Assembly: GCA_017465845.1 (NCBI GenBank)
Contig: JAFTVH010000148.1
Span: 1 to 64,000 of the forward strand
DNA from: Lachnospiraceae bacterium
GTDB taxonomy: Bacteria; Bacillota; Clostridia; Lachnospirales; Lachnospiraceae
Reading direction: 5' to 3'
Length of the DNA stretch: 64,000 bases
Shown: one piece after another, positions 1-64,000 of the stretch
Layout of the letters: each line of letters starts with the position of its first letter
Numbering within the stretch: the first letter of the stretch is position 1
Made by a program: the position numbers and the translations under genes
Notes under the pieces: model-generated
What the model was told of the DNA's origin: nothing
Seen by the model: the letters and a program-made list of their open reading frames with translations, nothing else
Databases searched by the model: none

Positions 1-1
1 T

Positions 2-1411
2 ATTGCAGTCAAATATATCACTTTCATTCCCGGCACTGTCTACAAAACGAAAGATATCGAGGGTATCTATGACGCTGTAGTTCTGCCTTCCTATGAGGAA
101 ATGAAAGCTGACAAGAGTCTCTATGCCAAAAGCTTTTCTATTCAGTACCAGAATACAGATTGCTGCACCGGCAAGCCTTTGGTGGAGTCTTATCCCAATC
201 ATATTTATGTGGTTCAGAATCCGCCCCAGCCGCCCCTTACTACTCAGGAAATGGACGATGTCTATGCGCTTCCTTATATGCGTACCTATCATCCCTCTTA
301 TGAGGAAAAAGGCGGTGTTCCGGCTATTGCAGAAATCAAATTTTCATTGATCAGCAATAGAGGCTGTTTTGGAGGCTGCAGCTTCTGTGCACTGACTTTC
401 CATCAGGGCAGGACAATTCAGGTAAGAAGCCACGAATCCATCCTGGAGGAAGCCAAACTTCTGACCAAGGATCCTGATTTCAAGGGATATATCCACGATG
501 TAGGCGGTCCCACTGCCAACTTCCGTCAGCCTTCCTGTGAGAAGCAGCTGACCCATGGCGTGTGCAAGAACAGACAATGTCTCTTTCCGACACCTTGTAA
601 AAATATGAAAGCAGATCACTCCGATTATCATGCGCTTTTGCGGAAACTGCGGGAACTGCACGGGGTAAAGAAAGTATTTATCCGTTCCGGTATCCGCTTT
701 GATTATCTGCTTGCAGACCCTGATGACACTTTCTTTAAAGAGTTGGTTGAGCACCACATCAGTGGTCAGTTAAAAGTGGCTCCGGAGCATATTTCCGATG
801 CTGTATTGACTCGAATGGGCAAGCCGGCCAACGCAGTATATGAGCAATTCGTTGCCAAATATAAAAAAATGAACCAGAAGCTTGGCAAGAATCAGTTCCT
901 GGTACCATATTTAATGTCCTCACATCCCGGTTCCACTTTAAAGGAAGCCATTGAACTGGCTGAATATCTTCGTGATTTAGGATATATGCCTGAGCAGGTG
1001 CAGGATTTTTATCCCACACCCTCCACGATATCCACTGTCATGTATTACACCGGACTGGACCCCAGGGATATGAAGCCGGTATACGTGTGCCGCAATCCTC
1101 ACGAAAAGGCTATGCAGCGCGCCCTGATTCAGTATCGTAACCCTAAAAACTACGACCTTGTATACGAAGCACTGACAACTGCCGGAAGGACCGATCTGAT
1201 CGGTTTTGATAAGAAATGTCTGATTCGGCCAAGGAAACTTGCGGCGGAACGGACAGCCGGTCAGTCTGTTAAAAATGGAAAACAGGCTACATCAAAAACT
1301 AAGACAGCACCTAAGAGTAAAGGTTCGCAAAATAACATCAGCCAGACATCCAGAAGCCAGGCAGGTACCAGAAAAAAGAGCACGATCAGAAATATTCATA
1401 AGAAGAAATAA
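2..1411 (+). CDS. YgiQ family radical SAM protein, 5' end outside the window
   Basis: This is the C-terminal 469 residues of a large radical SAM enzyme; the frame is open from base 2, so the start lies upstream. The cluster motif C-x3-C-x2-C sits at visible residues 122, 126 and 129 ([13 protein letters not shown]), the arrangement expected for binding a 4Fe-4S cluster and SAM. The following residues ([34 protein letters not shown]) fit the YgiQ family. The last 60 or so residues are Lys/Ser/Thr-rich and look disordered. YgiQ enzymes are widespread, but their substrate is not established. The gene is followed by its own small intergenic region with a new promoter, so it ends its transcription unit. 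Family assignment is strong; function is unknown. Confidence 0.9.
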
Positions 1412-1445
1412 TTTTATGAAATTATTATGAATCAGCCATTTTTGA

Positions 1446-1474
1446 TTGAAAACAGCCCGATTTTATAGTACAAT
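1446..1474 (+). promoter_or_regulatory. Sigma-A type promoter for the 72-residue gene
   Basis: TTGAAA at 1446-1451 and TACAAT at 1469-1474 are separated by 17 bases, a near-consensus housekeeping promoter. It lies about 50 bases before the start codon at 1528, which has a good ribosome site (AGGAGAG). Confidence 0.7.
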
Positions 1475-1527
1475 ATTTCTATATTTTAGTTGCATGCTTT
1501 TATGCATGACACGGACAGGAGAGAGCA

Positions 1528-1746
1528 ATGGATATTAAAGCACAAATTACCAAAATCGTAGACACCATAACAAATGACAAGGACCTTCTTAAACAGTTTG
1601 ATAAGGAGCCTGTTAAAGTCATAGAGAAATTAATCGGCGTAGATCTCCCGGATGATGTAGTAAATCAGATTATCGCAGGTGTGAAAGCCAAGATTTCTGT
1701 TGATAAGGTTTCCGATGCCGTAGATATGCTGAAGAAGCTTTTCTAA
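1528..1746 (+). CDS. Small helical protein, 72 residues, unknown function
   Basis: This is a short, highly charged, all-helical-looking protein without Cys, Trp or a membrane segment. It reads as two helical segments around a central LIGVDLPDDVVNQII stretch. That centre, with a preceding LLKQFDKEP, loosely resembles the leader region of nitrile-hydratase-type RiPP precursors. However, there is no Cys/Ser/Thr-rich core and no modification enzyme nearby, so a precursor role is not supported. It has its own promoter (1446-1474), a strong ribosome site and a terminator, so it is probably an abundant monocistronic product. I recall similar small proteins in Lachnospiraceae but cannot name the family. 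Confidence 0.75.
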   Translation: MDIKAQITKIVDTITNDKDLLKQFDKEPVKVIEKLIGVDLPDDVVNQIIAGVKAKISVDKVSDAVDMLKKLF

Positions 1747-1780
1747 TCCGAAAATTAAAGCTGCGGAAAAGCAGTTCACG

Positions 1781-1816
1781 ATACCCTCTGTTGTATCTTT
1801 ATGCGGCAGAGGGTAT
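1781..1816 (+). terminator. Stem-loop terminator after the 72-residue gene
   Basis: A perfect 10-bp stem (ATACCCTCTG / CAGAGGGTAT) with a 16-base loop begins 35 bases after the stop codon. The following bases (TTAGCTTAG) are only weakly T-rich, so termination strength is uncertain. Confidence 0.6.
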
Positions 1817-1880
1817 TTAGCTTAGAATCAAAGTGTTCAGATAAGAGGTCAATGAAACGGTATTTTGAAAGGACAATCAT

Positions 1881-2684
1881 ATGCGAAAGAACATTATTCT
1901 GATTACAGGAGCTTCCTCAGGTATCGGCAGAGAATTTGCCATGCAGTTAGATCCTTATTTTTCCAATATTGATGAGATATGGCTGGTTGCCAGAAGAAAA
2001 GAGAAACTGGCAGAGGTTGCTTCTTCCCTGCAGCACAAGACACGGATCTTAGCCATGGACATTACGAAAGAGTCACAGCTGGAACGTCTGACTGATACCT
2101 TAGATGACCGGAAGGCCTGCATCAGAATGCTGATAAATTGTGCGGGCTATGGATTGATGGGAGCTTTTGGTCCATCAAAACCGGATTTTCGGTCTGAGGA
2201 AGACTGCCCGGACGGACAACTTGGTATGATTCGCTTGAATTGCGAAGCATTGACTCACATCACTTATCGTTGCCTGCCTTACATGGCTAAAGGCAGCCGT
2301 ATTATACAGTTGGCATCCAGCGCGGCGTTCCTTCCTCAGCCGTATTTTGCAGTTTATGCTGCGACCAAGGCTTATGTTTTGAGTTTCTCAAGAGCACTTG
2401 GTGAAGAGCTGAAGAATAAAGAAATCTATGTGACAAGTGTTTGTCCCGGACCTGTGGATACCCCTTTTTTCGAGACCGCAGAAAAGACCGGAACGACACT
2501 TGCACTAAAAAAATATACCATGGTCAGCTCCGAGCGGGTCGTAGAGCAGGCCATCCGCGATTCTTATTATAAGCGCACTGTGTCTGTCTGCAGTATGCCC
2601 ATTCAGGCATTTCAGGTATTGACCAAATGTGTGCCGCACCAGATGATATTGAATGTCATGAATTATTTAAAAGAAAGAGAATGA
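1881..2684 (+). CDS. Short-chain dehydrogenase/reductase (SDR)
   Basis: This 267-residue protein has the classical SDR layout. The nucleotide-binding motif TGASSGIG is at residues 9-16, a NAG-type motif (NCAGYG) sits near residue 88, a serine-containing strand (QLASSAAF) follows, and the catalytic Y-x3-K is in VYAATKAY. The C-terminal PGPVDTPFF segment is the usual cofactor and substrate loop. Members reduce or oxidise small carbonyl or hydroxyl compounds with NAD(P); the substrate cannot be told from sequence. It is followed after 7 bases by a small membrane protein and then rluA and recU, so it probably heads that operon. The ribosome site is AAAGGA before ATG. Confidence 0.88.
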   Translation: MRKNIILITGASSGIGREFAMQLDPYFSNIDEIWLVARRKEKLAEVASSLQHKTRILAMDITKESQLERLTDTLDDRKACIRMLINCAGYGLMGAFGPSKPDFRSEEDCPDGQLGMIRLNCEALTHITYRCLPYMAKGSRIIQLASSAAFLPQPYFAVYAATKAYVLSFSRALGEELKNKEIYVTSVCPGPVDTPFFETAEKTGTTLALKKYTMVSSERVVEQAIRDSYYKRTVSVCSMPIQAFQVLTKCVPHQMILNVMNYLKERE

Positions 2685-2691
2685 TTTTACC

Positions 2692-3276
2692 ATGAAGATT
2701 AGCAGAATGTTTTCCAATGATTCCTTCAAGGGAACGAAGAACTATCTGAATACACAGAAGAAATATGAAGTCCTGCGCACCGTTATTTACTTTGGAATCT
2801 CCTTAAGCCTGTTTGCGGCCGGCTGGATCAACACCGGTACAAAAGTAAATCTGCTCACCATCGTAGCTGTGTTAGGGTGCCTTCCTGCCAGCAAAAGTGC
2901 GGTACAGATGATCATGTACCTTCGTTACAGGAGTCTTTCTGCAAACGATGCTCAGACGATTGAAAAGCACAGTGAGGGACTGTCTACCCTTTATGATATG
3001 GTGTTTACCTCTTATGAGAGAAATTACAGCATTGGACATCTGGCAGTCAAAGGCAATACTATAGTGGGATATACCACGGACAGTAAGTTTGATGAAAAAT
3101 CTTTTTACAGCCACATTGACCAGATTTTAAAGAAGGATAATATCAAGGGCACTTCTGTAAAGATTTTCAGTGACCTTAAGAAATATACTGCCAGGCTTGA
3201 ACAATTAAAGGAACTTGATACAGAAGAGACGCTGAATGAAAGCATTATGCATACGCTGAAAAGTGTTTCTTTATAA
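2692..3276 (+). CDS. Membrane protein of unknown function, 194 residues
   Basis: Two hydrophobic segments near residues 30-47 and 54-71 suggest a small membrane-anchored protein with a soluble C-terminal domain of about 110 residues (from about residue 85). The soluble part has repeated strand-like segments (NTIVGYTTDS, FYSHIDQILKKD) but no motif I recognise. It starts 7 bases after the SDR gene and ends 12 bases before the pseudouridine synthase gene, so it is co-transcribed with both. Nothing indicates truncation. Function is unknown. Confidence 0.75.
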   Translation: MKISRMFSNDSFKGTKNYLNTQKKYEVLRTVIYFGISLSLFAAGWINTGTKVNLLTIVAVLGCLPASKSAVQMIMYLRYRSLSANDAQTIEKHSEGLSTLYDMVFTSYERNYSIGHLAVKGNTIVGYTTDSKFDEKSFYSHIDQILKKDNIKGTSVKIFSDLKKYTARLEQLKELDTEETLNESIMHTLKSVSL

Positions 3277-3288
3277 CGAGGTGATACT

Positions 3289-4386
3289 ATGCAGTCTATT
3301 ATCATCGGTCCCAATCAGGCGGGCCAGCGGTTTGACAAATTCCTTCATAAATATATGCCTCAGGCGCAGACCAGCTTTCTTTATAAAATGCTTCGTAAAA
3401 AGAATATTACTCTGAATGGCAAGAAAGCGGAAGGAAAAGAACTATTGCAGGAAGGGGATGAAGTGAAGATTTTCTTTGCCGATGAGACCCTTCAAAAGTT
3501 TACCGGCTCTATTATGAAAAATACACATGTACAAAATGCATCCGTGCGAGATCAGTCTGCTGCGCAAAATCCTGCTGTTTCAAATGCAATCAATCAGTAC
3601 AGGAATGCCTATAAGCGCCTGAAGGGGATAAAAATCATCTATGAGGATGCACACGTATTGATCCTTGATAAGCCCTCAGGTATTCTGACACAGAAAGCAA
3701 GCGACAGCGACCTTAGCCTGAATGAGTGGATGATCGGCTATCTGCTCGCTTCCGGCAGCATTACAGGCGAAGAACTACATTCGTTCAAACCCTCTGTCTG
3801 CAACCGCCTGGACCGCAATACAAGCGGGCTTGTGCTGTGCGGTAAGTCTCTGGCCGGAAGTCAGGCCTTATCGCGCTTGATTCACGACCGCCAGGTCAGG
3901 AAATTTTACCGCACCATTGTTAATGGTTCTGTTGCAAAAGAGGCACAGATAGACGGCTATCTGATTAAGAATGAAAAAAATAACAAAGTGCAGATTTTCT
4001 CTGCATCCGACGTACGTTTAAGTCAATATCCTGATGCAGACAGAATCAAAACAGGATATTCTCCGCTGGGTCATGGTACTCATCCGGAAGCAGGTATTCT
4101 TACTTATCTTGAAGTGGAACTGATCACCGGTAAGACACACCAGATACGTGCTCATCTGGGCGCAATCGGTCATTCTCTGATTGGGGACTATAAATACGGA
4201 AAACGGAACGTGAATGATATTTTCAAAGAAAGATATGGGCTATCTGCCCAACTGCTTCATGCGTATCGGTTGGAATTTCCGGAGACAGAGGGTGCTCTTG
4301 GTGGCTTAAGCAAGAAAGTTATTACGGCCCCTCTTCCAGGTCAGTTTTCAAAGATACTGATCGACTTATCATTGGAGGAATCATAA
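3289..4386 (+). CDS. RluA family 23S rRNA pseudouridine synthase with S4 domain
   Basis: A 365-residue protein converting uridine to pseudouridine in RNA, probably large-subunit rRNA. The N-terminal 60 residues form an S4 RNA-binding domain (GQRFDKFLHKYMP). The catalytic domain follows a linker of about 50 residues and carries the catalytic Asp in NRLDRNTSGLVLCGK, where Asn replaces the more common His of HRLDxxTSG. A later GKTHQIRAHL motif is typical of the RluA fold. It resembles the RluC branch, but the specific target uridine is not known. The stop codon overlaps the start of recU. A second family member, probably RluD, is encoded at 41327-42238. Confidence 0.9.
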   Translation: MQSIIIGPNQAGQRFDKFLHKYMPQAQTSFLYKMLRKKNITLNGKKAEGKELLQEGDEVKIFFADETLQKFTGSIMKNTHVQNASVRDQSAAQNPAVSNAINQYRNAYKRLKGIKIIYEDAHVLILDKPSGILTQKASDSDLSLNEWMIGYLLASGSITGEELHSFKPSVCNRLDRNTSGLVLCGKSLAGSQALSRLIHDRQVRKFYRTIVNGSVAKEAQIDGYLIKNEKNNKVQIFSASDVRLSQYPDADRIKTGYSPLGHGTHPEAGILTYLEVELITGKTHQIRAHLGAIGHSLIGDYKYGKRNVNDIFKERYGLSAQLLHAYRLEFPETEGALGGLSKKVITAPLPGQFSKILIDLSLEES

Positions 4387-4919
4387 TGGCTACCTGGAAT
4401 TCACGCGGACTGAGAGGTTCCACCCTGGAAGATATGATCAACCGTACCAACGAAAAATATGCAGAAAACGGTCTTGCTTTGATTCAAAAAGTTCCTACAC
4501 CCATAACACCTGTAAAAATGGACAAGGAGCACCGGCATATCACGCTTGCCTATTTTGAGCAGAAGAGTACTGTAGACTATATCGGAGCCGTGCAAGGTCT
4601 TCCTGTATGCTTTGATGCAAAAGAATGTGCTTCCGATACCTTTGCCCTTCAGAATATCCATGAACATCAGGTGGATTTCATGGGCAAATTTGAGAAGCAG
4701 GGCGGAATTGCTTTTTTTCTGATATTTTATACTCATAAGGATGTGCTCTATTATCTGCCGTATGAAATGTTGCGATTTTTCTGGGACCGGGCCAAAGAGG
4801 GCGGAAGGAAAAGTTTTCGGTATGAGGAACTGAATCCGGAGTATGTGCTTCCCAAAAAGCATGGGGTACTTGTTCCTTATCTGGATATGCTGCAGAAAGA
4901 CCTGGACGATAGGGGGTAG
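4386..4919 (+). CDS. recU: RecU Holliday junction resolvase
   Basis: The 177-residue product matches RecU, the Gram-positive endonuclease that cuts four-way DNA junctions during recombination repair and chromosome segregation. Recognisable elements are the NRTNEKYAENGLALIQKVPTP start, the metal-binding core around DYIGAVQGLPVCFDAKE (acidic residues plus the FDAK lysine), and a HQVDFM motif. The ATG shares its A with the last base of the rluA stop codon, so translation is probably coupled. Here recU sits with rluA rather than with a penicillin-binding protein gene, its usual neighbour in Bacillus. A giant palindrome starts 2 bases after the stop. Confidence 0.92.
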   Translation: MATWNSRGLRGSTLEDMINRTNEKYAENGLALIQKVPTPITPVKMDKEHRHITLAYFEQKSTVDYIGAVQGLPVCFDAKECASDTFALQNIHEHQVDFMGKFEKQGGIAFFLIFYTHKDVLYYLPYEMLRFFWDRAKEGGRKSFRYEELNPEYVLPKKHGVLVPYLDMLQKDLDDRG

Positions 4920-4920
4920 G

Positions 4921-5122
4921 ATTGTTGCAATTCACAGTGTGTGACGCAAAGGGCCGCTGCCGAGCACCGGGGATGCAAATTCAGACACGCTTTCGCTCCG
5001 TTAAAAACGCAGCGGTACTAGGGCTCGAAAGGACCGAGCCCAAGGACCGGCGTTTTTATAGGGTCTGAATTTACATCCCCGGTGTTCGGCAGCTACTTTA
5101 CGACAGACTGTGAATGTAACAA
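4921..5122. repeat. Giant imperfect palindrome A (about 200 bp) just after recU
   Basis: Almost the whole interval folds on itself. The left arm 4921-4986 (ATTGTTGCAATTCACAG to AAATTCAGAC) pairs with the right arm 5062-5122, with only scattered mismatches and two short gaps. Inside, AAAAACGC at 5003-5010 pairs with GCGTTTTT near 5050, and GGGCTCG at 5020-5026 pairs with CGAGCCC at 5035-5041, leaving a loop of a few bases. No open frame of interest lies in it. The outer arm carries TGACGCAAAGGGCCGC, which is also found in variant form at the end of the palindrome at 38522-38796. It could act as a 3' hairpin on recU mRNA, a terminator or a non-autonomous mobile repeat. Confidence 0.85.
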
Positions 5123-5200
5123 TTATAAGCTTAAAGTTTCTAGCATAATGAATAGTGAATGTTTTCAAAATAAAATTCGAAATAAAATGAGAGAATTGGC

Positions 5201-5229
5201 TTGACATATGTAGGGGAGTTGGGTATACT
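5201..5229 (+). promoter_or_regulatory. Promoter of the histidine operon
   Basis: A perfect TTGACA (5201-5206) and TATACT (5224-5229) are spaced by 17 bases. Transcription would start near 5236, giving a leader of about 155 bases before hisZ. It is the strongest consensus promoter in this part of the window. Confidence 0.8.
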
Positions 5230-5235
5230 TGTTTA

Positions 5236-5389
5236 AGGCTTTCGTATAGTAGCATGGTAGCACGTTAATGTGTTAAAGTGCCTTGTTTTATGAATCATAT
5301 AATATATTTGTAATGACGTTAGAAGTGATATAGGTGATGATCCGGGAAATGGGTTGATTTGGATCGTCAGATGGAGGTTGGTAATTGGG
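5236..5389 (+). promoter_or_regulatory. Structured 5' leader of the histidine operon
   Basis: The leader has two visible hairpins. GCACGTTAA at 5260-5268 pairs with TTAAAGTGC at 5273-5281 (one mismatch) and is followed by CTTGTTTT, which looks like a weak attenuator-type terminator. GATGATCC at 5336-5343 pairs with GGATCGTC at 5361-5368, ending just before the ribosome site GGAGG (5373-5377). I do not see the T-box sequence or a His-rich leader peptide, so the control mechanism, if any, is open. Confidence 0.45.
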
Positions 5390-6517
5390 ATGAGTAAGAA
5401 GTTGCTGCATACTCCGGAGGGAGTGAGAGATATATATGGGAAAGAGTTTGAGAGGAAGCTTTCGGTGGAAGAGAAGCTTCGTGGTGTGATTGGAAGCTTT
5501 GGGTATGAAGCGGTTCAGACGCCTACTTTTGAATTTTTTGATGTGTTTTCCAAGGAAGTGGGGACAACTCCGAGTAAGGAGCTTTATAAGTTTTTTGATA
5601 AGGAAGGGAATACGCTTGTTCTCCGTCCGGACTTTACGCCATCTATTGCAAGGTGTGCAGCAAAGTATTTCATGGAGGATCAGTATCCTTTAAGATTTTG
5701 TTATGTTGGAAATACGTTTACAAATACTTCCAATCTGCAGGGTAAACTGAAAGAAGTTACCCAGATGGGCGCTGAACTGATCAATGATGATTCTGTGGAA
5801 GCTGATGCAGAGCTGATCAGTATGGTGATTGAGGCGCTGAAGAGCACCGGGCTTGAGAAATTTCAGGTCAGCATAGGACAGGTGGAGTATTTTAAGGGGC
5901 TTTGTGAAGAAGCCGGATTGGACGATGAGACAGAGAATGAACTGAGAGAATACATATCAGGTAAGAATTATTTTGCGGCACAGGAGCTGCTGTCAGAGCG
6001 CAATGTAAAAGAGCCTTATCGTGAGATTTTATTAAAAGTAGCCGATATTTTCGGTAGTATGAGTTCTCTTTCTGAAGCGAAGAAACTTGTGACCAACGAA
6101 AGATCCATCCATGCAATTGAACGTCTGGAACAGCTTCAGGAAGTGCTGAAGTTATACGGTGTTGAGCAATATGTATCTTTTGATCTTGGCATGCTCAGCA
6201 AATATCACTATTATACAGGCATTATTTTCAAGGCCTATACATATGGAATCGGGAACGCGCTGGTAAAAGGCGGACGCTACGATAATCTGCTGAATCAGTT
6301 TGGCAAAAATGCTCCGGCCGTTGGATTCGTCATCGTGATCGATGACCTTTTAGAGGCGTTATCTAGACAGAAGGTGGATATTCCTCTTTCAGCTGAAAAG
6401 CAAAAGATTCTTTACACGGAATCAGACTTTTCTGAAAAGCTTGCCCATGTCATGGAACTGCGCCGTCAGGGCATTGCTGTAGAACTGGTTCGGAAAGGAA
6501 ACGGACAAAATGAGTGA
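5390..6517 (+). CDS. hisZ: HisZ, regulatory subunit of ATP phosphoribosyltransferase
   Basis: HisZ is a catalytically inactive relative of histidyl-tRNA synthetase that forms the allosteric subunit for short-form HisG, the first enzyme of histidine synthesis. The 375-residue product has the class II synthetase-like fold: LLHTPEGVRDIYG at the start, RPDFTPSIAR, TQMGAELI and a late YYTGIIFKAY motif. I chose the ATG at 5390, with GGAGG 12 bases upstream, over an upstream TTG at 5354 because MSKKLLHTPEG matches the family start. The gene overlaps hisG by 8 bases, consistent with paired synthesis of the two subunits. Confidence 0.93.
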   Translation: MSKKLLHTPEGVRDIYGKEFERKLSVEEKLRGVIGSFGYEAVQTPTFEFFDVFSKEVGTTPSKELYKFFDKEGNTLVLRPDFTPSIARCAAKYFMEDQYPLRFCYVGNTFTNTSNLQGKLKEVTQMGAELINDDSVEADAELISMVIEALKSTGLEKFQVSIGQVEYFKGLCEEAGLDDETENELREYISGKNYFAAQELLSERNVKEPYREILLKVADIFGSMSSLSEAKKLVTNERSIHAIERLEQLQEVLKLYGVEQYVSFDLGMLSKYHYYTGIIFKAYTYGIGNALVKGGRYDNLLNQFGKNAPAVGFVIVIDDLLEALSRQKVDIPLSAEKQKILYTESDFSEKLAHVMELRRQGIAVELVRKGNGQNE

Positions 6518-7169
6518 AGACAGATATTTAACGTTTGCCCTGGGAAAAGGCAGACTTGCTAATAAAACACTGGAACTATTAGAAGAAATCGGCATCACCT
6601 GTGAGGAAATGAAGGATAAGAATTCCAGGAAACTGATCTTTGTAAACGAGGACTTAAAGCTTCGCTTTTTCCTGTCAAAAGGACCGGATGTACCTACGTA
6701 TGTGGAGTATGGTGTAGCTGATATCGGTGTGGTAGGAAGAGACACTATTATAGAAGAGAACCGCAATGTATATGAGGTACTGGATCTGGGCTTTGGAAAA
6801 TGCCGGATGTGTGTATGCGGACCGTCTTCTGCCCGTGAACTTTTAAAGCACCATGAGAGGATTCGCGTAGCAAGTAAGTATCCTAATATTGCCAAGGACT
6901 ATTTTTATAATAAAAAGCATCAGACTGTCGATATCATCAAACTGAATGGTTCTGTAGAACTGGGTCCTCTGGTTGAGTTATCTGATGTGATTGTAGATAT
7001 CGTGGAAACCGGTTCTACCCTACGTGAAAATGGACTGGAAGTTTTAGAGGAAGTATGTCCTCTTTCCGCGAGAATGATCGTCAATCCCGTCAGTATGCAA
7101 ATGGAGACAGAACGTATCAGGAAATTGATCACAGATATTCGCAGTCGACTGGAGCAGAAGCAAATCTAA
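6510..7169 (+). CDS. hisG: ATP phosphoribosyltransferase, short catalytic form
   Basis: HisG joins ATP and PRPP to make phosphoribosyl-ATP, the committed step of histidine synthesis. At 219 residues it lacks the C-terminal regulatory domain of long HisG and so needs HisZ, encoded just upstream. Visible motifs are GKGRLANKTLELL near the N-terminus, DIGVVGRDTI and the PRPP-binding DIVETGSTLREN. Its ATG lies 8 bases inside the end of hisZ. Confidence 0.95.
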   Translation: MSEDRYLTFALGKGRLANKTLELLEEIGITCEEMKDKNSRKLIFVNEDLKLRFFLSKGPDVPTYVEYGVADIGVVGRDTIIEENRNVYEVLDLGFGKCRMCVCGPSSARELLKHHERIRVASKYPNIAKDYFYNKKHQTVDIIKLNGSVELGPLVELSDVIVDIVETGSTLRENGLEVLEEVCPLSARMIVNPVSMQMETERIRKLITDIRSRLEQKQI

Positions 7170-7208
7170 TCTGTCCTGTTTTATAATAGACTATCGGGAG
7201 AAGATACT

Positions 7209-7823
7209 ATGATAACGCTATTATATGGTACTACCAATCCGGCAAAGTTATCTTCTATGCGAACAAACCTGGAACCACTTGGAATTCATCTGCTTGGTTT
7301 AAAAGATCTGCCGGGCGAGATACCAGAAGTCATAGAAGACGGTAATTCACCGTTAGAAAATGCAAGGCGTAAAGCCCATGCTTATTATGAACATTATAAA
7401 ATGCCTGTATTTTCCTGTGATTCCGGCCTTTACCTGGAGGGCTTACCGGAAGAACTGCAGCCCGGCATCCATGTCCGGACCTTTTCCGGAAAATACTTAA
7501 ATGATGACGAAATGCTTGCATACTATAGTGGTCTTGCGTTAAAATATGGTGATATCACAGCAAGATATCAAAATGCAATCTGTCTGATCATGGACGAAGA
7601 ACATATATACGAATCCATGGACGAGAACCTTGCCAGCAATCGTTTCCTGCTTACCGCAAAGCCATATCCCTATATTCGTCCCGGGTTTCCGCTGGATAGT
7701 TTATCTAAAGATATCGCTACCGGTAAATACTATTATGAATTGCACGAGAATGATGCCGATGATTTGGTAGGGTATGACGGCTTTGCTGATTTTTTTCAGA
7801 CCTATTTATTTCCTTCAACATAA
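7209..7823 (+). CDS. Ham1/RdgB-like non-canonical purine NTP pyrophosphatase
   Basis: A 204-residue protein of the ITP/XTP pyrophosphatase fold. It has the N-terminal YGTTNPAKL substrate motif, NSPLENARRKA and CDSGLYLEGL, which match the conserved blocks of RdgB/Ham1 proteins that hydrolyse dITP and XTP to monophosphates. It differs from standard RdgB in the C-terminal half, where the usual FGYDP block reads VGYDGFADFF. Its place between hisG and hisD, with gaps of 39 and 26 bases, means it is made with the histidine enzymes. Whether it is a house-cleaning enzyme or acts on a pathway nucleotide cannot be decided here. Confidence 0.8.
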   Translation: MITLLYGTTNPAKLSSMRTNLEPLGIHLLGLKDLPGEIPEVIEDGNSPLENARRKAHAYYEHYKMPVFSCDSGLYLEGLPEELQPGIHVRTFSGKYLNDDEMLAYYSGLALKYGDITARYQNAICLIMDEEHIYESMDENLASNRFLLTAKPYPYIRPGFPLDSLSKDIATGKYYYELHENDADDLVGYDGFADFFQTYLFPST

Positions 7824-7849
7824 AAACAGATACGAAAAGAGGTAGAAAT

Positions 7850-9145
7850 ATGAGAATCATTTCCCTGTCTCAGGACACCCGCAAAAATGTCCTGAATGAC
7901 CTGTTAAAGAGAAGCCCCAACAATTACGGGCAGTATGAATCCACTGTTAATGAAATTATCGAGAACGTAAAGCAAAACGGTGATAAGGCTCTTTTTGAGT
8001 ACACTTTAAAGTTCGATAAGTTTTCCCTGAATGCAGACAACATCGTGGTAACCCGAGAAGAAATCGAAGAAGCCTACAAATCAATGGATGAAAAGCTGGT
8101 AGAAGTCATTCGTCACAGTGCAGCCAACATCCGTTCCTTCCATGAAAAGCAACTTCGCAACAGTTGGTTCACCTCCAGGGAAGACGGTACCATTCTGGGT
8201 ATGAAGATTACCCCGATTGAAAAGGCCGGCGTATATGTTCCCGGCGGTAAAGCCGCTTATCCTTCCAGCGTACTGATGAATGTAGTTCCTGCCAAGGTTG
8301 CAGGTGTGAATAAGATCATCATGACCACACCTCCCGGAGCAGATGGCAAGGTCAATCCCGGCACTTTGGTTGCCGCAGATATCGCAGGTGTGGATGTCAT
8401 CTATAAAGTGGGCGGAGCACAGGCTATTGCTGCTATGGCATTCGGTACAGAATCTATCCCTAAGGTGGACAAAATCACCGGCCCCGGCAATATCTTCGTA
8501 GCACTGGCTAAGAAGGCTGTATACGGCTATGTCAGCATCGATTCCATTGCAGGTCCCAGTGAGATTCTCGTCCTTGCCGATGAGACGGCCAATCCCAGAT
8601 ACGTGGCTGCTGACCTGTTATCTCAGGCAGAGCACGACGAACTTGCCAGCGCTATCCTGATTACTACCTCAAAGGAACTTGCCGAGAAAGTATCTGAGCA
8701 GGTGGATATTTTTACTGCTGAGCTTTCCAGAAGTGCTATTATTCAGAAGTCCCTGGACAATTACGGCTACATATTACTGGCAGAGGACATGAACCAGGCC
8801 ATCGAGACCGCTAATGAAATTGCGTCCGAACACCTTGAAATTTTGACACGTAATCCTTTCGATGTGATGACCAAAATCCGCAATGCAGGCGCTATTTTCC
8901 TTGGAGAATATGCTTCTGAGCCTTTGGGAGATTATTTTGCAGGACCAAATCACATCCTGCCTACTAATGGTACCGCAAAGTTCTTTTCTCCTGTAAATGT
9001 GGATGATTTTATTAAGAAGAGCAGTATTATTTCCTATTCGAAGGAAGCATTACAGCAGATACACAAAGAAATCGAATTGTTCGCGGAAAGCGAAGGGTTG
9101 ACAGCTCATGCCAATAGTATTAAGGTGAGATTTGAAGAAGAGTAA
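7850..9145 (+). CDS. hisD: Histidinol dehydrogenase
   Basis: HisD carries out the last two steps, oxidising histidinol to histidine with two NAD. The 431-residue length is normal. Family signatures visible are the PGGKAAYPSSVLM block, VGGAQAIAAMA, KITGPGNIFVA, SIAGPSEILVLAD, SQAEHDE, the catalytic SEHLEI and the late GPNHILPT. The zinc-dependent fold is complete. It lies between the ITPase-like gene and hisB with short gaps and a GAGGT ribosome site. Confidence 0.96.
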   Translation: MRIISLSQDTRKNVLNDLLKRSPNNYGQYESTVNEIIENVKQNGDKALFEYTLKFDKFSLNADNIVVTREEIEEAYKSMDEKLVEVIRHSAANIRSFHEKQLRNSWFTSREDGTILGMKITPIEKAGVYVPGGKAAYPSSVLMNVVPAKVAGVNKIIMTTPPGADGKVNPGTLVAADIAGVDVIYKVGGAQAIAAMAFGTESIPKVDKITGPGNIFVALAKKAVYGYVSIDSIAGPSEILVLADETANPRYVAADLLSQAEHDELASAILITTSKELAEKVSEQVDIFTAELSRSAIIQKSLDNYGYILLAEDMNQAIETANEIASEHLEILTRNPFDVMTKIRNAGAIFLGEYASEPLGDYFAGPNHILPTNGTAKFFSPVNVDDFIKKSSIISYSKEALQQIHKEIELFAESEGLTAHANSIKVRFEEE

Positions 9146-9159
9146 CTGGAGGGTTCAGT

Positions 9160-9747
9160 ATGGCACGGGAAGTTTTAGTAGAGAGAAAGACAAAAGAGAC
9201 TGATATTAAGATGTCTTTGAATATTGATGGGACCGGGAAGGCTAATATCAACACAGGAATCGGGTTCTTTGACCATATGTTGGAAGGTTTTGCAAAGCAT
9301 GGGTTCTTTGATCTTGAATGTAAGATTGATGGTGATTTACATGTGGACGGACACCATACGGTGGAAGATGCCGGGATTGTATTAGGACAGGCTATCAGTA
9401 AGGCAATTGGGGATAAAAAGGGTATCCGCAGGTATGGGTACTTTGTATTGCCCATGGATGATGCATTGGCGCTTTGTGCTGTGGATCTGTGCGGTAGACC
9501 TTATTTTGTATTTGACTGTGAGTTCCCGGTGGAGAGAGTGGGAGGACTTGATACGGAGCTTGTGAAGGAGTTCTTTTATGCAGTATCTTACAGTGCAGGA
9601 ATGAATCTTCATATCAGAATGCTGTCCGGTGACAATGCTCATCACATGATCGAGGCCATGTTTAAGGCTTTTGCAAAAGCTTTGGATCAGGCTACCGGTA
9701 TGGATGAGAGAATTACGGGTGTATTAAGTACCAAAGGAACACTATAA
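9160..9747 (+). CDS. hisB: Imidazoleglycerol-phosphate dehydratase
   Basis: HisB dehydrates imidazole glycerol phosphate to imidazole acetol phosphate. At 195 residues it is the monofunctional form, without the phosphatase domain of enteric HisB. The manganese-binding motifs are intact: GFFDHMLEGFAKHG, DGHHTVEDAGI and DNAHHMIEAMFKA. It starts 14 bases after hisD and ends 24 bases before hisIE. Confidence 0.96.
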   Translation: MAREVLVERKTKETDIKMSLNIDGTGKANINTGIGFFDHMLEGFAKHGFFDLECKIDGDLHVDGHHTVEDAGIVLGQAISKAIGDKKGIRRYGYFVLPMDDALALCAVDLCGRPYFVFDCEFPVERVGGLDTELVKEFFYAVSYSAGMNLHIRMLSGDNAHHMIEAMFKAFAKALDQATGMDERITGVLSTKGTL

Positions 9748-9771
9748 TTTACCTATGAAAGGAAATAACAA

Positions 9772-11127
9772 ATGACCAGGAAATTTGTACCCTGCATCTA
9801 TTTATATCGCGGTCGTGCAGTCCGCAGTTTGCATGATAAGAGCGTGATAGACACCGATCCGGTGAGACTTGCAAGATATTACAGTGAAAATAACGCAGAT
9901 GAAATGATTGTATTTGATATGTCAGATGTTGCTGCGGCTGATGGTGAAAACTCTTGTGAAGATGTGTCAGAAGGGCGGCTGAGTCTTACTGTGTCAACTG
10001 CAGATGCGCTCCACGAAGAAGCTCTCGATATTATGAAAGAAATCTGCGCCGCAGTTGAAGTAGACGTCATTGGCGCAGGTAATGTAAAAAGGATGGAAGA
10101 TATTAAGAAAATCCTTTATATAGGCTGTAAGAAAGCTGTTCTCGATTACGAGAAGCCTTCCAACATCGAAATCACCGAAGAAGTATCCTTGAAATTTGGC
10201 AAAGATAAACTGTTGGTTTCCTTTAGTGATGCGGCGATCCTTGCAGAGAAGAAAGAATTGATTGACCAATATATTTCTTCTCTGATCCTGATGAATCCTC
10301 ACCAGATCCGCGAAACGATTCAGGTATCAGAACTTCCTTTTTATGTGCAGATCAGAAATATTTCTCTGAACAAGCTTCTGGAAATATTTGCATACGAACA
10401 GGTAAGTGGCATTACCGGCAATACCATCAATGATAATGTGAAAGAAATTTTGAACCTGAAGGACCTTTGCATGGAAAACGGCATTCCGGTAGAAATGCTG
10501 ACGCCGGCTTATTGTTGGTCTGATTTCAAGCTGAACAGTGACGGAATGGTACCGGTAATCGTCCAGGATTATAAGACCTCTGAAGTACTGATGATGGCTT
10601 ATATGAATGAAGAAGCATATGAAGCGACTTTGCGTACCGGTAAAATGACGTATTACAGCCGAAGCAGGCAGCAGCTGTGGCTGAAGGGTGAGACCAGCGG
10701 CCATTACCAATACGTAAAATCCTTATCTGCTGACTGTGATATGGACACTATCCTTGCTAAGGTATCTCAGGTAGGTGTTGCCTGCCATACCGGTGCAAGA
10801 AGCTGTTTCTTCAATGAAATCGTGCATAAGGATTACGAAGAAGCTGCCAATCCCTTAAAGGTATTTGAGGAAGTATTTGATGTCATTAAAGACCGCAAAA
10901 TCCACCCCAAAGAGGGATATTATACCAATTATCTGTTTGATAAGGGTATTGATAAAATATTAAAGAAGCTGGGAGAAGAGGCCACTGAAATCGTGATTGC
11001 TGCCAAGAATCCCAATGCAAATGAAGTGAAATACGAAATCAGTGATTTCCTGTATCATATGATGGTACTGATGGCTGAGAAAGATGTAACCTGGGAAGAG
11101 ATTACCACGGAACTGGCAAATCGCTGA
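9772..11127 (+). CDS. hisI: HisIE with an extra degenerate HisA/HisF-like N-terminal domain
   Basis: The C-terminal half is a bifunctional HisI-HisE protein that cleaves phosphoribosyl-ATP to -AMP and then opens the ring. HisI spans about residues 250-347 with cysteines C322, C338 and C345 (VACHTGARSC). HisE spans about 362-451 with KLGEEATEIVIAAKN and EISDFLYHMMVLM. The first 235 or so residues are not part of usual HisIE. They begin KFVPCIYLYRGRAV, which resembles the start of HisF/HisA (PCLDvkdGrvV), but the catalytic Asp is Tyr10, and the second-Asp region reads LLVSFSDAA. The domain is therefore probably an inactive beta-alpha barrel kept for structure or channelling. It is the last gene of the operon. 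Confidence 0.9.
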   Translation: MTRKFVPCIYLYRGRAVRSLHDKSVIDTDPVRLARYYSENNADEMIVFDMSDVAAADGENSCEDVSEGRLSLTVSTADALHEEALDIMKEICAAVEVDVIGAGNVKRMEDIKKILYIGCKKAVLDYEKPSNIEITEEVSLKFGKDKLLVSFSDAAILAEKKELIDQYISSLILMNPHQIRETIQVSELPFYVQIRNISLNKLLEIFAYEQVSGITGNTINDNVKEILNLKDLCMENGIPVEMLTPAYCWSDFKLNSDGMVPVIVQDYKTSEVLMMAYMNEEAYEATLRTGKMTYYSRSRQQLWLKGETSGHYQYVKSLSADCDMDTILAKVSQVGVACHTGARSCFFNEIVHKDYEEAANPLKVFEEVFDVIKDRKIHPKEGYYTNYLFDKGIDKILKKLGEEATEIVIAAKNPNANEVKYEISDFLYHMMVLMAEKDVTWEEITTELANR

Positions 11128-11162
11128 TAAAATGTGTGCAACAATTAATATAATATCAAGAA

Positions 11163-11196
11163 CGACCAGTTTAGTCAATTTTGACCATTCTGGTCA
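11163..11196. promoter_or_regulatory. Pair of 15-bp palindromes, operator-like
   Basis: CGACCA-GTT-TAGTCA (11163-11177, one mismatch) and TGACCA-TTC-TGGTCA (11182-11196, perfect) are two 6-3-6 inverted repeats whose centres are 19 bp apart. They lie about 40 bases before the remains of rarA. The same arrangement occurs at 60633-60666. The size and tandem layout suit a dimeric repressor; no regulator gene is adjacent. Confidence 0.55.
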
Positions 11197-11236
11197 TTTG
11201 CGATTTTCTCAAAGTTTTACCGGAAAGGATAATGTT

Positions 11237-11687
11237 ATAGAACAGTTTTCCTTATTTGATAACAACACAACTACTTTCTCAGATCCCCTCGCCAGCCGTC
11301 TGGGCCCTCGCACACTGGAGGAGTACATCGGTCAGGAGCATCTGTTAGGAAAAGGCAAGATATTCAGATAGCTCATCGAAAAAGACATGATTACTTCCAT
11401 GAAATTCTTCTTATGTAGCTTATGAAGAGGCAAAAGAAGATGCCAGACGGATATTGTCCGAACCGGTACCGCTCATTATTCGCAATGCACCTTCTTCCCT
11501 GATGGAACAACTGCATTACGGGGAAGGGTATATTTATGCACATAATACAGTGGAAAAGATAGCTCACATGACTTGTCTGCCCGAAAGCTTGAAAGACAGA
11601 AAATATTACAGACCGACAAAAGAAGGCAAAGAAGCCGATTTGCAGGAAAAGCTGTCTGATATCGAACATTTTCGAAACCGAAAGTGA
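11237..11687 (+). pseudogene. rarA (mgsA-type replication/recombination ATPase) remnant
   Basis: Both ends of a RarA AAA-ATPase gene survive with the middle missing. The 5' part encodes IEQFSLFDNN and then DPLASRLGPRTLEEYIGQEH, LLGKGKIFR, an in-frame TAG (11369-11371) where relatives have Gln, and LIEKDMITSM. It then jumps frame near 11405-11420 to the C-terminal part, which begins AYEEAKEDARR and includes PVPLIIRNAPSSLMEQL and ends near the usual C-terminus. Walker A, Walker B and about 290 residues are gone. The expected start codon, 8 bases after GGAAAGG, is ATA rather than ATG. RarA normally acts at stalled replication forks; this copy cannot. Confidence 0.85.
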
Positions 11688-11717
11688 TTGTTTGATAATG
11701 ATTGGTTCTACTCCTAT

Positions 11718-11745
11718 TTGCTAAATGCATACAATGTGGTAAAAT
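11718..11745 (+). promoter_or_regulatory. Promoter for the two small unknown genes
   Basis: TTGCTA (11718-11723) and TAAAAT (11740-11745) with a 16-base spacer lie directly after the rarA remnant and 18 bases before the ATG at 11764. That leaves a very short leader and no clear ribosome site. Confidence 0.5.
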
Positions 11746-11763
11746 AGAGAAAGTAATGAACCT

Positions 11764-12165
11764 ATGGGAAATATATCAACAGAGCAAAAGCTTCAGCTGA
11801 TCCGTCAGGTCCGCTCCCAGCACAGCAGGGATCAGTCAGATTTGATGGCAAGAGAACGGCTTTTATACGGCAGAACAGGAGATTATCTTCACGAAGGCTA
11901 TAGAGAGCGTCCAAAAGCCTTCATAACTGCCGCCGGCGACAGTTATGAAGGCTTATATGACGATATGCCTGCAAACCCGCCGGGACGCAATATGTTCGCG
12001 CTTCGCCTGCTTGCTGCTCTTGTGCTTCTGGTCCTTTTTATTTTGACGGATAAAAATAACAGTCCTTTTCTGGGAATCAGCACCTCAGAAGTATTTTCCA
12101 TGATAGAAAATGATTATTATGAACAATTGGAGGAATGGATTCATGAAACCCAAAATGAAAGATGA
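11764..12165 (+). CDS. Single-pass membrane protein of unknown function, 133 residues
   Basis: The N-terminal 75 residues are polar and charged (KLQLIRQVRSQHSRDQSD, then RERLLYGR). A single hydrophobic stretch of about 19 residues (ALRLLAALVLLVLFILTD) follows near residue 80, then a 30-residue acidic tail. The orientation is probably N-terminus inside. I do not recognise the family. Its last 23 bases overlap the start of the next small gene, whose ribosome site (GGAGG at 12129) lies inside this gene, so the two are almost certainly co-translated. Confidence 0.7.
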   Translation: MGNISTEQKLQLIRQVRSQHSRDQSDLMARERLLYGRTGDYLHEGYRERPKAFITAAGDSYEGLYDDMPANPPGRNMFALRLLAALVLLVLFILTDKNNSPFLGISTSEVFSMIENDYYEQLEEWIHETQNER

Positions 12166-12352
12166 CATTGACAATATCCTTGCAATCCTCGATGATTTCG
12201 GCCGTTCCGATACTTCACGCCTGAAAATCAACGTATCGGAAGATATCAGTCAGGGCGAAAGCGCCAGACAGTATCATCTTGGCCGCTGCGATATCGGAAG
12301 TCCCTGGGCATGCGGAACGCCTTTTGATGTACTGGAAGAGGATAAGGAATAA
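12143..12352 (+). CDS. Small protein with a conserved-looking CDIGSPWACG motif, 69 residues
   Basis: I place the start at the ATG at 12143 because GGAGG sits 9 bases upstream; an in-frame ATG at 12110 lies well inside the preceding gene. The product is acidic, soluble and has two cysteines close together in GRCDIGSPWACGTPFD. This could be a metal- or disulfide-forming hairpin, but no known family comes to mind. It overlaps the membrane-protein gene and ends 12 bases before the convergent LysR gene. Function is unknown. Confidence 0.68.
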   Translation: MKPKMKDDIDNILAILDDFGRSDTSRLKINVSEDISQGESARQYHLGRCDIGSPWACGTPFDVLEEDKE

Positions 12353-12364
12353 AAAAAGATGCCA

Positions 12365-13282
12365 TCATGGTCTATGCATACTTTCTCTGGCTATGCGCAT
12401 GAAATCACGGGCATAGGCCGGCATATACCTGTCCTTGCGGTAAGCAATGACCAATGTGGTGAATACACCCTTTTCTCCAATTGAAAAACATGCCTTCGGA
12501 TGGTCTGATTTTAATATATTAACATAGTTCTCCGGAATCAGACAAACTCCAAGTCCCTGCTGACACAACAGGGCACCTGCCTGAGAATTTCGAGTATGAA
12601 ATAATATATCAGGTTTGATACCGTTTTCTTCAAAAAGCTGAAGGGCAAGACGCCCTGTGGTTTGATCCGGAAAATTTAATATAAAAGATTCTTCTCCTAA
12701 TAATTTCAAATCAATCCATGGGTATTTATGTCCATTTTCATATTTTCCATCTTGCATATGTACATTGCCAGGCGGCAGCATCAGAAGGACTTCTTCTTTT
12801 CCTAATAGTTCATAAGTCAGCTTTGGGTGAGGATTGGATTCATTGAAGATAGCAAAATCCAGTTGATCATCTAACAGCAGCTTTTCCTGAATGGCATAGC
12901 TCTCTTCCAGAAAATTAATTTTGACACCGGGATACAAACGATGAAATTCCGGCATAATATTCGGAATCATGCAGGAACTTCGCATAGGTGGGAAAGCAAT
13001 GTTCAATTCACCCTTATTACATGCCACCAGATCTTCCAGCTCCTTCTCCCAGTTTTGATTGATTTCCAGCATCTTACGTGCATATTCCATATATTTGCGG
13101 CCAAGATGAGTAGGAATGTAATAATTTCCGCTTCTGCTAAACAATTTTCCGTTAATATCACGTTCCAGCTTTTGCAGATGCTTGCTGAGTGTTGGTTGGG
13201 AGATGTAAAGCTCCTGGGCAGCTTTTGTCAGATTTTGATGCTTGGCAATACATAAAATATAGTTTAATTCCCGGATATTCAT
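12365..13282 (-). CDS. LysR family transcriptional regulator of the adenine module
   Basis: This 305-residue protein has an N-terminal winged helix-turn-helix (NLTKAAQELYISQPTLSKHL, about residues 17-36). A C-terminal periplasmic-binding-like effector domain follows. It is divergent from the purine permease and adenine deaminase genes, with a perfect 21-bp palindrome 16 bases upstream of its own start. By the usual LysR arrangement it probably regulates those genes and itself, with a purine or related metabolite as effector. The effector is inferred only from context. Confidence 0.88.
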   Translation of the reverse strand: MNIRELNYILCIAKHQNLTKAAQELYISQPTLSKHLQKLERDINGKLFSRSGNYYIPTHLGRKYMEYARKMLEINQNWEKELEDLVACNKGELNIAFPPMRSSCMIPNIMPEFHRLYPGVKINFLEESYAIQEKLLLDDQLDFAIFNESNPHPKLTYELLGKEEVLLMLPPGNVHMQDGKYENGHKYPWIDLKLLGEESFILNFPDQTTGRLALQLFEENGIKPDILFHTRNSQAGALLCQQGLGVCLIPENYVNILKSDHPKACFSIGEKGVFTTLVIAYRKDRYMPAYARDFMRIARESMHRP

Positions 13283-13297
13283 AACGCTCCTTTTGCA

Positions 13298-13318
13298 ACT
13301 ATTCCAAATTGGAATAGT
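13298..13318. promoter_or_regulatory. Perfect palindromic operator for the LysR regulator
   Basis: ACTATTCCAA-A-TTGGAATAGT is a perfect 10-1-10 inverted repeat in the regulator/permease gap. It contains the T-N11-A core typical of LysR sites. It is 16 bases upstream of the regulator start and 19 bases upstream of the permease -35 box, the expected place for both autoregulation and activation. Confidence 0.7.
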
Positions 13319-13336
13319 TTTTATGAAAAATATCGA

Positions 13337-13366
13337 TTGGACTTTATTTCATGTCTATCATACAAT
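13337..13366 (+). promoter_or_regulatory. Promoter of the purine permease gene
   Basis: TTGGAC (13337-13342) and TACAAT (13361-13366) have an 18-base spacer and lie 44 bases before the permease ATG. The -35 box is imperfect, as expected for an activator-dependent promoter. I see no purine riboswitch in the short leader. Confidence 0.55.
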
Positions 13367-13409
13367 AAAATCTGTTCAAAAGCAACTTACAAAAGAAAAG
13401 GAGTAAATC

Positions 13410-14717
13410 ATGAAACAGTTTTTAGAAAAACAATTTAAAATGTCTGAGTTTCATACCAATGTAAAAACGGAACTTTTAGCCGGTCTTACAACATTTGTAA
13501 CTATGGCATATGTCCTGGCTACCGTGCCGAACATGCTTGGAAATGCAGGATATGACAGGCATGTTACACTTACAGCAATGGTTTTACTGATCATTCTTAC
13601 CAGCTGTGCAATGGCACTTGTAACCAATCGTCCTTTTGCACTTGCACCGGGACTCGGCAGCGTGGGAATTGTAGCATCCATGATCGCAAATGAAGGGATA
13701 CCTGCTCCCGTTGCAGCAGGCGTTATTTTCTGGAGTGGTGTATTATTCGTTCTGGTATCTTATCTGGGATTACGCGAAGCCGTTGTGCGTGTCATTCCTG
13801 CCAGCCTGAAGCATGCAGTCAGTGCAGGCATTGGTCTGTTTATTGCTTTGATTGGTGCAAAGGGCTGTGGACTTATTGTAGCAAATGGAAATAAGAATAA
13901 TCTTGCATTCGGTGATTTGACTTCACCGACAGTCATTGTTTGTGCTCTTGGATTTATCATCCTGTTAATTATGAAAACAAAAAATGTACCGGGCGGAATG
14001 ATTTTGACTATCATTCTTACAACTATTATCGGTATTCCTTTTGGTGTTACAACTTTGCCGGAATCTATTATTTCGCTCCCTGCAAATGTGGGAACACAGT
14101 TTTTAAAAGTGGACTTCTTGGGTGCACTGGATTTTGCATACATTCCGTTTTTGATCGCACTGTTTATTCCTGACTTTTTCTCAACCTTCGGTACGGTTCT
14201 TGGTGTCGGTGCGAAAGCAGGATATCTGGATAAAGACGGAAATCTTCCGGGAATTGACAAGTGCTTTCAGGTGGACGCTGTGTCTACATGTGTGGGTGCC
14301 TTATTCGGGATGCCTAGTATGACTACTTATCTGGAATCTTCTGCCGGTGTTGAAGCAGGCGGAAAAACAGGGTTAACAGTTATCTTTACAAGTGTTTTCT
14401 TTGCGCTTTCACTGTTTTTTGCACCGATAGCCCTGATCATACCAACAGCAGCTACCGCTCCGGTATTGATATACATTGGTATAAATATGCTCGGCAATAT
14501 GCGTCATATCAATTTTGCTGACTTAACAGATGCGTTTCCATCTTTTGTATGCGTAACGTTTACTATTTTCGCCAATAACATTGCAAATGGTATCTGTACC
14601 GCACTTCCTGTGTATTTGATTATGAAGCTTGCAGCCGGAAAGAGAAAAGAACTTCCGCCGCTTATTTATGTATTAGTAGGAGTGTGTATCCTTTACTTCT
14701 GGTCCATTTGTCGATAA
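13410..14717 (+). CDS. AzgA-type purine (probably adenine/hypoxanthine) permease
   Basis: A 435-residue inner membrane transporter of the NCS2 family with about 12-14 hydrophobic segments. Family marks include the N-terminal FKMSEFHTNVKTELLAGLTT and FVTMAYVLATVPNML, the GLGSVGIVAS region, VSAGIGLFIALIGAKGCGLI and the GMPSMTTYLESSAGVEAGG block. The last of these is typical of the AzgA branch that imports adenine, guanine and hypoxanthine with protons. The gene for adenine deaminase begins 18 bases downstream, which makes adenine the likely substrate. Its leader has a good AAAGGAG site. Confidence 0.9.
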   Translation: MKQFLEKQFKMSEFHTNVKTELLAGLTTFVTMAYVLATVPNMLGNAGYDRHVTLTAMVLLIILTSCAMALVTNRPFALAPGLGSVGIVASMIANEGIPAPVAAGVIFWSGVLFVLVSYLGLREAVVRVIPASLKHAVSAGIGLFIALIGAKGCGLIVANGNKNNLAFGDLTSPTVIVCALGFIILLIMKTKNVPGGMILTIILTTIIGIPFGVTTLPESIISLPANVGTQFLKVDFLGALDFAYIPFLIALFIPDFFSTFGTVLGVGAKAGYLDKDGNLPGIDKCFQVDAVSTCVGALFGMPSMTTYLESSAGVEAGGKTGLTVIFTSVFFALSLFFAPIALIIPTAATAPVLIYIGINMLGNMRHINFADLTDAFPSFVCVTFTIFANNIANGICTALPVYLIMKLAAGKRKELPPLIYVLVGVCILYFWSICR

Positions 14718-14735
14718 GAAAGGAATTTTTTAAGA

Positions 14736-16475
14736 ATGGATAAAGTATCTTTACTTGTCAAAAATGCGCTGGTATTTAATTCATATCTGAAAAAGTTTGT
14801 TCCGGCTGATGTGTCTGTTCTCGGCGATAAATTTTTCTATATCGACCGGAAACAGGCACAGAATCTTGAAGCAGAAAGAATTGTGGATGCACAGGGAATG
14901 TACATGCTGCCTGGGCTGATTGATATCCATATGCATATTGAAAGTTCCATGATGACACCGGGTCCTTTTGGACAATGCCTCGCCGGTTACGGTGTTACAA
15001 CTATCGTATCCGAGCCTCATGAGATGGCCAATGTAAAAGGTGTTCCCGGGATCCTCGAAATGATTTCCGCAGCAGAGTCTGCACCGATTGATATCTATTA
15101 TGGCATTCCGAGCAGCGTTCCCTCCACCAGCCCTGAACTGGAAACCACAGGCGGTATCATAGATTTCAAGGCAATGAAACACCTCTTAGATGAAAAAGAC
15201 GTGGTCTGTGTCGGAGAAGTCATGAACTATAGGCAGGTAATCAGAGAAAATGACCTTGAAATCACAAAATTTATCAACTATCTGCAGCAGGAACGTCCGG
15301 GCTATGTGATTGAAGGACATTGTCCATCTTTAGTGGATTTGGATCTGGCTAAATTTTTATACCTCGGCATTAACGGGGATCATACGGAGCACAGCCTGGA
15401 GGAAGTGAAGCAGCGAATTGAAAATGGCATGTTCATGGAAATTCAGGAAAAAATGCTTCTTTCGGATATCCTTAACTATATCATGGAAAATAATCTTTAT
15501 GAACATTGTTGCTTTGTTACAGATGATACGATGGCAGACGTTCTGTACCAAAAAGGTCAATTGAATTATGTTGTGGAAAAGGCAATCTCTATGGGATTTC
15601 CGATAGAACAGGCAATCTACTGTTCAACGTATACGCCCAGTCGGCGCATGCATTTATATGACCGGGGAGTGATCGCACCTGGCAAACTTGCTGACTTTAT
15701 GCTGGTAAAAGATCCTGCACACCTTCGTCCGGAACTGGTATACAAAAACGGAAAAGAGATTTATAACCAGACACAAAAGGAGATTCCATTCTGCAGAAAT
15801 TTATTTCCGGCTGACTTTTATCAAAGTTTAGATATTCCGGATATTGACATGGAAGATTTTCAAATGCCGCTCTCACGTTTTCTTCCGGATATCAAGCCCT
15901 TGGATTATCCGGATACCGTAACAATACGTGCAATTGAAGTACAGCCGGATCGTACGCATACATGTGAGAAACATGTTACCATGCCGGTAAAAAATGGTAT
16001 GATTGACTGGAAATCCAGCGGCTGCATGCTTGCCATGGTAATAGAGAGACATGGCAAAAACGGAAACATTGGGTACGGTTTCATAACAGGAACTTTTCTT
16101 AAACAGGGAACCGTTGCAACAAGCTATTTTCACGATCATCATAATCTCTTCCTGGCAGGAAATGATGAGGCGGACATGCTTCTGGCTGCCCAAAGAATCC
16201 GACAGCTGCAAGGCGGATTCCTCACCGTACAAAACGGGGAGATTCTGGCAGAGCTGCCGCTTCCGGTATGCGGCATATTGTCTGATGAATCGTTGGAATA
16301 TGTAGGGACAAAATTATGTCATATCCGCGAAAGCCTGATTCGTCTGGGATATCAACACAAAAATCCGATTATGTCTATCGGTACACTTGGGCTTCCGGTC
16401 AGTCCTGCATTAAAGCTGACGGATAAAGGACTGATTGATGTTCCGCATGGCTGTATAGTTCCTTTGATTATATGA
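14736..16475 (+). CDS. ade: Adenine deaminase
   Basis: This metal-dependent amidohydrolase converts adenine to hypoxanthine and ammonia, feeding purine salvage or nitrogen supply. It has 579 residues, the normal length. The metal-binding DIHMHIESSMM (His65 and His67) is followed by TTIVSEPHEMANV and the later EGHCPSL and TDDTMADVLYQKG. The C-terminal SIGTLGLPVSPALKLTDKG closes the family pattern. It is cotranscribed with the permease and ends in a clear terminator. Confidence 0.95.
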   Translation: MDKVSLLVKNALVFNSYLKKFVPADVSVLGDKFFYIDRKQAQNLEAERIVDAQGMYMLPGLIDIHMHIESSMMTPGPFGQCLAGYGVTTIVSEPHEMANVKGVPGILEMISAAESAPIDIYYGIPSSVPSTSPELETTGGIIDFKAMKHLLDEKDVVCVGEVMNYRQVIRENDLEITKFINYLQQERPGYVIEGHCPSLVDLDLAKFLYLGINGDHTEHSLEEVKQRIENGMFMEIQEKMLLSDILNYIMENNLYEHCCFVTDDTMADVLYQKGQLNYVVEKAISMGFPIEQAIYCSTYTPSRRMHLYDRGVIAPGKLADFMLVKDPAHLRPELVYKNGKEIYNQTQKEIPFCRNLFPADFYQSLDIPDIDMEDFQMPLSRFLPDIKPLDYPDTVTIRAIEVQPDRTHTCEKHVTMPVKNGMIDWKSSGCMLAMVIERHGKNGNIGYGFITGTFLKQGTVATSYFHDHHNLFLAGNDEADMLLAAQRIRQLQGGFLTVQNGEILAELPLPVCGILSDESLEYVGTKLCHIRESLIRLGYQHKNPIMSIGTLGLPVSPALKLTDKGLIDVPHGCIVPLII

Positions 16476-16509
16476 CATCATTATTTCAAATAAATTATTG
16501 GTAAACAAC

Positions 16510-16565
16510 AACGCACCAAATCTCCATTGCTGAGCTCTGGAAGGTCTGGTGCGTTTCTTATTTAT
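16510..16565 (+). terminator. Terminator of the adenine operon
   Basis: AACGCACCA (16510-16518) pairs perfectly with TGGTGCGTT (16547-16555), followed by TTCTTATTTATTT. This is a good factor-independent terminator 35 bases after the ade stop codon. Confidence 0.75.
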
Positions 16566-16660
16566 TTCGCATAATTTTGGCACTTAACAATATGCTAAAA
16601 ATATGTTAATATATATTATTGGATGTTGGAACAAACAATTTAAAGAATAAAGGTGTATAT

Positions 16661-18553
16661 ATGAGAAAGTTAGCATTAAATGATGATATTTTAATGACAG
16701 TAGAAAAGCCTGCGCGATATATCGGCGGTGAAGTCAATTCTGTCATGAAGTCAAAAGATGTAGCAATCCGTTTTGCTATGTGTTTCCCTGATGTTTACGA
16801 AATCGGTATGTCCCATCTGGGCATACAGATTCTTTATGACATGTTCAATTCCATGGAGGATGTATGGTGCGAACGTGTCTATTCGCCGTGGCTGGATTTA
16901 GACGCCATCATGCGTCAGGAGAAGATTCCGCTGTTTGCACTGGAATCCCAGGATCCCATCAAAGATTTTGATTTTCTGGGTATCACTATCCAGTATGAGA
17001 TGTGTTATACCAATATCCTGCAGGTACTGGATCTGGCACAGATTCCACTGCTTGCCTGGGAAAGAGGAGAGGACATGCCTATCGTCATCGGCGGCGGTCC
17101 CTGCACGTATAATCCTGAGCCCATTGCAGATTTCTTTGATATGTTCTATATTGGCGAAGGGGAAACACAGTATGAAGCTTTGATTGCGCTTTATAAGCAA
17201 TGTAAGATTGAAAACGCGGGCAGAAAGGAATTTTTGCGCCGTGCAGCTAAACTTCCCGGAATTTATGTGCCACAGTTTTACGAGGTTACCTATAATGAAG
17301 ATGGTACTATAGCAGCCTTTACGCCAACGGAAGAGGGAATCCCGGCAACTATCCAAAAAGAAATCGTCATGGACGTAAGCAATACTTATTATCCCATGAA
17401 ACCGGTTGTGCCTTATATCAAAGTGACACAGGACCGTGTTGTCATGGAGATTCAGAGAGGCTGTATCCGCGGCTGCCGTTTCTGTCAGGCTGGTCAGCTT
17501 TACAGACCTGTGAGAGAACGTGATGTAGAGGTTCTGAAAAAATATGCACTGGAAATGCTGAAAAATACAGGACATGAAGAGATTTCCCTAAGCTCTTTGA
17601 GCTCCAGTGATTACAGCCAACTTCCTGAGCTGATAGATTTCCTGATTGAAGAGTGCAGCAAGAAGCATATTAATATCTCGTTGCCTTCCTTAAGAATCGA
17701 TGCATTTTCTCTTGATGTGATGAGCAAGGTTCAGGATGTGCGTAAGTCCAGTCTGACTTTTGCACCGGAAGCCGGCAGTCAGAGACTCCGTGATGTTATC
17801 AACAAGGGATTGACTGAAGAAGTCATCCTTAAGGGTTCTGAACTTGCTTTTAAGGGCGGCTGGACCAGAGTAAAACTATATTTTATGTTAGGGCTTCCTA
17901 CAGAAACAGAGGAAGATATCAAAGGCATTGCTGAGCTTTCCAATAAGATTGCAGCCACATTCTTTGATACCGTCCCCAAGGAAGAACGTAAGAACGGTAA
18001 GGTACAGATCGTTACCAGTACCTCGTTCTTCATCCCTAAGCCTTTTACCCCGTTCCAGTGGGCAAGACAGTGTACGAAAGAAGAATTCCTGGACAAGGCC
18101 TACCAGACCAAGAAAGCAATTACCGAACAGCTCAACCAGAAGAGCATCAAGTATAACTGGCACGAAGCAGATGCCAGCGTGCTGGAAGGTGTTCTGGCAA
18201 GAGGTGACAGAAGACTGTCAAAGGTACTTTTAAAGGTGTATGAAAAGGGCTGTTTCTATGATGCCTGGAGCGAGTATTTCCACAACGACAGATGGCTGGA
18301 GGCTTTTGAGGAATGCGGTCTGACGATTGATTTCTACAATACCAGGGAACGCAGCCTGGATGAGATCTTCCCATGGGATTTCATCGACTGCGGCGTAACC
18401 AAGGAGTTCTTAAAGAGAGAATGGCTAAAAGCACTGAAAGAAGAGACCTCTCCCAACTGTAAGAAACAGTGTCAGGGCTGCGGTGCCAGCCGTTTTGGAG
18501 GCGGCATATGCTTTGAGCCAAGAGAGGAGGCAACCGATGAAGGTACGAATTAA
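16661..18553 (+). CDS. Radical SAM protein of the B12-binding-like TIGR03960 type
   Basis: A 630-residue enzyme with an N-terminal B12-binding-like region (about residues 30-210, CFPDVYEIGMSHLG and IGGGPCTYNPEP). A radical SAM core follows with C268, C272 and C275 (RGCIRGCRFCQAGQ). The tail has a Cys-rich end (CKKQCQGCGASRFGGGIC). I chose the ATG at 16661 (AAAGGTG upstream) over a TTG at 16619. It overlaps the DUF2344 gene by 17 bases; the two are a well-known pair, and in other bacteria the functions are fused. Together with RNase G downstream the context suggests RNA or translation, but the reaction is not established. Confidence 0.9.
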   Translation: MRKLALNDDILMTVEKPARYIGGEVNSVMKSKDVAIRFAMCFPDVYEIGMSHLGIQILYDMFNSMEDVWCERVYSPWLDLDAIMRQEKIPLFALESQDPIKDFDFLGITIQYEMCYTNILQVLDLAQIPLLAWERGEDMPIVIGGGPCTYNPEPIADFFDMFYIGEGETQYEALIALYKQCKIENAGRKEFLRRAAKLPGIYVPQFYEVTYNEDGTIAAFTPTEEGIPATIQKEIVMDVSNTYYPMKPVVPYIKVTQDRVVMEIQRGCIRGCRFCQAGQLYRPVRERDVEVLKKYALEMLKNTGHEEISLSSLSSSDYSQLPELIDFLIEECSKKHINISLPSLRIDAFSLDVMSKVQDVRKSSLTFAPEAGSQRLRDVINKGLTEEVILKGSELAFKGGWTRVKLYFMLGLPTETEEDIKGIAELSNKIAATFFDTVPKEERKNGKVQIVTSTSFFIPKPFTPFQWARQCTKEEFLDKAYQTKKAITEQLNQKSIKYNWHEADASVLEGVLARGDRRLSKVLLKVYEKGCFYDAWSEYFHNDRWLEAFEECGLTIDFYNTRERSLDEIFPWDFIDCGVTKEFLKREWLKALKEETSPNCKKQCQGCGASRFGGGICFEPREEATDEGTN

Positions 18554-19349
18554 ATTCAAAAAATACGGTCCTATCCGTTTTATCGGTCATCTTGATGTGA
18601 TGCGCTTTTTTCAGAAAGCCATGCGCAGGGCCGAAATAGATATAGCATATACTACGGGCTTCAGCCCACACCAGATCATGTCCTTTGCGGCACCTTTAGG
18701 TGTAGGTCTGGAAAGCAACGGCGAATATATGGATATTGAGTGCCACTCCGTTACCGGCAGTCAGGACATGATGAACAGGCTAAATCGTGTCAGTGCCCCC
18801 GGTATAGAAGTCATTTCCGTAAAAGCACTTCCGGAACATGCGGGCAATGCCATGGCAAGTGTGGCAGCAGCCGGCTATACCATACGTTTTCGGGAAGGAA
18901 GAGCACCGGAATTTGATTATATTACAAAACTGCCGGAATTTCTTGCCAAAGAGCATATTATGGTTACAAAAGAAACAAAGACCGGTGTAAAGGAAGTGGA
19001 TATCCGCCCAGGTATCTACGAAATGTATATTTTATTTCAATCAAACAAACCTACAGCCCAGGACTGTGCTGTAACATCAGGCTGCACTGCAACTCCGTCC
19101 ATTTATATGCTGGTGGATGCTTCCAGTGCAGGCAACTTAAAGCCCGGCAAGGTTATTGAAGCATTTCTTGCTGCAAACGGCGAGGAACTGAAAGAGAATG
19201 CTCTTTTGATTACAAGAGAAGATGTGTATACCAATGTAGGTACCGAACAGTCTCCCAAGCTGGTACCTTTGGATGAAATCGGAAGCGATATTCCGGAAAC
19301 ACCGGATTTTCCTTCTCAGATGAGCGTTTCGGACGCATCAAAGGTATGA
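18537..19349 (+). CDS. Radical SAM-linked DUF2344 protein
   Basis: The 270-residue partner of the preceding radical SAM enzyme. It begins MKVRIKFKKYGPIRFIGHLD, the hallmark of the family, followed by TTGFSPHQIMSFAAPLGVG. The start at 18537 is fixed by the family N-terminus and by GAGAGGAGG 7 bases upstream, inside the preceding gene. Its last 4 bases (ATGA) overlap the start of the RNase G gene. The biochemical role is unknown. Confidence 0.9.
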   Translation: MKVRIKFKKYGPIRFIGHLDVMRFFQKAMRRAEIDIAYTTGFSPHQIMSFAAPLGVGLESNGEYMDIECHSVTGSQDMMNRLNRVSAPGIEVISVKALPEHAGNAMASVAAAGYTIRFREGRAPEFDYITKLPEFLAKEHIMVTKETKTGVKEVDIRPGIYEMYILFQSNKPTAQDCAVTSGCTATPSIYMLVDASSAGNLKPGKVIEAFLAANGEELKENALLITREDVYTNVGTEQSPKLVPLDEIGSDIPETPDFPSQMSVSDASKV

Positions 19350-20629
19350 GCAGGGCTATTTTTACCAGACCGGATCGCAGCGAAGAGGTAAAACTGCGCA
19401 GTACGCAACAGGGTAAATTGCTTTTGACGAAATGGCAGGAAAAGCCTCTTGCGCTCCTGATACGGGAGAACAGGCTGCTGCAGGTTGCTGTTCCTGATGA
19501 ACATGCAAGTAAGGTCGGCGCGATTTATCTTGGAAAAGTAAAGAAGGTACAGAAAAATATCGATGCCTGCTTTGTGGAAATCGCAGATAAAGAGCTGGTA
19601 TATCTGCCTTTTTCCAAATGCAAGCATCCGTTTCTGACCAACCGTTCCTTTGACGGACGTATTCTGGAGGGAGACGAGCTGTTAGTACAGATTGAACGGG
19701 ATGCTCTGAAGACTAAGCAGGCGGCAGCCACTACTGTGATTACGGTAACCGGCAGATTTGCTGTATTTAATACCGGCTCAGAGCGAACAGGGATATCTGC
19801 AAAATTAACAGATGAGGAACGGGAGAGACTTCGTTCTTTCCTGCTAAATCATAACCTGACTGACAGCAGACTGCACTGGCCCATTCCGGGAATTCCCGGC
19901 TTTCCTCCCTATGGGGCTGTCATCAGGACAGAAGCTTCTGTAGTTGACGAAGCTATCCTTTTGCAGGAAATCCGTGGACTGCTGGAACAATTTACCGGGC
20001 TTTTTACCAAAGCACTGCACAGCACCTGTTTTACCTGCCTGTCCTCTGCAAAGTCTCCCTGGGAATCCTGCCTGGAGCAGATTCCTACCCTGGAATATGA
20101 AGAAGCCGTCACGGATGTTGTTTCCTTACATGAGGATTTGGCAGCTTATTTTGCGAATAGAGAGATTCCTTTCAGACTGTATGAGGATGAAGCTTATCCT
20201 TTATCCAAGTTGTATGGATTAGACTCCAAAATGGAAAATGCTCTGTCACGTCGTATTTGGCTCAAATCGGGAGCATATCTCATTGTGGATATAACTGAGG
20301 CACTTACTGTTTTCGATGTAAATTCGGGCAAATACGAGCTTAAGAAGGCATCTACGGAAGCTTTTTATCAGATTAATCTGGAAGCCGCACGGGAAATTGC
20401 ACTTCAGATCAGACTGCGGAATCTGTCAGGCATCATCCTTGTGGATTTTATCAATATGGAAGATACATCCTACGAGGAGAAGCTTTTGGAATACATGAAA
20501 CAATTGATCAGACAGGATAAGATCACGACCAATGTTATAGACATCACCCCGCTTGGGCTGATGGAAATCACCCGTAAAAAAGTCAACAAGACGCTGGCAG
20601 AACAATTCAGAAAAGAGGTCAAGCCATGA
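19346..20629 (+). CDS. Ribonuclease E/G family endoribonuclease
   Basis: A 427-residue RNase G-size protein cutting single-stranded RNA for rRNA or mRNA maturation. It has an S1-like RNA-binding region at about residues 40-125 (GAIYLGKVKKVQKNIDACFV). The catalytic metal-binding aspartates are D324 (FDVNSGK) and D367 (ILVDFINM). The zinc-link region of RNase E is not evident after the catalytic core, and the C-terminal scaffold domain of RNase E is absent. The ATG overlaps the DUF2344 stop, and its own end overlaps the next gene by 4 bases, so four genes in this block are translationally coupled. Confidence 0.9.
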   Translation: MSRAIFTRPDRSEEVKLRSTQQGKLLLTKWQEKPLALLIRENRLLQVAVPDEHASKVGAIYLGKVKKVQKNIDACFVEIADKELVYLPFSKCKHPFLTNRSFDGRILEGDELLVQIERDALKTKQAAATTVITVTGRFAVFNTGSERTGISAKLTDEERERLRSFLLNHNLTDSRLHWPIPGIPGFPPYGAVIRTEASVVDEAILLQEIRGLLEQFTGLFTKALHSTCFTCLSSAKSPWESCLEQIPTLEYEEAVTDVVSLHEDLAAYFANREIPFRLYEDEAYPLSKLYGLDSKMENALSRRIWLKSGAYLIVDITEALTVFDVNSGKYELKKASTEAFYQINLEAAREIALQIRLRNLSGIILVDFINMEDTSYEEKLLEYMKQLIRQDKITTNVIDITPLGLMEITRKKVNKTLAEQFRKEVKP

Positions 20630-21420
20630 AACACACAACAGTCATCTGCTTTGCCAACAATAAAGGCGGCAGTGGGAAATCTACAACCTGTTCCAATGTA
20701 GGCGCAGCTCTTGCCAAATCCGGCAAGAAGGTTCTGATGCTGGACGGAGATATGCAGCTGAACCTGTCCCTGTCATTTCTGGATGAGGATAAGGTGCTGG
20801 AATATGCCAAGAGCAGCAATAACCTTTATCAGGCCATTAAGGAGCAAAAGGATTTAAAAGACTATATCGTATCCACCCCTTATGAGAACGTGGATCTGAT
20901 TCCATCTTCCACGCTGATGAGTTCTATCGAATATGAGCTTTTCACCAAATGGCAGCGGGAGTTCATCTTGCGTAAGCTGTTAAAGACTGTCAGGGAAAGC
21001 GGTACCTATGATTACATCCTGATGGATGCACCGCCTACACTGGGCGGCTGGGTCCTGAATCTTCTGTGTGCCTCCGATTATCTGGTAATCCCTGTGGAAG
21101 CCAGTCCCTGGGGCTTGTTCGGTTTGGCTAATATGTTCGAATTCCTGCAGACTACCCAGGAAATGGCGCCTGGGCTTTCTCTCCTGGGTATTGTCATCAC
21201 CAAAGTAGACGAACGAAAGAATTATTTCAAGCAGACAAAGGAGTCTCTGGAAGCACTGGAGGACATCCATGTCTTTTCGTCCCTGATTCACGTGGACAGT
21301 ACCGTGGAATGGGCACAAGATAACAGTAAGCCTGTCATCAATTACAAGCCGGGCAGCAGAAGCGCCAAGGAATATACGGCACTTGCAGAGGAAATAAAAA
21401 CGATTTTGCAAGAAGCATAA
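20626..21420 (+). CDS. ParA-like ATPase without a ParB partner
   Basis: A 264-residue deviant Walker-A ATPase with KGGSGKST at residues 13-20. MLDGDMQLNLS and the YDYILMDAPPTLGG Walker-B segment follow. ParA proteins form ATP-dependent dimers on DNA or membranes and position cargo such as chromosomes or protein complexes. No ParB or centromere-like repeats lie nearby; the neighbours are RNase G (4-base overlap) and a Nudix hydrolase. It is probably an orphan positioning ATPase whose cargo is not known. Confidence 0.85.
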   Translation: MKHTTVICFANNKGGSGKSTTCSNVGAALAKSGKKVLMLDGDMQLNLSLSFLDEDKVLEYAKSSNNLYQAIKEQKDLKDYIVSTPYENVDLIPSSTLMSSIEYELFTKWQREFILRKLLKTVRESGTYDYILMDAPPTLGGWVLNLLCASDYLVIPVEASPWGLFGLANMFEFLQTTQEMAPGLSLLGIVITKVDERKNYFKQTKESLEALEDIHVFSSLIHVDSTVEWAQDNSKPVINYKPGSRSAKEYTALAEEIKTILQEA

Positions 21421-21472
21421 AATAGTATAAATGTTTACCCATAATTATTTTTTGTAGGAAGGTTTTGCCACG

Positions 21473-22027
21473 ATGCAGTTAATCAAGATGGAAAAGGTCA
21501 AAGATGGCCGTTATCTGAAGAATTATGAGCTTACTTATGAGAACAAAGCGGGAAAAGAGAAAAAATATGAAATCGTCAGCCGCAAAGACCTGCAGACTGT
21601 ATCAGATATCGGAAGTCAACCCAGCGGTGTCTCTATCATTGCGACAAAAAACAATAAACTCCTTTTACTCAGAGAATTTCGTATGGGTGTGAATAAATTC
21701 ATTTACAATCTGTGTGCCGGAATGATGGAAGAGCAGGAGAGTATAGAAGAGTGCATCAAACGCGAGCTTTATGAAGAAACAGGATTAAAAGTAAAGGATT
21801 TTCTCGATATTTTACCGCCTTCCTATTCTGCTGTGGCAATTTCCGATATCAAGACTTACATTGCTTTTGTGGAGGCAGAGGGAGACTTTGAAGATCATTC
21901 CTCTGAGAATGAACAAATTGAAGCACATTTTTTTACTCGTGAAGAAGTAAAAGATATGCTGACCACGGAAGAATTCAGCTCCAGAGCACAGCTGGCTGCT
22001 TATTTTTTTACGAAAGCGCTTATATAA
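21473..22027 (+). CDS. Nudix hydrolase, probably ADP-ribose or nucleotide-sugar pyrophosphatase
   Basis: A 184-residue protein with a complete Nudix box at residues 83-105 (G83, E89, R97-E98, E101-E102, G104). The preceding strand region LLLLREFRMG and overall size resemble ADP-ribose pyrophosphatases, which remove toxic or signalling nucleoside diphosphate compounds. The exact substrate is not readable. It starts 52 bases after the ParA-like gene. Confidence 0.88.
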   Translation: MQLIKMEKVKDGRYLKNYELTYENKAGKEKKYEIVSRKDLQTVSDIGSQPSGVSIIATKNNKLLLLREFRMGVNKFIYNLCAGMMEEQESIEECIKRELYEETGLKVKDFLDILPPSYSAVAISDIKTYIAFVEAEGDFEDHSSENEQIEAHFFTREEVKDMLTTEEFSSRAQLAAYFFTKALI

Positions 22028-22086
22028 CTTCGGATTATTCGATCTTCCTCAGTCTATTTAGAGTTTAAACATAATTTTTAGGTAAA

Positions 22087-22118
22087 AATTTACAGGAGAA
22101 AACAATTTACAGGAGAAA
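22087..22118 (+). repeat. Tandemly duplicated ribosome site before the dehydrogenase gene
   Basis: The 15-base unit AATTTACAGGAGAAA occurs twice, at 22087-22101 and 22104-22118, a 17-bp period. Each carries an AGGAG. The second is correctly spaced, 10 bases from the ATG at 22126; the first is a spare copy. Confidence 0.85.
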
Positions 22119-22125
22119 TTTCGCT

Positions 22126-23112
22126 ATGAAGATATTTGCTTATTGCCTGCGGGAATTTGACGAGAAAGAATTTTATGATACAATCTGTGCAGAGTATGGT
22201 GCAGAATATTCTTACACGACAGCTTACCCAAGTCCGGAAAACGTGGAGCTCGCCCGGGGGTACGATGCTATCAGCATCACTCCCTGCGACATGGGTGAGC
22301 ATATGCTGGATTTGTTTTATACTGTAGGTGTGCGCTATGTTGCCACACGTTCCATCGGTTTCGACCATATAGACCTGGCTCATGCAGGTAAACTGGGAAT
22401 GGGTGTCTCTCACGTGTCCTATGCTCCGGAAACGGTAGCAGATTACGCAATCATGATGATGCTCATGTGTTGCCGTAATATTTGCCATATTCTGGACAGA
22501 TCTGCCATCCAGGACTATACGCTTAAGGGAAAGATGGGCAAAGACCTTTGCGACTGTACCGTAGGCGTCATCGGTACCGGACAAATTGGAAAAACCGTAG
22601 TTAAGCATCTTTCATCCTTTGGGTGTCGTATTCTTTCCTATGACTTGTATCCCAATCCGGAACTTGCCGGCTTGACCGAATATGTCAGCCTGCAGGATTT
22701 GTATGCACAAAGCGATATTATAACATTACATACACCTGCCACTGCAGACAATCACCATATGCTTAACGCCGACGCTTTCCGTCAGATGAAAAATGGCGTC
22801 ATTATCATCAATACTGCTCGCGGTGCTCTGATTGATACAGAAGCTTTGATCGATGCTGTGGAATCCGGCAAAATAGGGCATGCTGCCCTGGATGTACTGG
22901 AGCACGAGGATGGATTGTATTATGCGAACAGGATGGGAGACCCCATCGTCAACCGCTCTATGGCTATCCTGCGATCGTTTCCAAATGTGATTTTAACACC
23001 CCATACCGCTTTTTATACCAGAAAAGTAGTATATGATATGGCTTTAAAGACTATCAAGGGTATACATGATATGATGACTGGTATAGAAAATCCACTGGTA
23101 TTGGTTCGTTAA
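22126..23112 (+). CDS. D-lactate dehydrogenase of the VanH-like 2-hydroxyacid dehydrogenase type
   Basis: This 328-residue NAD-dependent enzyme reduces 2-oxo acids to D-2-hydroxy acids, most likely pyruvate to D-lactate. The NAD motif VGVIGTGQIGKTV lies near residue 146. The catalytic triad is present: Arg in NTARGALID, Glu in LDVLEHED and His in LTPHTAFYT. The stretches ATRSIGFDHID and APETVADYAIMMM closely resemble VanH, the D-lactate dehydrogenase of vancomycin resistance, but no VanA-type ligase or VanX is nearby. A fermentative role is therefore more likely. The gene has two ribosome sites in tandem and ends at a terminator shared with the convergent flotillin gene. Confidence 0.88.
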   Translation: MKIFAYCLREFDEKEFYDTICAEYGAEYSYTTAYPSPENVELARGYDAISITPCDMGEHMLDLFYTVGVRYVATRSIGFDHIDLAHAGKLGMGVSHVSYAPETVADYAIMMMLMCCRNICHILDRSAIQDYTLKGKMGKDLCDCTVGVIGTGQIGKTVVKHLSSFGCRILSYDLYPNPELAGLTEYVSLQDLYAQSDIITLHTPATADNHHMLNADAFRQMKNGVIIINTARGALIDTEALIDAVESGKIGHAALDVLEHEDGLYYANRMGDPIVNRSMAILRSFPNVILTPHTAFYTRKVVYDMALKTIKGIHDMMTGIENPLVLVR

Positions 23113-23155
23113 CATTTTTACCATTTCTGTTTGCAAACCGCAAGAAACTTACAAG

Positions 23156-23210
23156 AAAGCAGCTGCTGAAATTCCAGGAATTCCTTATCCCTGATTTCAA
23201 CAGCTGCTTT
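23156..23210. terminator. Shared stem-loop terminator between convergent genes
   Basis: AAAGCAGCTGCTGAAAT pairs with ATTTCAACAGCTGCTTT (one mismatch), giving a long stem between the dehydrogenase (+) and flotillin (-) genes. On the minus strand it is followed by TTTCTTG. It probably ends transcripts from both sides. Confidence 0.7.
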
Positions 23211-23284
23211 GGTGTTAGAAGCAGTAGTTATAGGCATATCCAACTATGCGCAAAAGACAACTTTAACGAATAGTTAGTGGCATT

Positions 23285-24742
23285 TTATTTGTCTACTTCC
23301 TCATTGGAACTTCCGGCGGCAACCTTTCCGCCAAGGAATCCGGATAATACCGCTGATAGATCTACGCCGGTAGATTCCTTCAGTCCATCAGTAACCTGAG
23401 TAACAGTACTCATGATGTCTTTCATCAGCTTAGCAGAATTTCCCTCACCATACATGGTGATTCGATCAACATTGCTAAGTGGTGTCGCTGCATTTTTAAC
23501 AACTTCAGGCAGGGCTTTAAAATACATTTCAAGAACAGCGGCTTCACCCATTTTAGCCATAGCTTCAGCTTTCTTTTCAATACCTTCAGCTTCTGCAATA
23601 GCTTTTGCTTTGATTGCTTCCGCCTCGGCAAGACCTTTGGTTCTGATACCTTCAGCTTCCTGTTCCATGGTATATTTTTGTGCCTCAGCTTTGGCTTTCA
23701 TAGCATCAGCCTCTTTTTCGGTTTCAAACTTTCTTGCTTCTGCTTCGCGCTGGCGCTCATAAAGCTGTGCATCGGCTTCCTGCTGTTTAGCAAACTTTTC
23801 AGCTTCCGCTTTCTTCTTAATCTGTGCATCCAGAGCCTGTTCCATTACCTCAGCCTCTTTCTGCTTTAACAGAATTTCCTTTTCCTGTTTGGCAATATTA
23901 GCATTTGCTGTAGTGATTTCAACCGTTTTACGCTGTTCCTCTTCCTGTATCTTATAAGCTGCATCGGCTTCTGCGCGTTTTACATCTGCAGCTTTTTTCA
24001 GTTCTGCTTTCTGAATGTCCAGTTCATTCTGCTTCTTGGCAATTTCTGAAGCGGCGTTTACTTCAGCTTCATTGGCTTCTCTTTTCGCATTAGCCTGGGC
24101 TTTGGCAATTTCTTTTTCACTTTCTGCACGGGAAATTGCAGCGTTTTTCTGGATTTTTACGATATTGTCTACACCCAGATTCTCAATAACGCCATTGCCG
24201 TCTACAAAGTTCTGTACATTAAAGCTGATAATATCAAGTCCCATAGCAGCAAGGTCAGGTTCTGCATTTTCTTTTACCAAAAGCGCAAATTTCTGGCGAT
24301 CAGAAACCATCTCTTCAAGGGCCATCTTACCTACAATCTCACGGACATTACCTTCCAGAACCTCTCTGGCAACTCTTCCGATATAATCAGAATTTTTATT
24401 TAAAAAGTTCTGTGCTGCAAGTTTCAAACGGTCCTCGTTATCACTGATTTTTACATTAACAGTAGCATCCACATTAATGTTTATGTAGTCTGCAGTAGGC
24501 ACAGCGTTGGATGTCTTAACATCAATGGGAATGAGCTGCAGGTTCAGTTCATCCTTTCTTTCCAGAAAAGGAATTTTAATTCCTGCTTTTCCTATCAATA
24601 CCTTTGGTGTCTTTCTAAGACCCGAAATAATTATTGCGGTGTCCGGCGATGCCTTTACATAACCGGTCAGGAAAATGATCAGTATCAATACAATCAGGGC
24701 GATAACAGGTACGGCTGTGAATAAAATAGTTGAATTTGGCAT
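23285..24742 (-). CDS. floT: Flotillin-like SPFH membrane protein
   Basis: The 485-residue protein has one N-terminal membrane segment (about residues 8-28) and an SPFH domain (about 30-200). A long Ala/Glu/Lys-rich coiled coil (about 200-400) follows, with many EAEA-type repeats and a C-terminal tail ending in the LSGFLGGKV region. This is the layout of FloT/YuaG, which forms large oligomers in ordered membrane microdomains and helps assemble membrane complexes. It stands alone here; no NfeD-like partner is adjacent. Confidence 0.88.
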   Translation of the reverse strand: MPNSTILFTAVPVIALIVLILIIFLTGYVKASPDTAIIISGLRKTPKVLIGKAGIKIPFLERKDELNLQLIPIDVKTSNAVPTADYININVDATVNVKISDNEDRLKLAAQNFLNKNSDYIGRVAREVLEGNVREIVGKMALEEMVSDRQKFALLVKENAEPDLAAMGLDIISFNVQNFVDGNGVIENLGVDNIVKIQKNAAISRAESEKEIAKAQANAKREANEAEVNAASEIAKKQNELDIQKAELKKAADVKRAEADAAYKIQEEEQRKTVEITTANANIAKQEKEILLKQKEAEVMEQALDAQIKKKAEAEKFAKQQEADAQLYERQREAEARKFETEKEADAMKAKAEAQKYTMEQEAEGIRTKGLAEAEAIKAKAIAEAEGIEKKAEAMAKMGEAAVLEMYFKALPEVVKNAATPLSNVDRITMYGEGNSAKLMKDIMSTVTQVTDGLKESTGVDLSAVLSGFLGGKVAAGSSNEEVDK

Positions 24743-24870
24743 AATTTTACTCTCCTCTTCTTTGATATTGATTCGTCAATTGTTGAATCTAATCATAATT
24801 TATCATAAAATTGCCGAAAAATAAATGCCTATTTTAACATATTACGACAAATAACGTATAGATTTCTGAA

Positions 24871-25317
24871 CTATAAATTATCTGAATCAAGAATCACCGT
24901 AAAAGGTCCGTCATTTAATAATTCTACTTTCATATCTGCACCAAAAGAACCATGTTCAACTACAGCTACTTCCTTCCTGCACTTTTCAATAATATATTCG
25001 TATAGTTCTTCAGCCAGAACAGGATCGCCCGCATTGATAAAGGACGGCCTGTTGCCTTTCTTGCAATCTGCATATAAAGTAAATTGCGATACCAATAATA
25101 AGGAGCCATTTACACTTTTTAAATCCAGATTTGTCTTGCCGCTTTCATCTTGGAAAATACGCAGACCAATCAGCTTCTTTATCATTTTGTCAGCAATTTC
25201 CCTGGTATCCGTTTGGCTTACACCAATTAGTACCAGGAATCCGTGACCTATATTACCGATTCTCTCCTCTTCTACTGTCACACTTGCGTGCTGAACGCGT
25301 TGAATTACAAATCTCAT
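24871..25317 (-). CDS. dtd: D-aminoacyl-tRNA deacylase
   Basis: Dtd removes D-amino acids (and glycine from tRNA-Ala) mischarged onto tRNA. The 148-residue length is standard. Family motifs are the [15 protein letters not shown] start, [17 protein letters not shown] with the catalytic Ser-Gln-x-Thr, and the C-terminal [11 protein letters not shown]. It is followed downstream by the flotillin gene and preceded by the AI-2E family transporter gene. Confidence 0.95.
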
Positions 25318-25352
25318 TTATATGATCCTCTCAATCTTTTCATTTTATTAAT

Positions 25353-26768
25353 CTATTCTTTGTTCGTATCCTCTTCAACTTTATTTTCTTGAAAAGACGC
25401 TTCATTTTCATCTATGTTGTCATTTGTGCTGTCTGCATTTGAAGAGATTCCCGCATCAATTCTGAAATCCTCTTCACTACTGTAAAATCGTTTGCCGATA
25501 CAGGCATGATAATCACCATTTTCATTATAATCATGGAAACCATTATGATCTACAGCACCCAGATTAATATAATTGCCGGTTCCTTCCGGCATGTTTTTCT
25601 TGCGTAAGGATGCACTTACAAAAGATTTGATCATTGCATAAAGAACCGCAAATAAAGGTACGCCAATGATCATTCCCAACACACCGAACAAACCGCCGAA
25701 CAAAGTAATTGAGAAAATCACCCAGAATCCGGTAATACCTGTGGAATCCCCAAGAATCTTAGGTCCCAGGATATTTCCGTCAAACTGTTGCAGAACAACT
25801 ATAAATATGACAAAATATACGCAATTCAGCGGATGCGCCGGATCTACCACGAATATCAATATGGTGGTAGGAATAGCGCCAAGGAAAGGACCAAAAAAAG
25901 GAATAATATTGGTCACTCCGATCACTACGCTGACAAGTGCTGCGTAAGGTGTCTTCATTAAAGAGGTGCCAATAAAACACAGAATACCTATAATGATGGA
26001 ATCAAGTATCTTTCCGCCCACAAAGCCAATGAAAGTCTTATGTGTGAACCTGAAATTATTGATGACTACATTGGCCATATCACGATGGAATACTGCATAC
26101 ATAATTTTCTTAGCCTGACCTGCAAAAGTCTCCTTGTTTGAAAGCACATAAATGGAAATAATGAAACCTATAATAAAATCCCACAATACGCCCAATGTGC
26201 TGAGTACACTTATTGATACCGTTTTGATTACTTCACTAGTTGCGGACAACAGTGTATTATTCATCCACAATTCAAGCTCATTGGAATATCTATCGATATT
26301 CTTAGTAACGTAATTCTTAATATCGGGATTATTAGCCAAAAGTTCATTTAGCCAAACCGTAATATTGTTCAGATACGTATCAAAATTGACTACAATGTTC
26401 TGTATACTGGGTACAATTTGAGATAACAACATTGCAATCAAAATATATATCACAAAGAAGAATAAAAATGCTGTAATCAGAATTCCTGTTCCTCTAATAA
26501 CCTTATTTCTCCTTACAGATTCCTTGATTCCGATTTTGTTGCATAATACAAATAATATCTTTCGTTCAACGAAATTAAGTACCGGCGTAAGAAGATACGC
26601 CGTTCCAAGCCCAAACATAATAGGCATCAATATCTCTACCACTGAAGCAAGATTTGCCCGAAGATTTGAAACATGGAAAATCAAATAATAGAAACATATG
26701 CTGGCTGCTATCACCAGGAATGCAGTCAATCCCCAACGAATGTATTTGTTATTAAGCTTAAATTTCAT
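25353..26768 (-). CDS. AI-2E family (PerM-type) membrane transporter
   Basis: A 471-residue membrane protein with about eight hydrophobic segments and the family's central hydrophilic loop (about residues 120-210). The conserved late block GPKILGDSTGITGFWVIFSI and FGVLGMIIGVPLFAVLYAMI follows. The C-terminal 80 residues are polar and very acidic. The family includes putative autoinducer exporters and Na+/H+ antiporters; substrate is unknown. No luxS lies nearby. Confidence 0.88.
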   Translation of the reverse strand: MKFKLNNKYIRWGLTAFLVIAASICFYYLIFHVSNLRANLASVVEILMPIMFGLGTAYLLTPVLNFVERKILFVLCNKIGIKESVRRNKVIRGTGILITAFLFFFVIYILIAMLLSQIVPSIQNIVVNFDTYLNNITVWLNELLANNPDIKNYVTKNIDRYSNELELWMNNTLLSATSEVIKTVSISVLSTLGVLWDFIIGFIISIYVLSNKETFAGQAKKIMYAVFHRDMANVVINNFRFTHKTFIGFVGGKILDSIIIGILCFIGTSLMKTPYAALVSVVIGVTNIIPFFGPFLGAIPTTILIFVVDPAHPLNCVYFVIFIVVLQQFDGNILGPKILGDSTGITGFWVIFSITLFGGLFGVLGMIIGVPLFAVLYAMIKSFVSASLRKKNMPEGTGNYINLGAVDHNGFHDYNENGDYHACIGKRFYSSEEDFRIDAGISSNADSTNDNIDENEASFQENKVEEDTNKE

Positions 26769-26891
26769 AGAACTCCCTTTCCTTTAGTAACTTGATAACT
26801 ATATCATACACTCTCTTGGAAAATATAACAAGTAAAGGTTGCCTAAAGAAAGCTGAAATTTTTCTAAAAAGACTCCTTTCCTGTAACCTTC

Positions 26892-27494
26892 TCAGATTCC
26901 CCTTACACAATCTGTTGAGACTAATTCAAATCTGATAAAATATCCTTGATTATGACTGCATACGGGGCAAATTGAAGGAGCCTCTGTACCTTTATAGACA
27001 TAGCCGCAATTTAAACACATCCACTCCACCTCTGTATCTGATACAAAGAGCTTCCCTTCCTCCATCAGTCTGGCAAAACAACCGAATCTATCACCATGGA
27101 TTTTCTCAATCTCTGCAATCATTCGAAAAGATGCAGCAACTTTAGCAAATCCTTCCTCTTCAGCTTTCTCGGCAAAATTCTTATAGACATCATCATGTTC
27201 CTCATACTCGTTGTGCTGGGCCTTTTTTAATAATTCTTCGACTCTATCGGATATGTCTACCGGATAGCCGCCATCAATAAAGATATTTTCTCCCGCAAGT
27301 TCTTTCAGGTGATTATAAAATATTTCAGCATGCTCTTTCTCTTGGTCCGCGGTAAATCCAAATACTGCATTGATTACATACAGTCCGTTCTTTTTGGCTG
27401 CAGCTGCCGCAAATGTGTATCGATTTCTAGCCTGGCTTTCTCCGGCAAAGGCTCTCATTAAATTATCCTTTGTCACACTGTCTTTAAAATCCAT
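26892..27494 (-). CDS. rbr: Rubrerythrin
   Basis: A 200-residue peroxide-scavenging protein of anaerobes. The N-terminal ferritin-like four-helix domain (about 1-140) carries the di-iron Glu/His motifs (GESQARNRY, EKEHAEIFY, AEIEKIHGDRF). The C-terminal rubredoxin-like domain has Cys160, Cys163, Cys176 and Cys179. It transfers electrons to reduce H2O2 to water. The gene stands alone, divergent from the TtcA-like gene. I looked for an obvious PerR box upstream and did not see one. Confidence 0.95.
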   Translation of the reverse strand: MDFKDSVTKDNLMRAFAGESQARNRYTFAAAAAKKNGLYVINAVFGFTADQEKEHAEIFYNHLKELAGENIFIDGGYPVDISDRVEELLKKAQHNEYEEHDDVYKNFAEKAEEEGFAKVAASFRMIAEIEKIHGDRFGCFARLMEEGKLFVSDTEVEWMCLNCGYVYKGTEAPSICPVCSHNQGYFIRFELVSTDCVRGI

Positions 27495-27681
27495 TAACGC
27501 CTCCTTTGAGTACTGTTTGTTATTTTTTATATCTGTTACTCTTTACAAATCATTCCCCGATTCTCAAAAGAATATTCATTTTTCTATTGTATCTTGCCTC
27601 AAAAAAGGATAAAATAATCTGGTCAACGAAATTGTAAAATATTACAGTTATGAATAACTAATAAAACAAGGTGGTATACCA

Positions 27682-28413
27682 ATGAAATTACAACAGGTAT
27701 TAAGTTATGTCCGCAAAGCTGTAGACGATTATCATATGATTGAAGAAGGTGATAAAATTGCAATCGGTATCTCCGGGGGCAAGGACAGTCTTACGTTACT
27801 GTATGCATTACACGGATTGCAGCGATTCTATCCAAAGCATTTTAACATCCATGCTGTAACCGTGGATTTGGGATTTGAAAATCTAAATCTGGAAAAAATC
27901 AAGGCACTCTGCGAGGAGCTTGAAGTGGAATATACCATCGTACATACCGACATAGCCCAAATCATTTTTGAAGAACGCAAAGAAAGCAATCCCTGTTCCT
28001 TGTGTGCAAAAATGCGAAAGGGTGCGCTAAATGATGCGATCAAAGCAGCAGGCTGCAACAAAGTGGCATATGCTCATCATAAAGATGATGTAGTGGAAAC
28101 GATGTTAATGTCTCTTATTTTTGAGGGACGTTTCCACACGTTCTCTCCCGTCACTTATTTGGACAGAATGGAGTTGACTGTAATCCGACCATTAATGTAT
28201 ATGAATGAAGTAGACGTCATTGGTTTTGTCAATAAGTATCAGGTACCGGTAGTAAAAAGTCCATGTCCGGCTGACGGTTACACCAAACGGGAATATATCA
28301 AAAATCTTCTGCGACAGTTAAATCTAGAAAACCCCGGTGTCAAGGAGCGTATGTTTACCGCAATCCAAAACGGCAATTTGAAAGGATGGTCAGAGTACTT
28401 TGGCAGCAAATAA
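27682..28413 (+). CDS. TtcA-like tRNA thiolation ATPase
   Basis: A 243-residue PP-loop protein with SGGKDS at residues 31-36 for ATP binding. It has a CxxC pair (C105 and C108) plus C195, the three cysteines that hold a 4Fe-4S cluster in TtcA enzymes, which make 2-thiocytidine at tRNA position 32. It is shorter than E. coli TtcA and could modify another position, so the exact product is inferred. Its end overlaps the recombinase gene start by 14 bases. Confidence 0.85.
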   Translation: MKLQQVLSYVRKAVDDYHMIEEGDKIAIGISGGKDSLTLLYALHGLQRFYPKHFNIHAVTVDLGFENLNLEKIKALCEELEVEYTIVHTDIAQIIFEERKESNPCSLCAKMRKGALNDAIKAAGCNKVAYAHHKDDVVETMLMSLIFEGRFHTFSPVTYLDRMELTVIRPLMYMNEVDVIGFVNKYQVPVVKSPCPADGYTKREYIKNLLRQLNLENPGVKERMFTAIQNGNLKGWSEYFGSK

Positions 28414-29461
28414 TAAAACTGATAATTATCACGATGAACAAAACAAACAAAATATTATCAAACTCCGTAATGTCCTGGATTCGCTTCCCGGTTTCTGTCG
28501 CACATTCTTCAGAGGTATTGAAGAATATACTTCGGCAAGAACGAGATTGGCATATGCCTATGATATCAGGCTTTTCTTTGAATTCCTTCATGAGAAGAAC
28601 AGCATCTGTGCAAAAATGGAGATAAACGATTATCCCTTGTCTTTGTTAGACCAGTTGACAAGGATGGATATCATCGAATACCTGGAGTATATAACACTAT
28701 ACCAAAAAGATGGCAAAGACGTAACTAATGATGAACGTGGTAAATCCAGAAAGCTGGCATCTTTACGTAGCTTCTATAACTTCTTCTACCAGAATGAAAT
28801 GATTGAGAAGAATCCAGCTGCCCTGGTGCCACTTCCCAAAAAGCATGAGAAAGAAATCATTCGTCTGGAACCCAATGAAGTAGCCATTCTTCTTGACCAG
28901 GTAGAGGAAGGAACAAAGCTCACAAAGAAAGAATTAGAATATCACAAAAAGACTAAAATCAGAGATGTAGCATTGCTCACTTTACTCCTTGGAACGGGAA
29001 TCCGAGTCTCTGAATGTGTGGGACTGGACCTCAAGGATATTGATTTCGATGTTGATGGAATAAAAATACGCCGAAAAGGTGGATATGAGGCTGTTATCTA
29101 CTTCGGTGAAGAAGTGGAATCCGCTCTTATTGATTACCTTGAAGAGAGAGATCACATAGTTCCATGCGAAGGCCATGAAAATGCACTGTTCCTCTCTTTG
29201 CAGAACAAGCGTATTTCAGTTCGATCTGTAGAGAATCTGGTGAAAAAATATGCTTCCCGTGTAACTACACTGAAAAAAATCACTCCTCATAAGCTTCGCA
29301 GTACCTACGGTACTTCTCTGTACCGAGAAACAAATGATATCTATCTTGTAGCCGACGTCCTGGGACATAAAGACGTTAATACCACCAGAAAGCACTACGC
29401 AGCTCAGGCTGATGAACGCAGACGCAGCGCTGCGAACAAGGTACGACTACGTGAAAATTAA
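28400..29461 (+). CDS. Tyrosine recombinase of the XerC/XerD type
   Basis: A 353-residue site-specific recombinase. The N-terminal SAM-like DNA-binding domain spans about 25-150. The catalytic domain carries R202 (GTGIRVSE), a Lys in the RRKGG turn, H297-x-x-R300 (HKLRSTY), H323 (LGHKD) and the nucleophile Y333 (HYAAQ). All catalytic residues are present. It is about 50 residues longer than E. coli XerD. It overlaps ttcA, lies next to lexA and shows no att sites or cargo, so I read it as a chromosomal Xer rather than an integrase. Confidence 0.88.
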   Translation: MAANNKTDNYHDEQNKQNIIKLRNVLDSLPGFCRTFFRGIEEYTSARTRLAYAYDIRLFFEFLHEKNSICAKMEINDYPLSLLDQLTRMDIIEYLEYITLYQKDGKDVTNDERGKSRKLASLRSFYNFFYQNEMIEKNPAALVPLPKKHEKEIIRLEPNEVAILLDQVEEGTKLTKKELEYHKKTKIRDVALLTLLLGTGIRVSECVGLDLKDIDFDVDGIKIRRKGGYEAVIYFGEEVESALIDYLEERDHIVPCEGHENALFLSLQNKRISVRSVENLVKKYASRVTTLKKITPHKLRSTYGTSLYRETNDIYLVADVLGHKDVNTTRKHYAAQADERRRSAANKVRLREN

Positions 29462-29465
29462 CATG

Positions 29466-29515
29466 AAACACCCTATCTCGATTTAGCCCCGCAAAGGTAA
29501 TTGGACAGGGTGTTT
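29466..29515. terminator. Shared terminator between the recombinase and LysM genes
   Basis: AAACACCCT (29466-29474) pairs perfectly with AGGGTGTTT (29507-29515) in the gap between convergent genes, with A/T-rich ends that could serve both strands. Confidence 0.65.
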
Positions 29516-29527
29516 AATCATTCAAAG

Positions 29528-29941
29528 CTACTTATATTCGTTAGAATAATAAGGCACAATAAGCATCTGTCCTTCTCTGATAGTATCACCTTTTATATGG
29601 TTGATACTTCTAACTTCATTCATGTAATCAAATATATTGTCGTAATGACTGTCGCAATATTCCCGTGCTATAGACCACAAAGAGTCTCCATATTCTACTT
29701 GTATATCAGTATAATACTTAAATGACATGTTTCCAATTTCTGATTCTGCATATGATGTGATAGAATAATAAGAAACAGCCATCACAAGTACCAGACATAC
29801 AGTAAATGCCAGCAGCAAAATACGATTACGAATCTCTCGCTGTCTTCTGATTCTCCACTTGTAATTCCTGTAATCTCTTTCGCTCAAGTAACCTCTCCTC
29901 AATTGACTTTCCATAAATTCTTTGCTTACCTGATATCTCAT
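29528..29941 (-). CDS. YneA-like LysM protein, likely SOS-induced division inhibitor
   Basis: The 137-residue product has a basic cytoplasmic start (KWRIRRQREIRNRI) and one membrane segment at about residues 41-62. An extracellular LysM peptidoglycan-binding domain spans about 83-133 (VEYGDSLWSIAREY, IREGQMLIVPY). This layout, divergent from lexA with LexA boxes in the gap, is that of Bacillus YneA, which delays cell division during DNA damage. Sequence similarity to YneA itself is not strong by eye, so function is inferred from layout. The perfect LexA box at 29982-29995 lies in its promoter region. Confidence 0.78.
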   Translation of the reverse strand: MRYQVSKEFMESQLRRGYLSERDYRNYKWRIRRQREIRNRILLLAFTVCLVLVMAVSYYSITSYAESEIGNMSFKYYTDIQVEYGDSLWSIAREYCDSHYDNIFDYMNEVRSINHIKGDTIREGQMLIVPYYSNEYK

Positions 29942-29981
29942 ATGTACACCCTCTCGACATGCGTATTAATTTTATACTCGC

Positions 29982-29995
29982 AGAACATTTGTTCT
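29982..29995. promoter_or_regulatory. LexA box 1, perfect core
   Basis: AGAAC-ATTT-GTTCT is a perfect inverted repeat matching the Gram-positive GAAC-N4-GTTC core. It sits just upstream of a TATAAA -10-like sequence (minus strand, 29971-29976) of the YneA-like gene, so bound LexA would block that promoter. Confidence 0.85.
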
Positions 29996-30008
29996 GATTG
30001 TATTTTAC

Positions 30009-30022
30009 CGAACATACATTCG
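30009..30022. promoter_or_regulatory. LexA box 2
   Basis: CGAAC-ATAC-ATTCG matches the consensus CGAAC-N4-GTTCG with one mismatch. It lies midway between the two divergent genes, 27 bp (centre to centre) from box 1. Confidence 0.75.
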
Positions 30023-30048
30023 TTTGTCAATAGTATTTTTGAAAATAC

Positions 30049-30075
30049 CGAACATATTTTTGGAATATATGTTTG
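30049..30075. promoter_or_regulatory. Two degenerate LexA boxes over the lexA promoter
   Basis: CGAAC-ATAT-TTTTG (30049-30062) and GGAAT-ATAT-GTTTG (30062-30075) abut. Each keeps one good half site and the ATAT spacer. The second overlaps the lexA -35 box, suitable for autoregulation. Confidence 0.55.
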
Positions 30076-30101
30076 CTTTTCTCAAGAATCTATGCTATAC
30101 T
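30073..30101 (+). promoter_or_regulatory. lexA promoter
   Basis: TTGCTT (30073-30078) and TATACT (30096-30101) have a 17-base spacer. The start codon at 30141 follows with GGAGG 8 bases upstream of it. Confidence 0.7.
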
Positions 30102-30140
30102 TTTTTTAGTTACAACATTTTACATATGGAGGTTATTTTT

Positions 30141-30758
30141 ATGGGATATGGTAAGATTACTGCCAAACAGCAGGAGATTCTGGATTATATAAAGAATGAG
30201 ATTTTGAAGAAAGGATATCCTCCTACAGTCCGCGAGATATGCGAGACTGTTCATTTGAAGTCCACCTCTTCCGTACACTCTCATCTTGAGACTCTGGAAA
30301 AGAATGGATATATACGCAGGGATCCTACGAAGCCCAGAGCTATTGAAATCTGTGATGACAGTTTTCAGATGGTGCGCACCGAGATGGTCAGCCTTCCTGT
30401 AGTTGGCAATGTTGCCGCAGGACAGCCCATCCTTGCTGAAGAGAATATCGAAGAATATTTTCCTGTTCCCGCAGAGATGGTTCCCAAGGGCGAATCTTTT
30501 ATTCTGAATGTTCGCGGTGATTCCATGGTCAATGCCGGCATCCTGAATGGCGACAGAGTATTTGTAAACCAATGCTCTACTGCCAATAACGGTGATATAG
30601 TCGTTGCGCTGATTGATGATTCCGCCACAGTGAAACGTTTCTATCGTGAGAAAGATCATATTCGTCTCCAGCCTGAAAATGACTATATGGATCCCATTAT
30701 TGTTGATGACTGTGAGATTCTTGGAAAAGTGTTCGGTATTTATAGAATCTATCACTGA
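30141..30758 (+). CDS. lexA: LexA repressor
   Basis: The SOS repressor, 205 residues. The N-terminal winged helix (about 1-65, [20 protein letters not shown]) binds DNA. The self-cleavage site is Ala93-Gly94 ([11 protein letters not shown]), and the catalytic pair is Ser128 (RGDSMV) and Lys165 (SATVKRFY). On RecA filament contact it cleaves itself and releases repair and checkpoint genes. The start is set by GGAGG and the family N-terminus; an in-frame ATG at 30024 would lie inside the operator region. It is divergent from the YneA-like gene. Confidence 0.97.
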
Positions 30759-30799
30759 TATTTTTTAAAATTTATGCAACAGTCTAAAGAAAATGTATA

Positions 30800-30853
30800 T
30801 TACGGGATTATTCAGGAAAAGCTATGATTGAACAGTAAGCTGCACTGTGCAGC
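30800..30853 (+). promoter_or_regulatory. Promoter and palindrome in front of the DUF378 gene
   Basis: TTACGG (30800-30805) and TATGAT (30823-30828) have a 17-base spacer. A perfect palindrome GCTGCAC-T-GTGCAGC (30839-30853) falls at about +5 to +20 of the expected transcript, a classic repressor position. It lies before the GGAGG ribosome site. Confidence 0.45.
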
Positions 30854-30873
30854 GAAATGAATGGAGGTTAATC

Positions 30874-31086
30874 ATGGGTAGTAAATTTCTTAATTGTACA
30901 GCTTTGACCGTAGCCATCATTGGTGCAATCAACTGGGGGCTGATCGGCATTTTCCGTTTCGATCTGGTAGCTTTCATCTTTGGGGAAATGTCATGGCTTT
31001 CAAGAATTATTTATACTCTCGTAGGACTGTGCGGATTGTATTTGATAACTTTTTATATGCGTCTATCAGACGGTAGCGATGATTAA
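30874..31086 (+). CDS. DUF378 small membrane protein
   Basis: A 70-residue protein with two membrane segments separated by the conserved INWGLIGIFRFDLVAFIFG turn, the signature of DUF378. The start at 30874 has GGAGG 7 bases upstream and gives the family N-terminus; an in-frame ATG at 30847 lacks a site. It stands alone between lexA and a terminator. Function of the family is unknown. Confidence 0.85.
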   Translation: MGSKFLNCTALTVAIIGAINWGLIGIFRFDLVAFIFGEMSWLSRIIYTLVGLCGLYLITFYMRLSDGSDD

Positions 31087-31108
31087 TTAGCGCACTTCCG
31101 AATAAGTA

Positions 31109-31145
31109 AAAAGCCTGCTGAACCCAGTGTTCACAGGCTTTTCTT
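31109..31145 (+). terminator. Terminator after the DUF378 gene
   Basis: AAAAGCCTG (31109-31117) pairs with CAGGCTTTT (31134-31142), giving a 9-bp stem flanked by A and T tracts. It may also serve minus-strand transcripts of rsfS, which ends at 31200. Confidence 0.8.
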
Positions 31146-31199
31146 TATACCTTTTGTCGTTATTCCATGTATGAGACGCGACCATTTCTGAGATTTTCA

Positions 31200-31550
31200 C
31201 TAAATTTCTTTCGGATCTATCTGCTTTCCATCTCTCCAGATTCTCTCCAGATCATACAGCAAGCGATTTTCCTTATCAAAAATATGCACAATGACATCCT
31301 GGAAATCCATCAGAATCCAATTGGCTGTATCATATCCTTCTACCTGTCTGGATGGATATCCTGCTCTTCCCAGCTTCTCTTCTACATTATCGCTAAGTGC
31401 CTGAATCTGGCTGCGGTTGGTACCGCCTGCAATAATAAAATAGTCCGCAATCACTGACACTTCACTGATATCAATAACTTTAATATCTTCTGCTTTTTTA
31501 TCTTCCAATGCCTCTATAGCAAGCTTAGCCATTTCTGCTGATTTACTCAT
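31200..31550 (-). CDS. rsfS: Ribosomal silencing factor RsfS
   Basis: RsfS binds L14 on the 50S subunit and blocks subunit joining when nutrients are scarce. The 116-residue product shows the family core SEVSVIADYFIIAGGTN, followed by SQIQALSDNVEEKL and DTANWILMDFQDVIVHIF. I start it at the ATG at 31550 (AGGAGAAGG upstream), which overlaps the end of yqeK by 8 bases. It closes the yhbY-nadD-yqeK-rsfS group. Confidence 0.93.
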   Translation of the reverse strand: MSKSAEMAKLAIEALEDKKAEDIKVIDISEVSVIADYFIIAGGTNRSQIQALSDNVEEKLGRAGYPSRQVEGYDTANWILMDFQDVIVHIFDKENRLLYDLERIWRDGKQIDPKEI

Positions 31551-32130
31551 TTCCTTCTCCTTTTCCTGTATAATAATCATATGTCTTGCGTGTCATGGGA
31601 TCAATTTCCCCTTCTGTACTTTCCAGATACTCCAAAATATCTTTCAGAATAACCACCAAAGTTTGGTCCAGATCGATAAATGCCATCTTTCTTACTTGCG
31701 AAAGATTCGGAGCCTGTTTTCTGTTAGGCTCGATATAATCTGCAATAAAAATGATTTTTTCCAAAAGTGACATACCGGGACGGCCTGTGGTATGGTTCAG
31801 AATCGCATTTATGACATCCGAATTCGTCACATGAAATTCGTCCATAGCCAGATAACTACCTACTTTAGCATGAAGCAAAAAAGGATTTCTACGTTCAATT
31901 TCATTTATACTGATATTGTGCTTCTCACAGATTGCAAGGCGTTTCTCATCGGTAAGGCATTTTGCACAGTCATGAAGCAGTCCTGCCATTTCAGCATCCT
32001 TCAACGAAGCGCCATAACGCATGGCTAGCGCAGTAGCAGTATAAGCAACACCCAATGTATGCTCATATCTTTTAGCATCCTGAGCTTTCTCCATGGCTTT
32101 TCTGATTTTTCTCATATCGGTGTTCTTCAT
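31543..32130 (-). CDS. yqeK: YqeK HD-domain dinucleoside polyphosphate hydrolase
   Basis: A 195-residue HD-domain metal hydrolase. The conserved His in YEHTLGVAYTA, the HD pair in GLLHDCAK, and later HAKVGSYLA and NAILNHTTG complete the metal site. Family members split Ap4A symmetrically to ADP. It sits between nadD and rsfS, its usual neighbours in Firmicutes. Confidence 0.92.
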   Translation of the reverse strand: MKNTDMRKIRKAMEKAQDAKRYEHTLGVAYTATALAMRYGASLKDAEMAGLLHDCAKCLTDEKRLAICEKHNISINEIERRNPFLLHAKVGSYLAMDEFHVTNSDVINAILNHTTGRPGMSLLEKIIFIADYIEPNRKQAPNLSQVRKMAFIDLDQTLVVILKDILEYLESTEGEIDPMTRKTYDYYTGKGEGNE

Positions 32131-32223
32131 ATCAGTCCTCTTTTCTGTTGGTGCTCATTTTAACCGAATCAAGTAAGTCGAAGCGGGTTATAAATATCCG
32201 CTGATATCATAAGAATATCAGGA

Positions 32224-32862
32224 TTATAACATCTGATATAAATGATTGTCGCTGATATATGCTCTGACATTTTCCGGAACCATATATCGGATACTTTGCA
32301 GATTAGCTACTCGCTCCCTTATATTAGTGGAAGAAAGCTCCATGGCTGGAAACTGCAGCAAACGAATCCCGGCGCCAAACTTTTCTTTCAGCTCCAGACA
32401 TTTCTTTTTCATCTCTTCAATCGGCGATCCGTTCCTGGCTGCTGCAATAACAGTACATGCCTTAAAGATGCGTTCAGGGTCCTTCCACTTCTCAATGGAA
32501 TACAAGCAATCAGCTCCCATAATAAAGTAAAGAGAAGCATTCTTATTTTCGGCTTGTAACTGCTCCAGAGTATCGCAGGTATAAGTATATCCTTCCCTAA
32601 CAATTTCCATTCCGGAAGCAGCAAAATAAGGATTTCCTTCTATGGCCAATTCTACCATTTTAAGCCGATCTTTGCCGTCCAGCACATGGCTTTTTTCTTT
32701 CATATAAGGGCATCCTGCAGGTATAAACAATATTTGATCCAGTTCCGCATCTTCCATAGCCCACTGAGCAAGCATAAGATGCCCCACATGAATGGGATTA
32801 AAAGTACCACCCATAATTCCTATTTTTTTCTTTGTACTGTTTGAAGCATCAGCAGTTTCCAT
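32224..32862 (-). CDS. nadD: Nicotinate-nucleotide adenylyltransferase
   Basis: NadD joins ATP and nicotinate mononucleotide in NAD synthesis. The 212-residue protein has the nucleotidyltransferase motif GGTFNPIHVGH near residue 19 and the late SSTNIRERV. The start at 32862 has AGGAG upstream and adds about 12 polar residues before the fold. The gap to yqeK is 93 bases, the longest within this group. Confidence 0.94.
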   Translation of the reverse strand: METADASNSTKKKIGIMGGTFNPIHVGHLMLAQWAMEDAELDQILFIPAGCPYMKEKSHVLDGKDRLKMVELAIEGNPYFAASGMEIVREGYTYTCDTLEQLQAENKNASLYFIMGADCLYSIEKWKDPERIFKACTVIAAARNGSPIEEMKKKCLELKEKFGAGIRLLQFPAMELSSTNIRERVANLQSIRYMVPENVRAYISDNHLYQML

Positions 32863-32885
32863 TGCAATCTCCTACTAAGCTGTTA

Positions 32886-33173
32886 TTATGGAAGAATAAT
32901 TTTCTTATTATCCTTATTTTCCTTGTAAAGTACGATTTTCTTACCGATTACCTGTACCACCTGAGAATGAGTCCTACCTGCAACCATTTCTGCGATCTCT
33001 CTTGGATCATCGAAACAATTCTTTAAAACTGCAATTTTAATCAATTCTCTTGTATTAAAAGCTTCTCCGATGGCTTCTGTAAGCTCCGGTGTCAGGCTGG
33101 ATTTTCCCACCTGAAAAATTGGAGTCAGATTGCTGGCGAGGCTCATTAAATATGCTCTTTGCTTACTTGTCAT
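32886..33173 (-). CDS. yhbY: YhbY RNA-binding ribosome assembly protein
   Basis: A 95-residue CRM-domain protein associated with pre-50S ribosomes. It begins MTSKQRAYLMSLASNL and has the conserved GKSSLTPELTEAI and VVQVIGKKIVLYK stretches; the GxxG RNA-binding loop lies around FQVGKS. It lies between obgE and nadD, in the usual Firmicute order. Confidence 0.92.
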   Translation of the reverse strand: MTSKQRAYLMSLASNLTPIFQVGKSSLTPELTEAIGEAFNTRELIKIAVLKNCFDDPREIAEMVAGRTHSQVVQVIGKKIVLYKENKDNKKIILP

Positions 33174-33256
33174 TTTGAGTCCTTTCTGACAGCATAATCT
33201 CTGTTTCCAGCCAATTAATGGCTTAGCAGCGACTTCCTGTCTGTCCTATGTCAATA

Positions 33257-34949
<1,693 letters not shown>

Positions 34950-34952
34950 GGT

Positions 34953-35285
34953 TTACACCTCCTCAAATTTAACTTGCAGATACTTTGTACCATAGTCCTT
35001 GCTCAATGTCTTCAGACCAAACACCATGGAATCCAGTAAAAATGTGGACTTTTCCTGCAGACTGCTCTTGAAATCACACTTAATGAAACCCGTCTCCTCA
35101 TTGGTAACAAGATTCATCTTCTCACCGGCAAGCTCCTCCAACGAATTAATCGTATTCGTTACAAGTGCTGAAATTCCCGCACAGAGAATATCCGGCTGAT
35201 TCCCCTTAGCATATCCCGCATGTCCCATACAGGTAAAACCCCTGTACTCACCATCACTGGTCTTACGAATTAAGATAGTAGTCAT
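34953..35285 (-). CDS. prp: Ribosomal-processing cysteine protease Prp
   Basis: A 110-residue YsxB/Prp protein between rplU and rpmA. The catalytic His (MGHAGYAKG) and Cys (DILCAGISALV) are both present. It is known in Staphylococcus to cleave the L27 N-terminal extension after LQFFA, and the L27 encoded 3 bases downstream has that site. The function is therefore well supported by both genes. Confidence 0.93.
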   Translation of the reverse strand: MTTILIRKTSDGEYRGFTCMGHAGYAKGNQPDILCAGISALVTNTINSLEELAGEKMNLVTNEETGFIKCDFKSSLQEKSTFLLDSMVFGLKTLSKDYGTKYLQVKFEEV

Positions 35286-35307
35286 ATCTTTGTCCTAAAC
35301 AGAACGA

Positions 35308-35613
35308 TTAAGCATTAATCTTGTCAATTTTAACCTGAGTGTATGCTTGTCTATGACCATTCTTCTTGTGGTAACCGGTTTTTCTCTTGTACTTGTATAC
35401 AATAACCTTCTTACCTTTACCCTGTTCCATAACGGTAGCGGTTACAGTAGCGTTAGCTACATCAGCACCAACTTTCAGAGTATCGTCACTTACTGCGATT
35501 ACCTGGTCAAAAGTAACAGTATTGCCAGCCTCTGCGTTCAGCTTCTCTACTTTGATAACATCGCCTTCAGCTACTTTGTACTGTTTTCCACCTGTTGCAA
35601 TAATTGCGTACAT
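35308..35613 (-). CDS. rplU: 50S ribosomal protein L21
   Basis: The 101-residue L21 begins [18 protein letters not shown] and ends with the basic [17 protein letters not shown] region. The start at 35613 is preceded by AGGAGGTG; an in-frame start at 35673 falls in the leader. It heads rplU-prp-rpmA. Confidence 0.97.
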
Positions 35614-35697
35614 AAGGCACCTCCTATTATAAAAACTCGCTAACTTTGGTGATGTCGTATATTTTTTCGACATGCTTCTACCTAGTTATGCGGCATA
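35614..35697 (-). promoter_or_regulatory. Probable L21 leader structure
   Basis: The transcript from the promoter at 35705-35733 has a leader of about 85 bases. It contains a perfect hairpin ATGTCG / CGACAT around a 10-base loop, enclosed by a longer pairing (ATAACTAGGT with ACCAAAGTTA, imperfect). A conserved leader that lets a ribosomal protein control its own operon is known before rplU in Firmicutes. I infer it here from position and structure, not from an alignment. Confidence 0.5.
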
Positions 35698-35704
35698 CTG
35701 TGAT

Positions 35705-35733
35705 ATATTACCACACCCGTAGAGTCCTGTCAA
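35705..35733 (-). promoter_or_regulatory. Promoter of rplU-prp-rpmA
   Basis: On the minus strand TTGACA (35733-35728) and TAATAT (35710-35705) are spaced by 17 bases, a near-consensus promoter fitting a ribosomal protein operon. Confidence 0.8.
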
Positions 35734-35768
35734 GTTGTTTTTAAATTTTTCTCAAATTTTTCGTAACA

Positions 35769-35843
35769 GTTCAGACAACCCGTTTGTAAGTGCACAAATC
35801 ATGCTTGCATGATTTTGTGCTTACACACTGGGTTGTACTGAGC
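35769..35843. repeat. 75-base hairpin between the rplU promoter and the next terminator
   Basis: GTTCAG...ACAACCC (35769-35781), GTAAG (35786-35790) and the GCACAAATCATGC segment pair with GCATGATTTTGTGC, CTTAC and GGGTTGT...CTGAGC, making one nearly continuous stem. It lies upstream of the rplU promoter and is not part of a gene. The remaining bases 35844-35890 show nothing recognisable. It may be a small palindromic repeat; I see no second copy in the window. Confidence 0.6.
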
Positions 35844-35890
35844 CCACGGCATTGAGCAAAAGTAGTCGCACAGCAATGGATGGAACGAAC

Positions 35891-35945
35891 AAAAAAAGAT
35901 GCAAAAAACTTTTTCTGTTTCGTGCATCTGTTTTTGTTATTGATT
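35891..35945 (-). terminator. Terminator of the cytidylate-kinase-like gene
   Basis: On the minus strand AGATGCA pairs with TGCATCT, followed by TTTTTTT, about 40 bases after the stop codon. The loop is long (about 29 bases) and A/T-rich. Confidence 0.55.
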
Positions 35946-35980
35946 AAAACCCTGATGCATCAATGCACCGATCAATCCTC

Positions 35981-36628
35981 TTACTTTCCGGATACAATAT
36001 CCTCATTATTTCTCTTCTCAAAATCTTCTATGTACTGGATAATCAGCTTCACAGTGCCTTCAATTCCCAGAACACTGCTGTTGATGCAGAGATCATAGCT
36101 GTCTGCACGTCCCCACTTCTTTGAAGAATAGTAGTTATAATAACTTTGTCTCTGCTTATCTTTCTTAATGATCATTTCTTTCGCCTTGGCTTCGGACAGG
36201 TTATATTTCTGCATGATACGCTTTACCTTGCAGTCCTCATTGCCGTAGATGAAAAGATGTACACAGTTCTTATAATCAGCCAGAGCATAGTCTGCGCAAC
36301 GACCAACAATGACACAGGGCTCTTCGTCGGCAATCTTCTTAATGGTATCAAACTGTGCCAAAAATACCTTATGGCTGATAGGCATATCCACGAAAGATGA
36401 TGCATTGTAACCAAAGGAATAAGTATCCATAACCAGATTATAGAGGAAAGAATTAGTAGGTCTTTCATCATGATTCTGAATCATTTCTTCACAAAAACCG
36501 CTTTCCTGGGCTGCACGAGTAAGCAGCTCTTTATCATAGCATTTGATTCCAAAATATTCCGCAACCTTTTCCCCAATTTCACGTCCGGCGGATCCGAACT
36601 GACGTCCAATTGTAATAATAGTATTCAT
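35981..36628 (-). CDS. Cytidylate kinase-like family protein
   Basis: A 215-residue P-loop protein with ITIGRQFGSAGREIG at the N-terminus and IVGRCADYAL in the middle. It belongs to the cytidylate-kinase-like family common in Clostridia, whose substrate is unproven; the P-loop differs from that of true Cmk. I prefer the second ATG at 36628 because AGAGGG is 7 bases upstream, against 1 base for the first ATG at 36634. It has its own promoter and terminator. Confidence 0.85.
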   Translation of the reverse strand: MNTIITIGRQFGSAGREIGEKVAEYFGIKCYDKELLTRAAQESGFCEEMIQNHDERPTNSFLYNLVMDTYSFGYNASSFVDMPISHKVFLAQFDTIKKIADEEPCVIVGRCADYALADYKNCVHLFIYGNEDCKVKRIMQKYNLSEAKAKEMIIKKDKQRQSYYNYYSSKKWGRADSYDLCINSSVLGIEGTVKLIIQYIEDFEKRNNEDIVSGK

Positions 36629-36691
36629 ATACATACCCTCTGCTTTCTGTCAAAGTATAAATGTCAATTGGTATCCATCTATCTAGAAACT

Positions 36692-36720
36692 ATTATACGT
36701 TATTTTTTTATGAAAAACAA
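36692..36720 (-). promoter_or_regulatory. Promoter of the cytidylate-kinase-like gene
   Basis: Minus-strand TTGTTT (36720-36715) and TATAAT (36697-36692) with a 17-base spacer lie about 65 bases before the start codon. The remainder of the gap to sdaAA is very A/T-rich and includes a 14-bp palindrome (36755-36768) without clear role. Confidence 0.65.
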
Positions 36721-36802
36721 CCAAAACTTTTAAATTATTCGTGAACTTTTTGCAAAATTGTACAATTTATATATAAATACGAAAATTTTTCAGTCAAATG
36801 TA

Positions 36803-37678
36803 TTATCCCAGAACTCTCCTGGCAGCGTCCATTCCTGCTGGTGTAACCGCCAGGCCTCCAAGCGCAGTTTCCCGGAAAGATACGTCCATCTTATCTCCCA
36901 CTTCCTTCATAGCATCAATGACCTGATCCGGTGGAATGCGGCTGGTAATACCGGCCATGACCATGTCGGCACAGGACAGAGCATTTACGGTTCCTATGAC
37001 GTTACGCTTTACACAAGGAACCTCCACCAGGCCTGCTACCGGGTCACATACCAGTCCCAACAGGTTTTTCAGTGCCATAGCAGCAGCATGGGCAATCTGT
37101 TCACAATCACCGCCTTGCAGATGCACCAACGCCCCTGCAGCCATTGCACTTGCAGAACCAATTTCTGCCTGACATCCACCGGCAGCCCCACTGATAGAGG
37201 CTCTTGCAGCGATCACCTGTCCTATGCCTGCCGCAACATACATAGCTTCCAACATCTTCTGTGTATTGCGTTCTCTCTTTTGAAAATAAGGCACCAGCAC
37301 CGCAGGTAAGACACCGCAGGCTCCTGCCGTGGGGGCTGCAACGATTCGTTTCATACATGCATTGGATTCTCCCATCTGAAGTGCACCCGCGATACAACCA
37401 TCCACATACTCACCACACAGAGACTGTTCTCGTGCTGAATGCTGATACTGCTCCATTTTGGCACCGTCACCACCTACAAGACCACTTTTCGATTTCAGAT
37501 TACTTTCATAAGTTGCAGCTGCTAAAAGCATAGCATCCCAGGTACTCCTCATCTTATCCAAGCTGTCCTGTCGTGTCACGTCACGTTCCGAGATATCTTC
37601 TTCCAGAATTACCTCCCAAAAAGGCTTGTCCTGTTCTTTACACACCGTTATAATTTCCTGCAAAGATTCATATGCCAT
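36803..37678 (-). CDS. sdaAA: L-serine dehydratase, iron-sulfur type, alpha subunit
   Basis: The catalytic subunit, 291 residues, of the oxygen-sensitive 4Fe-4S serine dehydratase that turns L-serine into pyruvate and ammonia. Family blocks are APTAGACGVLPAVL, GGCQAEIGSASAMAAGAL and LGLVCDPVAGLVEVPC, which contain the cluster cysteines. The start at 37678 is preceded by GGAGG; an in-frame ATG at 37699 would overlap sdaAB. The gap to sdaAB is 4 bases. Confidence 0.93.
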   Translation of the reverse strand: MAYESLQEIITVCKEQDKPFWEVILEEDISERDVTRQDSLDKMRSTWDAMLLAAATYESNLKSKSGLVGGDGAKMEQYQHSAREQSLCGEYVDGCIAGALQMGESNACMKRIVAAPTAGACGVLPAVLVPYFQKRERNTQKMLEAMYVAAGIGQVIAARASISGAAGGCQAEIGSASAMAAGALVHLQGGDCEQIAHAAAMALKNLLGLVCDPVAGLVEVPCVKRNVIGTVNALSCADMVMAGITSRIPPDQVIDAMKEVGDKMDVSFRETALGGLAVTPAGMDAARRVLG

Positions 37679-37682
37679 CCTT

Positions 37683-38345
37683 TTATTCCTCCGTATCAAT
37701 ATAACTTACTTTCATGATTCCTTCCAGCTGCTCCAGCATATGAATCGCTTCGAGAGGAATCTGCTGGTCAGTTTCCAGTACCATAACAGCAAATCCACCT
37801 CTTTTGTCACGATACAAATTCATAGTTGCAATATTCACGTTTCTTTTAGACAAAGATGTAGTTACCTGTGCCACATATCCCGGCTGATCCTGATTATAGA
37901 CAATTAAAGTAGGCTTTTCTGCAGAGAACACCACAGCGACACCATCCAACTTATGAATCATTATTCGACCGCCGCCGATCGAAGCAGCCTGAATCTCCAA
38001 CTGTTTACCATGCTTTCCCGTCAACTTCAGTACTGCCGTATTAGGATGCGCATCTTTCAAAGTTTTATTAGTAAATGAAAAAGCCAATCCATTCTTCTTT
38101 GCCAATTCAAAACTCTGCGGAATCCTGATATCATCCGGTGCCATCCCCAAAAGCCCGGCAATCAACGCCTTATCTGTACCATGCCCCACACCTGTAGTTG
38201 CAAATGACCCATGCAGCACAATATCCACCTTCACAGGCTCATCCTCCAAAAGCCTAGACGCCACATACCCAATCCTCACAGCCCCCGCCGTATGGGAACT
38301 GCTGGGTCCAACCATCACAGGCCCCAAAATATCAAACAAATTCAT
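37683..38345 (-). CDS. sdaAB: L-serine dehydratase, iron-sulfur type, beta subunit
   Basis: The 220-residue beta subunit starts MNLFDILGPVMVGPSSSHTA, the typical beta-subunit signature. It has a C-terminal ACT domain (about 148-220, LIVYNQDQPGYVAQVTTSL) that probably senses serine. A start 6 bases upstream (38351) is possible, but the GGATGG site fits the ATG at 38345 better. Together with sdaAA it forms the enzyme; the CstA transporter gene lies upstream. Confidence 0.92.
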   Translation of the reverse strand: MNLFDILGPVMVGPSSSHTAGAVRIGYVASRLLEDEPVKVDIVLHGSFATTGVGHGTDKALIAGLLGMAPDDIRIPQSFELAKKNGLAFSFTNKTLKDAHPNTAVLKLTGKHGKQLEIQAASIGGGRIMIHKLDGVAVVFSAEKPTLIVYNQDQPGYVAQVTTSLSKRNVNIATMNLYRDKRGGFAVMVLETDQQIPLEAIHMLEQLEGIMKVSYIDTEE

Positions 38346-38521
38346 AATCATTCCATCCCTTCAAAGTATATCTCTACCTTCCACTATTTTACTATATCTC
38401 CTCATTTTATACAACCCATACCTTATCAAATTCAATACATACACAATTTACGCTTAAATTCCTATTTTATCACCCACGCTGCCAAATCTTAGCCCAATAC
38501 TAAGATTGCTCATAAGCTTTC

Positions 38522-38796
38522 CTACTAAAGTTTGACGCAAAGCAGCACATATGGAGCTGACTTTGTCGGTTCTCATGTGTCACCACAGCGACATTAGACA
38601 TACTTACAGCCGACTATTTTGACTTTCATCCTCAAAACACAACCTGTCTGATGCGCAAAGCGCTGAGTTTTGTGTTTTGAGGATGGCCTTTTGTCAAAAT
38701 AGCCGGCTGTTAGAATGTCTTATGTCACTGTGATTGCACATGAGTGCCGATAAAGCCAGTCCCATATGTGCGTCCCTTTGCATCAATCTTTAGCAG
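38522..38796. repeat. Giant imperfect palindrome B (about 275 bp) just after cstA
   Basis: The whole interval folds into one long stem. CTACTAAAG...TGACGCAAAG at the left end pairs with CTTTGCATC...CTTTAGCAG at the right. Inside, CACATATGG, the CTGACTTTGTCGG region, CTCATGTG, GACATTAGACAT, ACAGCCGACTATTTTGAC and CATCCTCAAAACACAA all find partners with scattered mismatches. The tip has GCGCAAAGCGC. It starts 8 bases after the cstA stop codon. The outer end, read from cstA, is TGATGCAAAGGGACGC, close to TGACGCAAAGGGCCGC of the palindrome at 4921-5122. No gene lies in it; the rest of this gap (38346-38521) holds only a short hairpin (38485-38507) and the A/T-rich upstream of sdaAB. Confidence 0.87.
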
Positions 38797-38803
38797 TCCA
38801 ACC

Positions 38804-40528
38804 TTATGCAGCCTTCTTAGCCTTATTAGCTTTCTCTGCTGCAATCAGAACCTTACCGCCTTCGATTACCAGAATGATAGCCAGAACAACGATAGGAACA
38901 ATGATCACACACTGCAGACCTTCTTTGTAGATAGCACCTGTGCCGCCAATCAGCTTCAGAACATTATTCTTAAAGCTCAGTACCAGCGAAGAAACAGTAG
39001 CAACCAGCATGAAGATCATAGGGAAATACAGCATCTTGTTGTTTTTACCCTTCTTAGCGAGATATACTGCGATAGCCAGGAAAGCAGGTACAGCAACCAG
39101 CTGGTTACAAGCACCGAACAGAGGCCAAATGTTAGCATATCCTGCAAGACACAGAACAGCACCGCATACAGCAGTAACAATGGTTGATACATACATGTTG
39201 CTCAGGATGTTCTTGTTCTCACCCTTACCTGCAAACAGTTCCTGGAACATGAAACGTCCAAGTCTGGTAGCAGTATCAAGACTGGTCAGACAGAATGCTG
39301 ATACAGCCAGTGCGATAATGGTAAAGGTAGCACTTACAGCGCTCTCAGAGAATCCCATAACTTCAAAGAAGTTAGAGATAGAAGTTGCAAATACCAGTGT
39401 AGGAGAAGCCAGTCCTGTGGATCCGATTGCACCATCAGCAGACAGAACGCCGATAGCAATCAGAGAGATTACTGCCAGTACACATTCGATCAGCATTGCA
39501 CCATAACCGATAGGAAGTGCTTCTGCTTCGTTGTCCAACTGCTTGGAAGTAGTACCGGAACCAATCAGAGAGTGGAAACCGGATACAGCACCACACGCAA
39601 CAGTGATGAACAGTACAGGGAACAGATAATTACTTCCAACCTTGAAACCTACAAAAGCAGGAGTCTGGAAAGTAATAGCCGCAGGATTAGCAATACCTGC
39701 ACCGATAATACCAATAACAGCAGCACCAATCATGAAGTAAAGCAGGAAACTGCTCAGATAATCTCTGGGCTGTAACAGAATCCAAACAGGTGTTACAGAT
39801 GCAATAATTACGTATACGAATACAAATCCAAGCCAGAAATTCTTAGGCAGGTTAATCGGGCAAAGCAGACCGATCACTACACAGGCAGCCAACAGAATAA
39901 CACCAATGATTGTAGATACTAAAACATTAGCATTCTTTCTGTAAACAAAGAAACCAAATCCGATAGCCAGCGGAATGAACAGAATAGAAGCCATTGCTAC
40001 ACTACCATTGGAAGTACCTGCTACAGGTCCAGGGAAAATACCGGTTACACCTTCAGCAGTAATGGCAAAGGAACTTGCCACGATATCTGCAAAAGCTGCA
40101 ACTACTAGAATAAGTACAAGCCATGCAAATACGGTGAACAGAACTTTACATTTGTGTCCAATGTTCTCTTCAATAACTTCACCAAGAGATTTACCCTTGT
40201 GACGAATGGATACGAAGATAGAACCGAAGTCCTGAACAGCACCAAAGAAGATACCGCCTATAACGATCCATAAAAATACAGGAACCCAGCCGAAGAAAGC
40301 GGCCTGGATAGGTCCATTAATAGGACCGGCACCTGCGATAGATGAGAAATGATGACCCATCAGAACCGGAGCTTTAGACGGAACATAGTCAACACCGTCT
40401 TCCATCTCGTGAGCAGGTGTTACATTTTTGGGATCAATGCCCCACTGCTTTGCCAGCCATCTACCATATGTAAGGTAGGCACCGACAAAAATGGCGATTG
40501 CCAAAATGATTAATAAAATTGCATTCAC
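38804..40528 (-). CDS. cstA: CstA carbon starvation protein (peptide/pyruvate transporter family)
   Basis: A 574-residue membrane protein with about 16 hydrophobic segments. Conserved blocks include VMGHHFSSIAGAGPINGPI near residue 60, GGIFFGAVQDFGSIF and GSGTTSKQLDNE, all typical of CstA/BtsT proteins. Members import pyruvate or peptides under nutrient stress. Its start has AGGAGGG. The unknown 197-residue gene lies 84 bases upstream on the same strand and probably shares the transcript. A giant palindrome follows the stop. Confidence 0.93.
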   Translation of the reverse strand: MNAILLIILAIAIFVGAYLTYGRWLAKQWGIDPKNVTPAHEMEDGVDYVPSKAPVLMGHHFSSIAGAGPINGPIQAAFFGWVPVFLWIVIGGIFFGAVQDFGSIFVSIRHKGKSLGEVIEENIGHKCKVLFTVFAWLVLILVVAAFADIVASSFAITAEGVTGIFPGPVAGTSNGSVAMASILFIPLAIGFGFFVYRKNANVLVSTIIGVILLAACVVIGLLCPINLPKNFWLGFVFVYVIIASVTPVWILLQPRDYLSSFLLYFMIGAAVIGIIGAGIANPAAITFQTPAFVGFKVGSNYLFPVLFITVACGAVSGFHSLIGSGTTSKQLDNEAEALPIGYGAMLIECVLAVISLIAIGVLSADGAIGSTGLASPTLVFATSISNFFEVMGFSESAVSATFTIIALAVSAFCLTSLDTATRLGRFMFQELFAGKGENKNILSNMYVSTIVTAVCGAVLCLAGYANIWPLFGACNQLVAVPAFLAIAVYLAKKGKNNKMLYFPMIFMLVATVSSLVLSFKNNVLKLIGGTGAIYKEGLQCVIIVPIVVLAIILVIEGGKVLIAAEKANKAKKAA

Positions 40529-40612
40529 ACGTTTTCCCTCCTAATCGTATTATGATATGTGAAAATGCTCCTATGCAGCCTTACGGCTTACATGCAGTAT
40601 AACTGCCTTAAT

Positions 40613-41206
40613 TTATTCCTGTGTGTAACAAGTAACTCCCTGCTTTTCACACACAGCTTCAAATCCATCTCGCCCTTCGTCCACTTCTTTGAACACCTCA
40701 CGGAACAGCTTTCTGCTCCCTTTAATATCAGGACTTGCCACTACTTCACGATCCTCCATAGTAGCTGCGATGATACGCCCCCTGGAATAACCTCGCATAT
40801 TGAACTGATATCCCTTATCAAAGCGGAACTTTCCGATTCTCTTAGCCCCTTCTTTTGATAAAGGCTTCTGTCCCAACATGACAATTGTCAGAAGACTGGA
40901 CATATGATTCTTCTCCGGATACTTCTCACCCTTTCTAACAAGGATAGCTTCCATTTCATTGCGGATAATACTCTCCGCCTCTTTTATATGCTCCTCTGTA
41001 ATCTCCTCTTCTTCCCAGAACAGGATATGTTCATAAGAATCTGCCGACCACATATTGGCTTCCTGTACCAGAACATACTTTTCGTTGTGAGAAAAAAAAT
41101 ACCCATAAGCCGGGTATTGTCTCGCACCTATGCGATAAGGCTTATATATATTAAAGGTATTCGAATATTTCAGGAGCAGTCTGTCAAGATAAGTTGCTGT
41201 ATTCAT
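40613..41206 (-). CDS. Unknown 197-residue protein upstream of cstA
   Basis: A soluble protein without membrane segments or recognised catalytic motif. The first 80 residues look like a compact alpha/beta unit (NTFNIYKPYRIGARQYPAYG, KYVLVQEANMW). The second half (KPLSKEGAKRIGKFRFDK, YQFNMRGYSRGRIIAATME) resembles Clostridial proteins of unknown function. It is in the same direction as cstA and 84 bases upstream, with a small GNRA-type hairpin (AGCC-GTAA-GGCT) in the gap, so a shared role or regulation is possible. I cannot assign a function. Confidence 0.75.
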   Translation of the reverse strand: MNTATYLDRLLLKYSNTFNIYKPYRIGARQYPAYGYFFSHNEKYVLVQEANMWSADSYEHILFWEEEEITEEHIKEAESIIRNEMEAILVRKGEKYPEKNHMSSLLTIVMLGQKPLSKEGAKRIGKFRFDKGYQFNMRGYSRGRIIAATMEDREVVASPDIKGSRKLFREVFKEVDEGRDGFEAVCEKQGVTCYTQE

Positions 41207-41326
41207 GACTACCTCTATTCAAATTGTATCATCCGACTATTGCCGATAATCAATTTTTAACCTTAAAGTACTTAAAATAAATGTACCACATTTTTACACA
41301 GAATGCCTTAGTACATTAGTACTAGT

Positions 41327-42238
41327 TTATGATAAAATTTCTAATAAATGCTGAAAATATTGTGGTAATGGAGCATCAAGCTCAACATATTCACCAGTCT
41401 CCGGATGCTGAAAGCCCAAAACTTTTGCATGTAACGTCTGTCCTGTAAGATGAAACGGACTTTTTCTGTTTGAATATACCTCATCTCCCAGGAGAGGATG
41501 CCCGATACTTGCCATACGCACACGAATCTGGTGTGTACGTCCGGTCTCCAGTCTGCACTCAATATAAGTATAATCTGTAAAACGCTTTAGTACTTTGTAA
41601 TGAGTCACTGCTGTCTTGCCGTTTTTCTCATTGACTGCCATTTTCTTACGGTCGATAGGATGTCTGCCAATAGGCTTATTAACAGTTCCTTCCTCCTCCT
41701 TCATAACACCATGGCAGATTGCATGATAACATCTTGTAATAGAATGTTCTTTTAATTGCTCTGCAATACAATTATGGGCTTTATCGTTCTTACATACGAT
41801 AACTGAGCCTGTTGTATCCATATCTATCCTGTGTACAATCCCCGGCCGCATGACACCATTGATACCGGAAAGTTCATTGCCGCAATGATGCATCAGGGCA
41901 TTCACCAAGGTACCGCTGTAATGGCCGGCTGCCGGATGTACCACCATTCCCTTAGGTTTATTTACAACTATGACATCCTTATCTTCATATAAAATATCCA
42001 GAGGAATATTTTCCGGTTCAATATCCGGTTCCACGGATTCAGGCAGGCAGAAAAGGACATCATCATCTGTCTTTACACGATAACTGCCTTTAACAGTTAT
42101 TCCGTTCACCTGTACCTTACCATCTTTTATCAGCTTTTGTATAAAAGAACGCGACAAAGAATCAATAAGCATACTGATACACTTATCGATTCTTTCATCT
42201 TCCAGTTCTTCTGTTATTTGAAACCTGAATTCTTCCAT
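41327..42238 (-). CDS. RluD-like 23S rRNA pseudouridine synthase
   Basis: A 303-residue RluA-family enzyme with an S4 domain (about 13-70, RSFIQKLIKDGKVQVNG). The catalytic Asp lies in HRIDMDTTGSVIV, and GRTHQIRVRMASIGHPLLGD follows. Immediately downstream of lspA, as in many Firmicutes, it probably modifies helix 69 of 23S rRNA (RluD activity). Target uridines are inferred from context. It ends the sepF-aroB-lspA group. Confidence 0.92.
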   Translation of the reverse strand: MEEFRFQITEELEDERIDKCISMLIDSLSRSFIQKLIKDGKVQVNGITVKGSYRVKTDDDVLFCLPESVEPDIEPENIPLDILYEDKDVIVVNKPKGMVVHPAAGHYSGTLVNALMHHCGNELSGINGVMRPGIVHRIDMDTTGSVIVCKNDKAHNCIAEQLKEHSITRCYHAICHGVMKEEEGTVNKPIGRHPIDRKKMAVNEKNGKTAVTHYKVLKRFTDYTYIECRLETGRTHQIRVRMASIGHPLLGDEVYSNRKSPFHLTGQTLHAKVLGFQHPETGEYVELDAPLPQYFQHLLEILS

Positions 42239-42247
42239 TTTTTCAGC

Positions 42248-42766
42248 CTATCTGTCTGATTTTTCTTTCTTTCCAAGAAACGCCAGATCTTCTTCCTTGT
42301 ATACAAAGATAAACAGGATAAACACGCAGATTGTTGCCACTACCACATAAATATCCGCTACATTAAATATAGGATAGTCGATCAGAATAAAGGAAATAAA
42401 ATCCACAACATAATCCATAGTGAGTCTGTCAATCATGTTGCCAAGCCCGCCGGCAATAATTGCTGATGCTAATATATGCAGAGTCAGATACCTTTTCTCA
42501 TCAGGAATACGTACAATGAAAAAGCAGATTGCAGTCAAAAAGATAACCCCAACAGCTACCAGTAAAACCTTCTGATTCTGCAGCATGCCAAACGCAGCTC
42601 CTCTATTCTCCAGATAATCCAGTTCCAGTACGCCATCTATCAGTACAAATGCCTCTTTCCCTTTCAGCCGGGCTACCGCCAGAAACTTTGTAAACTGATC
42701 AATCACAATTAATAGTAACGCAATCAGGATATCCATTGCCAGCATTTTCTTCTTATACTTACTCAT
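42248..42766 (-). CDS. lspA: Lipoprotein signal peptidase (signal peptidase II)
   Basis: A 172-residue, four-helix membrane aspartyl protease that cleaves prolipoproteins at the lipobox. The catalytic aspartates are in LGNMIDRL and FNVADIYVV; the ENRGAAFGML motif is also intact. I start at the ATG at 42766, which overlaps the aroB stop and has GAGG 6-7 bases upstream. Confidence 0.94.
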   Translation of the reverse strand: MSKYKKKMLAMDILIALLLIVIDQFTKFLAVARLKGKEAFVLIDGVLELDYLENRGAAFGMLQNQKVLLVAVGVIFLTAICFFIVRIPDEKRYLTLHILASAIIAGGLGNMIDRLTMDYVVDFISFILIDYPIFNVADIYVVVATICVFILFIFVYKEEDLAFLGKKEKSDR

Positions 42767-43868
42767 GAGCATCCTCTTCACTGAAATAAATTTCCTTTAC
42801 AGCCGCAAGGATTTCTTCCTCTGTTACAGAACGATCAATCACAGCCTTTCCGATTTTCTTTAACAGGACAAATTTAATTTTACCATTTTCCATTTTCTTA
42901 TCAGATTTAGTGAGCTTGACTATTTCTTCCGGATCGATTCCGTCTACCGTAATCGGCAGATAAAAAGGTACGAACATGTCTCTGATTTCATAAAATTCTT
43001 CCATGCTCAACAACTCACGCTTCCAGGAAATATAAGCTGCAGCTACTGAACCTAGAGCCACGCATTCTCCGTGAAGCAATTCAAAGCCTTTTGCTTTTTC
43101 AATAGCATGACCTATAGTATGCCCGAAATTAAGCAATGCTCGATCGCCCTCTTCCAAAGGATCTTTCTCTACCACCAGTTTCTTAACAGTGCAGCTTTTC
43201 ATGATCATCTCTTCCAAAACATCCAGATCTCTTTCACAGATTTCATACATATTGGAAATCAGCCACTCATAAAAAGCCCCATCTTTAATCAGACCATACT
43301 TCATTACTTCCGCAAATCCCGCGAAATACTGCCTGTTATCAAGAGATTTCAGTACAGACAGATTCATATATACCAATTTGGGCATTTTAAAAGCGCCTAC
43401 CATATTTTTGTAGCCGTCAAAATCTACCCCTGTCTTTCCTCCTACACTGCTGTCAGTCTGTGCCAAAAGTGTGGTAGGTATCTGTACATAATCAATGCCT
43501 CTCATATAGGTTGCAGCAGCATAACCTGTCACATCACCAGTCACACCTCCACCCAAGGCAAGCAGCATATCTTTGCGGCCAAAGCCTTCTTCTATCAGAA
43601 ATTTATAAATCTCTTTCACTGTATCTAATGTCTTAGAGTTCTCCCCGGCAGGGAAAGCATACAGGCATACTTTCTTGCATTTTCCTTCAAGAAGTTGTTT
43701 TAAAGACTCGCCGTAAAGTTCCTTTACAGTGGAATCTGTAACAATACAAAGACGTTTTTCAGTAACTCCAAGCTCACCAAGTTCTTCCAGCAACTCATTA
43801 AACTCCTTGCTGAATACGATATCATAACAAGGTTTTTTATTAAAAAGTATCGGTAATCTCTGTGCCAT
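42759..43868 (-). CDS. aroB: 3-dehydroquinate synthase
   Basis: AroB makes dehydroquinate from DAHP in the shikimate pathway. The 369-residue protein has GGGVTGDVTGYAAATYMRG, the PTTLLAQTDSSVGGKTGVDF substrate loop, and the zinc ligands in FGHTIGHAIE. The start at 43868 begins just before the fold; in-frame codons further upstream reach 43910 but overlap sepF. Its place inside the sepF-lspA cluster is unusual: no other shikimate gene is nearby. Confidence 0.93.
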   Translation of the reverse strand: MAQRLPILFNKKPCYDIVFSKEFNELLEELGELGVTEKRLCIVTDSTVKELYGESLKQLLEGKCKKVCLYAFPAGENSKTLDTVKEIYKFLIEEGFGRKDMLLALGGGVTGDVTGYAAATYMRGIDYVQIPTTLLAQTDSSVGGKTGVDFDGYKNMVGAFKMPKLVYMNLSVLKSLDNRQYFAGFAEVMKYGLIKDGAFYEWLISNMYEICERDLDVLEEMIMKSCTVKKLVVEKDPLEEGDRALLNFGHTIGHAIEKAKGFELLHGECVALGSVAAAYISWKRELLSMEEFYEIRDMFVPFYLPITVDGIDPEEIVKLTKSDKKMENGKIKFVLLKKIGKAVIDRSVTEEEILAAVKEIYFSEEDAHE

Positions 43869-43899
43869 TTTCTGCTGTAATCCTTTCTGCTTTCCTATA

Positions 43900-44433
43900 C
43901 TACATTCCACTGTCTATGGGACCGTCAAAGTTCCCTCCGAGAATATCCTGAAAATCTCCGGAAATATCCACAGATGATGGTGTAATGATAAATATGTAGT
44001 TGGAAATCTTCTGAAGATTGCCTGAAATTGCAAAGCAGGAACCGGAAGTAAAATCAATAATTCTCTGTGCAACATCAACATCCAATCCTTCCAGATTCAA
44101 TACTACCGTACGATTAGATAATAAGGTCTCAGTTATCTCTCTTGCTTCCTCAACGCTGGATGGCTTGATGACACACACTTCCATTCCCGAACTGCCTTGT
44201 ACTTTTCTGGTAATAGGCTGGCGCATAGGGGTAATCTTGGGCTGAGCACTCTTCTTTGGAACACGTTCTTCATAATCATCCATTTCCCTTATTTTTGAAG
44301 ACGCTTTCTTCTTTGGCGCAGGCTCCTCTTCATACTCATCTTCTTCATCATAATCATCATAATCATCATAATATTCATCATCGTTGTCGTTCAATTTCAT
44401 GACATTCAACAGCTTGTCCATCATACTCATCAT
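43900..44433 (-). CDS. sepF: SepF cell division protein
   Basis: SepF polymerises on the membrane and anchors FtsZ. The 177-residue protein has the N-terminal membrane-binding helix (MDKLLNVMKL), a very acidic Asp/Tyr/Glu linker (about residues 18-38, partly made by 9-bp repeats) and the SepF fold (about 83-165, SSVEEAREITETLLSNRTVV and FTSGSCFAIS). It lies between yggS and aroB. Confidence 0.93.
   Translation of the reverse strand: MMSMMDKLLNVMKLNDNDDEYYDDYDDYDEEDEYEEEPAPKKKASSKIREMDDYEERVPKKSAQPKITPMRQPITRKVQGSSGMEVCVIKPSSVEEAREITETLLSNRTVVLNLEGLDVDVAQRIIDFTSGSCFAISGNLQKISNYIFIITPSSVDISGDFQDILGGNFDGPIDSGM
44345..44371 (-). repeat. Three tandem 9-bp repeats in the sepF linker
   Basis: TCATCATAA (plus-strand reading) occurs three times in a row and encodes the Asp/Tyr-rich part of the SepF linker. 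Changes in copy number by slippage would remain in frame and change only linker length. Confidence 0.8.
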
Positions 44434-44469
44434 TCAATCTCCTCTTTCCATATGAAAATTCAGTACCCG

Positions 44470-45165
44470 CTATACGGCACTGTAATTTCTCTCTCCAAAT
44501 ATGCCCGTCCCCACACGAACTAGTGTGGCGCCTTCTTCCACAGCCACTTCATAATCTCCTGTCATTCCCATGGATAAAACGTGCATAGTAACATTATCAA
44601 TGTTTTTATCGTTTATGTCAACTGCTAATTGTCTAAGTTTTGAAAAATATTTTCTATTTTCTTCAGGATTCTCTACAAAGGGGGCAATTGTCATAAGTCC
44701 CTTGATACAGATTCCCGGCAAAGCGGCAATCTGCTCTACCAGCTGAATCGCATCGCCCGTAGTACTGCCAAATTTTGTCTCTTCCCCTGCTACATTCACC
44801 TCTACCAGGATATTGACGATCAACTGCCTCTTTACAGCCTCTTTACTGATCTCCTCAGCCAACCGAAGAGAATCAACGCTATGAATCAGACAGACCTTAT
44901 CAACAATATATTTTACTTTATTACGCTGCAGATGTCCTATCATATGCCAGCGTATATCTTTCGGCAGCACCTCAGCTTTTTCCACTAATTCCTGCACTTT
45001 ATTTTCTCCGAAATCACGCACACCACCCCGGTAAGCTTCCTCTAAATCAGGAATAGGCTTCGTCTTGCTTACAGCAATCAAAGTAACATTCTCTCTGTCG
45101 CGACCTGCTCTGCTGCAGGCTTCTGTAATCCGTGCCTGAACTTTCTCGATATTTTCACAAATCAT
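44470..45165 (-). CDS. YggS/YlmE pyridoxal phosphate homeostasis protein
   Basis: A 231-residue single-domain PLP-binding protein. The PLP lysine lies in LIAVSKTKP, and DFGENKVQELVEKAEVL, WHMIGHLQRNKVK and HVLSMGMTGDYEVAVEEG are family blocks. It buffers PLP and affects amino acid metabolism. Adjacency to sepF is the standard Firmicute arrangement. Confidence 0.94.
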   Translation of the reverse strand: MICENIEKVQARITEACSRAGRDRENVTLIAVSKTKPIPDLEEAYRGGVRDFGENKVQELVEKAEVLPKDIRWHMIGHLQRNKVKYIVDKVCLIHSVDSLRLAEEISKEAVKRQLIVNILVEVNVAGEETKFGSTTGDAIQLVEQIAALPGICIKGLMTIAPFVENPEENRKYFSKLRQLAVDINDKNIDNVTMHVLSMGMTGDYEVAVEEGATLVRVGTGIFGERNYSAV

Positions 45166-45195
45166 GATATTTCCTTCTTTCTGTCTGTACTGATT

Positions 45196-46701
45196 TTATT
45201 CATATATAAACTGATCTGCGTCAACAGTGTCCGCATTCAACACGATATTATCATATACATTCAATCCATATCTTGTATTAGATTGTACAATAGAATATTC
45301 TTCATTTTGAGCCAGAATATTAATTTCACGGAAGTCAGCGTATCCTTTATTCATATTGTAAACTCCGATTAAAGTCGCACTCTTGCTTACCGCAAAAGAA
45401 TCCTGAGAGTCTCTTTTTAATAAAATATCTCCTCTTGCCAGAATATCTATATCAAAATAATATTCTTTGCTCTCCTCGTCATAAGAATAAATCTCAAGCT
45501 CTACAATCTCACTGGAAATGGTACCATCCTCAAGATAAGTCTGTCTGACGACCGAACACTCCGAGCTTCCATCCTCTACCAGTACAAATTCTTCCGGTAC
45601 AAGGAAGAATTCCCTCTCTGCAATAGAGGAATTTGGAATTTTCAGTCCGGTTTCTTCATCTAAGATCAGCTCAATCTCCAGGAATCGTTCCGATACGAAT
45701 GTAACCATGGAATTAGTAAAGCTAAGCTGGGCATAAGTGTTGCCGTCACTATTCTGTAAAAGCTTCACAGCGGCCCATGACTCATACTGATTCTTTAAAA
45801 ACTTCACCTTTACATATTCTTCCTCTTCAAGCATAGCTCCATAAGATGCTTCTACAGGAATCACAATGCACCAATTCTCATTGGTGGACAACTTATAAGC
45901 AGGATCACCTATTGCTGCAAGAGCGGTACCAAACAACTGTTTTCTGCGGTAAATATCCTCTTTCTCATCATCTTCTTGAGATTCTTCCTGATCGCCATCA
46001 TTATAAACTACTTTTTTTTCAAAAATATCGGCAGTCACTTGATCCGCCGCAAGACTTTCATAACCATCCGTCCAATAAGAGACGATTCCTGTCGTCTGCG
46101 CATAACAAGATTTAATCGTACCTGCAAAATCAGTACCGCTTTTATCCAGATTCTCCAACATATCAGCATTCGCAAGCCTAAGCACTGTACCCTGGAGAGA
46201 ATATTTAAGATCATAGGCGGTACTATAATTGTGAGGGTCAAAGCCATGCATAAAGTTCACAATCTCGCTGCGAAACTCTGCAAGTTCTTCACTGCTTAAA
46301 CTGTTTTGTCCAAGATGGATACTTTCCATGTACTCATTCAGACGTCCTGTCTCATCTATTGTATAGACAAGATCACCGTTAGCCACACGTTCCCCTTCTC
46401 TTACGTAATAGTTCAGGTATCCGGCATTCTGTGTTGTCACAACCACTTCATCTCTAAGGGCAATACCGCGAAAGAGCGTATTTACGGACAATGAACCCTC
46501 TTTTACTTCATAGGGCCTGGGTGGACTATACTGAAAATAATTTACAACAAAATAAGCTACGTAAATAAATACGGCGCTGAAAATGATCATTCCAATATTC
46601 AGATTAAGCGGTTTTCTGTATTTTTTAATTTTTCTGTTTCGATTGCCTGATTTGTTGTCTATGCTGTTCCTTGTGTCTCTCCGTGTCCTATTCTGGGCCA
46701 A
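45196..46701 (-). CDS. HlyD-like membrane adaptor protein without a transporter partner
   Basis: A 501-residue protein with a basic N-terminal tail, one membrane segment at about residues 32-54 and an extracellular region. The lipoyl-like part (about 75-125, YLNYYVREGERVANGDLVYTI) resembles HlyD/RND periplasmic adaptors. There is no ABC or RND pump gene nearby, so in this Gram-positive its role is likely in the envelope, perhaps linked to the sepF/division cluster it heads. The start is TTG at 46701 with GGAGG 10 bases upstream. Confidence 0.78.
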   Translation of the reverse strand: MAQNRTRRDTRNSIDNKSGNRNRKIKKYRKPLNLNIGMIIFSAVFIYVAYFVVNYFQYSPPRPYEVKEGSLSVNTLFRGIALRDEVVVTTQNAGYLNYYVREGERVANGDLVYTIDETGRLNEYMESIHLGQNSLSSEELAEFRSEIVNFMHGFDPHNYSTAYDLKYSLQGTVLRLANADMLENLDKSGTDFAGTIKSCYAQTTGIVSYWTDGYESLAADQVTADIFEKKVVYNDGDQEESQEDDEKEDIYRRKQLFGTALAAIGDPAYKLSTNENWCIVIPVEASYGAMLEEEEYVKVKFLKNQYESWAAVKLLQNSDGNTYAQLSFTNSMVTFVSERFLEIELILDEETGLKIPNSSIAEREFFLVPEEFVLVEDGSSECSVVRQTYLEDGTISSEIVELEIYSYDEESKEYYFDIDILARGDILLKRDSQDSFAVSKSATLIGVYNMNKGYADFREINILAQNEEYSIVQSNTRYGLNVYDNIVLNADTVDADQFIYE

Positions 46702-46730
46702 AGCTTCCTGCCTCCCTGTTCTTTATTTGA

Positions 46731-46760
46731 AAAAGCCCCGGTTAGCAATCCGAGGCTTTT
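46731..46760 (-). terminator. Terminator between the P-loop gene and the adaptor gene
   Basis: On the minus strand AAAAGCCTCGG pairs with CCGGGGCTTTT (one mismatch), followed by TCAAATAAAG. The adaptor gene starts only 30 bases further on, which leaves no room for a full promoter after it. Either read-through or a promoter overlapping the hairpin feeds that operon. Confidence 0.75.
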
Positions 46761-46789
46761 ATCTTCATGAATCAATTCAGTAATGCTGA

Positions 46790-47209
46790 TTATAGAGAAA
46801 TCAGAATCTTCTCTTTTACAGCTTCCGGAAGTTCATTCTCATCCATAGACACGCTAAGTACAAAATCAACATGGAAAGCTGCGCTTAATTTTTCCAGTTT
46901 CTCAATAGCGGGTGTAATATCAGCACCTTCCAGACAAGCAATCTTTAAGAAGCTATCGAAGTACATCTGCTGAAGATCGTGATCCTGAGAAAGAATACCG
47001 CTGATGAATCCAACAAACTCATCACTATTCTCTACCATATAATCAGCCACATTAATCAAACGTACTTTATTATTCAGTTCGAACATATGCTTGGTACTCT
47101 TGTCCAAATATGCAATATTTCCTTCTACAGTCTTAATCTCACTGTTTACTTTATCCAATAACTGTTTGGTCTTTCCTTTTCCTTTATTGCCTACAATTAA
47201 TTGAACCAT
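46790..47209 (-). CDS. P-loop protein of unknown function, 139 residues
   Basis: A small protein with a Walker-A-like GNKGKGKTKQLL at residues 7-18. A possible strand with Asp follows (VDFVLSVSMDENELPE), but there is no clear Walker B. It has its own near-consensus promoter, a leader hairpin and a terminator, so it is expressed on its own. Similar proteins in Clostridia are sometimes named after PilT, which I do not think is justified. Function is unknown. Confidence 0.78.
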   Translation of the reverse strand: MVQLIVGNKGKGKTKQLLDKVNSEIKTVEGNIAYLDKSTKHMFELNNKVRLINVADYMVENSDEFVGFISGILSQDHDLQQMYFDSFLKIACLEGADITPAIEKLEKLSAAFHVDFVLSVSMDENELPEAVKEKILISL

Positions 47210-47279
47210 GGGTAACCCTCCTGCTGTAAAATTGATATGTAATTATTCGGCAGGTTACTTTTCCTGCCTGTCTGTTACT

Positions 47280-47308
47280 ATTATAGTATATATACCGCCA
47301 AAAAACAA
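47280..47308 (-). promoter_or_regulatory. Promoter of the P-loop gene
   Basis: Minus-strand TTGTTT (47308-47303) and TATAAT (47285-47280) with a 17-base spacer. The leader has a hairpin GGCAGG / CCTGCC (47249-47268) before the AGGAGGG ribosome site. Confidence 0.7.
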
Positions 47309-47311
47309 CCA

Positions 47312-48334
47312 TTATTTGTGGATTTCGTCTAACAAATCTATCATTTCACCATACAGCACGTCACTGGACGTTGATCTCAGGATGATAGAGATATATGGTG
47401 CCGCGCTCACATCACGGGACAAAAGCATAAGACAATGCCCGGCAGCATTGGTAGTTCCCGTCTTTCCTCCGATAACCGTAACCTGATCCGGTGCGGTAAA
47501 ATCTCCCCTGAAAAAACGGTTGGTACTCTTGACGCTCAGCTTCTTCTCCGCACCGTTTTTATCATAATAGGTAGTCTGATACTCTGTCATATGAATGATC
47601 TCCTGAATAAAATCATACTGAATCGCCTCATTGAAGATCAGATAAAGGTCATAGGCTGTAGTATAATGATTCTCGTCTGTCAGACCATGAGGGTTGGCAA
47701 AATTAGTATTGGTCGCCCCCAAAGCTTTCGCCTCATCATTCATCATCTGGACAAATGCTTCCACACTTCCCCCAATATTATCAGCAATCAACATTGCTGC
47801 ATCATTGGCTGAATTAATCAAAAGTACATGAAGCGCCTGATTCAGGGTCATAGTATCCCCTACTTTCAAGCCGCACAATTGAGCTCCCGACTCCGTAATA
47901 TTGACTGCGGATGTAGCTGTCAGCACCTGATCCGTAGTTCCATACTTCAGAGCCACAAGCGCCGTCATAATTTTAGTCAGACTTGCAGGATACATCCTGC
48001 TGTGTGCATTCTTGGCATATAAAACTTCGCTGTTGTTTACATCAAGCAGCACTGCCGCACCCGCCTGTGACATATCAACAGCTTCGTCACCTGTTACCTC
48101 TGTAGAAACTACACACAGATCGGACGCAAAGCTATCAGCAACCCCCGGTTTCTCGCGGAAAATTACATTATAGCTGGAAATCTGGGAATCCGCTTCGTAT
48201 GGAATCTCATAAGCAGTATTACCACAGCCGGTTAAGGACGATAATGCCAGAACCATTCCAAGCACAGATATCATGCATCGTCTGCTCCCATATCTTATAA
48301 TACCTTTTCTATCTGTACATTTCACGCCACTCAA
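47312..48334 (-). CDS. D-alanyl-D-alanine carboxypeptidase (low-molecular-weight PBP), lipoprotein
   Basis: A 340-residue serine peptidase that trims peptidoglycan side chains. The signal peptide (RRCMISVLGMVLALSSLTGC) ends in a lipobox with Cys at residue 37 of this reading. The active-site motifs are YPASLTKIMTAL (Ser-x-x-Lys), NSAND (Ser-x-Asn) and GGKTGTT (Lys-Thr-Gly). The C-terminal beta domain of some DacA proteins is absent. Start is uncertain: TTG 48334, GTG 48325 and ATG 48274 are all in frame; the basic residues favour one of the first two. It overlaps mgsA by 26 bases. Confidence 0.9.
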   Translation of the reverse strand: MSGVKCTDRKGIIRYGSRRCMISVLGMVLALSSLTGCGNTAYEIPYEADSQISSYNVIFREKPGVADSFASDLCVVSTEVTGDEAVDMSQAGAAVLLDVNNSEVLYAKNAHSRMYPASLTKIMTALVALKYGTTDQVLTATSAVNITESGAQLCGLKVGDTMTLNQALHVLLINSANDAAMLIADNIGGSVEAFVQMMNDEAKALGATNTNFANPHGLTDENHYTTAYDLYLIFNEAIQYDFIQEIIHMTEYQTTYYDKNGAEKKLSVKSTNRFFRGDFTAPDQVTVIGGKTGTTNAAGHCLMLLSRDVSAAPYISIILRSTSSDVLYGEMIDLLDEIHK

Positions 48335-48704
48335 GGTCTCCTCTGTCTAAGGACTTGATCAACAGTTCCGCACTTGCCAGATTGGTAGCCAAAGGGATAT
48401 TGTACATATCGCAAAGTTTTACCACATTGTTCACATCCGGCTCATGTGACTTAGTAGTAAGAGGATCTCTGAGGAAAATCACCAGGTCAATCTGATTATG
48501 CTCAATCTGTGCGCCGATCTGCTGTACACCGCCCAAGTGACCTGCCAGATATTTATGAATATTCAGGTTGGTCACTTCTTCGATCAGCCGTCCGGTAGTC
48601 CCAGTAGCAAACAGATCATTCTTACTCAGAATTCCTCTGTACGCAATGCAGAAGTTCTGCATCAGTTTCTTCTTAGCATCGTGTGCAATCAGTGCAATGT
48701 TCAT
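48309..48704 (-). CDS. mgsA: Methylglyoxal synthase
   Basis: MgsA converts dihydroxyacetone phosphate to methylglyoxal and phosphate, a bypass that relieves sugar-phosphate stress. The 131-residue protein has the usual NIALIAHDAKK start, GTTGRLIEE phosphate loop and GHLGGVQQIG, and the catalytic Asp region IFLRDPLT. It lies between rodA and the carboxypeptidase gene, an arrangement I know from other Clostridia. Confidence 0.95.
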   Translation of the reverse strand: MNIALIAHDAKKKLMQNFCIAYRGILSKNDLFATGTTGRLIEEVTNLNIHKYLAGHLGGVQQIGAQIEHNQIDLVIFLRDPLTTKSHEPDVNNVVKLCDMYNIPLATNLASAELLIKSLDRGDLEWREMYR

Positions 48705-48740
48705 AATTATACCCTCTCTATCTGAAATTTATAATTTCCT

Positions 48741-49859
48741 TTATCTTTTGGCCTGCAGCCGTACATTCAGTACAAATCCCATACCAATGCACAGACTCCA
48801 CAGAGATGTCAGTCCATAACTGACAAATGGTAACGGCAACCCTGTATTTGGAATCAGGAATGTAGTGACACCTATATTGATAAATCCCTGAAAAGCCACA
48901 AGACCTCCCATTCCCGACGCAATTATCGTACCTGCAGTATCTTTCGCCTTTCTTGCTACGGATGCGCATTCCAGCGCGATTCCAAAGAGCAGTGCAATAA
49001 CTGCCACGCTTCCTTTAAATCCGAACTCTTCTCCGATAACTGCAAAGATAAAATCTGTCTGGGGTTCAGAAATAAAGTTACCGTTCTTAACAGAAGTAAT
49101 CTCGTTATTCTTATATCCTTTCCCATCCAACTGTCCGGAACCGATAGCCATGACAGAATTCAGCTGCTGATATGCTTCTTCATTGGCATATTCATCCGGA
49201 TAGAAGAATGCCATGATTCGCGTAGACTGATATCCTCTCATAAGCTTCTCATTCACGAAATTAGGTTCAGGCGAAATAGCGAGATAAGCCACTATTACAA
49301 CTGCCGGAACAGCCACTGCCAGTACACTGAACACCAGCTTATAACTGATACCTCCTGCAAACATAACAACGCAGAAGATTACCAGAACCACAATACTGGT
49401 AGATAAATCCGGCTGCTTGGCAATCATTACCCAGGGAACCAATACAAGCAAGATACATGCAGCAACAATCTTGAATGTATTAATATGCTCCCTATGTAAC
49501 ATAATAAACTGTGCGAAGAATAAAATCAATATAATTTTTGCAGTTTCTGACGGTTGAAAGCGAAAACTTCCGATTTCCAACCATCTTTGGGCACCACCAC
49601 CCTCATCTCCTGCAACAATTACCCATAGCAATAATATCAGATTAGCAGCATACATAAGCCAGTATAACTTCAATATCCATGTATAATCAAAAAATGCCAG
49701 AAACAGCATAATCAGGACTCCGACTACTACTCCCACGACCTGCTTATTTTGAAGAGAGGATTCTGCACTTCCAATTGCAAGGCACCCTATGACGGAAAGA
49801 GCGATTATCATCAATATTAACTTGAAATCAAAATCACGTAATCTATAGTTTTTTAACAT
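48741..49859 (-). CDS. rodA: RodA peptidoglycan glycosyltransferase
   Basis: A 372-residue SEDS-family protein with about ten membrane segments. The periplasmic loop contains IGSGQLDGKGY, and FAVIGEEFGFKG and NTGLPLPFVSYG are family marks. With PBP2, encoded 2 kb upstream, it synthesises side-wall glycan in the MreB-guided elongation machine. Confidence 0.93.
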   Translation of the reverse strand: MLKNYRLRDFDFKLILMIIALSVIGCLAIGSAESSLQNKQVVGVVVGVLIMLFLAFFDYTWILKLYWLMYAANLILLLWVIVAGDEGGGAQRWLEIGSFRFQPSETAKIILILFFAQFIMLHREHINTFKIVAACILLVLVPWVMIAKQPDLSTSIVVLVIFCVVMFAGGISYKLVFSVLAVAVPAVVIVAYLAISPEPNFVNEKLMRGYQSTRIMAFFYPDEYANEEAYQQLNSVMAIGSGQLDGKGYKNNEITSVKNGNFISEPQTDFIFAVIGEEFGFKGSVAVIALLFGIALECASVARKAKDTAGTIIASGMGGLVAFQGFINIGVTTFLIPNTGLPLPFVSYGLTSLWSLCIGMGFVLNVRLQAKR

Positions 49860-49936
49860 AGTTTCCTTTCTTTCATGCCACAGAGCGCCCGGTTAAAAAA
49901 TTTGCTTATGTAGGCAATGCACTGATATGGCATATA

Positions 49937-50197
49937 TTATTTATGCAGATCCAGAATGGGAATATTGGCATACAGCGTGGGATTCTTGATTCCTCGTGCA
50001 CCCTTCCCCTTGGCATTGATCTGAATTTCCATATTTGCGGCATCTATCTTCATGTATTTAGATATCACTTTAGCAATATCCGTTTTGATCAGCTCTATCA
50101 TTTCAGGTGAACAGTTCACTCTATCTGATATCAATAATATCTTCAATCTGTCCCTGGCCGTCTCGCGAGAGCTTTTTCTTCGAAAGAAATGTCTCAT
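49937..50197 (-). CDS. minE: MinE topological specificity factor
   Basis: An 86-residue MinE. DRLKILLISDR is the MinD-contact region and the rest matches the topological domain. MinE makes MinCD oscillate or clears it from midcell. The presence of MinE with MinC and MinD in order C-D-E shows an oscillating-type system rather than the DivIVA type of Bacillus. Confidence 0.9.
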   Translation of the reverse strand: MRHFFRRKSSRETARDRLKILLISDRVNCSPEMIELIKTDIAKVISKYMKIDAANMEIQINAKGKGARGIKNPTLYANIPILDLHK

Positions 50198-50207
50198 GTC
50201 TGCCCTC

Positions 50208-51005
50208 CTATGCCTTATGGAATATACCGGTTACTCTGGTCCAGAAAGAAATACTCTTATCCAGGTTGGGGAAAGGAACTTCTTCCCCCCGTATTCTGCG
50301 GACGATATTGGCATAAGCTTTTCCTGCCGGACAGTCATTCCCAACTAACGGTTCTCCCTGATTGGTGGCTATTACCACATTCTCATCATCCGGAACGATT
50401 CCAAGGAGCGGAACTGCAAGAATATCCACCACATCAGCGGCAGACATCATGTCACCTTTTCTTACCATATCCATTCTCAGGCGATTGATAATCAGATCCA
50501 TCTGTTTAAAACCGTTAGCTTCAAGAAGACCGATGATACGGTCAGCATCTCTGATGGCAGACACCTCCGGTGTCGTCACCACAAGTGCTCTGTCCGCACC
50601 GGCTATAGCATTTTGGAATCCCTGTTCGATTCCAGCCGGGCAATCTAACAACACGTAATCGAACTGTTCTCTAAGATGCTCTATTACTTTAACCATCTGC
50701 CCCGGTGATACCGCTGATTTATCTCTTGTCTGGGCGGAAGGCATCAGATATAACCCGGGATTTCTTTTATCGCGGATCAGTGCCTGTTTCACACGACAGC
50801 TTCCTTCCACCACGTCAACCAGATTATAGACTATTCTGTTCTCCAGTCCCATTACCACATCCAGATTGCGCAGTCCGATATCGGTATCAATCAGACACAC
50901 TTTCTTTCCGAGTTTGGCAAGACCTGTTCCTACGTTTGCGGTTGTGGTGGTCTTACCCACACCGCCTTTCCCTGATGTGACGACAATTACTTCGGAATTA
51001 CTCAT
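50208..51005 (-). CDS. minD: MinD septum-site ATPase
   Basis: A 265-residue deviant Walker-A ATPase (VTSGKGGVGKTTTTANVG) that binds the membrane and carries MinC. LIDTDIGLRNLDVVMG, VLLDCPAGIEQGF and a short C-terminal membrane helix (FWTRVTGIFHKA) are present. I choose the ATG at 51005, with GGAGG 7 bases upstream, over TTG at 51011. Confidence 0.95.
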   Translation of the reverse strand: MSNSEVIVVTSGKGGVGKTTTTANVGTGLAKLGKKVCLIDTDIGLRNLDVVMGLENRIVYNLVDVVEGSCRVKQALIRDKRNPGLYLMPSAQTRDKSAVSPGQMVKVIEHLREQFDYVLLDCPAGIEQGFQNAIAGADRALVVTTPEVSAIRDADRIIGLLEANGFKQMDLIINRLRMDMVRKGDMMSAADVVDILAVPLLGIVPDDENVVIATNQGEPLVGNDCPAGKAYANIVRRIRGEEVPFPNLDKSISFWTRVTGIFHKA

Positions 51006-51067
51006 TCCCAATCCTCCATTTCCACCGTTTTACGGTTGTATCAGTAATCTATCGTCCTGCTTTCAGA

Positions 51068-51742
51068 CTACCTGAAGCCTGAAAACAAATCTTTCGTAAG
51101 AGCATCGAACACGATTCTTTCGTTCTTTACATATGCAATTTTCGGCTGTATCTTGGGACGCATGCCCCATTTTTTCTGCCTTGCAGCAGATTTATATTTG
51201 AAATCGCCGATTTTTAATTTTTCCGGCTCCATTTCAAGCGCTACTACTGTATGGTCTTCCTCTCCGGTTGCTCCGGCATACGCCTCGCCGTAGAGTCCAC
51301 CCAGAACTATGATATTTCCTCGTGAGATTACTTTGCAGCCAGGATACACATCCCCGAGGATAACGATACTGGTCTCTGTCTCAAGTACCTCACGATTCTT
51401 CAGACTGCCCTTATAGAACTGTCCGTCAGAACTTCCGATAAGGCGCTTTCTGGACTGTCTGATGGCTCTGAGATAAAGCTTGTCCGTTTCCTCATCTTTT
51501 CCTACAATACAAATGATTTCAATATCACTGTTCTCATGAATTGTATCAAGAATCTCTATCTCTTCTTCTTTGGTAAGGCTTCTGCCTTCAAAGGACAATG
51601 CCACTTTAGCCTCTCCGAAGAAATTTCTGGCTCCGGATAATTTTAAGGCAAGTTCATCCAAAATCACATGAAAGGGCACGTCATCTTTGAGCATCATGGT
51701 AATTCCATTATGATAGCTTTTTATTACCACAGTTTCCTTCAC
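51068..51742 (-). CDS. minC: MinC division inhibitor
   Basis: A 224-residue FtsZ inhibitor. The N-terminal domain (1-110) is weakly conserved, as usual; the C-terminal beta-helix (about 120-200) has VIVLGGLYGEAYAGATG and VYPGCKVISRGNI. The start is GTG with AGGAGAGG upstream. Confidence 0.9.
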   Translation of the reverse strand: MKETVVIKSYHNGITMMLKDDVPFHVILDELALKLSGARNFFGEAKVALSFEGRSLTKEEEIEILDTIHENSDIEIICIVGKDEETDKLYLRAIRQSRKRLIGSSDGQFYKGSLKNREVLETETSIVILGDVYPGCKVISRGNIIVLGGLYGEAYAGATGEEDHTVVALEMEPEKLKIGDFKYKSAARQKKWGMRPKIQPKIAYVKNERIVFDALTKDLFSGFR

Positions 51743-51770
51743 AAGCAGCCTCTCCTTTCGGTTCTATATT

Positions 51771-54674
51771 TTAAAATTCATTAATTGTCACGCCTTCATT
51801 ATCCATATCGGCTGTACCAGTCAGGATATCCTCCTCGGCAGCGAGGCCATAATAGTATTTAATGATCTCTCTGGCAACCTGCGCCGCATAATCAGATGAA
51901 TACCCAAAAGGAATGCGCACTGCAAAACCAATTTCAGGCTCTTCATAGGGCGCATAGCCTACAAATAATGCATGGTTGGATCTGGATTTGATCTGTTCCG
52001 CTGTACCAGTCTTACCTGCCACGTTTACCGCCAGATCGTTGAAGTATGATTTACCCTGTACCACCTTACGCATGCCAAGCTGTATTGCACTCCAATACTC
52101 TGCAGGCATGTCTACCGTATTTCTGATATCAGGTTCGTAATCTATCAGTACGGAACCATCGGATTGAGTCACTTTGTCCATGAGTGTCAGATTATAACAA
52201 GTGCCCCTGTTAGCAACAGTAGTCACATACCTGGCAATTCCTACGGTAGTATAACTGCCGCTTCCCTGACCGATAGCAGTACGTACCGGGTCGATGTCCG
52301 AAACATCGGGACTATACTCTTCCACTTCAACTCCGGATTTTTCAGTCAGACCAAATAAATCCGCATACTTTGCCAAGGTATCAAGTCCCGTCTGAACACT
52401 ATATTCACCATTGACTGAAGACAGCCTATATCCCAGATCATAAAAGAAGACATTACAGGAATTCTGAATGGCACCCGTCACATCCAGGCTGCCATGGCCC
52501 CATGTCTTCCAACATTTCGGACCGTTTTCAATGGTATTAAATACGCCGGAACAATTGGTTTGGGAAGTAAGGCTGATGATACCTTCGCATAATCCGGCAG
52601 TGGCAGATACCATTTTAAATGTAGAACCGGGCGCCGCCTTATACTGGGTGGCATAATTCAGGCTGGGACTTGATTTATCCGTCATCAGCTTTGCCCAATA
52701 TTTTGCGTCAATCGTGTTGGCCAATTTATTATTGTCATAGCCCGGATAAGTCACCATTGCCAAAACATCCCCGGTATTGACATCTGTAATAACCACTGCT
52801 CCGTTACAGGGATCCAGGGCCAGCTGCGCCGGTGTAATTTCCAGGTTGTTAATCCTGTTCATCATAAATTGATAAGCTGACATGGTACCCTTATAAAGCT
52901 TCTCTTCCTCTTCCGCCGGGTAATCTGCTGCATTCTGTTCGCATATCAGCATACAAATATCTTTGCCGCTTATCACATCGTTTAGCAACATGTATTTGTA
53001 CAGCTTTTTCTGAAACTCCTGATTCCCGTCAATCATCCTTATGATATAATCTACTATCTGTTCGAACGTGGCATCAGAATCAATATACTTTTCTTCCAAC
53101 TTCAGCTTGCTGATATTAACCCAGCTTTTACCGATACAATAGTTAAGATATTCACTCAGGCTGATGACTTCTTCCTTTGTCCATGCAATATAAGTATTGT
53201 CTTCTTTATCCACCTTATTGGAATCCACTACTCCATTGGAATAAAGCAGGGACATAATGTTGCTCTGATATACCTGGTACTCTTTAGACAGTTTATTGTA
53301 CGGCGTTTGTTTCTCTAAAAGCTCCGTTCGCAACTTTTCGTACACGCTGTCACGATAGCTCTGGTATTTGGCATAAACTTCTTTTTCTTTCTCTCCGGCA
53401 TCCTCATCATCAAAATGGCTGACATCTACTACGCTATTGTTAATGATTGCAAAATACACATCATAAATAGGTATTTTTATATCTTTATTGCTGGAGCCTT
53501 CCGAAGCATTATATTCCTTTATATTGATAATCTTATCCGCCAGAATACCTGCGATTCCCTGCTCCAGAATCTGATAGGTCGCAATCTGAAGTTTGGAATC
53601 AATGGTCAGCCAGACATCATCACCTGCTTCCGGTTCTGTCCGTTCTTTCACCATAAGTGTTTTACCAAGGTTGTCCACCACCAGCTTTTCAGTGCCTTTG
53701 ATGCCCTGCAGGGTACTTTCCATGTATGCTTCGATACCGCTCTTTCCAACGACATCAGTCACTGTATAACGCTGGGGATCTCCGCCGTTTTCTTCCTCCT
53801 TCGCGTTGAGCTCCGTCAATTCATCAGAAGATATCTTACCGGTATATCCCAAAAGCTGGGCAAAATATTCGCTTTCATGGTATCTTCTGGCAGTATCCTC
53901 TTCAATAGACACACCTTCCAGCTGATCCATATTTTCCATGACAACGGCCACTGTCTCCTCACAGACATCTTTGGCTACGGTAGTTCCTACATATTTACGG
54001 AAAGATGTCAGTTTCATATTATATCGAATAGTGACCATTTTAAGAAGTTCTTCTTTCGTATATCCTTTTCCTACAATAAATTGGCTGGTGCTGTCTCCTT
54101 CAATTTCATAATCACCAATCCGAAAGCAGCCTGAACCTGTTCCTCCCAGATGTTGGATGACATCATCAGCAGTGGCATTGCGCTCATCTTCCTCAAGATC
54201 ATCTATATATATCTTGCCATAGATATCCGCAAGGAAACGAAGCATTTTGGTGCCTTCTACATTAAATGCAAATTCACCGTTCTCGTCAATCACCACGTTG
54301 AAATCGGTAATTACGCTGTCCCCGTTCTTTTCAATCATCTTAATTAATTTATAGATATTTTCATTCAGCTTTTTATTTTTCGCAGCCGTGCTCATTCCGG
54401 ATTCATAGACATCCTCTATCTTTACCGAATAAGCCAGTTCATTGTCCGCAAGCACTACTCCGTTACGGTCTAAAATTCTGCCTCTGGTGCTGGAAATCGT
54501 TCTTGTCTTTTCTGTCTTTAAGACAAAATCATCCAGATACTGCTGACCATTCACAATTTGCAGGTCAAAACAGCGATAAATCAGGATGCCGCCCAGAATC
54601 AGAAAAATCACCGTCAAGACAGTAATTCTGCTGGTCAAAATATTCAGAATACGTTCTCTCAGTTCATCAAACAA
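51771..54674 (-). CDS. mrdA: Penicillin-binding protein 2 (elongation transpeptidase) with a large insertion
   Basis: A 967-residue class B PBP that cross-links side-wall peptidoglycan with RodA. It has one N-terminal membrane segment (about 15-35), a dimerisation/pedestal region (RTISSTRGRILDRNG to about 360) and the transpeptidase domain with APGSTFKMVSA (Ser-x-x-Lys), NSCNVFF (Ser-x-Asn) and AGKTGTAEQI (Lys-Thr-Gly). Between TIDSKLQ and LDPCNGAVVITD is an extra mostly helical, Lys/Glu/Tyr-rich segment of about 230 residues, not present in E. coli PBP2. There is no PASTA domain, against a SpoVD assignment. It starts with TTG and overlaps mreD by 8 bases. Confidence 0.92.
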   Translation of the reverse strand: MFDELRERILNILTSRITVLTVIFLILGGILIYRCFDLQIVNGQQYLDDFVLKTEKTRTISSTRGRILDRNGVVLADNELAYSVKIEDVYESGMSTAAKNKKLNENIYKLIKMIEKNGDSVITDFNVVIDENGEFAFNVEGTKMLRFLADIYGKIYIDDLEEDERNATADDVIQHLGGTGSGCFRIGDYEIEGDSTSQFIVGKGYTKEELLKMVTIRYNMKLTSFRKYVGTTVAKDVCEETVAVVMENMDQLEGVSIEEDTARRYHESEYFAQLLGYTGKISSDELTELNAKEEENGGDPQRYTVTDVVGKSGIEAYMESTLQGIKGTEKLVVDNLGKTLMVKERTEPEAGDDVWLTIDSKLQIATYQILEQGIAGILADKIINIKEYNASEGSSNKDIKIPIYDVYFAIINNSVVDVSHFDDEDAGEKEKEVYAKYQSYRDSVYEKLRTELLEKQTPYNKLSKEYQVYQSNIMSLLYSNGVVDSNKVDKEDNTYIAWTKEEVISLSEYLNYCIGKSWVNISKLKLEEKYIDSDATFEQIVDYIIRMIDGNQEFQKKLYKYMLLNDVISGKDICMLICEQNAADYPAEEEEKLYKGTMSAYQFMMNRINNLEITPAQLALDPCNGAVVITDVNTGDVLAMVTYPGYDNNKLANTIDAKYWAKLMTDKSSPSLNYATQYKAAPGSTFKMVSATAGLCEGIISLTSQTNCSGVFNTIENGPKCWKTWGHGSLDVTGAIQNSCNVFFYDLGYRLSSVNGEYSVQTGLDTLAKYADLFGLTEKSGVEVEEYSPDVSDIDPVRTAIGQGSGSYTTVGIARYVTTVANRGTCYNLTLMDKVTQSDGSVLIDYEPDIRNTVDMPAEYWSAIQLGMRKVVQGKSYFNDLAVNVAGKTGTAEQIKSRSNHALFVGYAPYEEPEIGFAVRIPFGYSSDYAAQVAREIIKYYYGLAAEEDILTGTADMDNEGVTINEF

Positions 54675-55185
54675 ATTTCTGTTCGCTCCTTCTCTCTTTC
54701 ACTTCCAGCCTCTCATTGATTTTCAGTATCAAAGGATACAAAATTATAGTTACCATAATGGTATATACTGCTTCCGGCAGAATGACCCTTGTAAAATAAA
54801 ACGGAAAATCAAACTTACCACGCAGTAAAAATTGCAGTATATAACAGACGATTCCGTATGTCAGGTCACTGACTACGATCAGCGCTATCGGCAACTTGAT
54901 ATCTTCGGGATAAAAGATTCTGGAAAACTTTCCGTTTACGAACCCTATATACATACACATAAGCGCATAAAATCCCAGAATATCTCCATAAAAAATATCA
55001 CATAACAGTCCACAGAAGAACCCAATGATCAGCCCCTCCCTGTCTCCCCTCATAAAACCAAAAGAGGAAGTCAGGATAATCATCAAATTCGGAATAATTC
55101 CTCCAAATGCAAGACTTCGAAACACAGTACACTGAAGGATAAAGCAAACCAGTATGATAATAGTCACTACGATTTTTTTTTTCAT
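54667..55185 (-). CDS. mreD: MreD rod-shape protein
   Basis: A 172-residue membrane protein with about five hydrophobic segments and conserved GFMRGDREGLIIGFFCGLLCD, as in the MreD family. It connects MreC with the elongasome. It overlaps mreC by 4 bases (ATGA) and PBP2 by 8 bases. Confidence 0.9.
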   Translation of the reverse strand: MKKKIVVTIIILVCFILQCTVFRSLAFGGIIPNLMIILTSSFGFMRGDREGLIIGFFCGLLCDIFYGDILGFYALMCMYIGFVNGKFSRIFYPEDIKLPIALIVVSDLTYGIVCYILQFLLRGKFDFPFYFTRVILPEAVYTIMVTIILYPLILKINERLEVKERRSEQKFV

Positions 55186-56066
55186 TCCAATGCCTCTTCT
55201 TCATTGATCTGCTGCTTCAGCTGTGTAATGACCAGGACTTCATCCAGATGCTCAAAATCCACTGCGGGAGTTATGTATCCGGATTTTGTCAAATTATTGG
55301 CATCCTGACTCAGTGTATGGATATACCCAATCAGAATGTTGGGCAGATATTTATCACTGATATTGGAGGTCACCACCTTATCACCCGCAGCCACTTTTCC
55401 TTCACTATCCAACAACTGGCTGAAGCTGATGACGCCATCCGCCATCAGTTTCAGATCTCCGGATACCATTAGCTTGTCACCGGTGGCAAGGACAGCTCCG
55501 CTGACATTAGAACCGTCAGAAATAATGGAAGTTACCTTCGCCCAGTTAGGACCAACAGAAGAAATTCTTCCTACCAGACCACCGCCGGCAATAACATTCA
55601 TATCTACACTCAGGCCATCATCATAACCTTTATCAATTGTAAAGTTGGAATACCAGTTACCGGAATCCCTGCTGATGATTCTGGCTCCTACTTTTTCATA
55701 GTCGCTGTACTGATCATCCAGTTCAAATAATTTTCTTAGATTATTCAATTCATATTTTTCCTGCTGCAGGATCGTATTTTGCTCAGTAAGCTCTGCTACC
55801 TGTTCTTTCAGGCTGGTATTCTCTTCCAGAAGACTTCTGATTTCAACCAGTTCTTCAGAACGATTGGAAAGCCATTCTCCTGCCCTGCTGATTCCCTGTT
55901 GGAAAGGAACTACCACGTAACCGACCGCTGTATTTAATGGCCTGTTAAAGAGATCCGTTCCAAATGTCAGAAGCATCATGACACAACAAACGATTGTTAA
56001 TACAAAAAGGAGGTATTTACCGGGTAATGTAAATCTCTCCCCTTTTCTTTTTACGATCGGGCTCAT
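55182..56066 (-). CDS. mreC: MreC rod-shape protein
   Basis: A 294-residue protein with one membrane segment (about 18-38), a coiled coil (about 70-115, VEIRSLLEENTSLKEQVAEL) and a beta-rich extracellular domain (about 120-280, VIAGGGLVGRISSVGPN). It binds and activates PBP2/RodA. It overlaps mreB by 4 bases. Confidence 0.93.
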   Translation of the reverse strand: MSPIVKRKGERFTLPGKYLLFVLTIVCCVMMLLTFGTDLFNRPLNTAVGYVVVPFQQGISRAGEWLSNRSEELVEIRSLLEENTSLKEQVAELTEQNTILQQEKYELNNLRKLFELDDQYSDYEKVGARIISRDSGNWYSNFTIDKGYDDGLSVDMNVIAGGGLVGRISSVGPNWAKVTSIISDGSNVSGAVLATGDKLMVSGDLKLMADGVISFSQLLDSEGKVAAGDKVVTSNISDKYLPNILIGYIHTLSQDANNLTKSGYITPAVDFEHLDEVLVITQLKQQINEEEALE

Positions 56067-57073
56067 TTACTCATCCCTTCGATTGCATAAGCGACAGTTT
56101 TATAGTTATCTTCCTTTATGATCTTGGAAAGTCCGATAGCCACACTGGCAATAGGATTCTCAGACACATTTACTTTCAGTCCTGTTCCCACTGCAAGACG
56201 TTCCGCCAGATGTCCCACTTGGGATGCTCCACCTGTAAGATAGATTCCATGGCGATAGATATCCGCTGCCAGCTCAGGGGGCGTTCTTTCCAAAATCACC
56301 TTTACATTATCTACGATGGTATTAAAGTGTTCTTCTAACGATTCATCTACCAGTTTTGTAGGAATTTCTCGCTCCACAGGAAGACCGGTTACGATATCCC
56401 TTCCGTAAACTACAGCACCTTTGCTCTCTGTTTCAAGTTCATTCAGTGCAATCTTTACGTATTCAGCAGTCTTACCTCCGATAATCAGGCTGAATTCTCT
56501 GCGTACTGCAGCTCTGATGGCTTCATCAAATTTAGATCCGCCCACCTTGATCAAACGGCTCAAAACGATTCCACCCAGTGAAAGAATGGAAATCTCTGTA
56601 GTCTCATATCCCACATTGACTACCAACACACCCTGGGAATTTTTAACATCAATGTCCATACCCAGTCCGTCAGCTACCGCCTTCTCTACAACCATAATCT
56701 TTTTAGCTTTCACATTGGCATCCCTGATCAGATCATAAAATGCACGTTTCTCTACTTCTGTAACATCTGTAGGTACTGCAATATAATAATCTGCCGGTTT
56801 CACATTTCCTTTCTGAAGGTCAGTGATAAAATATTTTATTAATGTTTCCATGTTCTTGATATCCGCAATAACACCGTTTGATAACGGATAGGAAATATGA
56901 ATATTTCCCGGTGCTTTCTCATACATTTCAAAAGCGGAATTACCATACGCAAAAAGTGTGTTCTTATTCTCGATAGCAATCATATTCTTCTCCACCATGA
57001 TGCTATCTTCATTTCTGTTATAGATTTTAATATTGTTGGTACCTAAATCGATACCGAATGCGTTAATAGCCAA
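56063..57073 (-). CDS. mreB: MreB actin-like shape protein
   Basis: A 336-residue bacterial actin. IDLGTNNIKIYN is the phosphate-1 motif, VVNVGYETTEISILSLGG the second phosphate loop, and LTGGASQVGHLAERL the adenosine motif. The start is TTG with AAAGGAG 9 bases upstream. A second MreB/Mbl copy may exist elsewhere in the genome. Confidence 0.95.
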   Translation of the reverse strand: MAINAFGIDLGTNNIKIYNRNEDSIMVEKNMIAIENKNTLFAYGNSAFEMYEKAPGNIHISYPLSNGVIADIKNMETLIKYFITDLQKGNVKPADYYIAVPTDVTEVEKRAFYDLIRDANVKAKKIMVVEKAVADGLGMDIDVKNSQGVLVVNVGYETTEISILSLGGIVLSRLIKVGGSKFDEAIRAAVRREFSLIIGGKTAEYVKIALNELETESKGAVVYGRDIVTGLPVEREIPTKLVDESLEEHFNTIVDNVKVILERTPPELAADIYRHGIYLTGGASQVGHLAERLAVGTGLKVNVSENPIASVAIGLSKIIKEDNYKTVAYAIEGMSK

Positions 57074-57088
57074 AATGTCAGCTCCTTT

Positions 57089-57778
57089 CTATAGTAAAGC
57101 TAATTCTTTAAAACTGGTATATCTGTTATCTCCGATAATAATATGGTCAAGCAGCTCGATACCCATCATTTCCCCTATCTCTTTCACATTTCCGGTCATT
57201 TCCAGATCACTGTTGCTGGGGGTAGGATCCCCACTGGGATGATTATGAACCAATACGATATTTACCGCTTTCTGCTGCAGCGCTTCCAGAAATATTTCTC
57301 TGGGAGAAATCAGCGACATCCTGACACTTCCATGGGATAACAAGGACTCTTTCAGCATCTGGCCTTTATTATCCAGAGATACCAAAATAACATATTCCGT
57401 ATCCTTATGCCGCAACTGTTCCATAAAATAATCCGCTACAGTAACAGAATCATTAAAATTGATTCCTTCTTTGGCCGTAGCCCTGCTGATTCTCATAGAC
57501 AACTCTGTGAGACATTTCAGCTTGACTGCCTTTACCTCACCGATTCCTCTGATCTGCATCAATCCTTCCAGTGAGATATCATAGAGGCCCAACAAACCTT
57601 CCCTGGGTGCTTTGGCAAGTTTCAGAACCTGATCTGCCAACTCTACGGCACTGGCTTCTTTTGTCCCGGTTCTTAAGATGATTGCCAGCAATTCACTTTC
57701 CGTCAGATGCTCCGGCCCATATGCCAGAAATTTTTCATATGGCTTATTGGGTACGATTGCTTTCTTCTCTTTTTTCAT
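57089..57778 (-). CDS. radC: RadC family JAB-domain protein
   Basis: A 229-residue protein with a helix-hairpin-helix region (LMQIRGIGEVKAVKL) and a C-terminal JAB metalloprotease-like domain. The zinc motif lies in VHNHPSGDPTPSNSD. Role is unclear in spite of the name. I choose the ATG at 57778 (AGGAG upstream) over a GTG at 57811. It precedes mreB, as in most bacteria. Confidence 0.93.
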   Translation of the reverse strand: MKKEKKAIVPNKPYEKFLAYGPEHLTESELLAIILRTGTKEASAVELADQVLKLAKAPREGLLGLYDISLEGLMQIRGIGEVKAVKLKCLTELSMRISRATAKEGINFNDSVTVADYFMEQLRHKDTEYVILVSLDNKGQMLKESLLSHGSVRMSLISPREIFLEALQQKAVNIVLVHNHPSGDPTPSNSDLEMTGNVKEIGEMMGIELLDHIIIGDNRYTSFKELALL

Positions 57779-57828
57779 ATATGCACTCCTGTCCGAAACC
57801 TTCTCTGACACTGCATATATATGCTTTC

Positions 57829-58068
57829 TTAGCTTATGAATTTATAAATCAGGAGGGATATGATCACTCCCAGTACGCTTGCAATGGTAATCTGGAATTT
57901 CAACCCAAAGGTAAGGATAATGAAGCCCAGATTCAGTTCAATCGGTGAACTCAAGCCAAAAGTCTGGCCATAATTCAGGAAGCTTCCGTCAAAATAAGTT
58001 CCAATGAATCTGCCAATCACAAACCCTATCAGCACCAGAACAACCAGTGTCCAATTTACTCTTTTCAA
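57829..58068 (-). CDS. DUF4321 small membrane protein
   Basis: A 79-residue protein with two membrane segments (TLVVLVLIGFVIGRFIG and ITIASVLGVIISLLIYKF) and a short outside loop. The layout is that of DUF4321, found next to radC/mreB in Clostridia. It lies 50 bases upstream of radC and is likely co-transcribed. Function unknown. Confidence 0.82.
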   Translation of the reverse strand: MKRVNWTLVVLVLIGFVIGRFIGTYFDGSFLNYGQTFGLSSPIELNLGFIILTFGLKFQITIASVLGVIISLLIYKFIS

Positions 58069-58259
58069 TGTACTTCCTCAACTTTCTTAAGTATTGTCTA
58101 TCCACCTGACCGTGCGTCCGCAATATCGACAATAACGCTTTTACGGCTCCTACGCTTCGCTGACATCAACCCGAATATGACAGCAAATGCAACTCAGTTT
58201 GATAAACACGCTTATATAGTAACACAATTCCCAAAATCTGTACATAAAATTCATGGATT

Positions 58260-59588
58260 TTATTTCGCGCTTTTTCTTAATTTTTCTTTCGCTTTTTCGA
58301 CATCAGCTACTGTGAGCACTTTTTTGTCCAAAAGAGACTGCAGCGATTTCAGGATACCGAACCTGGCGTGCTGCCAGGTCAATCCCCCCTGGAAATAAAC
58401 AGCATAGGGCGGTTTGATAGGGCCGTCTGCCGATAGCTCAATAGAGGAACCGGAAACAAAAGCGCCCGCCGCCATAATTACTTTAGAATCATATCCGGGC
58501 ATATCCCAGGGCTCCGGTGTCACATGGCTGTCCACAGGCGCAGCCGCCTGAATACCTTCGCAGAAGGCAATGACTCCCTCCGGTGTTCCGAAAGTTACCG
58601 CCTGAATGATATCATGTCTGCTCTCCGTACCGTTCGGTATTACTGCAAAATTCAAATTTTCATAGACATTAGCTGCAAAGATAGCTCCTTTTAAAGCCCC
58701 TGCTGTAACAGTTGGTGCCAGGAACAATCCCTGATAGAATTGTGGCAGGATACCAAGAGAAGCTCCTACTTCTTTGCCAAGACCCGGAGAAGTCAGGCGA
58801 TACGCAGCATTTTCCACGCATTCCTTTTTACCGGCAATATAGCCTCCGATGGGTGCAAGACCGCCGCCCGGATTTTTAATCAGTGAACCCACTACCATAT
58901 CTGCTCCCACGTCAGAAGGCTCACTCAATTCCACAAATTCACCGTAACAGTTGTCTACCATGCAGATTACATCCGGCTTTATCTTTTTGATAAAAGAAAT
59001 CAACTCACCGATTCTTTTCACTGACAGGGTGGGCCGCGTCTGGTATCCCTTGGAACGCTGGATAGTCACAAGGTGCGTACGTTCATTGATCGCCCCGGCA
59101 ATGCCTTCCCAGTCAAAACTTCCATCTTTATTAAGGTCTACCTGTCTGTAAGTAATACCATACTCTGCCAAAGAACCTTTGGAAGGACGGATACCGATTA
59201 CTTCCTCTAAAGTATCATAGGGCTTTCCTACCGGTGAAAGCAGTTCATCCCCTGGTCGCAGATTGCTCATAAGAGCCAGTGCCAGAGCATGGGTTCCGCA
59301 GGTAATCTGAGGTCTTACCAATGCGTCTTCTGTGTGAAATACCGATGCATAGACTTGTTCCAAAGTATCTCTTCCCAAATCATTATATCCATATCCCGTG
59401 GTTCCAAGCAGACACGCTTCACTTACCTGATGGTCCTGCATGGCTTTTAAGACCTTTAACTGATTATATTCAGCGTTCTGATCGATTTCTGCAAATCGCT
59501 CTTTCAGATTTTCAGTAATCTCCTCACCATATTCAAATACTGCATTACTGATGCCCATTTGGGCATACATGTTTCGTATTTCTTCCAT
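58260..59588 (-). CDS. YnbB-type PLP enzyme (methionine gamma-lyase family, 'aluminium resistance')
   Basis: A 442-residue fold-type I PLP-dependent protein. The PLP lysine lies in QRSKGYQTRPTLS; VDNCYGEFVELSEPSDVGAD and NPGGGLAPIGGYIAG are family blocks. The activity is unproven, and the 'aluminium resistance' name comes from an old report. Between this and the DUF4321 gene (58069-58259) I see no gene or clear regulator site. It lies downstream of miaA. Confidence 0.9.
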   Translation of the reverse strand: MEEIRNMYAQMGISNAVFEYGEEITENLKERFAEIDQNAEYNQLKVLKAMQDHQVSEACLLGTTGYGYNDLGRDTLEQVYASVFHTEDALVRPQITCGTHALALALMSNLRPGDELLSPVGKPYDTLEEVIGIRPSKGSLAEYGITYRQVDLNKDGSFDWEGIAGAINERTHLVTIQRSKGYQTRPTLSVKRIGELISFIKKIKPDVICMVDNCYGEFVELSEPSDVGADMVVGSLIKNPGGGLAPIGGYIAGKKECVENAAYRLTSPGLGKEVGASLGILPQFYQGLFLAPTVTAGALKGAIFAANVYENLNFAVIPNGTESRHDIIQAVTFGTPEGVIAFCEGIQAAAPVDSHVTPEPWDMPGYDSKVIMAAGAFVSGSSIELSADGPIKPPYAVYFQGGLTWQHARFGILKSLQSLLDKKVLTVADVEKAKEKLRKSAK

Positions 59589-59629
59589 TCTTTTTGTACC
59601 TTCCTGTTATCTTTGCCAAAATTCTGTTA

Positions 59630-60580
59630 TTATTTCAGAATTCCTTCTTTCGTAAGTCTGTCTTTCATATAAGACATTATTTTCTTATCATCGTACAGAA
59701 ATTCTTTTTTGTCAATCCAAATTACATCTTTTTCACGACGAAACCAGGTCAACTGTCTCTTGGCAAAATGTCTGGTATCACGTTTAATCAGATAAACAGC
59801 TTCCTCCAACGTAATTTCTCCCTCAAGGAAACTCAATATTTCCTTATATCCGAGCCCTTGCATAGAGACCTGTCCCTTGTGGCACCCTCTATCGCGTAAT
59901 GCCCTTACTTCTTCTATAAGACCTGAATTTAACATTTCATCCACACGCTGATCGATTCTTTCATAAAGGCGCTCCCGCTCATCTGTCAGCACAAAGTAGC
60001 AGGAACTATATGCACTCTGTTTTTCTTTTTCCTGCTCATTATGTGTTGAAATTTTTTCTCCGGTCAGATGATAATATTCTAAAGCCCGTATGGTTCTCTT
60101 AATATTATTGGCATGAATAATATCTGCGGATTCAGGATCAACCGCCTTAAGCATCTCATGAAGCACTTCTGCACCCTTCTCTTCTGCCATTTTTTCCAAA
60201 GAAGCCCTGTATTCAGTATTTTCCTCATTCTCTGTAAAATCGATATCTCTTAACACCGCCTGAATATAAAACCCGGTACCACCTGTGAGAATAGGAATAT
60301 GTCCTCTTTCATAGATGCCTTCCATACACTCTGCACATTTCTGCTTGAATATCACCACGTTAAAATCATCCTTTGGATCCAACACATCGATCAAATGATG
60401 TGGAATCCCCTGCATCTCCTGTGGTGTAATTTTAGCCGAACCGATATCCATATATTTATATACCTGCATGGAATCTGCAGAAATAATTTCCCCGTTAATA
60501 GCTTTCGCCAACTCTATGGATAATTTCGTTTTACCTACAGCAGTAGGCCCTGTCAATACTACCAGTGGTTTCTTTTCCAT
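59630..60580 (-). CDS. miaA: tRNA dimethylallyltransferase
   Basis: MiaA adds a dimethylallyl group to A37 of tRNAs reading UNN codons. The 316-residue protein has the P-loop LTGPTAVGKTKLS, SADSMQVYKYMDIGSAK, the PHHLIDVLDP loop and GTGFYIQAVL. The start at 60580 follows AGGAG by 9 bases; an in-frame codon at 60631 lies within the promoter/operator. It is downstream of mutL, its usual neighbour. Confidence 0.95.
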   Translation of the reverse strand: MEKKPLVVLTGPTAVGKTKLSIELAKAINGEIISADSMQVYKYMDIGSAKITPQEMQGIPHHLIDVLDPKDDFNVVIFKQKCAECMEGIYERGHIPILTGGTGFYIQAVLRDIDFTENEENTEYRASLEKMAEEKGAEVLHEMLKAVDPESADIIHANNIKRTIRALEYYHLTGEKISTHNEQEKEKQSAYSSCYFVLTDERERLYERIDQRVDEMLNSGLIEEVRALRDRGCHKGQVSMQGLGYKEILSFLEGEITLEEAVYLIKRDTRHFAKRQLTWFRREKDVIWIDKKEFLYDDKKIMSYMKDRLTKEGILK

Positions 60581-60603
60581 TCCGCCGACTCCTTTCCTCG
60601 TTT

Positions 60604-60631
60604 CTTTTAGCAAAATTCGTCCCGCTTTCAA
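60604..60631 (-). promoter_or_regulatory. Possible miaA promoter
   Basis: Minus-strand TTGAAA (60631-60626) and TAAAAG (60609-60604) with a 16-base spacer lie just downstream of the palindrome pair, so a bound repressor would abut the -35 box. Confidence 0.4.
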
Positions 60632-60632
60632 T

Positions 60633-60666
60633 TGACTACACTAGTCATTATTGACTCGTTTAGTCA
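60633..60666. promoter_or_regulatory. Second pair of 15-bp palindromes, operator-like
   Basis: TGACTA-CAC-TAGTCA (60633-60647, perfect) and TGACTC-GTT-TAGTCA (60652-60666, one mismatch) are 6-3-6 repeats with centres 19 bp apart, exactly as at 11163-11196. They fill the space between the mutL stop codon and the possible miaA promoter. Confidence 0.6.
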
Positions 60667-60668
60667 TA

Positions 60669-62729
60669 TCAAGAAACAATCCTCTTAAACTTCTTTTCGA
60701 GTTCCGTCTGTGTCATTGAGATAATGGTAGGTCTTCCATGCGGGCAATTGTACGGGTTCTCCAGCGTAAGCAATTCATCAATCAATTCTTCCGCTTCCGC
60801 CCGACTCAAGCGATTATTTCCTTTCACGGCAGCTTTGCATGACATAGATGCAATTTTCTCCTCTACCGCCTTAATATTGCCTCTGATGCCTCCCTCGGAA
60901 AGTTCATCCAGTACCGTCAGGAAAAGTTCTTTTTCGCCACAGCCATACAAATCAACAGGTACACTGCGGATTGCGTATTCACTGCCGCCAAAAGCTTCTA
61001 TCTCAAAGCCTAATGCTGCAAACGTATCCTCATACTCCTTTAATACAATCTCTTCCTGCCCGGTAAGACTGATAATAACCGGTGGCATAAGTCCCTGGGA
61101 AAGCACCTGCTTCTCATGGTATTGCTTCATAAGGCGTTCATACTTCACTTTCTCATGAGCAGCGTGTTGGTCAATGATGAACAGTTTATCTTCAAACTGC
61201 ACCAACCAATAAGTATTGAATACCTGTCCTATCACCTGATATCGGGAACGATTCTCCACTGTGAGCAGTTTTTCATCAAAAAGATTCAATTGTTCTGTTG
61301 TACTGACGATGTGTTCCTCAACAATTACCTTTTGATTCTCAACAGGTTTTACATTTTCTTCCGACAAAGGAGCAGCCTCTACAAAGAAAACCTCCTCTTT
61401 CCCTGCATAGTCCTGCCGAGTCAGTTCCCCACCGGTTATTTCCTGCTTCGCTGCCTCATTTGTTTTCACTTCGTCAACGACTTTTTTCACCTTTTCTAAA
61501 ACAGCACTTTTATCAGCTGACTGCGTCTTTTTTTCTCCCAGAACTCTGCTCCATACAGGATTGCGGATCATTTCCTGCATCTTCGGCTTGTCTGCCTGAT
61601 ACCGGCTCTCTTCCATCACTCGATATTGATTGGTCCTGACCTTCTCAAAAGGTTCCGGTGTCTTTTCCCGGGCTGATGCTTCAGTCCTTTCATTGGTTAT
61701 CGTTTTTTTGGGGCTGTTAAGTGAAGTCTCCGGAATCATCTCCCGGCTTCTCAAAGCTTCTCTCACTGCTTTCGCCAAAAGATTGCAGAAAGCAGGACCT
61801 TCCGAAAAACGTACATCCATCTTGGTAGGATGCACATTTACATCTACTCTCGTGTGATCCATGGTAATATGAAGCACACAGAAAGGGAATTTATGCTGCA
61901 TCAGGTATTCTTTATATCCTTCTTCAATAGCCCTTGCCATAAGCTGGCTTTTGATAAACCTTCCATTAATGTAATAGATTTCAAAGTTTCGATTGGATCG
62001 GATCAGTACAGGCTTGCCAAGATAACCTTCTATCCGGATTCCATTTTCCTCATACTGTATCGGCACCAGCTGAGATGCCACATCCCTGCCATAGATCCTG
62101 TAAATCACTTCTTTTAAATCTCCGTTTCCGGAAGTATGAAACCTGAGCTGATTGTTCAGCTGGAATTTAAAAGAAATATCCGGTCTGGAAAGCGCCATAT
62201 GCTCCATCAAATCTGCAATGTATCCGCCTTCCGTGGCAGGCTGCTTCAGGAATTTTCTCCTTACAGGTGTATTGAAGAACAAATTACGCATAATAAAAGT
62301 AGTTCCCTGCGGTGCTCCGATTTCTTCATAAGATTTCTCCACGGCACCTTCCAATACATATCTTACACCGGTCAGGGAATCTGCTGTCTTGGTAATCACT
62401 TCCACTTTTGAAACAGCCGCAATACTGGAAAGGGCCTCACCGCGAAATCCAAGACTGGAAATCCGTATCAGATCGTCTGCCGTCTCAATTTTACTGGTAG
62501 CATGACGCAAAAATGCCGTTCTGATCTGTGCAGGTTCCATACCGCTTCCATTGTCGGCAATTCGCAAAAATTCAATACCGCCTTCTTTTGCTTCTACGGT
62601 AATTGCTGTAGCTCCTGCATCAATGGCGTTCTCTACCAGCTCTTTCACAACGCTGGAAGGTCTCTCAACCACTTCTCCGGCTGCAATTTTATCGATTGTC
62701 TCTGAATCCAGTACATGTATCTGCGCCAT
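60669..62729 (-). CDS. mutL: DNA mismatch repair protein MutL
   Basis: A 686-residue mismatch repair protein. The N-terminal GHKL ATPase (ELVENAIDAGA, IADNGSGM, GFRGEALSSIAAV) and the MutL-specific strand FFNTPVRRKF are followed by a long variable linker (about 340-490). The C-terminal domain carries the endonuclease motif DQHAAHEKVKYE, present in organisms without MutH. A cysteine/His zinc site (CPHGRP) is also there. The start at 62729 follows AGGAG and begins MAQIHVLDSETIDKIAAGEV. It is downstream of mutS. Confidence 0.95.
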   Translation of the reverse strand: MAQIHVLDSETIDKIAAGEVVERPSSVVKELVENAIDAGATAITVEAKEGGIEFLRIADNGSGMEPAQIRTAFLRHATSKIETADDLIRISSLGFRGEALSSIAAVSKVEVITKTADSLTGVRYVLEGAVEKSYEEIGAPQGTTFIMRNLFFNTPVRRKFLKQPATEGGYIADLMEHMALSRPDISFKFQLNNQLRFHTSGNGDLKEVIYRIYGRDVASQLVPIQYEENGIRIEGYLGKPVLIRSNRNFEIYYINGRFIKSQLMARAIEEGYKEYLMQHKFPFCVLHITMDHTRVDVNVHPTKMDVRFSEGPAFCNLLAKAVREALRSREMIPETSLNSPKKTITNERTEASAREKTPEPFEKVRTNQYRVMEESRYQADKPKMQEMIRNPVWSRVLGEKKTQSADKSAVLEKVKKVVDEVKTNEAAKQEITGGELTRQDYAGKEEVFFVEAAPLSEENVKPVENQKVIVEEHIVSTTEQLNLFDEKLLTVENRSRYQVIGQVFNTYWLVQFEDKLFIIDQHAAHEKVKYERLMKQYHEKQVLSQGLMPPVIISLTGQEEIVLKEYEDTFAALGFEIEAFGGSEYAIRSVPVDLYGCGEKELFLTVLDELSEGGIRGNIKAVEEKIASMSCKAAVKGNNRLSRAEAEELIDELLTLENPYNCPHGRPTIISMTQTELEKKFKRIVS

Positions 62730-62774
62730 AAATTGCTCCTTTTGTCTCTTACTCACTACTCCCTGTTACAAGCT

Positions 62775-64000
62775 TTATTCCCCGGCCTTATAACGATTCT
62801 TTAATTTATTCTGCAGCCGGTATAAAGTATTCATTGCATCCAGCGGTGTCATCATGGAAATATTGATTTCTTCCAGTTCTTTCAGCACATCTTCATCCTT
62901 TACTGTATCAAACAAAGACATCTGAGCCATATCCACCTCGTCATACTTAGGCTGCTTCCTGCCCTTACTTTCTCCCTTAAATTCTACCTGAATGCTTTGC
63001 ACTTTTTCCGTAATATCATTGTCACTGAGCTGTTCCACGATTTCTTTTGCACGGTCTATGACCATGTCAGGCACACCGGCCAGCTTAGCTACCTGAATGC
63101 CGTAACTCTTATCTGCACCGCCTCTGACAATCTTTCGCAAAAATACGATATCATCACCGCATTCCTTTACTGCGATACAGTAATTATTTACGTTATTCAT
63201 CTTGCCTTCCAGTTCCGTCAGCTCATGGTAATGGGTGGCAAATAATGTCTTAGCACCCAACAACTTACGATTGCTGATATGTTCAATCACCGCCCATGCA
63301 ATACTCAAACCGTCAAAGGTGGAGGTACCGCGGCCGATTTCATCCAGGATCAGCAGACTGTTGGAAGTAGCATTCCTCAGAATATTTGCCACCTCATTCA
63401 TCTCTACCATAAAAGTAGATTGACCGCTTGCCAGGTCATCCGATGCACCGACACGTGTGAAAATACGGTCTACAATACCGATGTTAGCACTTTTTGCCGG
63501 CACAAAACATCCGATCTGCGCCATCAGAACAATCAATGCTGACTGGCGCATGTAAGTGGATTTACCTGCCATATTAGGACCTGTAATGATAGAAATACAA
63601 TGCTTTCCATTATCCAGAAATGTATCATTGGCTATAAACAGATCGTTATCAATCACCTGCTCTACTACAGGATGCCTGCCCTCCTTGATATCGATGATAC
63701 CTTTCTCATTCAGCTTAGGCCTTACATAATGGTTTCTCTCTGACACCAGCGAAAGAGAAGAAAAGACATCCAGTCTTGCCACTGCCTTGGCAGTCTTCTG
63801 AATACGCTGGATTTCCATGGCAATAGAGTCTCTGATTTTACAGAATAAATCATATTCCAGGGTGTTTAACTTGTCCTCTGCATTCAGAATCATATCTTCC
63901 AGTTCCTTCAGTTTCGGCGTGGTATATCGCTCAGCATTGGCCAGGGTCTGCTTACGCACATAATCCTCCGGAACCATATTTTTAAAAGAATTGGTCACCT
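62775..64000 (-). CDS. mutS: DNA mismatch repair protein MutS, 5' end outside the window
   Basis: The visible C-terminal part, about 408 residues, covers the end of the lever/clamp region and the ABC-type ATPase. ITGPNMAGKSTYMRQ is Walker A, LLILDEIGRGTSTFDGLS is signature and Walker B, and FATHYHELTELEG follows. The C-terminal tail ends in a helix-rich segment (ALYRLQNKLKNRY region). The frame is open to the window edge. It is upstream of mutL with a 45-base gap. Confidence 0.95.
   Translation of the reverse strand, partial: VTNSFKNMVPEDYVRKQTLANAERYTTPKLKELEDMILNAEDKLNTLEYDLFCKIRDSIAMEIQRIQKTAKAVARLDVFSSLSLVSERNHYVRPKLNEKGIIDIKEGRHPVVEQVIDNDLFIANDTFLDNGKHCISIITGPNMAGKSTYMRQSALIVLMAQIGCFVPAKSANIGIVDRIFTRVGASDDLASGQSTFMVEMNEVANILRNATSNSLLILDEIGRGTSTFDGLSIAWAVIEHISNRKLLGAKTLFATHYHELTELEGKMNNVNNYCIAVKECGDDIVFLRKIVRGGADKSYGIQVAKLAGVPDMVIDRAKEIVEQLSDNDITEKVQSIQVEFKGESKGRKQPKYDEVDMAQMSLFDTVKDEDVLKELEEINISMMTPLDAMNTLYRLQNKLKNRYKAGE

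Follow-up and report, generated by a model that had tools for sequence, protein, structure and literature searches.

Giant palindromes after cstA and recU belong to dispersed hairpin families with conserved cores and matched, variable arms in Lachnospiraceae

Two giant palindromes in the window

The window analysed here is a 64,000-nucleotide stretch (contig JAFTVH010000148.1, assembly GCA_017465845.1) of a Lachnospiraceae genome of 4.19 Mb in 201 contigs that is 85% complete, hereafter G000. On the minus strand of the window lie cstA (38,804–40,528; NF011590, E 7e-72) and, downstream of it, the gene for the L-serine ammonia-lyase beta subunit (37,683–38,351; TIGR00719, over its cut-off), with a giant palindrome between them. 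A second self-complementary element follows recU (4386–4919, plus strand; NF002581, E 2e-41). The gene names stand as families, with model matches for CstA, RecU, the serine ammonia-lyase beta subunit and HisZ, those of CstA and RecU being below their curated cut-offs. We refer to recU-like elements as type A and to cstA-like elements as type B.

A scan of the window for self-complementarity (at least 100 bases, E 1e-6, arms at most 200 apart) returned these two stretches only. The palindrome after cstA aligns with its own complement over 38,500–38,820 (74% over 333 columns, E 8e-47), and the minus strand of 38,510–38,810 (301 bases) folds at −172.3 kcal/mol, compared with a mean of −78.0 (s.d. 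4.9) for its shuffles (z = −19.2), none of 100 being as good. The preliminary description had reported a 275-bp stem at 38,522–38,796; the fold bears out the stem, but it is slightly longer than that, and its gene-side end falls within cstA, whose stop codon occupies 38,804–38,806. Rfam had no match in the window at the gathering score, and a single CRISPR-repeat match (E 1.5) lay below threshold. Nothing resembling a terminator or a promoter turned up in 38,350–38,850, the terminator scan allowing loops of 3–8 only.

Several parts can be recognised along the minus strand of this palindrome, which consists of a type B element plus mirrored flank. The conserved core (38,586–38,743), which other copies in the genome match at 72–83%, has its limits at about positions 58–215 of the query 38,515–38,800. 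The apical loop (38,641–38,672) reads AAAACTC, a small hairpin and TCAGACAGG; it resembles the loop pattern of three other genomes (G052, G134 and G144) and departs from the exact form of that pattern. Farther out are the basal motif TGATGCAAAGGGACGC (38,770–38,785), an exact and recurrent match, and, by alignment of the arms, its partner strand GCTGCTTTGCGTCAAA (38,531–38,546). Outermost, the distal arm (38,500–38,516) mirrors the last codons and the stop of cstA, with CTAAGAAGGCTGCATAAGG in the gene and CTAAGATTGCTCATAAGC in the mirror.

The type A element after recU (4921–5123, plus strand) has a self-complement E value of 7.5e-22 and a fold z of −12.6, and its conserved core (4979–5072) is matched by 22 other places of the genome. 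It carries the basal motif as TGACGCAAAGGGCCGC at 4942–4957, and within the window TGAYGCAAAGGGMCGC is exact at this place and, on the minus strand, at 38,770–38,785. A third match in the window has three mismatches, and three matches at that tolerance are about what chance gives. In the whole genome the motif was found with at most two mismatches at 14 places, versus 3 for a reversed control; by an automatic test, 6 of the 14 sit where a giant hairpin has its base, and the other 8 have no giant hairpin. Many G000 copies carry it as GCAAAGGG-CGC and partners. The preliminary description was right that both elements share the motif, which is common to both types and recurs at other giant hairpins of the genome. 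It had also placed the motif at the terminus, but the stem runs 31–35 bases farther outward, so that the motif is internal, and the idea of a unit boundary at the motif was abandoned because stems extend beyond it. Conserved ends around diverged cores, in the wording then used, are not supported either: within each type the core is kept and the arms vary, and over half of the motif places have no giant hairpin; the cores do differ from one type to the other. At L003:1484–1550 (contig C141 of G000) the basal motif lies in a small hairpin standing by itself, with no giant stem (z = −3.9); a similar site, L009:1490–1534, folds no better than its shuffles (z = −0.2).

Anatomy, dispersal and placement of the elements

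The elements measure about 140–390 bp, and their stems range from tens of pairs up to about 190. In both types a small variable hairpin is innermost at the apex (loops read by eye). Next to it stand, in type B, the conserved loop AAAACTC/CTCARACANG and, in type A, the core ACGCTYTCGCTCCGTGAAAAACG with its partner. Beyond the core come stem segments with conserved internal loops between them, several of which hold A.A mismatches or AAGGG. Farther outward follow a variable arm, the basal motif and a stem specific to the locus, which often extends as far as the adjacent gene. The core measures about 90 nt in type A and 150–200 nt in type B.

Some copies are incomplete. L263 (G052, contig C93) has a 3′ arm that apparently skips from one CCGCCCAC repeat to another, with the intervening stem missing, and the gap seems to be what a slippage deletion would leave. 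Two solo 5′ half-elements (L216:14797, at G052 C36:34797, and L134:19450, at G000 C31:19492) comprise the arm and core up to the apex and then unrelated sequence, and are either deletions or assembly jumps. The G000 one had been a candidate autonomous element and was discarded as a solo half.

As had been proposed, the hairpin elements form a dispersed family. Type B occurs at 8 other places in G000 (seven giant hairpins and, at L024, an apex only), and 21 of the 22 other type A places were folded. A third giant hairpin, on contig C84 (L009), has a loop that by eye resembles that of type B. Giant hairpins numbered 19 in 40 G000 stretches (785 kb), chosen partly on contigs with known copies, and 4 in the first 20 (400 kb, likewise from hit-bearing contigs); the same test found none in 59 cstA loci of other genomes (506 kb). 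Two palindromes were judged by eye to be unlike the core of either type, a giant hairpin of a further type at L247:12030–12292 (apex TTTGTACGTGTCAGGC...TGACGCGAACAAA) and a shorter G-rich palindrome at L249:6939–7084 (GGGGGAGG / CCTCCCCC).

The type A core pattern (23 positions, at most two mismatches) was detected in 53 of 138 same-genus genomes, with a maximum of 38 copies per genome, and its reversed control in 1 genome. Across the order, 15 of 392 genomes drawn carried it, 4 from the same genus, 10 from other genera of the family and 1 from another family. The last is a single two-mismatch hit, and such lone hits are background, because the reversed control hits 4 of the 392. The exact pattern had no match in viral_contigs. 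The type B loop pattern is looser, being found in 10 of the 138 genomes and its reversed control in about 20 (one or two each), so its hits count only with a hairpin or in multiple copies. They include 19 places in G052, 17 of them hairpin-bearing by the test used, one with a hairpin in G134 and one of two in G144; hits in six other genomes are without a hairpin.

Comparison of orthologous sites revealed differences in occupancy. Four G000 type A elements (L247:11549, L247:18819, L122 and L043) and the further-type element at L247:12030 are absent from G052, and a type B element of G052 is absent from G000, where the same gene is followed instead by an apparent ordinary intrinsic terminator (by eye). 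These relatives share about 80% identity, a distance at which insertion and deletion are not distinguishable. Two loci are occupied in both genomes, by elements of different type. In G112, a type A element of about 220 bp splits the spacer of two genes that we take to be argR and recN, between TAGTTT and TTTCTAC. The empty site is identical in G000 (C51) and G032 (C89), and the arms of the insertion are not present in it. The 3-base TTT, seen at argR–recN only, could equally be a target duplication or deletion microhomology. The two empty-site stretches (L302 and L303) are 100% identical over 1,734 bases in MAGs of different species, so that one of them is probably a contaminant.

The placement of elements directly after gene ends, also put forward earlier, holds in that they often immediately follow stop codons. 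Of eight type B elements in G000, seven follow a gene in sense, and for L018 no upstream gene could be called; at L016 an antisense ORF overlaps as well. The C84 variant, outside these eight, has an antisense left gene. In G052, 11 of the 13 type B elements with a callable left gene are sense (exceptions L181 and L184), and three have no left gene. Among 24 type A elements in G017, 12 have a sense left gene, and each of the four possible arrangements of neighbours is represented. By these counts, made from simple longest-ORF calls, type A lies between genes in either orientation, and type B is mostly sense, directly after stop codons.

The elements have two features of MITEs, namely interspersed copies of a common non-coding sequence and sites that are filled in one genome but vacant in another. 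Ordinary MITEs or transposon remnants, moved by a resident transposase and with arms that diverged with age, would account for the copy number, intergenic position and empty sites, and possibly for a TTT duplication at argR–recN. This account is nonetheless decidedly unlikely, since the arms diverge without loss of pairing and near-identical cores bear unrelated arms (see below), and TTT has its equal reading as deletion microhomology. Neither a firm target-site duplication nor active transposition was found at the sites compared.

Matched arms and mirrored gene ends

Co-variation of the arms was profiled in G017, which holds 38 type A cores; 20 stretches with 24 of them were fetched and 23 copies used, L342 being dropped for undetermined bases. 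In these, 95.7% of cells are paired, versus 80.9% when shuffled, and both partners are changed in 170 of 1186 pair cells, versus 47.1 in shuffles and 17–31 when slid. None of 500 shuffles reached 170, and 35 of the 52 pairs show change on both sides. Among 119 both-side-changed cells of the arms that form a new Watson-Crick pair, 72 are of transversion type and 47 of transition type; the arm mismatches are 17 G.U, 13 A.C and 32 others. Matched multi-base changes in both arms, as template switching would give, are also present: L336 (1454–1639) has a 6-nt insertion matched in both arms, and five copies (L331, L338, L341, L345 and L350) are 1 nt shorter on both sides. Matched insertions are not readily produced by stepwise compensation.

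The mismatches differ between genomes. One outer arm in G052 has a single mismatch in 90 bp, and G052 outer-arm mismatches (summed excluding the G134 element) are 11 G.T, 12 A.C and 8 others, the near equality of G.T and A.C indicating no RNA-type bias. In G000, the totals are 129 G.T versus 91 A.C with conserved loop positions included (132 and 97 with the G052 element L111, which is excluded), and this excess leaves room for RNA-level selection there. A tRNA control for G.U frequency gave G.U 4 and A.C 0 in 72 pairs, from six tRNAs, which are too few.

These patterns bear on whether the elements are a structured RNA family, a 3′ UTR hairpin or terminator that spread anciently and has been kept paired by stepwise compensatory mutation under RNA selection. 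The strong covariation in G017, the G.T excess in G000, the mostly sense position of type B directly after stops and the ordinary terminator (by eye) that stands where one G052 copy is missing from the orthologous locus would all fit such a family. We consider it unlikely, however, given the matched 6-nt insertion, the many transversion-type double changes with few intermediates, the balanced mismatches of the G052 outer arms, the lack of orientation preference of type A in G017, the mirrored coding ends described next and the lack of an Rfam match.

The palindromes run into neighbouring genes. From 41 elements in both orientations, 29 comparisons were usable, i.e., with an ORF of at least 90 codons ending within 35–40 bases of the stem base. 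The identity between the last 21 coding bases plus stop and the mirrored distal flank was 0.60, versus 0.43 for swapped partners (reached in 0 of 5000 permutations), in a set where some loci count twice, once per side, and some ORFs may be spurious. The end of cstA is among those mirrored. The mirrored codons at L247:12030–12292 are those of a gene with a conserved end in G052, which suggests that the gene side is the original. Stem extension copied from one flank, another expectation of template switching, is thus supported statistically and, at this locus, by eye. In G134, a palindrome extends all the way between two facing stop codons, with a terminator-like hairpin in each arm (by eye).

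Near-identical cores can carry unrelated outer arms. The 5′ core halves of L260 and L263 in G052 are identical at 98 of 100 positions and the sequences outside at 24 of 60, where the gapped identity of 0.42 equals the shuffled mean of 0.42 (17 elements parsed). In three other G052 elements the inner stems are identical, the middle parts 0.50–0.68 identical (shuffled mean 0.46) and the outer arms 0.40–0.51. Sixteen chosen outer arms have a GC content of 0.50–0.65, versus 0.454 in the G052 sample and 0.435 in the G000 sample. In G052 (75% complete; 30 of 30 places scored) the outer arms of L173 matched nothing else at E 0.01, and the L173 element had no match in phages or plasmids; on these searches, the idea that arms were captured from phages, plasmids or the host was rejected. 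A joined query of the 16 chosen arms returned their own elements and one weak hit (E 8e-4) in G161, and is itself weak, because three candidate places per genome were scored.

A mobile core could acquire new arms at each insertion, with fold-back synthesis at the target, or untemplated and then self-copied synthesis, making a near-perfect palindrome each time. The pairing of near-identical cores with outer arms that are unrelated, the unmatched arms of L173 and the mirroring of native gene ends by distal arms fit this account; it seems improbable, as the arms of related G017 copies are homologous, those at argR–recN do not derive from the present empty site, and the basal motif, lying outside the variable arms, is unexplained by an outward copy. 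It is conceivable, if doubtful, that the elements represent a mobile bacterial palindrome of a new class, which would pass on only a small core, long, near-perfect arms unique to each copy arising by fold-back copying at or after insertion. Were the arms made per copy, a genome would hold dozens of unrelated hairpins with arms of at least 100 pairs, some mirroring host gene ends.

A proposed copying model, known systems and palindrome stability

Considering their dispersal, conserved cores, matched arm changes, mirrored gene ends and presence or absence between genomes, we think that the elements are probably a non-coding MITE-like repeat, and that template-switch copying keeps its arms matched and extends them into the flanks. 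We infer that the cores are MITE-like interspersed repeats and that the arms are kept matched by templated copying, most simply by strand switching in the hairpin. The conserved core with its fixed internal loops would sit at the apex of a very long hairpin forming in single-stranded DNA at replication; the polymerase could then switch strand and copy one arm from the other (quasipalindrome template switching), and mutations, insertions and whole arm segments would become mirrored. Copying beyond the base would mirror the end of a flanking gene into the other flank, so that the palindrome would creep outward.

The copying step explains the matched indels, the matched transversions and the mirrored gene ends. 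Copying alone does not account for the fixed mismatches or for the source of the GC-rich, unrelated G052 outer arms; template switching should erase conserved mismatches too, and therefore selection must be added, fixed mismatches presumably surviving since a copy without them ceases to spread or to function. Also against this model are the higher count of G.T than of A.C in G000, as RNA-level selection would give, and the absence of the argR–recN insertion arms from the empty site.

Most of the genomes are draft MAGs with contigs broken at hairpins, and assembly error could account for part of the structure. That the elements as such are an artefact of short-read MAGs is exceedingly improbable: many sampled G052 contigs end within elements, and the two solo half-elements and the 1,734-base stretch identical in two MAGs would fit it too, but same-core hairpins also lie inside long contigs (e.g., up to 371 kb in G017), and the elements differ in matched ways. 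The G052 contigs that end inside elements include L214, L217, L221, L222 and L230, and from such ends it is probable that the hairpins fragment short-read assembly.

NEMIS/Correia hairpin MITEs are intergenic, palindromic, non-coding and often transcribed with a neighbour, and both they and ERIC/RU are conserved along the whole unit, whereas here only the core and loops are conserved. ERIC/RU (for RU, see PMC2759123) resemble the present elements in being intergenic, palindromic and non-coding, and are often transcribed with a neighbour. Compared by description (PMC3116915, PMC8266576), REP/REPIN are likewise interspersed, non-autonomous extragenic hairpins in many copies per genome, unlike the elements here with their size of about 140–390 bp and their hypervariable matched arms. 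Very long perfect inverted repeats that involve coding sequence are also described for Nematomorpha mitochondria (PMC6649704); the palindromes in that account are mitochondrial and inside genes, whereas those here are dispersed and share a core. A full-text literature search brought up, among the matches listed, no description of a bacterial hairpin family of this kind.

The nearest published mechanism is the template switching by which RNA hairpins are created and maintained (Monttinen and Loytynoja 2022, PMC8794818). The hairpins described there share with ours simultaneous matched changes in both arms, stem extension and copying of one arm from the other; that account concerns rRNA genes with short perfect stems, in contrast to interspersed families with stems of up to about 190 pairs and mirrored coding ends. 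Quasipalindromes in E. coli, imperfect inverted repeats like those here, mutate by strand switching (PMC7202029), and are presented in that work as a mutational hotspot assay, unlike a repeat family.

The elements offer a natural record, in many copies, of apparent strand-switch copying, which bears on how pairing is kept while sequence changes, and they are an unusual, testable case of palindromes remaining matched. Bacterial genomes are not expected to maintain long palindromes stably, yet here dozens persist in a genome. Loss of SbcCD was considered as the reason for their survival and set aside for want of a clear link, SbcD being present in 10 of the 22 genomes with at least 5 type A cores and in 65 of the 116 others, many of all these genomes being incomplete. 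Over the 138 same-genus genomes, SbcD was found over its cut-off in 75, and some carriers of the elements, including G000, are among them.
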